Below, one piece after another: positions 1 to 22,505 of a stretch of DNA of 22,505 nucleotides; the first letter of the stretch is position 1, and each line of letters starts with the position of its first letter. Source of the DNA: Physocladia obscura (lineage: Eukaryota; Chytridiomycota; Chytridiomycetes; Chytridiales; Chytriomycetaceae). Made by a program: the position numbers and the translations under genes. The notes beneath the pieces are model-generated. The model worked only from the letters and a program-made list of their open reading frames with translations, had not been told where the DNA came from and searched no databases. The DNA lies in the NCBI GenBank assembly GCA_027596945.1, contig JADGJH010000283.1, positions 1 to 22,505 on the forward strand, read 5' to 3'.

Positions 1-218
1 TCTTTTGGCATGGATTTTTCTATCTGGAATTAGAAGTGGTTACTTGTTTCCAAGCAAGCAAGAGCTTGAATTGATTGTTGCCAAACGAAAAAAAAATCCA
101 AACAACTCATTCTGAAGAGGCCATATCATATGAAACATTGCTCCAACAAATAAAAGGAGTATGCCACACTTGCGTTCCATACCGTGATGGACCGTTTGGA
201 ACACACTCACTTTGAAAA

Positions 219-371
219 ACTGGATATTTGCTTGCATTCTGGGGTGGCGGTGAAGACAGTGATATATTTAAATGTGCATGTCACAAAAGTATTTCAATGG
301 GTGCATCATATAAGAGAGATGCAAAAAGTTTAATGGCAATTGCTTTGGCAAGACAAGGAGATGAAATTTAG
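219..371 (+). pseudogene. Possible exon or gene fragment, unrecognised
   Basis: An open frame of about 50 codons runs from 219 to a TAG at 369-371. It reads as ordinary protein, with TGYLLAFWGGGEDSD at its start and KRDAKSLMAIALARQGDEI at its end, and it is not low complexity. There is no in-frame ATG at its start and a stop lies just upstream in the same frame, so it would be an internal or terminal exon or a broken remnant. I do not recognise the family. The call rests only on amino-acid composition. Confidence 0.2.
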
Positions 372-406
372 ATCAATTTATACTCAAGATTTGCAATTAA
401 CTTGAA

Positions 407-777
407 GTGTCAATCACACTCATGATATTGGAATTCCTGTTGACAAAAGTATTTATTCAGTTGCTTTTAAGTTCATCATCCATCTCTGCCGATAACCCAA
501 CAATTATTTCAGTTTCTATTTCAAATACAATATTGTCTGCTTCTTGTTCAAAATTTCTATATCAAGAGCTGGAATCACTTCTTCAGCACTTGGATCCAAA
601 TTTAAAACAATAATTTCAAAACTTGTGACTGATGCAAGATACAAAAATTCTGATGCAGAGCAAGTTGTGATGCAATTTGAAACTGAGTCTGAAAAAACTG
701 TTCAAGAACTAATTGAAACAGTTGATAATACCAATAATGTTGAGCAAACAGTTACTGAGTTTAATCAAGTAAAATAA
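407..777 (+). pseudogene. Possible decayed coding fragment in two overlapping frames
   Basis: Two overlapping open frames (407-613 and 544-777) both look mildly protein-like. The second contains KLVTDARYKNSDAEQVVMQ followed by a Glu/Thr-rich tail ending in FNQVK and a TAA. No single frame is open across the whole stretch and no convincing intron joins them, so a frameshifted remnant is more likely than a working gene. It may belong with the fragment at 219-371 on the same strand. No function can be assigned. Confidence 0.18.
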
Positions 778-1562
778 AACAAGTAAAAAAACAACTTGAA
801 TGATTTAGAGTGGTATATATGGTCAATTAAAATAAAAGAATGAATAAACTAAAATTCAAGTCTTAAAATATCCTAAAAATGCAACAACTTTGTCCAGCGC
901 AGTCTTTGTTTTTGAACACCTTGAAATAAAAAAATTTTTGGCAGTGAAAATTTGTTGATGTGAGTATTTTGCCATCTTTCTCCTCGTAGACAGTTCATTA
1001 TTTTTTTTCCATTGCATGTAAATATACCCATCTTATGAAAATATAAAAGAAAAAAAGCCTTGAAAAGTCATGGCAAATAGCAGCTTTCCTGGGAGAACCC
1101 AACTCCTACCATATGTTTCAATTGCATAGTTGGATTTGGCTCCCGATCTTCAACATTGCCCCCATAGATAAGACAGCAAAAATATACTGCTAGCGGGTCA
1201 AAGATGTTTGTCTTTGTTGGCAGATTTATTGAGCTGTCTGCCATCGCAAAAAAAAAACATATTTGAAAATGCAGGTTCACCAAATATCGAAATCACCCAG
1301 AAACAGTTTTGCGCTTATGGAAATGCAAATTGTCATGTACCAAAATTACAACAATCACACTGTCCATTGAAATGGGCAACAATATTTCATGAAACAATCT
1401 TATTGTCACAGACATTTCAAGAAAATGTCCTTTATAAACCAAATAGACAATGCCAATAATTTACAAAGACGTTTTTATTTTATTTTTATTTTTTATGTTA
1501 AAGCGTAGTTGTGTTAACAGAGCGAGAAATTTCCACCGTGCTTTTTTATTTTTTTTATTAGA

Positions 1563-3361
1563 ATGAGAAAATTAAAGGCTGTTATTCCAATAACAACAAC
1601 ACCAACAACAATAAAAACAACAACAGTAGCAGCAGCTACAAATGGAACTGCCGGTGTCGGAGGAAATAGTACCGACGCTGAAAATTCCAAAAACAGCAGT
1701 AACAGTAGCAGCAGCAGCAGTAGTAGGTTTATTGGAGGAATTTCAAGATCATTGGGCTCAGGAAGATCGTTAGATGAGATGGGCGAGTTTATAGATTGGG
1801 AAAGCGAACTTGGAGTTTCGAATGAGAGTATTGATGATGATATCAAAGGAACTGATGAAGTGAAAGTATTTACGCGATTGCACAAGGTAAATAAATAAAC
1901 GAAACTAAAAGCACAACAACACGCAACAATATTTTTAAACGAAAAGTTTATATATACAAATACAACGTAACACTTTGCGCGCAGACGGAAGACGAAATTT
2001 CGCAACTTGCCCTTGATGAAGATTTGGATGAAGTCAAACGAGTTTTGTTTCTACTCAGGTAGTAAAAATATTCTGTTTTAGTATTAATTTTATTTTTTAT
2101 TACGTGACATATAGCAGCACACTTTTTTTTTTCTTTTATCTTGAAGGTGTTTCATTCATATAAATCAGTATTTTTCAGAAACGGGCAAAACGTACAAATA
2201 CCGTCAGTGTTATCGTGTCTTCCGCGGTTAATCAAAGAGCGACGTAAAGATGCGTTCGCGCTGATATTTCCTGCGCTGCTTGTTTGCATTTTTTTTTTTT
2301 TTGGAAATTATTTTATTACTCTATTTTTTAATTATTTTTTTTTCTACCCAGGAAAGTATGCAGATCCGGACGCGGGATCTACAGATCATGGCGGCCGGCA
2401 TTCTTTATGATTTGATTGAGAATTCGCAGATTCCAGAGGTTATTGTGGATGAAACCTATCAATGTGCTGTGAAACTGTTGAACAGCAAGGATGAAGGTTG
2501 TTTAATTTTTTTTGAAGTGATTTTTAAACAAAAACAAAAACGAAACAAAAACAATTTTCAGACGTATCTGCAGTTTGGGGTGACGTGCTAATCGTGTCGA
2601 TAAAATTCATGTCCCAAAAATCCCTCCACGATTTTGTATATTAAAAAAAATTTTTTTTTTTTTGTAATTTTCATTTCTCATTTTTTTATATTAGATTCTG
2701 CCCGGCTGTTTGGCCTGTAGCGGCTTGTCGCAACCCGTTCCACTTCGTATTTGGTCATGTAGAATGCTTGGTGCGGTGGTTTCGCGATTGAAAACTCAAG
2801 AGTAAGAAGCTTCTCAAAATACGGATGAAAAAAAAATGAAAAAAAAAAATCTTTGATTTTTACTCATTGTTAATTTCTTTTTATTCCACTCAGAATCGAA
2901 TCACTTTTTCAGCGTGTTTTAAGTCTATGTCAGGATACAGACTACGAAGTGCGCGCTTGTATGTGCCACCAATTGAATGAATTTGTCAAATTTGTGAGGT
3001 ATTAAATAAATATGCACACGCAAGCACATTTTCTTATATCCTCTCTTACCTTTTTTTATTTTACTTTGTTTTAATTATTTGGGATAGATTAGATTCGATT
3101 CGGCGGTCCTTATTTCACGAATACGTTGAACTTATAATGGATGAAGAAAATTTTGTACGGGAAGCCGCTTTGGCAAATATTGTGAAGCTAACAGACTTTG
3201 TTGACGACAGTTTTGTATTTTTTTTTTGTTTGCACCCATAAAGAAAGGGCATTGAATGATATATTTTGCAGGTACAAAAGCAAATGTTGTGGTTCCAATA
3301 TGGCGCAAGTTGTGTGCTGATAAGCCAATCCGCCTATTGGAGCTTATGGCTCGGGATTTCG
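1563..3361 (+). CDS. PPP4R4-like HEAT-repeat phosphatase regulatory subunit, 3' truncated
   Basis: Nine exons can be placed: 1563-1886, 1985-2058, 2179-2281, 2352-2496, 2562-2635, 2695-2801, 2894-2998, 3088-3209 and 3272-3361, all with GT...AG introns and consistent phases, giving about 381 residues. After a low-complexity Thr/Asn/Ser N-terminus (about residues 10-55), the protein follows the vertebrate PP4 regulatory subunit 4 pattern: an acidic LALDEDLDEVKRVLFLL segment, then HEAT-type helices including LCQDTDYEVRACMCHQLNEF, and a following MDEENFVREAALANIV helix. PPP4R4 is a scaffold that binds the protein phosphatase 4 catalytic subunit in the cytosol; that role is family knowledge. Vertebrate proteins have about 870 residues, so more than half is missing here. 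The last visible exon ends at a donor (GTGTGT at 3362) that runs into a 20-A tract, beyond which only antisense VTC4 coding sequence is found. It is therefore a truncated gene or an assembly break. Confidence 0.72.
1600..1725 (+). repeat. Trinucleotide-like ACA/AGC low-complexity tract within coding sequence
   Basis: Imperfect ACA/CAA and AGC/AGT triplets encode Thr-rich and Ser/Asn-rich stretches in the N-terminus of the PPP4R4-like protein. The antisense frame reads as poly-Leu, which is an artefact of the repeat. It is probably a disordered, length-variable segment. Confidence 0.7.
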
Positions 3362-3385
3362 GTGTGTTTCTATTAAAATTAAAAA

Positions 3386-5467
3386 TTAAAAAAAAAAAAA
3401 AAAAAAAGCGAGAGAAAGAAACCTCAGGAATGTTCGCTCATTTGAAAAGTAAACTTTTCCAAATTTGTCAATTTTTACAGGAGCGTTTTTCCTGTTATTG
3501 CTTGCAACAACTGCTGCAGGAATAGAATTTTGCAAACTAGTATCTTCGTCATCAGAATCAACATCGTCTACACGTGTGGGATCCAAGTGTCGCGGCGGCC
3601 GGGCTTTTATAATCGACCTATCCATTTGATAAAACCAAAAAGGCACCTTATCAACTTTTTTGTAGTGAAAGTTTGCAATTGCATGATGGAATTTCGAAAA
3701 TTTCGGAACTTCTTCTACCTGTTTCATAATGTCAAAGAAAAAGTATATAATATATTTGTAATTTACCAAATGGGAATTCGCTAAATCGACAGCCCATTGT
3801 GGCGCCTCTTGTCCAGATTGTGTTTGTAGTTTAATCTCCAAGACTGCATAAGGAAAGTAAATTAAGTCATCTTTTGGCAATTCTTTGAATGGAAAACCAC
3901 TGTCATTTCTTCTCCAGTTTCCACTATTTCTACTGAATTCATCTTCACGAACAAGAGTAAGATCCGTGTCAAGAGAAATACGGACTCTTGCATCAGCAGG
4001 AAGTTGAAAAGCAGTTCGATTGTAGCTAGTACGAATCATCGGTTTAAGTTTTTTATCCAGTACCATTTGTTGTACTTCGTCGCCTAGTCGTTGCATATCC
4101 AGCAAATCTTTTTCTTTCTTTTTTCCTTTTGCGCGTAATTCTTGGACCGCCTCCTCTATTTTGTAGCGGCCAGCCAAGTAGTCATTCATATGTTTTTCTT
4201 TGATTGGGAAACGTTCTTTGATACTTTTTTGTGAGGTCCAGTCTTCATGGTGAGTCTTTCGCTCTACCCAAACTTCGTCTGTCTTTGTCCGGTCTCCATA
4301 CCATCTGAAGCGCAAATTCTGAGCACCTTCTTCACGCTTCATCCTTTCAGTGTACAGATCCAAATCGTCATTGTCAAAATAAATTGAATTTAGCGCGGGG
4401 TCGTTGGCGACACCCTTTTTGAAAAGAAGAACGGGCAAGTGCTTGAGAACCAAGACTTTGACGTCAACAATATTGTCAGGATGGACCCAATATTTCGTTG
4501 TTTTGCGCACAATGTTTTGCTGGTCAACACCGTCCGCTTTGTCCATTGAGGAGCTCAAACCATGAATGTAACGGACTCTATCCCACAGGTCTGAGAGGCG
4601 AATAATCAAAGTGTCGTAAGTTGATTCGTTAAAAGGCTTTGACGCCAAAAATGCGGCATATCTACTTGTGAGTTGATAGGCTGAACGATTCTTGTCATGT
4701 TTTTTTAGAATTTTTTTGACAGCCTGTTAAAATAGTAAATATTAAACCCAGAAATGAAAAGAAAAAACAATAATAAAGTTACCGTAAAATTGAGCCCGGA
4801 GAAGTACGCAAGATCTTTGACTTCTTGCGAGACGCGGCCAATTTCTTGGTCGAGACTTGACAGCCGGAATTTTTGCGCAACAGCATGACCCTCTTCAGAT
4901 TGGCCCGAAGTCTCTTCACTATTTTCAGAGAACGAATATTCGCTATTATGGCCATCATCATGCGGTACGAGCGGTTTAAGTGCTTCTTCGATGGAGGGCA
5001 CAGCTTTTTCCTGAAATAATTCATTTGGTTTATCAGACAAAAATCCAGCATTCGACCGCGGGTTTGGATTCAAATAGATTCAAACATAGCGCAATTAAAG
5101 CACGAACCATGGCTTCAATACGGCGCACAAGTTCGGCGTATTTTAGGGAAAAGAAAGCTTCGACTTTAAGCTTTTCGTCTTCAAGTGAGCGCTGAAACTC
5201 GCGGTGTTCGGGAAGCGCATATGGTTCAACACTAATACGAGTCTTGAGTTCTTTGTAGTCGAGCGAGTAAAAACGCCTTGTTTGTCGCATGAGTTGTTGT
5301 TGGTTTTTGTTTGTATCCTCACCAGTCGGCAAAGACTTCGTTTTCCTGAGTAAAGTATTTGTCACAGCGTAACAGTCCAGTGGTGATGATTGCTCAAACG
5401 ATCAGTTTAACAAGTATCTTGAGGGTGTTTTTGTGTGACTCACCAGTTTCTCGCCAAACTTGACCAT
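3386..5467 (-). CDS. VTC4: VTC4-like vacuolar polyphosphate polymerase, missing the C-terminal membrane domain
   Basis: Vtc4 makes polyphosphate from ATP at the vacuolar membrane. Six exons fit: 5467-5444, 5345-5323, 5276-5108, 5010-4783, 4723-3767 and 3718-3386, giving about 577 residues. The start MVKFGEKL is the classic SPX N-terminus; SPX (inositol-pyrophosphate sensor) fills residues 1 to about 165 and includes FYSLDYKELK and KILKKHDK. The polymerase tunnel domain follows (about 180-480) with TTKYWVHPDN, FRWYG, ERKTHHEDW, RTAFQLP, RVRISLDTDLTLVRED and FPYAVLEIKLQTQ, so the catalytic core looks intact. After SHLVEEVPKFSKF comes an acidic linker (DSDDED), then KVYFSNERTFLRFLSL, the beginning of the DUF202 membrane domain, which ends abruptly in poly-Phe. 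The three-helix anchor of yeast Vtc4 (721 residues) is absent. The donor at 5107 (GTTCGT) is the least certain junction. Confidence 0.88.
3388..3407. repeat. 20-A homopolymer at the meeting point of two truncated genes
   Basis: A run of 20 consecutive A lies between the last recognisable PPP4R4 exon (ending 3361, + strand) and the last recognisable VTC4 codons (down to about 3409, - strand). Both conserved genes lose their expected continuation here. The homopolymer gives the VTC4 frame a terminal poly-Phe and its stop at 3386-3388. Confidence 0.9.
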
Positions 5468-5807
5468 TTTGAATGAAAACAACGTTTAGGCACGCGCCGA
5501 AAACCAAAAAACTGTTTGTCCACAAAAGATTAACACAATAACCTATCCCACATTTTTGAATAAATAACTGATAAAGTAACGAAAAAAAAAGAAAAAAACA
5601 AAAAAAACAAATAATAACGGTGGAGTCCAGTTCGCTGCGAACGCAAAATCCACCCAAAACAAAATTTCGTGCTTGCATAAGTAAACTTTTGATCAGAATT
5701 TTGAATTCAATGCATTCCACAAGCAAATTTCATTGATAAGTTCACAAATAAACGCGCGCATGTTGTCAAATTTGCTAGATCACATGGATGGATTAAACAA
5801 CCTAAAG

Positions 5808-6175
5808 TTTTTGAAAAATATGAGCGTAAAACACGTATCAAAATAGCGTTGAAGCATTCATTTTTTTTTCAAATGTGCACCTTCAAATTGCGAATAATAA
5901 GCGACGAAAAAACCAAAACTAAGAGTCAATTTTCTTTTGAAATGGCCACGCACAAATTTTTTTGGCTAGATTATTTATATAAACGATCAAAACAATTTGA
6001 AAATATGAGTGTAACATCCAACGAAATGGCGCTGAATTCATTTTCTCTTTCTTTAATTAAGTTTTTCCATGTTTTGAACATTACCGAAAAGAAAAAAAAC
6101 CAAAGCGAAGGTTGGATTAATTTTCTGCTTGAAAAAATGGCCATGCACAAAAATTTTCAATACTATAAAAACCGT
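5808..6175 (+). repeat. Degenerate tandem duplication of about 185-195 bases upstream of the phosphoesterase
   Basis: Two diverged copies lie head to tail. TTTGAAAAATATGAGCGTAA (about 5810) matches TTTGAAAATATGAGTGTAA (about 5997). GCGTTGAAGCATTCATTT matches GCGCTGAATTCATTT. GAAATGGCCACGCACAAA (about 5939) matches AAAATGGCCATGCACAAA (about 6134), and TTATATAAACG matches CTATAAAAACCG. The order of the blocks is the same in both copies, with offsets of about 185 to 195 bases. The duplication ends just upstream of the phosphoesterase ATG and carries two TATA-like motifs. Confidence 0.7.
6164..6170 (+). promoter_or_regulatory. Likely TATA box for the phosphoesterase gene
   Basis: TATAAAA lies 55 bases before the ATG at 6219, in the downstream copy of the duplicated promoter region. 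The equivalent position in the upstream copy is TATATAAA at 5977. Confidence 0.4.
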
Positions 6176-6218
6176 GATCTCTCAAATCTCTCAGAGGAGT
6201 ATTTTAAAAAAAAAGGAC

Positions 6219-7631
6219 ATGCAGATCCGTCAGATAATACTTGCAGCTAGCGTTGTTGCAGCGGCACCGACAGGGCCAATCAAGAACTTTGTGGTACTAT
6301 GCTTGGAAAACCACTCGTTCGACGCGCTGCTGGGCTGGTGGGCAAAATCGCAGGCCGGAATAGACGGTATTCCCGACGGTGACACGGCCTGCAACACGCT
6401 GGCCAAGACCGGCCAGCAGTTCTGCGCCTCGAACGCTGCCCAATACGTGCAGGACTTCGACCCAGACCACCAGGTCGATGCGACCACACTGCAGATCTAC
6501 GGCGCTGCCAACGGCACAAATCCCCTTGCGCCCATCGGCCTGCCAAATATGTCTGGCTTTGTCGACCAGGCCGTGGTCTACGAAGACGAGCCACTGTCCG
6601 AAAACGGCGAGCCCCAAGTGTTCAACGACTCCTACGCCGCCCAGACTGTCATGAGTTCCTTTGATCCGTCCGCGCTTCCCGTCACCATCGCGCTTGCCGA
6701 AAACTTTCTTGTCTTCGACGCTTGGCATGCTGCTGTCCCAGGCCCCACATTCCCAAACAGAATCTCACTGGCCGCCGGAACTTCCAACGGTCTCTACTAT
6801 AACGAAGTTTCCACTTTGCTTGCTGGCATGCCACAGACATCTATTTTTCAAATGTTTGACAATGCCGGTTACTCCTACAAAAACTATTACAACCAAGTGC
6901 CAACTGGCGTCGTATTTACAGACTTCAGAGACCGTGTTATAAAAGATATTTTGGAACTTCAACCATCTGCCCACATTGGTTCCTTGAATTCTTTTTTTGC
7001 TGACGCCAAAGCTGGCAACCTTCCAGCTTTTTCATGGATTGACCCAATTTTGGTTTCTGTTCCTGGACAGCCTGCCAATGATAACCACCCGCCGCACGAT
7101 ATTGCACGAGGAGAACTTCTTGTCAAACAAGTCTACGAAGCTCTTCGTGCATCTCCTCAGTGGGAATCTACAGCTCTTCTCCTTACATACGACGAACACG
7201 GCGGGTTTTGGGATCATGCTGCGCCACCCACAAATGTTCCAATTCCCGACACTGCATCTGCTAACTGCCCAGACTTCCACTTTGATCGACTTGGTATTCG
7301 TGTACCCACTATTTTAATTTCACCTTATGTCAATGCTGGTGTCGTACACCAACCAACAGCAGCCGCACCTGCACAATTTGCAAGTTATTCGGCTTCACAG
7401 TACGAGCACGCGTCTCTTACACACACGTTGAACGATTTATTTGACTTGGGTGCATCATTGACGAACAGATCTGCCTGGGCCGGTTCTTTTGCAGGAGAGT
7501 TTTTGCACACTGCAAGAACCAACACTCCTGTCACACTTCCAGATGCTCCAACAATTACTCTTTCAGCAGAGATTGCTGATGTCGAGAACGAGTGGATGGA
7601 AATTGTTTCATTTATTCGAAGTATTTTGTGA
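6219..7631 (+). CDS. Secreted phosphoesterase of the phospholipase C / acid phosphatase family (PF04185-type)
   Basis: An intronless gene of 470 residues. The ATG at 6219 is chosen because it gives a hydrophobic signal peptide (MQIRQIILAASVVAAAP); the open frame extends 30 codons upstream but with no ATG and with promoter-like sequence. The family hydrolyses phosphate esters of phospholipids or small molecules. Motifs fit: FVVLCLENHSFDALLGWW near the mature N-terminus (metal site), PGPTFPNRISLAAGTS with the likely Thr nucleophile, the metal-binding TYDEHGGFWDHAAPP around residue 325, GIRVPTILISPYV, and a late YEHASLTHTLNDLF. It is probably extracellular and may scavenge phosphate, which would suit the neighbouring VTC4 gene, but the exact substrate cannot be told. 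Composition is uneven: the 5' third is markedly GC-rich and the 3' end AT-rich. Lack of introns next to intron-rich genes is compatible with bacterial origin. Confidence 0.82.
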   Translation: MQIRQIILAASVVAAAPTGPIKNFVVLCLENHSFDALLGWWAKSQAGIDGIPDGDTACNTLAKTGQQFCASNAAQYVQDFDPDHQVDATTLQIYGAANGTNPLAPIGLPNMSGFVDQAVVYEDEPLSENGEPQVFNDSYAAQTVMSSFDPSALPVTIALAENFLVFDAWHAAVPGPTFPNRISLAAGTSNGLYYNEVSTLLAGMPQTSIFQMFDNAGYSYKNYYNQVPTGVVFTDFRDRVIKDILELQPSAHIGSLNSFFADAKAGNLPAFSWIDPILVSVPGQPANDNHPPHDIARGELLVKQVYEALRASPQWESTALLLTYDEHGGFWDHAAPPTNVPIPDTASANCPDFHFDRLGIRVPTILISPYVNAGVVHQPTAAAPAQFASYSASQYEHASLTHTLNDLFDLGASLTNRSAWAGSFAGEFLHTARTNTPVTLPDAPTITLSAEIADVENEWMEIVSFIRSIL

Positions 7632-8239
7632 ATTGATACCGAAGAGTAGAAAAACTTCAATAAACATTGCTGGCTCAAAACAAATGAAACATGCGCAGAT
7701 TTTTTTGCCACGACCACCTACTAATGTGCAATAAACTCTATTAACATTGAATTCATCAGACTTCGGACATGCCAACACTGATTATTACGATTTGATTTTT
7801 TAGCTATGAAAAAAAACAAAAAAAAAAAATTTAATTCATTACTTCACAAAAATTTAATGTGTGGCTTAGGAAAAAGTTTTTGAAATGTTCAAGCAGTTGC
7901 ATTTATAATATTTTAGGCAGCAAATCATGGCGGTTTATTTGAAATAATTGTCAAAGTCTAATTTTCAAGAAATAGAAAAGTTTAATAGCCCTCATTTTAA
8001 TGCCAGGAATCAATGAAGACAAAAAATAAAATTTTTTTGTTTGACCCCTGATAGGTTTTCCAGGCTACTGCGAAACAGCTATCGCGATAGATTTCCTTCA
8101 ATCATTGATGCATTTTTTCAAAATACAAAACCATTTTTCTCTCATGAAAGATTAGTTTGTTGATTTAATTTCTTGATAACAGGAGTGGCACTGAAATTGA
8201 AAAGCCCAACTGGGAAAAAATGGCGAAAAACTTCTTGTT
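7632..8239. other. Intergenic region with polyadenylation-type signals
   Basis: AATAAA occurs at 7659-7664 and 7730-7735, suitable for 3' ends of the phosphoesterase transcript. The remainder is AT-rich with an A-run near 7820 and a 12-base perfect palindrome at 8079-8090 (CTATCGCGATAG). No gene is visible. Confidence 0.5.
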
Positions 8240-9313
8240 ATGATTATACCAAGTTTTCTTGTTTTTGCCACTTACGTTACTGTTGCTCCTCTCGACAAGA
8301 GAGCCGCTACTTGTGTGGTCTCTAGCTATGCTGGTTTTGCAAGTTGCGCTTCATCAACAAACATCCACATTCAAGGCCCTATCACCGTTCCCACAAATTC
8401 AGTAATCGACTGGTCTAGTCTGAAGTCCGGCACACAAGTTTTGCTCAGCGGAACAGTTACATTCACCAAAAGAATATTGACCGAGTCTGGTCCAAAACTT
8501 ATAACTGTAGGTGGCAGCGATATTACTTTTAAAGGTGACTCAAGTAATCCAGGAATTCTTGATGGACAAAGCTCTAGTTACTGGGACGGAAAAGGTAGCA
8601 ATAGAGGAGTCCCCAAACCAAAATTTTTCAGTCTTGAAACCACAGGGAAGTCTCGCTTTTTCAACTTCAAGATTTTGAACGCACCTGTTCAATCATTCAG
8701 TATTGGTGGCAGCGGTACGACCATTGACAACGTCAAAGTTGATAATAGTGCTGGGGACGCATTGGGTCACAACACCGACGGGTTCGATGTCAGTGCCGCC
8801 AGTATTATTATTCAAAACTCGTGGGTTTACAACCAAGACGACTGTCTCGCTGGCAACAGTGCAAATGACGTTCATTTTCTCAACAACATTTGCATCGGCG
8901 GTCATGGAATTTCTATTGGGTCAGTTGCAAGCGGCTCTGTTGTCGAGAACGTCACTGTCAAAAACTGCACGGTGCAGTCTTCAACATTTGGTGCGTGTAT
9001 CAAGACTGACTACGGTGCAACCTCCGGAAGCGTAAGCTCAATTATATACGAAGACATCACGCTTGTGGATATTTCGACGATGGGGATTGTGGTTCGACAA
9101 GATTATCAGAATGGAAGTCCAAAGGGAACAGCTGTGTCCAAGATGCCAATTACTGGTGTCACAATGTCCAATATTCATGGAACTATCACGTCAGGAGCCG
9201 ACAGCGTGTTTATTCTCTGTGCGACTGGGGAATGCACTGGATTTGATTGGTTTGAGATCAATATTGCCCCCAAGAAAACAAGCTGCTCGGGTGCAAGTCC
9301 AACCGGATGCTGA
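8240..9313 (+). CDS. Secreted endopolygalacturonase, GH28, with an altered RIK motif
   Basis: An intronless 357-residue protein, close to the usual length of fungal endopolygalacturonases (about 360), which cut homogalacturonan in pectin. A short hydrophobic leader (MIIPSFLVFATYVTVAP) is followed by LDKRA, a likely Kex2-type processing site. The right-handed beta-helix family motifs are present: HNTDGFDVS (about 178-186), NQDDCLAGNS (about 198-207) with both catalytic Asp, and GGHGISIGSV with the catalytic-region His. The fourth signature, normally RIK, reads CIK here: codon 253 (8996-8998) is TGT instead of an Arg codon. The Arg and Lys of this motif bind substrate in characterised enzymes, so activity may be reduced or altered. 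The C-terminus keeps the paired Cys pattern. AATAAA at 9365-9370 follows. Confidence 0.9.
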   Translation: MIIPSFLVFATYVTVAPLDKRAATCVVSSYAGFASCASSTNIHIQGPITVPTNSVIDWSSLKSGTQVLLSGTVTFTKRILTESGPKLITVGGSDITFKGDSSNPGILDGQSSSYWDGKGSNRGVPKPKFFSLETTGKSRFFNFKILNAPVQSFSIGGSGTTIDNVKVDNSAGDALGHNTDGFDVSAASIIIQNSWVYNQDDCLAGNSANDVHFLNNICIGGHGISIGSVASGSVVENVTVKNCTVQSSTFGACIKTDYGATSGSVSSIIYEDITLVDISTMGIVVRQDYQNGSPKGTAVSKMPITGVTMSNIHGTITSGADSVFILCATGECTGFDWFEINIAPKKTSCSGASPTGC

Positions 9314-9746
9314 AAATTAATTTATTATAGGAGTATTGCAAAGTTCAAATGATGTTTTTTCAGAAATAAACGAAGCTGTTCTTTAAGGAAAATACCAAAA
9401 GCCTTGTCTTTCTTTTCTTATGTAGAAAGGATGATCTAGTTTTCAGTGTACTATGACTTTCGGCTTCATTCTTTCGTTGTTTGAGGCAAAAAGACAGGAT
9501 TATTAGCAAATATTTGAAGTGACAGCAATCTATGTTTCTTCATACATGAGATTAACCAAAAAATCGTCTTTTGAATTTTGTAAGGAATTGGTAACATTAT
9601 TGTTTATTTGAGTTGATATGGCTGAAAACGGGAACTCAAAAAAAAAAAAAGCTCCCAGATGATGTTTAATTATAAAAATGTTGAAAATAACTTGAGGTAT
9701 CATGAGATAAGCCATTCATGCTGTTTGCTTTTCTTTTTATCATTTG
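9314..9746. other. Intergenic region after the polygalacturonase
   Basis: A 3' processing signal (AATAAA, 9365-9370) lies close after the polygalacturonase stop. The rest is AT-rich with a 12-base A-run near 9640. Open frames on either strand have no recognisable domain. The last part should hold the promoter, or an undetected first exon, of the following gene. Confidence 0.45.
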
Positions 9747-10664
9747 ATGACAACTTTATTGCCTCTTTCAACAATAGAGTTTCCCTGGTTGCATTCGCAG
9801 TCACCGCCACGACAAACTTCACCTGGACTATTGGAAAATCTACTCCTAAATCGACGCTCAGCACAGACGGCGGCGCAACGAATAGCTGCACTCCTAATTC
9901 ACAAAAACAAAAACCTCATAAACCCCAGCACAACAAACGCGTCGCTCTATGCTGCCGGTGCAATTGCCGGTGCTGTCGCGACTGCCATCAATGCAATTGC
10001 CGCTTTGCCGCAGCTCGCACTAGTCAGTCAGCTTTCGGATGAACATCACGCGATTTCGGATATTGATGAGGTTGAGCTGAAGAAGAGTCTTGCTTGTTTC
10101 CAACCGGCAGTGTTGGCTGCGTTTCGATCGGGCGCATCTGTTCTCCACTTGCGTGGTCTGGTTCCAGCGCTGTCAGTTCCGCCGAGTCGTGACAGTTCTT
10201 TAATCAATGGGCGGTTAGACTTGCTTCATCTAACATACGGACCGTCGCCGAATATATGGCGTAAGGCAGTAAAAAATAACGATGATTCAATTGAATATAT
10301 TGTGCAAAAATGGAGCCGGACAGTTTCCCTAGCAGTTTTGCGGAAGGACAGAGTGTTTGAAAGCAATGAACAGCAAACACGTGTATTGCGTGCAGCGCTG
10401 GGTCAAGGATGTGTGGCAAATGCGCGTGTACGAGTTACTATTGGTGGATGTGGTGTGCGATATTCGGTAACTGACACGCAAACAGGGGTCCTTGTTGTGG
10501 ATGATAAGCGTTTGTACGTGGAATTTGAGCTGGAAAGTAAGCATTCGGACGAATGGATCATTGAAAATGCAGAAAGAAAAAAGTCAGAAACGCGAGAAAT
10601 GGTTGATTTGGGATGGAGTGTTGTTGGGATTGATGGGTTGGCATTTGTTGAAACGATAATTTGA
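9747..10664 (+). CDS. Unrecognised protein, possibly Tim44-like / mitochondrial
   Basis: A single open frame of 305 residues from the ATG at 9747. The first 60 residues are basic, Ser/Ala/Leu-rich and nearly free of acidic residues, which would suit a mitochondrial presequence. A small-residue hydrophobic segment follows (SLYAAGAIAGAVATAINAIA, about 67-86). The C-terminal part (about 195-305) contains ARVRVTIGGCGVRYSVTD, DDKRLYVEFELE, IIENAERKKSETREM and ends GWSVVGIDGLAFVETII. That strand-helix-strand pattern with a late Glu/Arg helix and a closing Trp-containing strand is reminiscent of Tim44-like domains such as the Mba1/mL45 ribosome receptor. This is a weak resemblance, not an identification. 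The stop (10662-10664) lies only two bases before the next ATG, that of NUS1. The start could instead lie in an upstream exon. Confidence 0.5.
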   Translation: MTTLLPLSTIEFPWLHSQSPPRQTSPGLLENLLLNRRSAQTAAQRIAALLIHKNKNLINPSTTNASLYAAGAIAGAVATAINAIAALPQLALVSQLSDEHHAISDIDEVELKKSLACFQPAVLAAFRSGASVLHLRGLVPALSVPPSRDSSLINGRLDLLHLTYGPSPNIWRKAVKNNDDSIEYIVQKWSRTVSLAVLRKDRVFESNEQQTRVLRAALGQGCVANARVRVTIGGCGVRYSVTDTQTGVLVVDDKRLYVEFELESKHSDEWIIENAERKKSETREMVDLGWSVVGIDGLAFVETII

Positions 10665-10666
10665 AC

Positions 10667-11793
10667 ATGAGTGAAAGAACAAAAATCAGACCAGCAAAGT
10701 CGGCAACAGTGACGTTCTTTGTTTATACGCAGCTGCTGCGAGTGCTTGAATTTGCTCTACGAATCTGGACGCAATGGATTGTATGGAGCTGGACTAATCT
10801 GATTGGACACCAAGAGCAAATGAAACAACATGGAAGCAAATTGTGGATTAACAATGCGGAGCATGTTCTCGCAGATGTCGAAGCTATCATTGCAAAGGGA
10901 ACTGCACAACGAAAAAAACCTTGCCATATTGCTGTAATTGTCGGCGAAACAATCGCCGGTGAAACAGGAAATACCCAGAAGTACAAAAATAACTATGGAA
11001 ACGCTGAAACCAGCGCGAAATTCAAGAACGAAACCATTTGCGGTCTCGCACGTTTTTGTGTTTATGCTGCCGCTGCTGAAATTTGCGCCATATCCGTGCT
11101 CTTTGTTTCGACTTCAGATTCGATGTTCTGTTCCCATCCGCGTCTCATTGGCGTTATTGTCGATGCCGCTGAGCAGATTGGTCTGTTTATTTCCTCCGAT
11201 ACTCTGCTTTCCCTCAACTACAAAGCTGAAATAATCACGTTGAATTTTTCTGCCTCGAATTTAAGTGTCAAGCTGGCAAGTTCCAGCACACCTTCATTAT
11301 TACCAGACTCCAACAGACCACAAGCTTTGCAACATAAAAAAGTTTCGTTAACCATAAGATTTATTGACCCTGCAACAACCGGGAAATCTCAAATTGTAAA
11401 CATTACGAAATCTCTGGCGCGTTCGGCTCTTGATGCGAAATTTGCAACTCCACAAAACAGAAATCAGCCGCGATTTTCGGATACTATTGACTTACAAATG
11501 ATGGATCAGTTGCTAGCTGTTCCAAATGAACTCGGCGACCCTGATTTGCTCTATGTCTTCCAACGGGGGCCGGCTTACGCCCCTTTGACACTTCATAATT
11601 ATCCTCCATGGGAACTTCGTCTAACTGAGATTTAGTGAGTAACCAAAGAAAAAACAAAAAACATACAAATAGATTTCGTGATGTTCTAACTAAATTCATT
11701 AGCCATATTAACGGTTCAGGAATACCAAATTATAATGACTTTTTACATGGGCTGTCAGTTTATTTAAGCAAAGAAAAGCGAGTTGGGAAATAA
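10667..11793 (+). CDS. NUS1: NUS1/NgBR-like subunit of dehydrodolichyl diphosphate synthase
   Basis: This is the non-catalytic partner of the cis-prenyltransferase that makes dolichol phosphate precursors at the ER. I read two exons, 10667-11634 and 11703-11793, giving 352 residues. An N-terminal hydrophobic stretch (VTFFVYTQLLRVLEFALRIW, about 16-35) fits the NUS1 membrane anchor. CHIAVIVGE starts the prenyltransferase-like fold. The C-terminal signature DPDLLYVF...YPPWELRLTEI matches the DPDL...PWxIRLTEI hallmark. Without splicing, the frame stops right after RLTEI. Splicing the GTGAGT donor at 11635 to the AG at 11701-11702 adds about 30 residues ending KEKRVGK, which supplies the C-terminal R-x-G motif needed for activity in known heterodimers. 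The middle of the protein (about residues 95-240) carries low-complexity insertions. The gene starts two bases after the preceding stop. Confidence 0.83.
11635..11702 (+). other. Short last intron of NUS1
   Basis: A 68-base intron with donor GTGAGT, a branch-like TTCTAAC at 11684-11690, and acceptor TTAG. Reading through instead gives an immediate TAG at 11633-11635, formed partly by the donor itself. The spliced frame continues to a TAA at 11791-11793. An internal AG at 11671-11672 would give a stop at once (TAA), so the later acceptor is preferred. Confidence 0.75.
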
Positions 11794-12145
11794 AAACTCC
11801 CGAATTTCGCAATATACTTGCTATTTTCTAAAAATCAAAAAAATCTTGTCAAAATCAAAGTTTGTATTGAGTGGATCAAAGATGAAAATGCGTTTGGATA
11901 GAATTTGGTGAGAGATAAATCTAAGGTTTTGTATTGTGCTTAAGCCAGTTGTGTAAATTGTTTGGCTGCTTTTCCAACAGGTATCGCTTCATAGTGGTTA
12001 AATTTTCAACATAGAGCCAGTCATGAGACGGCCACCACTGATGTCTCCAATAAGGAAATTACTTTTCTCAAAGTTGTACATCAAATTTTTTTCTTTTTTA
12101 TCTGTTCTGTTGTCTGACAAATAATAAGATATTTCGCCAATTAGT
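11794..12145. other. Convergent intergenic region, NUS1 to the synthase-lyase gene
   Basis: The two flanking genes converge here, so this stretch should contain both 3' ends. It is AT-rich. A minus-strand open frame (11998-12192) overlaps the end of the synthase-lyase gene in another frame and has no recognisable domain. I see nothing else. Confidence 0.45.
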
Positions 12146-15100
12146 TCATTTCTTTGCACCACACCCACAACGCTTGTCTTTTTCAGCAACAACCCGTTGG
12201 TATTCCAACTTCCGTCTAAAATTTATCATTATCCCACATGCAAGTGCAACCACACCAACGGCCATAAATACCCCAATTATGCTGATAATAACATCTCCTG
12301 CGACACTCAACCACACAATCTCAACAGCATATGGCGTTATATCGTACCAAAGTAGCTGTATGTCATGAGTTGCTGCCAAATTCACACCAAGAGCTTTGCT
12401 GATTTGAATATACGAGTGGATTGAAACGAGAGAAGAGTTGTACATGGATGGTGTTGGTGGATACACGTTTTGCTGCTCTAAGGCCCAGTTTGACTTTGGA
12501 TATTTTTCAAGGTCTAAGGAATGTGCTGTGTATAGAAGTCGTGCGAATTTCGGTATTTCTACCGAAATCGCTTGTATGGAGTGTGGCCAACCACTTTCTG
12601 GGTTGTACGTTGGCGGAAAAAGGTAGTTTATGCTTCCCGTGATTGATTGAGCGGGAAAACCAGTAGATCCAATGTAACTAAACGGTACAGATTTACCAAC
12701 AGAGATAATGTACTGGGATAGCAGCAGCAACGCACTAGATTATTTTGGACAAGTTTAAAAATAAAATAAAATAAACGAATCAGGTTACCTCAAATCAAAT
12801 AATTGATAGTGATACGCATGATGACGCAAAATCTCATAAGGCATGGATCCATTATCAGAAATCTGAGTATCAATTAAATAGTAAACACTGAAATTCGATG
12901 ATGCTGAGTCAAGGGAAGGCAGTTCCATAAGTGTCGTATTACCCAAGTATCCGCCGATACTCGCAAGGTGGATTGCGTGATATGTTAAATGGTTGTTTCT
13001 TAGGGTTTCACCTTCATAAATAATCAATATGTTAGCTTTATGCATGTCATAAAACGCGAGATGTCCCTTACTTGCGCTTGTTCCAATATCTGAGGTTGTT
13101 AACCAATCCATGTAATTCTCCATCCAAACACTCAATTGAATGTCATCATCTTCCGTCCATGCACTACTGTCTTGGATCAAAATTAGCGCATCAAAAACTT
13201 GATGCATTGAAAGCCCAAAATCCAAAAGTCCATTCGATTCTGAAAAGTTATCATTCCGATTCGTTCTGACTTGAGCGTAGTTCAGATTTGGATTTAGTGA
13301 ATATTTGGGATCAATGAACCATTGGCGGATGGCGCGCGCAGTTTCTGTCGCGTAAGCAAGTGTATTGAGGTAGAAGTATCCAAGAGATAAAATTTTCACA
13401 TTTTTTGTAAGGTTGCCAAATCTGTATCAAAAGTTTTTAAAACAAATAAATAAAAAGCAGAAAGAGGAAAAAAAATAAAAACAGGAAAAAAAAAGTTCTG
13501 GAGAACCAAACTTACAAGGCGTGATCTTGAATTGTATAAATATCTGGGTTAACCTCTGGATCTAAATCCACATATGGTAAATCGTTTGGCACTGGTTTTG
13601 AAGTGTCAGGAAAATAGTATCGAGCGAGAGAATAGTAATCTTTCGAGTCATTTGATGCAGGTAGTTTCGTTTTTAAAGTCACAGAGTATGTTGTTTCGTT
13701 GCTAGATTGGAGAGTTTTGTCACATTCTTTACGCAGCTTTGAGAGTGTGAAAACAACTTGCTTGTTGTATTGATTTGAATTAATATAGTTGCGATTGTTA
13801 ACCATCTGTTGATAATTTCCTTGAACCAGTGCATTCGAAGTGTAGAAAGACGTTTTTTGGAGAGTGGCAGCTTCGGAGACTGGGACGGCACAGAAACAAA
13901 GTAAAGAACAGACTAAAAGAGGAAGAATAGTGCTTTGGCTTCCTCTGAAAGTCGACGGTGTCGATCTTCCCCAAGTTGAACTTGTTGAAGAATTGGATGC
14001 CTCGCTTGTCGAAACACCAGGAACTGTAATTTCTTCCAACTCTGTCGGGCGCGATAAATCCATATAATTATCAGTAGTCGGTCTTCGCGATGGTATATTT
14101 TTGTCATCTGCTCCTGCACGTGTTCCCCAGTCCGTGACTCGCAGAGTGAAGAGACAGTATATTTTCATTATAGCAAAGTACCAGCTGAAAACAAGCCATA
14201 CTGGGATTGCAATTATATCTTGCGGCCTGCGAACAAAGTGTGGCAAATATTTAATTGCCCTCGAGAGTAGAAGCCACCCGACATACGTCCCAATAACAGT
14301 TTCAACTGAATAATTCGGACCAATATTAGCCGGATGAAACGCGTAGTAGAAAACAGTGACTGGGCCAACCAGCTGTTCAAATTGAGTTTGATTAGTCGTT
14401 CGTGAAAAATTAATTTCACATTACCAATGTAATTGGATTAAAAAACTTGTCAATCATTGTGTAAGCCGTGAAAGGGTTTCTGCGCCAAATCTGACGCTCA
14501 AAAAATATACTTTTAAGATCAGAACGCCATGAATTACGAGTCCATCGTAACAGCTGCAATAAAAACTTGTAATTATCCTTGAATGTCGATTTAATTTCCA
14601 CTTGGGGGCATGCTTGAATCCATGTATCCCAATAGTGTGAATGAAGCCAGCGAGTAAGGAACTTGTCGTCTCCGGAATGTTGATGATACTTCTTAACCCA
14701 AAACTCGTTTGCAAACTGATGTTGAAACTTTGAATCTTTCAGAATCTTTGAGCGATATGCAGCAGTACGACCACTAAGACAGCATACACCTCCATCAATG
14801 GCAGTAGTGGCGCAAATTTCAACGTTACGGATCTGTTTGACGAAAATTAAATAACAAAATATCGTACTATTCGATTTTTACCGAAATACGATACGCAGCG
14901 AGAATTTCCCAAATGGTGAATCGTTTTCCAAGCGGAATAGCAACTTGAGAAGTCCCTGGAGATTCAAGTCAGAGGTCAGAAAAACATTTCCTGTTTTCAC
15001 TTACCAACACCACCAACTCGAGGATTTTCGAATGGGGCTAAAATCCATGTCAGAAGAGTTGACGGCCAAAGCACATCATCATCGCAGAATACAATAATAT

Positions 15101-15575
15101 TAGTTTTTGTTTCGTTAATTCCTGCAATCATTTGCAAACGCTTGTTGGCTTTTGGGACAGTAATGACTCTGACAACTTGTGATTGCGGATCACATCGCCT
15201 TGCAATAAGTTCTAGAGGTTGCCTTGATGCTTCAACGGTTACAATAATTATTTTTGCGGGCTGACATGCAAGCCACTGTTGCGAAAAAATTAGTTGAACA
15301 GTTCTGAGAGAGTGAATTTTTTTTTTTTTGACGGAAATTCAATGGATTACCGTCATTAGAGCCATTTCAATCTCTTTTCCATGGTCAATTGTTGGCACAA
15401 TAATTGTTACGTCTTTTTCTGGAAAGAGCTCAGGATGACAGCGTGGCTTTATTGGTTTGTAGACAAACAGATAGATAGCGAGCTTGAAAAGATACCAGAA
15501 CCAGCGGTAAATGCCAACGAATCCGATTTCAAGGGGTATTCCAGCAGCAAAGTTCAGATTCTTGAGATAAAGCAT
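12146..15575 (-). CDS. Fusion protein: GT2 (Cps1/hyaluronan-synthase-like) polysaccharide synthase plus alginate-lyase-like domain
   Basis: Seven exons fit with consistent phases: 15575-15351, 15275-15005, 14955-14882, 14832-14425, 14372-13516, 13421-12789 and 12734-12146, giving 1018 residues. After an N-terminal membrane helix (about 23-42), the GT2 core starts at VTIIVPT (about 57) and keeps CDDDVLWP (Asp 140-142), SGDDKFLTRW (244-247) and QLLRW (283-287), the processive-synthase signatures. Two or three membrane helices follow (about 327-401). After a Ser/Thr-rich linker comes a further helix (ILPLLVCSLLCFCAV, 475-489). Residues about 496-935 match the PF05426 alginate-lyase pattern: DYYSLARYYFPDTSKP, NPDIYTIQD, FIDPKYSLNPNLNYAQ (647-662), WTEDDD, and EILRHHAYHYQLFDL (about 808-822). 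A last helix (about 963-992) is followed by FRRK. The charges place the lyase outside and the tail in the cytosol. Exon 5 alone covers the synthase end, linker, anchor and lyase start. The polymer made is unknown; uronic-acid content is inferred. Confidence 0.85.
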
Positions 15576-15896
15576 TTTTTTGAAATGTAATGGTTTATCG
15601 TGCTTTGTGCTTGATTGGATTTCTGAAAGAGTTTTGGCAAAGCAATTTTTTGTCTAGTTTTGCTTTGCTTCCAAAAATTTTCAGTGTCGAACTTTTTGCT
15701 TCACATGTTGATGCTAATTTCCACCAAGGAAACTAAGAGAAAGGTAAAAGGAAGAAGACACAAGAACAACTTGTGATTTTAATTCACCGATGGTATCAAT
15801 CAACAAAAAAAAAAAAAAAGGAGATTCAATGTTTGTTCCAATTTGGACCCATGCGATGTGATGTTTGAAGACTGCACCTAGAAAGTCCGGTTAAAA
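15576..15896. other. Divergent promoter region
   Basis: This 321-base gap lies between the start of the synthase-lyase gene (- strand) and the start of the wax-synthase-like pseudogene (+ strand). It contains a 15-base A-run near 15806. No conserved regulatory element could be identified by eye. Confidence 0.4.
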
Positions 15897-17238
15897 ATGG
15901 TTCTTCAGAGGTTCTGCGGCATCACTATTGCTCTGTATTACCGGCTTCTGACTCGAACGAGTCTTTCAACCAAACAGCAAATCATTCTCGTTGGTACAAC
16001 TCATCTGCTATTGACAGCATTATTTCCCTGCGCAAATCCACACTTTAACATATTCACAAAAGTGAGTGTTTCCGGCTTTTTGCTCCTTTAGAATTATCGA
16101 CTTTGCCCAGGTAAACATCCAAAATCTGACTTTTTTACTTGTCGCCTCCAGATACACCTCCATCAAGCAGTTGTTGAATGTGTTAGTCCTTTTTATCAAT
16201 CACTTTTTAACAGAATCAAAACACGGTTCTGGTCTTTCTTTGAGTATATCGAGTTTTTTATTATAGAAACAGCGTTCATCAAAGTACGATGCATGGAAGC
16301 TCACTGGGGTTAATCGAATACATCCACAAACCCGCACTATGCTACTCTATTTCAATTTATTCGTTCGCCAGTCCTGTATTTTAGTCGTCTATAGTTTTAC
16401 GGTTGCATTCTTCAGGACACGAGAATTTGCACCGCGTTTTGGAATTTTGTCACCCTTTGATTTTCCTGCAGTGATCGATTATACAATACTTGGTGTTATG
16501 GGATTTTGCATAATGGAGCTTGGTGAAGTAATTTTTATCCTTGTAAAAGCATTCTTATTATTCATACTATTTTCCCAACTTGTAAAAACAGGTCACGCTG
16601 TACCTGCTGTGTTATTAGCTTGGTTATTCAACGCACCAATTGTTCCTTTGTTTAATAATTCTTTTTTGGCTTTATCTTTGCAAGAATTTGGAAGTTTACA
16701 TCTACTGTAAAAACTTGACTTATTTATTTTTTTGTTAGTGGGTGCGTCGATGGAATCTGCCAATTAAGTCATACCTTCATCATAATATTTTCTTGCCAAC
16801 CTTGCGTCTGCTAACTCATTCCGAAACTACTGGAAAATTTTATCAAAAATTGCCAAATATAATTGCCTGTATGGCATCTTTTACGTTTTCTGGAATTGTT
16901 CATGAATATTTTGCATGGCTTTTTTGTTTTGGTCAACAGAAATTTGGAGAAAATTTAACGTTTTTCATATTACAAGGGGTTTTTTGCGTTGTTGAACATA
17001 GGATAATGAAAGCCAGCGGGTTTGGCAGGACTTGGGGGTGATCTTTGTGGTGGAAAATTATTCGTTGGATTTGTAAGACCGACCTTTCTCATTTCTTTGT
17101 CTTGCTTTTCCAACGTTTATGATTCTTATATTAACGAACCCCCTGATTGTTGGACCTTATGTTCGACATTTCGAAGTTAATGAACTTCCAGCGCCAGCAA
17201 TATTCCTCTCATTTTTCAATAAAATCATCACTGTTTGA
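15897..17238 (+). pseudogene. Wax-synthase-like MBOAT O-acyltransferase, apparently decayed
   Basis: This family esterifies fatty alcohols or related acceptors with acyl-CoA in the ER membrane. Exons 15897-16061, 16152-16181, 16267-16689 and 16739 onward read in one phase. Residues include KYDAWKLTGVNRIHPQTR, FGILSPFDFPAVIDYTILG, several hydrophobic helices, then SLQEF joined to W-RRWNLPIKSYLHHNIFLP and SGIVHEYFAW. These match the SLREFWGRRWN and SGxxHE signatures of fungal MBOAT_2 / wax synthases, including the conserved His. Damage is visible. The intron at 16690-16738 begins GGAAGT where GTAAGT is expected. The last frame stops at TGA 17039-17041 before the family's C-terminus. The remaining tail (GPYVRHFEVNELPAPAIF, ending 17238) lies in another frame. 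Sequencing errors could explain one lesion but hardly all three. Confidence 0.65.
16690..16695 (+). other. Broken 5' splice site (GGAAGT for GTAAGT)
   Basis: The two flanking exons join in frame exactly across the conserved SLQEF-W-RRWNLP motif if the intron is 16690-16738. The acceptor (TTTTTTTGTTAG) is good, but donor position +2 is G instead of T. No alternative GT nearby keeps the frame. Confidence 0.6.
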
Positions 17239-17710
17239 TTGCTCTTTTTGAACTTGCAGAAATAAAAATTTTCTGGATGGCAAAGTCAGTGCAGAAAACA
17301 ATAAATTAAGCAATGTTTTGTTTCAGATTTTTGTTTTAGAAAATAGCATTTAGAAGGCTGGGGTCAAAAAGAATTTTTTTAGCAAGATAATATAATCAGC
17401 AAATCATAAATGTTACACAATTTACCGAATTTTAATACTGTTTTTCCCAAATATCGTAGGCCAAAAATACATTTTTGCAACTAATTTTTTTTGATAACGG
17501 CATTTGATAATTTTGGATTGTGATTAACATCGATTGTTCGAAATAAATTACTACGTAACATACGCATTTTTGCAATTTTACTGAGATTCTTCAATGAGGT
17601 TTTTTTTTATTGGCCAATATCGGAATGCAAAAACTGATAAGAATTTTCGAATTTTTTTTTCACAGATTGTCTTTATTAATATTAATAAACTACACACAAA
17701 ATAAACTGAA
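17239..17710. other. AT-rich spacer between two pseudogenes
   Basis: No gene, RNA or structured repeat is visible here. The stretch consists of AT-rich DNA with several T- and A-runs. A minus-strand open frame (17578-17847) overlaps the next pseudogene in another frame and looks incidental. Confidence 0.45.
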
Positions 17711-18091
17711 ATGAAAGTATACTTTGCATCGCAAAAACTTCCTGACCAGCTCCGGCAAAAACTTGAGTGACTAGGCCACTGTGTGATTGGACCATTTGAG
17801 GAAGGGCTTTCTGATAGCAAGGGTGAAAGCATTGAATGCATTGTCACTGTTGGCGATGCACCTTCAAGTGAATAACTTCCAACATTTCTTGGATGTTTGC
17901 CAAATCTGAAACTCGTCGCATGTCTTACATCTGGCTACGAATGTCTGGCTCCTGCAATCGACTTTTGCCGGCAGAGAGGAATTGATGTCACACATTCGAC
18001 TGATGCAAATTCTTCTTGCGTCGCAGGTCAATGCCTGGTTGGTATATATAGGGTTGCATTTGATATCAAACTTGAAGATATTGGTTTTTGA
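17711..18091 (+). pseudogene. D-2-hydroxyacid dehydrogenase N-terminal fragment with two internal stops
   Basis: One frame reads from ATG 17711 to TGA 18091. It shows the substrate-binding half of a D-isomer-specific 2-hydroxyacid dehydrogenase: MKVYFASQKLPDQLRQKLE, a central CIVTVGDA, then PNLKLVACLTSGYECL and RGIDVTHSTDANSSCVAGQC. These resemble the PNLKLVA..GYE and RGIxVTH...AN..CVAD hallmarks of the family. Two in-frame stops interrupt it (TGA 17768-17770 and TAA 17873-17875). The NAD-binding Rossmann half and the catalytic Arg-Glu-His residues are missing, so only about 125 of some 320 codons remain. It is a dead fragment, in the same decayed zone as the wax-synthase remnant. Confidence 0.7.
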
Positions 18092-18151
18092 AATAAATAT
18101 AAATAAAAAATTACATAAATATATGCATGTAAAAATTAATTAATTTATTTA

Positions 18152-18785
18152 TCATTCTTGGTGATCTGTGTCTGCTTGCGTTTCAACTCTGTTTAAAATC
18201 TCTTGGCTAATTTTCGATTTTTCAGGATTCAAAGTTGTAGATGTGTTCTCAAGAACAAAGCACTGTTTTAAGAGTATGTACAGGCCCACCAACAGCAATA
18301 ATCAGCATCCAATTGCTCTCTTCTTCTTTTCATTCCAGTCAAGATGTTTTCTAACAATTCAATTGACTGATAGTTGCCATTTATTGCAACGTGATTGGCT
18401 TGTTGATTCATACAATTTTGAATATCTGTGTCTGTTACTGTATGAAGAAATAAATTATGATATTCAAAAGGTGGAAACTGTGAAAGGCTGTCTTGTAAAT
18501 GCGCTGGTTCAGAAAAAATGTAGTCGGCCCAAAGTCCCCAAGAAACATCACACAATTTAAAAGTTGCTTCATGAGTCTCTTTCAACTTCAAAACCAACTC
18601 ATTGTGAACAGGCTCTGCGGCTGCTCCTGCTTGATCTAATTTTCTGGAGCAAAAAGCTTTTCAATCAATGTCAAAATTTCTCTTGACGAAATCACCGTTG
18701 AATAGGTCATAACTGCAATATCAATCGCTTCATCCTGCAAATTTTGTAGTTTTGTTTGATCTATTTCAGATGGTTTGATCCAAAG
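18152..18785 (-). pseudogene. Unrecognised gene remnant or multi-exon gene in three frame blocks
   Basis: Three protein-like blocks follow one another on the minus strand. The first, about 18785-18640, includes KLQNLQDEAIDIAVMTYST and EILTLIEKLFAPEN. The second, about 18630-18270, includes KETHEATFKLCDVSWGLWAD and NGNYQSIELLENILTGMKRR. The third, about 18250-18152, includes LENTSTTLNPEKSKISQEIL and ends at TGA 18152-18154. They are in different frames. I found no intron with good borders and compatible phase between them, so frameshift decay is favoured. I recognise no domain. The blocks look like real former coding sequence because each is free of low complexity and has normal amino-acid usage. 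Confidence 0.35.
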
Positions 18786-18837
18786 GGTGCAATTTTAAAC
18801 TGCTGGAACCACAATATGTTATGAGTATATGATGTGA

Positions 18838-18911
18838 GGTAAAAAAAAAGAAGGAAGACGGAAAAAGGATAAAAAAAAGGATTAAAAAAAAAGGGAAAAA
18901 AAAAACAAAAA
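18838..18911 (+). repeat. A/G-rich polypurine tract
   Basis: About 70 bases are almost entirely purine on the plus strand, made of A-runs separated by single or double G. It lies just beyond the 3' end of the minus-strand protease gene. It is probably simple-sequence expansion in the 3' flank. Confidence 0.7.
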
Positions 18912-18928
18912 TTAGTTTATGTAAACAA

Positions 18929-20648
<1,720 letters not shown>

Positions 20649-21000
20649 TGTTTTTTCCTCAATAAAATCAAAGCAGTCTGTGCCACCCTGTTATCTATTC
20701 TGGTGGCGTCACTGAAAATATTCATTATCTGAAGATTATTCAATTTCTGGCGTTGATATTCATTCCGAATAGGAATGTAGTTTTTCTTCTTCGAAAGTTT
20801 CTCTTTTTCTTTGGCAGTTAAGTTTTGTAATGTTGTCCAATATCACCAATTCATTTTGAGCTTAATAAACTAGGGAATGTTTTACGTTGTGAAATACTGG
20901 GCTCAACCTAACTTCTCATACAAGCAAGTAATTTTTGCATTTTTTGTAAATTGGGTCGTTTTTCGCTTTACTTATTATTCAAGATAATGGTTTTCGTGTT
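20649..21000. other. Intergenic region upstream of the protease
   Basis: This region separates the protease start from the kinase stop (both on the minus strand) and should hold the protease promoter and the kinase 3' end. It is AT-rich, without a clear TATA box in the expected place and without recognisable genes. Confidence 0.45.
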
Positions 21001-22505
21001 TCAAGGGAAAAACAACTCTCCATCCGCGCCACCAGCACTACCGCCACCACCACTATCACCGAAACCACCGACATTACCACAAACAGAATTTTCATTATAA
21101 TTCATCTCTTCAGGGATTTCAAAGTCAGCCTCCTCAGGCTTGAACGGAGCCTCAACTTCACCACTTGCAAGTCTGGCAAAATCAATCTTGCTGAAAAATG
21201 TGTGCCGCATAATCTCTTCCCCACCATTCACTCCCAATCGCCCACTTGCTTCTCTAACTAAAAGTCCCATCAAAATTGACTTGGCATTAGCACTCAAATA
21301 TTTAGGATACTTTACCATCCCCGTACTTGTCCCAATCCCAGGCACAGTAGTCCCACCAGTTGAAATGTTCTCCTCCATTTGCGTTCGACTTTCATCATAG
21401 AACGGATGACTTCCACACAACATTTCGTACAACACCACACCAAAAGCCCACCAATCACTTGCATATGAAGTTCCTTGTCCATGAATAACCTCTGGTGCAA
21501 GGTATTCTAACGACCCCACAACCTGCCCAGCATCTGTTGTTTGTTCCATTCGACTTGAACCAAACTCGCTAAACACAACATGCCCCTCACGACTCAAAGA
21601 AATATTTTCAAGTTTCAAATCCCTGTACACAATCCTTTGGGTGTGTAGATATTCAAGACATAGGACAATCTCGGCTCCATAGAATCGTGCACGTTCTTCG
21701 GTGAATTTACCGAAATTTTGGAGTTGAGAGTATAATTCCTGGCCGCCATCAAAATATTCAAAGATCATGTAGACCGTGCCTTTTTGATTTACTGTTTCGA
21801 ATACTGCGTGTAGCTTAGATACGAATGCTTGGCGAATGCTTTGTAGGATTTTGAATTCCGTATTTTCTCGGCCTCCCCCGTTTTTCAGCATTTTTTTGCC
21901 GCTAACTACTTTTACTGTGTACATTGCTGCTGACAATAGTTCTTTAGAATTTTTTTGTTTGCAAATAAATATCTGAATAGTTAATATGTTTTGATCAGTG
22001 GGAGCAGTATACAGGAATAGAAAGTAAAAACTTAACCTGTTTGTCTGAATCTTCAAGGATACGCGAAACGTGAAACGGTGAAACTTCTCCATTATTGATG
22101 GACTCCGTGGCTCCAATTACGCCATCACTTGCAACTGGCTGAAATGATTTTGTAAATTCCTTTATCCGTTCGACCCATTCCTCCATTTCACTGAAGTTCT
22201 TGGCAGCAAGAATGTAACTTGTCAAACCACTACTACCGCCAATATCTGCAACAACAAATGCATTCCTAATGTTTCCAACATCAAGCAATGACCGACTAGT
22301 GCGATACTGCACTGTTGCTTGTGTGATGGGAATTATGTACGTGGTGGCATCGAGAGAACTGAGTAGAAATTTGAGCTCTGTGGAATTAATTGTCACCCAT
22401 ACGTCAACCCATTCTTCATATTCGTCACGAATCATGAGCCAGCCTTCTTTCGGGGATATTTGGCGAGTGAGTTTCTGGGAAGGGTGGCGGCAGTATGTGT
22501 TAATG
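21001..22505 (-). CDS. PH-domain AGC-family (Akt-like) probable pseudokinase, 5' end outside the window
   Basis: Two exons are visible, from the window edge to 22037 and 21972-21001, joined by a 64-base intron. The first encodes a PH domain (KEGWLM, EYEEWVDVWVTI, closing Trp helix EMEEWVERIKEF), which binds phosphoinositides in Akt-type kinases. A kinase domain of AGC type follows: YTVKVV (the ATP-site Lys), VYRDLKLENISL, SLEYLAPEV, SDWWAFGVVLYEMLCGSHPF, and GRLG followed by MRHTFFSKIDF. Three key elements are altered. The position of the glycine-rich loop reads RILEDSDKQ with no Gly. The DFG motif is EFG (codon GAG at 21565-21567). The TFCGTPEY activation segment is QVVGSLEY, lacking the PDK1-site Thr. 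The C-terminus is Gly-rich and has no FxxF(S/T)Y hydrophobic motif. A scaffolding or regulatory role at membranes is inferred. Confidence 0.82.

Follow-up and report, generated by a model that had tools for sequence, protein, structure and literature searches.

A Cps1/hyaluronan-synthase-type polysaccharide synthase that may carry its own tethered PL38-like lyase in the chytrid Physocladia obscura

In Physocladia obscura, a chytrid of the Chytridiales, a GT2 polysaccharide synthase and a polysaccharide lyase are encoded in one chain, and we consider the evidence evenly poised on whether this protein is a membrane polysaccharide synthase whose own tethered lyase acts on its product. The gene lies on the minus strand (15575-12146) of the window, i.e., the whole 22,505-nucleotide stretch of contig JADGJH010000283.1 that was analysed, as a single long open frame encoding in order the GT2, a Ser/Thr linker, a helix, the lyase and a C-terminal anchor. 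This arrangement suggests a synthase carrying its own scissors. The fusion gene is probably present in three copies in this species: copy A in the window, its paralogue B on contig C440, and a copy C found in two pieces. No synthase-lyase fusion of this kind is described in the literature searched, which comprised titles and the starts of abstracts, most subscription journals being outside the search. The original remark that no protein of this architecture is known to have been described therefore stands for that literature but not for the databases, as the sequence is already held in NCBI/UniRef as a hypothetical or 'Alginate lyase domain-containing' protein.

The corrected gene model keeps the limits first proposed, an ATG at 15575 and a stop at 12146, and comprises eight exons encoding 998 amino acids, namely the GT2 (residues 1-411), the linker (412-477), a helix (478-497) and the lyase (about 504-935). 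Exon 1 (15351-15575) carries the start codon and encodes one membrane helix near the N-terminus, at residues 15-38 (15533-15462). The GT2 core follows in exon 2 (15005-15275), where residues 140-142 form the DDD motif (15083-15075), in exon 3 (14882-14955) and in exon 4 (14425-14832), which holds SGDDK (14676-14662) and QLLRW (14556-14542). Exon 5 (13516-14372) is the fusion exon; it had been described as running uninterrupted from the GT2 C-terminus into the lyase, and its open frame was confirmed. It encodes the GT2 C-terminal membrane helices, WGTR (14129-14118), the Ser/Thr-rich linker (14117-13920), the signal-peptide-like or membrane helix placed by hydropathy (13919-13860) and the start of the lyase with active-site residues Y578 (13619-13617) and D597 (13562-13560). 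The lyase continues through exon 6 (13072-13421), with Q662 (13273-13271), and exon 7 (12789-13011), with N734, N735 and H736 (12997-12989), R791 (12826-12824), and H796 and Y797 (12811-12806). Exon 8 (12146-12734) encodes the end of the lyase, the C-terminal membrane helix (residues ~936-971, 12337-12230), a basic tail and the stop.

The product had been predicted at 1018 residues. That open frame exists, but it contains 60 in-frame nucleotides with GT..AG ends (13071-13012, GTAAGG..GAAG) beside the active site, which the NCBI protein also keeps. At the same place, copies B and C are interrupted by GT..AG introns, and copy A without these nucleotides aligns to both with no gap before the active-site NNH. 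In the structure model of the NCBI protein, lyase confidence is lowest at the corresponding residues (blocks 711-730, mean pLDDT 35 and 40). Judging from the paralogues, the segment would be an intron kept by mistake, and the eight exons would be spliced into a single transcript. The NCBI protein itself, HK100_006095 (P0001), seems misannotated twice, with a GT2 helix cut out and the lyase intron retained: it omits 60 nt (14286-14227) coding for a GT2 membrane helix that is present in copy B and in P0002, a piece of copy C, and its C-terminal tail is unlike that of the corrected model.

Both enzyme domains, whose presence in one chain was the core of the original prediction, are found on P0001, with PF13641 at 1.8e-26 and PF05426 at 1.6e-42 (146 bits, the cut-off being 22.2). 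The outcome that was to refute the prediction, a PF05426 search lacking any significant match, thus did not occur. Scans of single exons returned PF13641 at 2.5e-8 and 2.8e-9 and PF05426 at 7.9e-31 over 13426-12785, while the end of exon 5 matches the first 47 PF05426 positions at 0.0017 (18.3 bits, alone under the 22.2 cut-off). Two structure models were used, both built on P0001 with one GT2 helix missing and the 60-nt intron kept; one is good for the GT2 with the lyase unfolded, and the other, for which mainly lyase relatives were aligned, is good for the lyase and poor for the GT2.

As originally proposed, the GT2 half is of the Cps1/hyaluronan-synthase type, by its predicted fold, its motifs (DDD, SGDDK, QLLRW as QxxRW, and WGTR) and its C-terminal membrane helices. 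The best PDB match of the predicted fold is Xenopus hyaluronan synthase 1 (1.3e-14, target TM-score 0.50), followed by cellulose synthase and then Chlorella virus hyaluronan synthase. A sequence search of the PDB gave no match at 1e-3, and NCBIfam, searched with three fusions, gave only matches far under the cut-offs, e.g., NodC at 29 bits against 550. The search for relatives of the whole fusion scored 7996 candidates, a number limited by a cap, and among the 103 matches listed the closest GT2s are from chytrids (up to 64% identity), followed by Mortierella-group and basidiomycete sequences. In this family, CPS1 of Cryptococcus is named a hyaluronic acid synthase in one account (PMC12892975) and called only 'quite likely' a hyaluronan synthase in another (PMC10939387); ZtGT2, another member, is reported to have orthologues in chytrids, and the polysaccharide that it makes is given as not known (PMC5653360).

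The other half had been described as a membrane-tethered alginate-lyase-like domain, which is borne out for the superfamily, the anchor and the conserved catalytic residues, but the family is PL38 and not the PL5 of AlgL. Sequence, predicted fold and active-site positions all mark the lyase as PL38-like. It matches BoPL38 at 2.4e-32 across query residues 50-400 and is 24-26% identical to PL38 members over the barrel. The predicted structure is a complete (alpha/alpha) barrel closest to PL38 structures, and its alignment to PL38 and 3nnb/3nfv structures starts at P0001 residue 484-485 (~504 of the corrected 998 residues) and at their residues 21-24. All eight positions of the BoPL38 active site, i.e., catalytic Tyr298 and His243 and six more, are identical in copies A and B. 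Identity with AlgL/PL5 was considered and rejected, as PL38 fits better in both sequence and fold. PL38 members are reported to cut alginate, glucuronan and hyaluronan, and the five characterised ones (BoPL38, Aly38A, CUL-I, TpPL38A and RiPL38) come from bacteria and Trichoderma (PMC13027841).

The gene copies bear directly on whether the fusion is real, since a missing stop or an assembly error could have merged two neighbouring genes. That nearly all listed relatives are flagged as GT2 without a lyase would fit such an error, as would the one in-frame Met that copy A has in its linker, at residue 430. However, the same join recurs on different contigs, in the C440 paralogue and in P0002. Copy B repeats the fusion and retains every intron, eight of its eight exons having the same phases and six equal length. 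The linker is open in all three copies, its gaps being whole codons, and copies B and C have no Met between residues 395 and 509, so that there the lyase and its signal-like helix have no start from a nearby ATG. On the evidence of the paralogues we reject this artefact, which we consider very improbable indeed. A search with the fusion exon of the examined Physocladia contigs (21.76 Mb, 1222 contigs, apparently only those of 10 kb or more, the last, C1222, having 10,004 bases) recovered two loci, C281 (the window) and C440. The third copy is divided between P0002, which covers the GT2, the linker and the way into the lyase and lies on a 5,560-base contig not found in the examined set, and P0104 on contig C363, which holds the remaining lyase; we infer that the two pieces are one gene.

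Copies A and B are 84.7% identical in amino acids over the GT2 and 76.4% over the lyase, against 25.5% over the linker. The corresponding dN/dS values are 0.034, 0.037 and 0.37, and constraint is also weaker outside the enzyme domains, with 0.20 over residues 501-545 and 0.29 over the C-terminal part, all of these ratios being rough because dS, at 2.3-3.9, is near saturation. Strong purifying selection acts on the GT2 and the lyase alike.

Hydropathy marks two strong helices downstream of the GT2, at about 478-497 and 936-971. According to the positive-inside rule, the basic flank of a membrane helix lies on the inner side. The C-terminal helix has five to six K/R after it and none before, which therefore places the tail inside and the lyase outside; the charge bias of helix 478-497 is weak, with K/R before/after of 1/1 in copy A, 1/0 in copy B and 2/0 in P0002. 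Copy B shares all eight glycosylation sequons found in the lyase of copy A, and four bacterial or environmental lyase relatives have 0-3, but the excess of sequons over shuffled sequences is not significant in Physocladia (fractions of 0.22 for the lyase of A, 0.11 for that of B and 0.10 for part of that of C). The charge pattern thus makes it likely that the lyase sits on the outer membrane face.

The helix at 478-497 looks like the retained signal peptide of a secreted lyase, and the chain may therefore be cut in two. It is a real possibility, if well short of an even one, that the protein is a precursor from which signal peptidase, cutting after this helix, releases a free synthase and a separate lyase anchored by its C-terminus, so that the fusion would only ensure equal production at the same place. 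The helix is signal-peptide-shaped, the residues around its expected cleavage point are small (VSEA-A in copy A, VSA-A in copy B and P0002), and the lyase barrel starts a few residues past it. Two chytrid lyases that stand alone, P0105 and P0106, start with a signal-like helix, have a hydrophobic C-terminal end and group with the Physocladia lyase (81/98). Against cleavage stand the lack of any ATG near the helix in copies B and C and the layout of the fusions found in Rotaria and Nowakowskiella. There, nothing clearly hydrophobic separates the domains except the N-terminal helix of the GT2 itself, so a second signal peptide is neither needed nor apparent; P0103, a further relative, has one additional weak hydrophobic window (173-191).

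Both domains were flagged in four of the 103 relatives listed, P0001, P0088, P0097 and P0103, from which it follows that this GT2 family does not generally need a lyase. P0088 is from Nowakowskiella sp. JEL0078, a chytrid of a different order from Physocladia, P0097 (seven member sequences) is from the bdelloid rotifer Rotaria sp. Silwood2, and P0103 is an unnamed ENA protein that is truncated at both ends and looks eukaryotic. A search for the same domain order in other early fungi had been suggested: the pairing exists in Nowakowskiella, but there, as in P0097 and P0103, the order is reversed, the lyase preceding the GT2 and the join lying just before the GT2 N-terminal helix. A signal-like helix stands at the N-terminus of P0088 and P0097. 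In terms of active-site positions, Rotaria keeps seven of eight (Q to H) and the Blyttiomyces lyase P0105 six of eight. Nowakowskiella also keeps seven of eight, with the Tyr retained and Thr at residue 222 in place of the catalytic His, a change that suggests altered or lost activity.

The GT2 tree, built from 33 chosen rows of the 103 relatives listed, joins the three Physocladia copies in a 100/100 group at an unresolved fork with other chytrids, and places Rotaria, P0103 and P0100 in a 100/100 clade within a 90/95 group that does not include Physocladia; Nowakowskiella is a long branch. In the lyase tree, whose bootstrap was unsettled and which excludes P0103 because of its shortness, the stand-alone lyases with which Physocladia groups are those of the chytrid Blyttiomyces, and the positions of Rotaria and Nowakowskiella, both on long branches, are unsure. 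Because the domain order is reversed outside Physocladia, the pairing probably arose at least twice, a count based on the domain order and on the GT2 tree because the lyase tree leaves Rotaria and Nowakowskiella unplaced. The Physocladia fusion itself probably arose when a GT2 gene was joined to a complete secreted-lyase gene, signal peptide included. Both domain orders would put the lyase outside, at the glycan exit.

Other joins were noted among the relatives. P0101 and P0102, which are GT2s from bacterial or environmental sources and belong to the same family in the broad sense, have a C-terminal parallel beta-helix (PF05048/PF13229), with LysM in addition in P0102, and are another case of a synthase joined to a domain that possibly acts on glycans. 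Two further GT2s, P0090 and P0092, of which one belongs to the diatom Asterionellopsis glacialis, have at their C-terminal ends a hydrophobic stretch together with a BNR_4 match that is weak (~5e-4) and does not reach the Pfam cut-off; they possibly represent a third kind of synthase with an outer domain. The joins in P0015 (Rhizophlyctis, GT2 with an APP1 phosphatase domain) and P0098 (Coccidioides, GT2 with an ABC transporter) may be gene-calling artefacts.

As for more distant sources, a viral origin was rejected, a scan of viral contigs with alignment A1 having given eight pattern matches and no relative. A search with the Rotaria lyase recovered only itself among 4983 candidates. Pairing in bacterial operons was likewise rejected: none of 79 PL38-like loci (from the best 80 of at least 560 confirmed matches) lies beside such a GT2 within up to 8 kb on each side, many flanks being shorter than the full 8 kb, and none of the 2265 open frames of at least 120 aa in these flanks matches the GT2 profile even at E<=10, a profile that recovers known relatives.

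The same bacterial loci would suit a nutritional role, in which the lyase would serve feeding or penetration by breaking down external uronate polymers from algae, plants or bacteria, and its join to the GT2 would be incidental. BoPL38 seems to enable growth of Bacteroides ovatus CP926 on alginate (PMC11381880). Environmental lyase relatives P0108, P0110 and P0111 are joined to PF07470. This we take to be a glycoside hydrolase 88/105-type domain, and the combination would fit stepwise uronate breakdown. A GH28 gene lies in the same window (8201-9313). Feeding enzymes are, however, normally secreted, and all four PF05426 matches in the examined contigs fall within C281, C440 and C363, i.e., in fusion loci or in a part-copy cut at a contig end. 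Moreover, a rotifer and a chytrid of a different order have the two domains paired the other way round. We regard a feeding enzyme as improbable.

Ten neighbouring open frames in the window were scanned, with no further glycosyltransferase among them. Five exceed a family cut-off (VTC domain, phosphoesterase, GH28, subtilase and protein kinase) and one has an MBOAT_2 match just under it; besides the GH28 gene on the plus strand, the neighbours with family matches lie at 6078-7631 and 16739-17041 on the plus strand and at 3386-4726, 18929-19549 and 21001-22116 on the minus strand.

Altogether, these findings can be arranged in a model of a synthase with a tethered lyase. The GT2 (residues 1-411) would polymerise a glycan on the cytosolic side and extrude it, the chain would cross the membrane at ~478-497, and the PL38-like barrel would be displayed outside near the glycan exit, anchored in the membrane by the C-terminal helix. 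There it would most likely act by beta-elimination, through Tyr797 and His736, on a uronate-containing polymer made by the same protein, and by cutting the glycan it could fix the chain length, free finished chains or remove stalled ones. Placement on the outer face, lyase activity and action on the protein's own product are, in this model, what we infer. Against this model, as regards precursor supply, UDP-glucose/GDP-mannose dehydrogenases (PF03721, PF00984, TIGR03026) gave no match in the examined contigs, in which the control PF01704 was found, an absence that is weak because smaller contigs apparently lie outside that set. A MIOX search was uninformative, with no match in any sequence searched. 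More broadly, we propose, tentatively and at a little less than even confidence, that there are eukaryotic self-trimming synthases of the hyaluronan-synthase type, joined at least twice in opposite orders, in which a built-in uronate lyase on the outer face sets chain length or release.

Two chytrids and one bdelloid rotifer are now seen to have synthases that bear a uronate-lyase domain. The control of chain length in class I hyaluronan synthases was still unsolved according to a 2023 review (PMC10939387), and it could be tested directly on a synthase that naturally has a lyase tethered to it, by mutating two lyase residues and measuring the chain size. Such a protein could also serve as a natural design for enzymes making polymers of set length. 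Among known systems, cyclic beta-1,2-glucan synthase has a built-in phosphorylase domain. As in our model, one chain makes the polymer and sets its length by a second catalytic domain, although families, polymer and chemistry all differ from those of the Physocladia fusion. With Cps1/ZtGT2-type GT2s and class I hyaluronan synthases, the Physocladia protein shares homology, a predicted hyaluronan-synthase-like fold and motifs, but none of these GT2s is described with a lyase domain in the cited literature. Its lyase resembles the PL38 family in fold, barrel identity and active-site residues, whereas characterised PL38 members are not described as joined to a synthase in the account available (PMC13027841), and that of Physocladia is membrane-anchored behind one. 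The protein had finally been proposed as a one-chain counterpart of the separate alginate synthase and AlgL lyase of bacteria. The one-chain architecture stands, but the comparison is an analogy because the lyase goes with PL38, whose members reportedly cut glucuronan and hyaluronan too. AlgL is reported to clear periplasmic alginate in Pseudomonas (PMC8829089), and what the two systems would share, by analogy, is that a lyase operates where the synthase exports its polymer.
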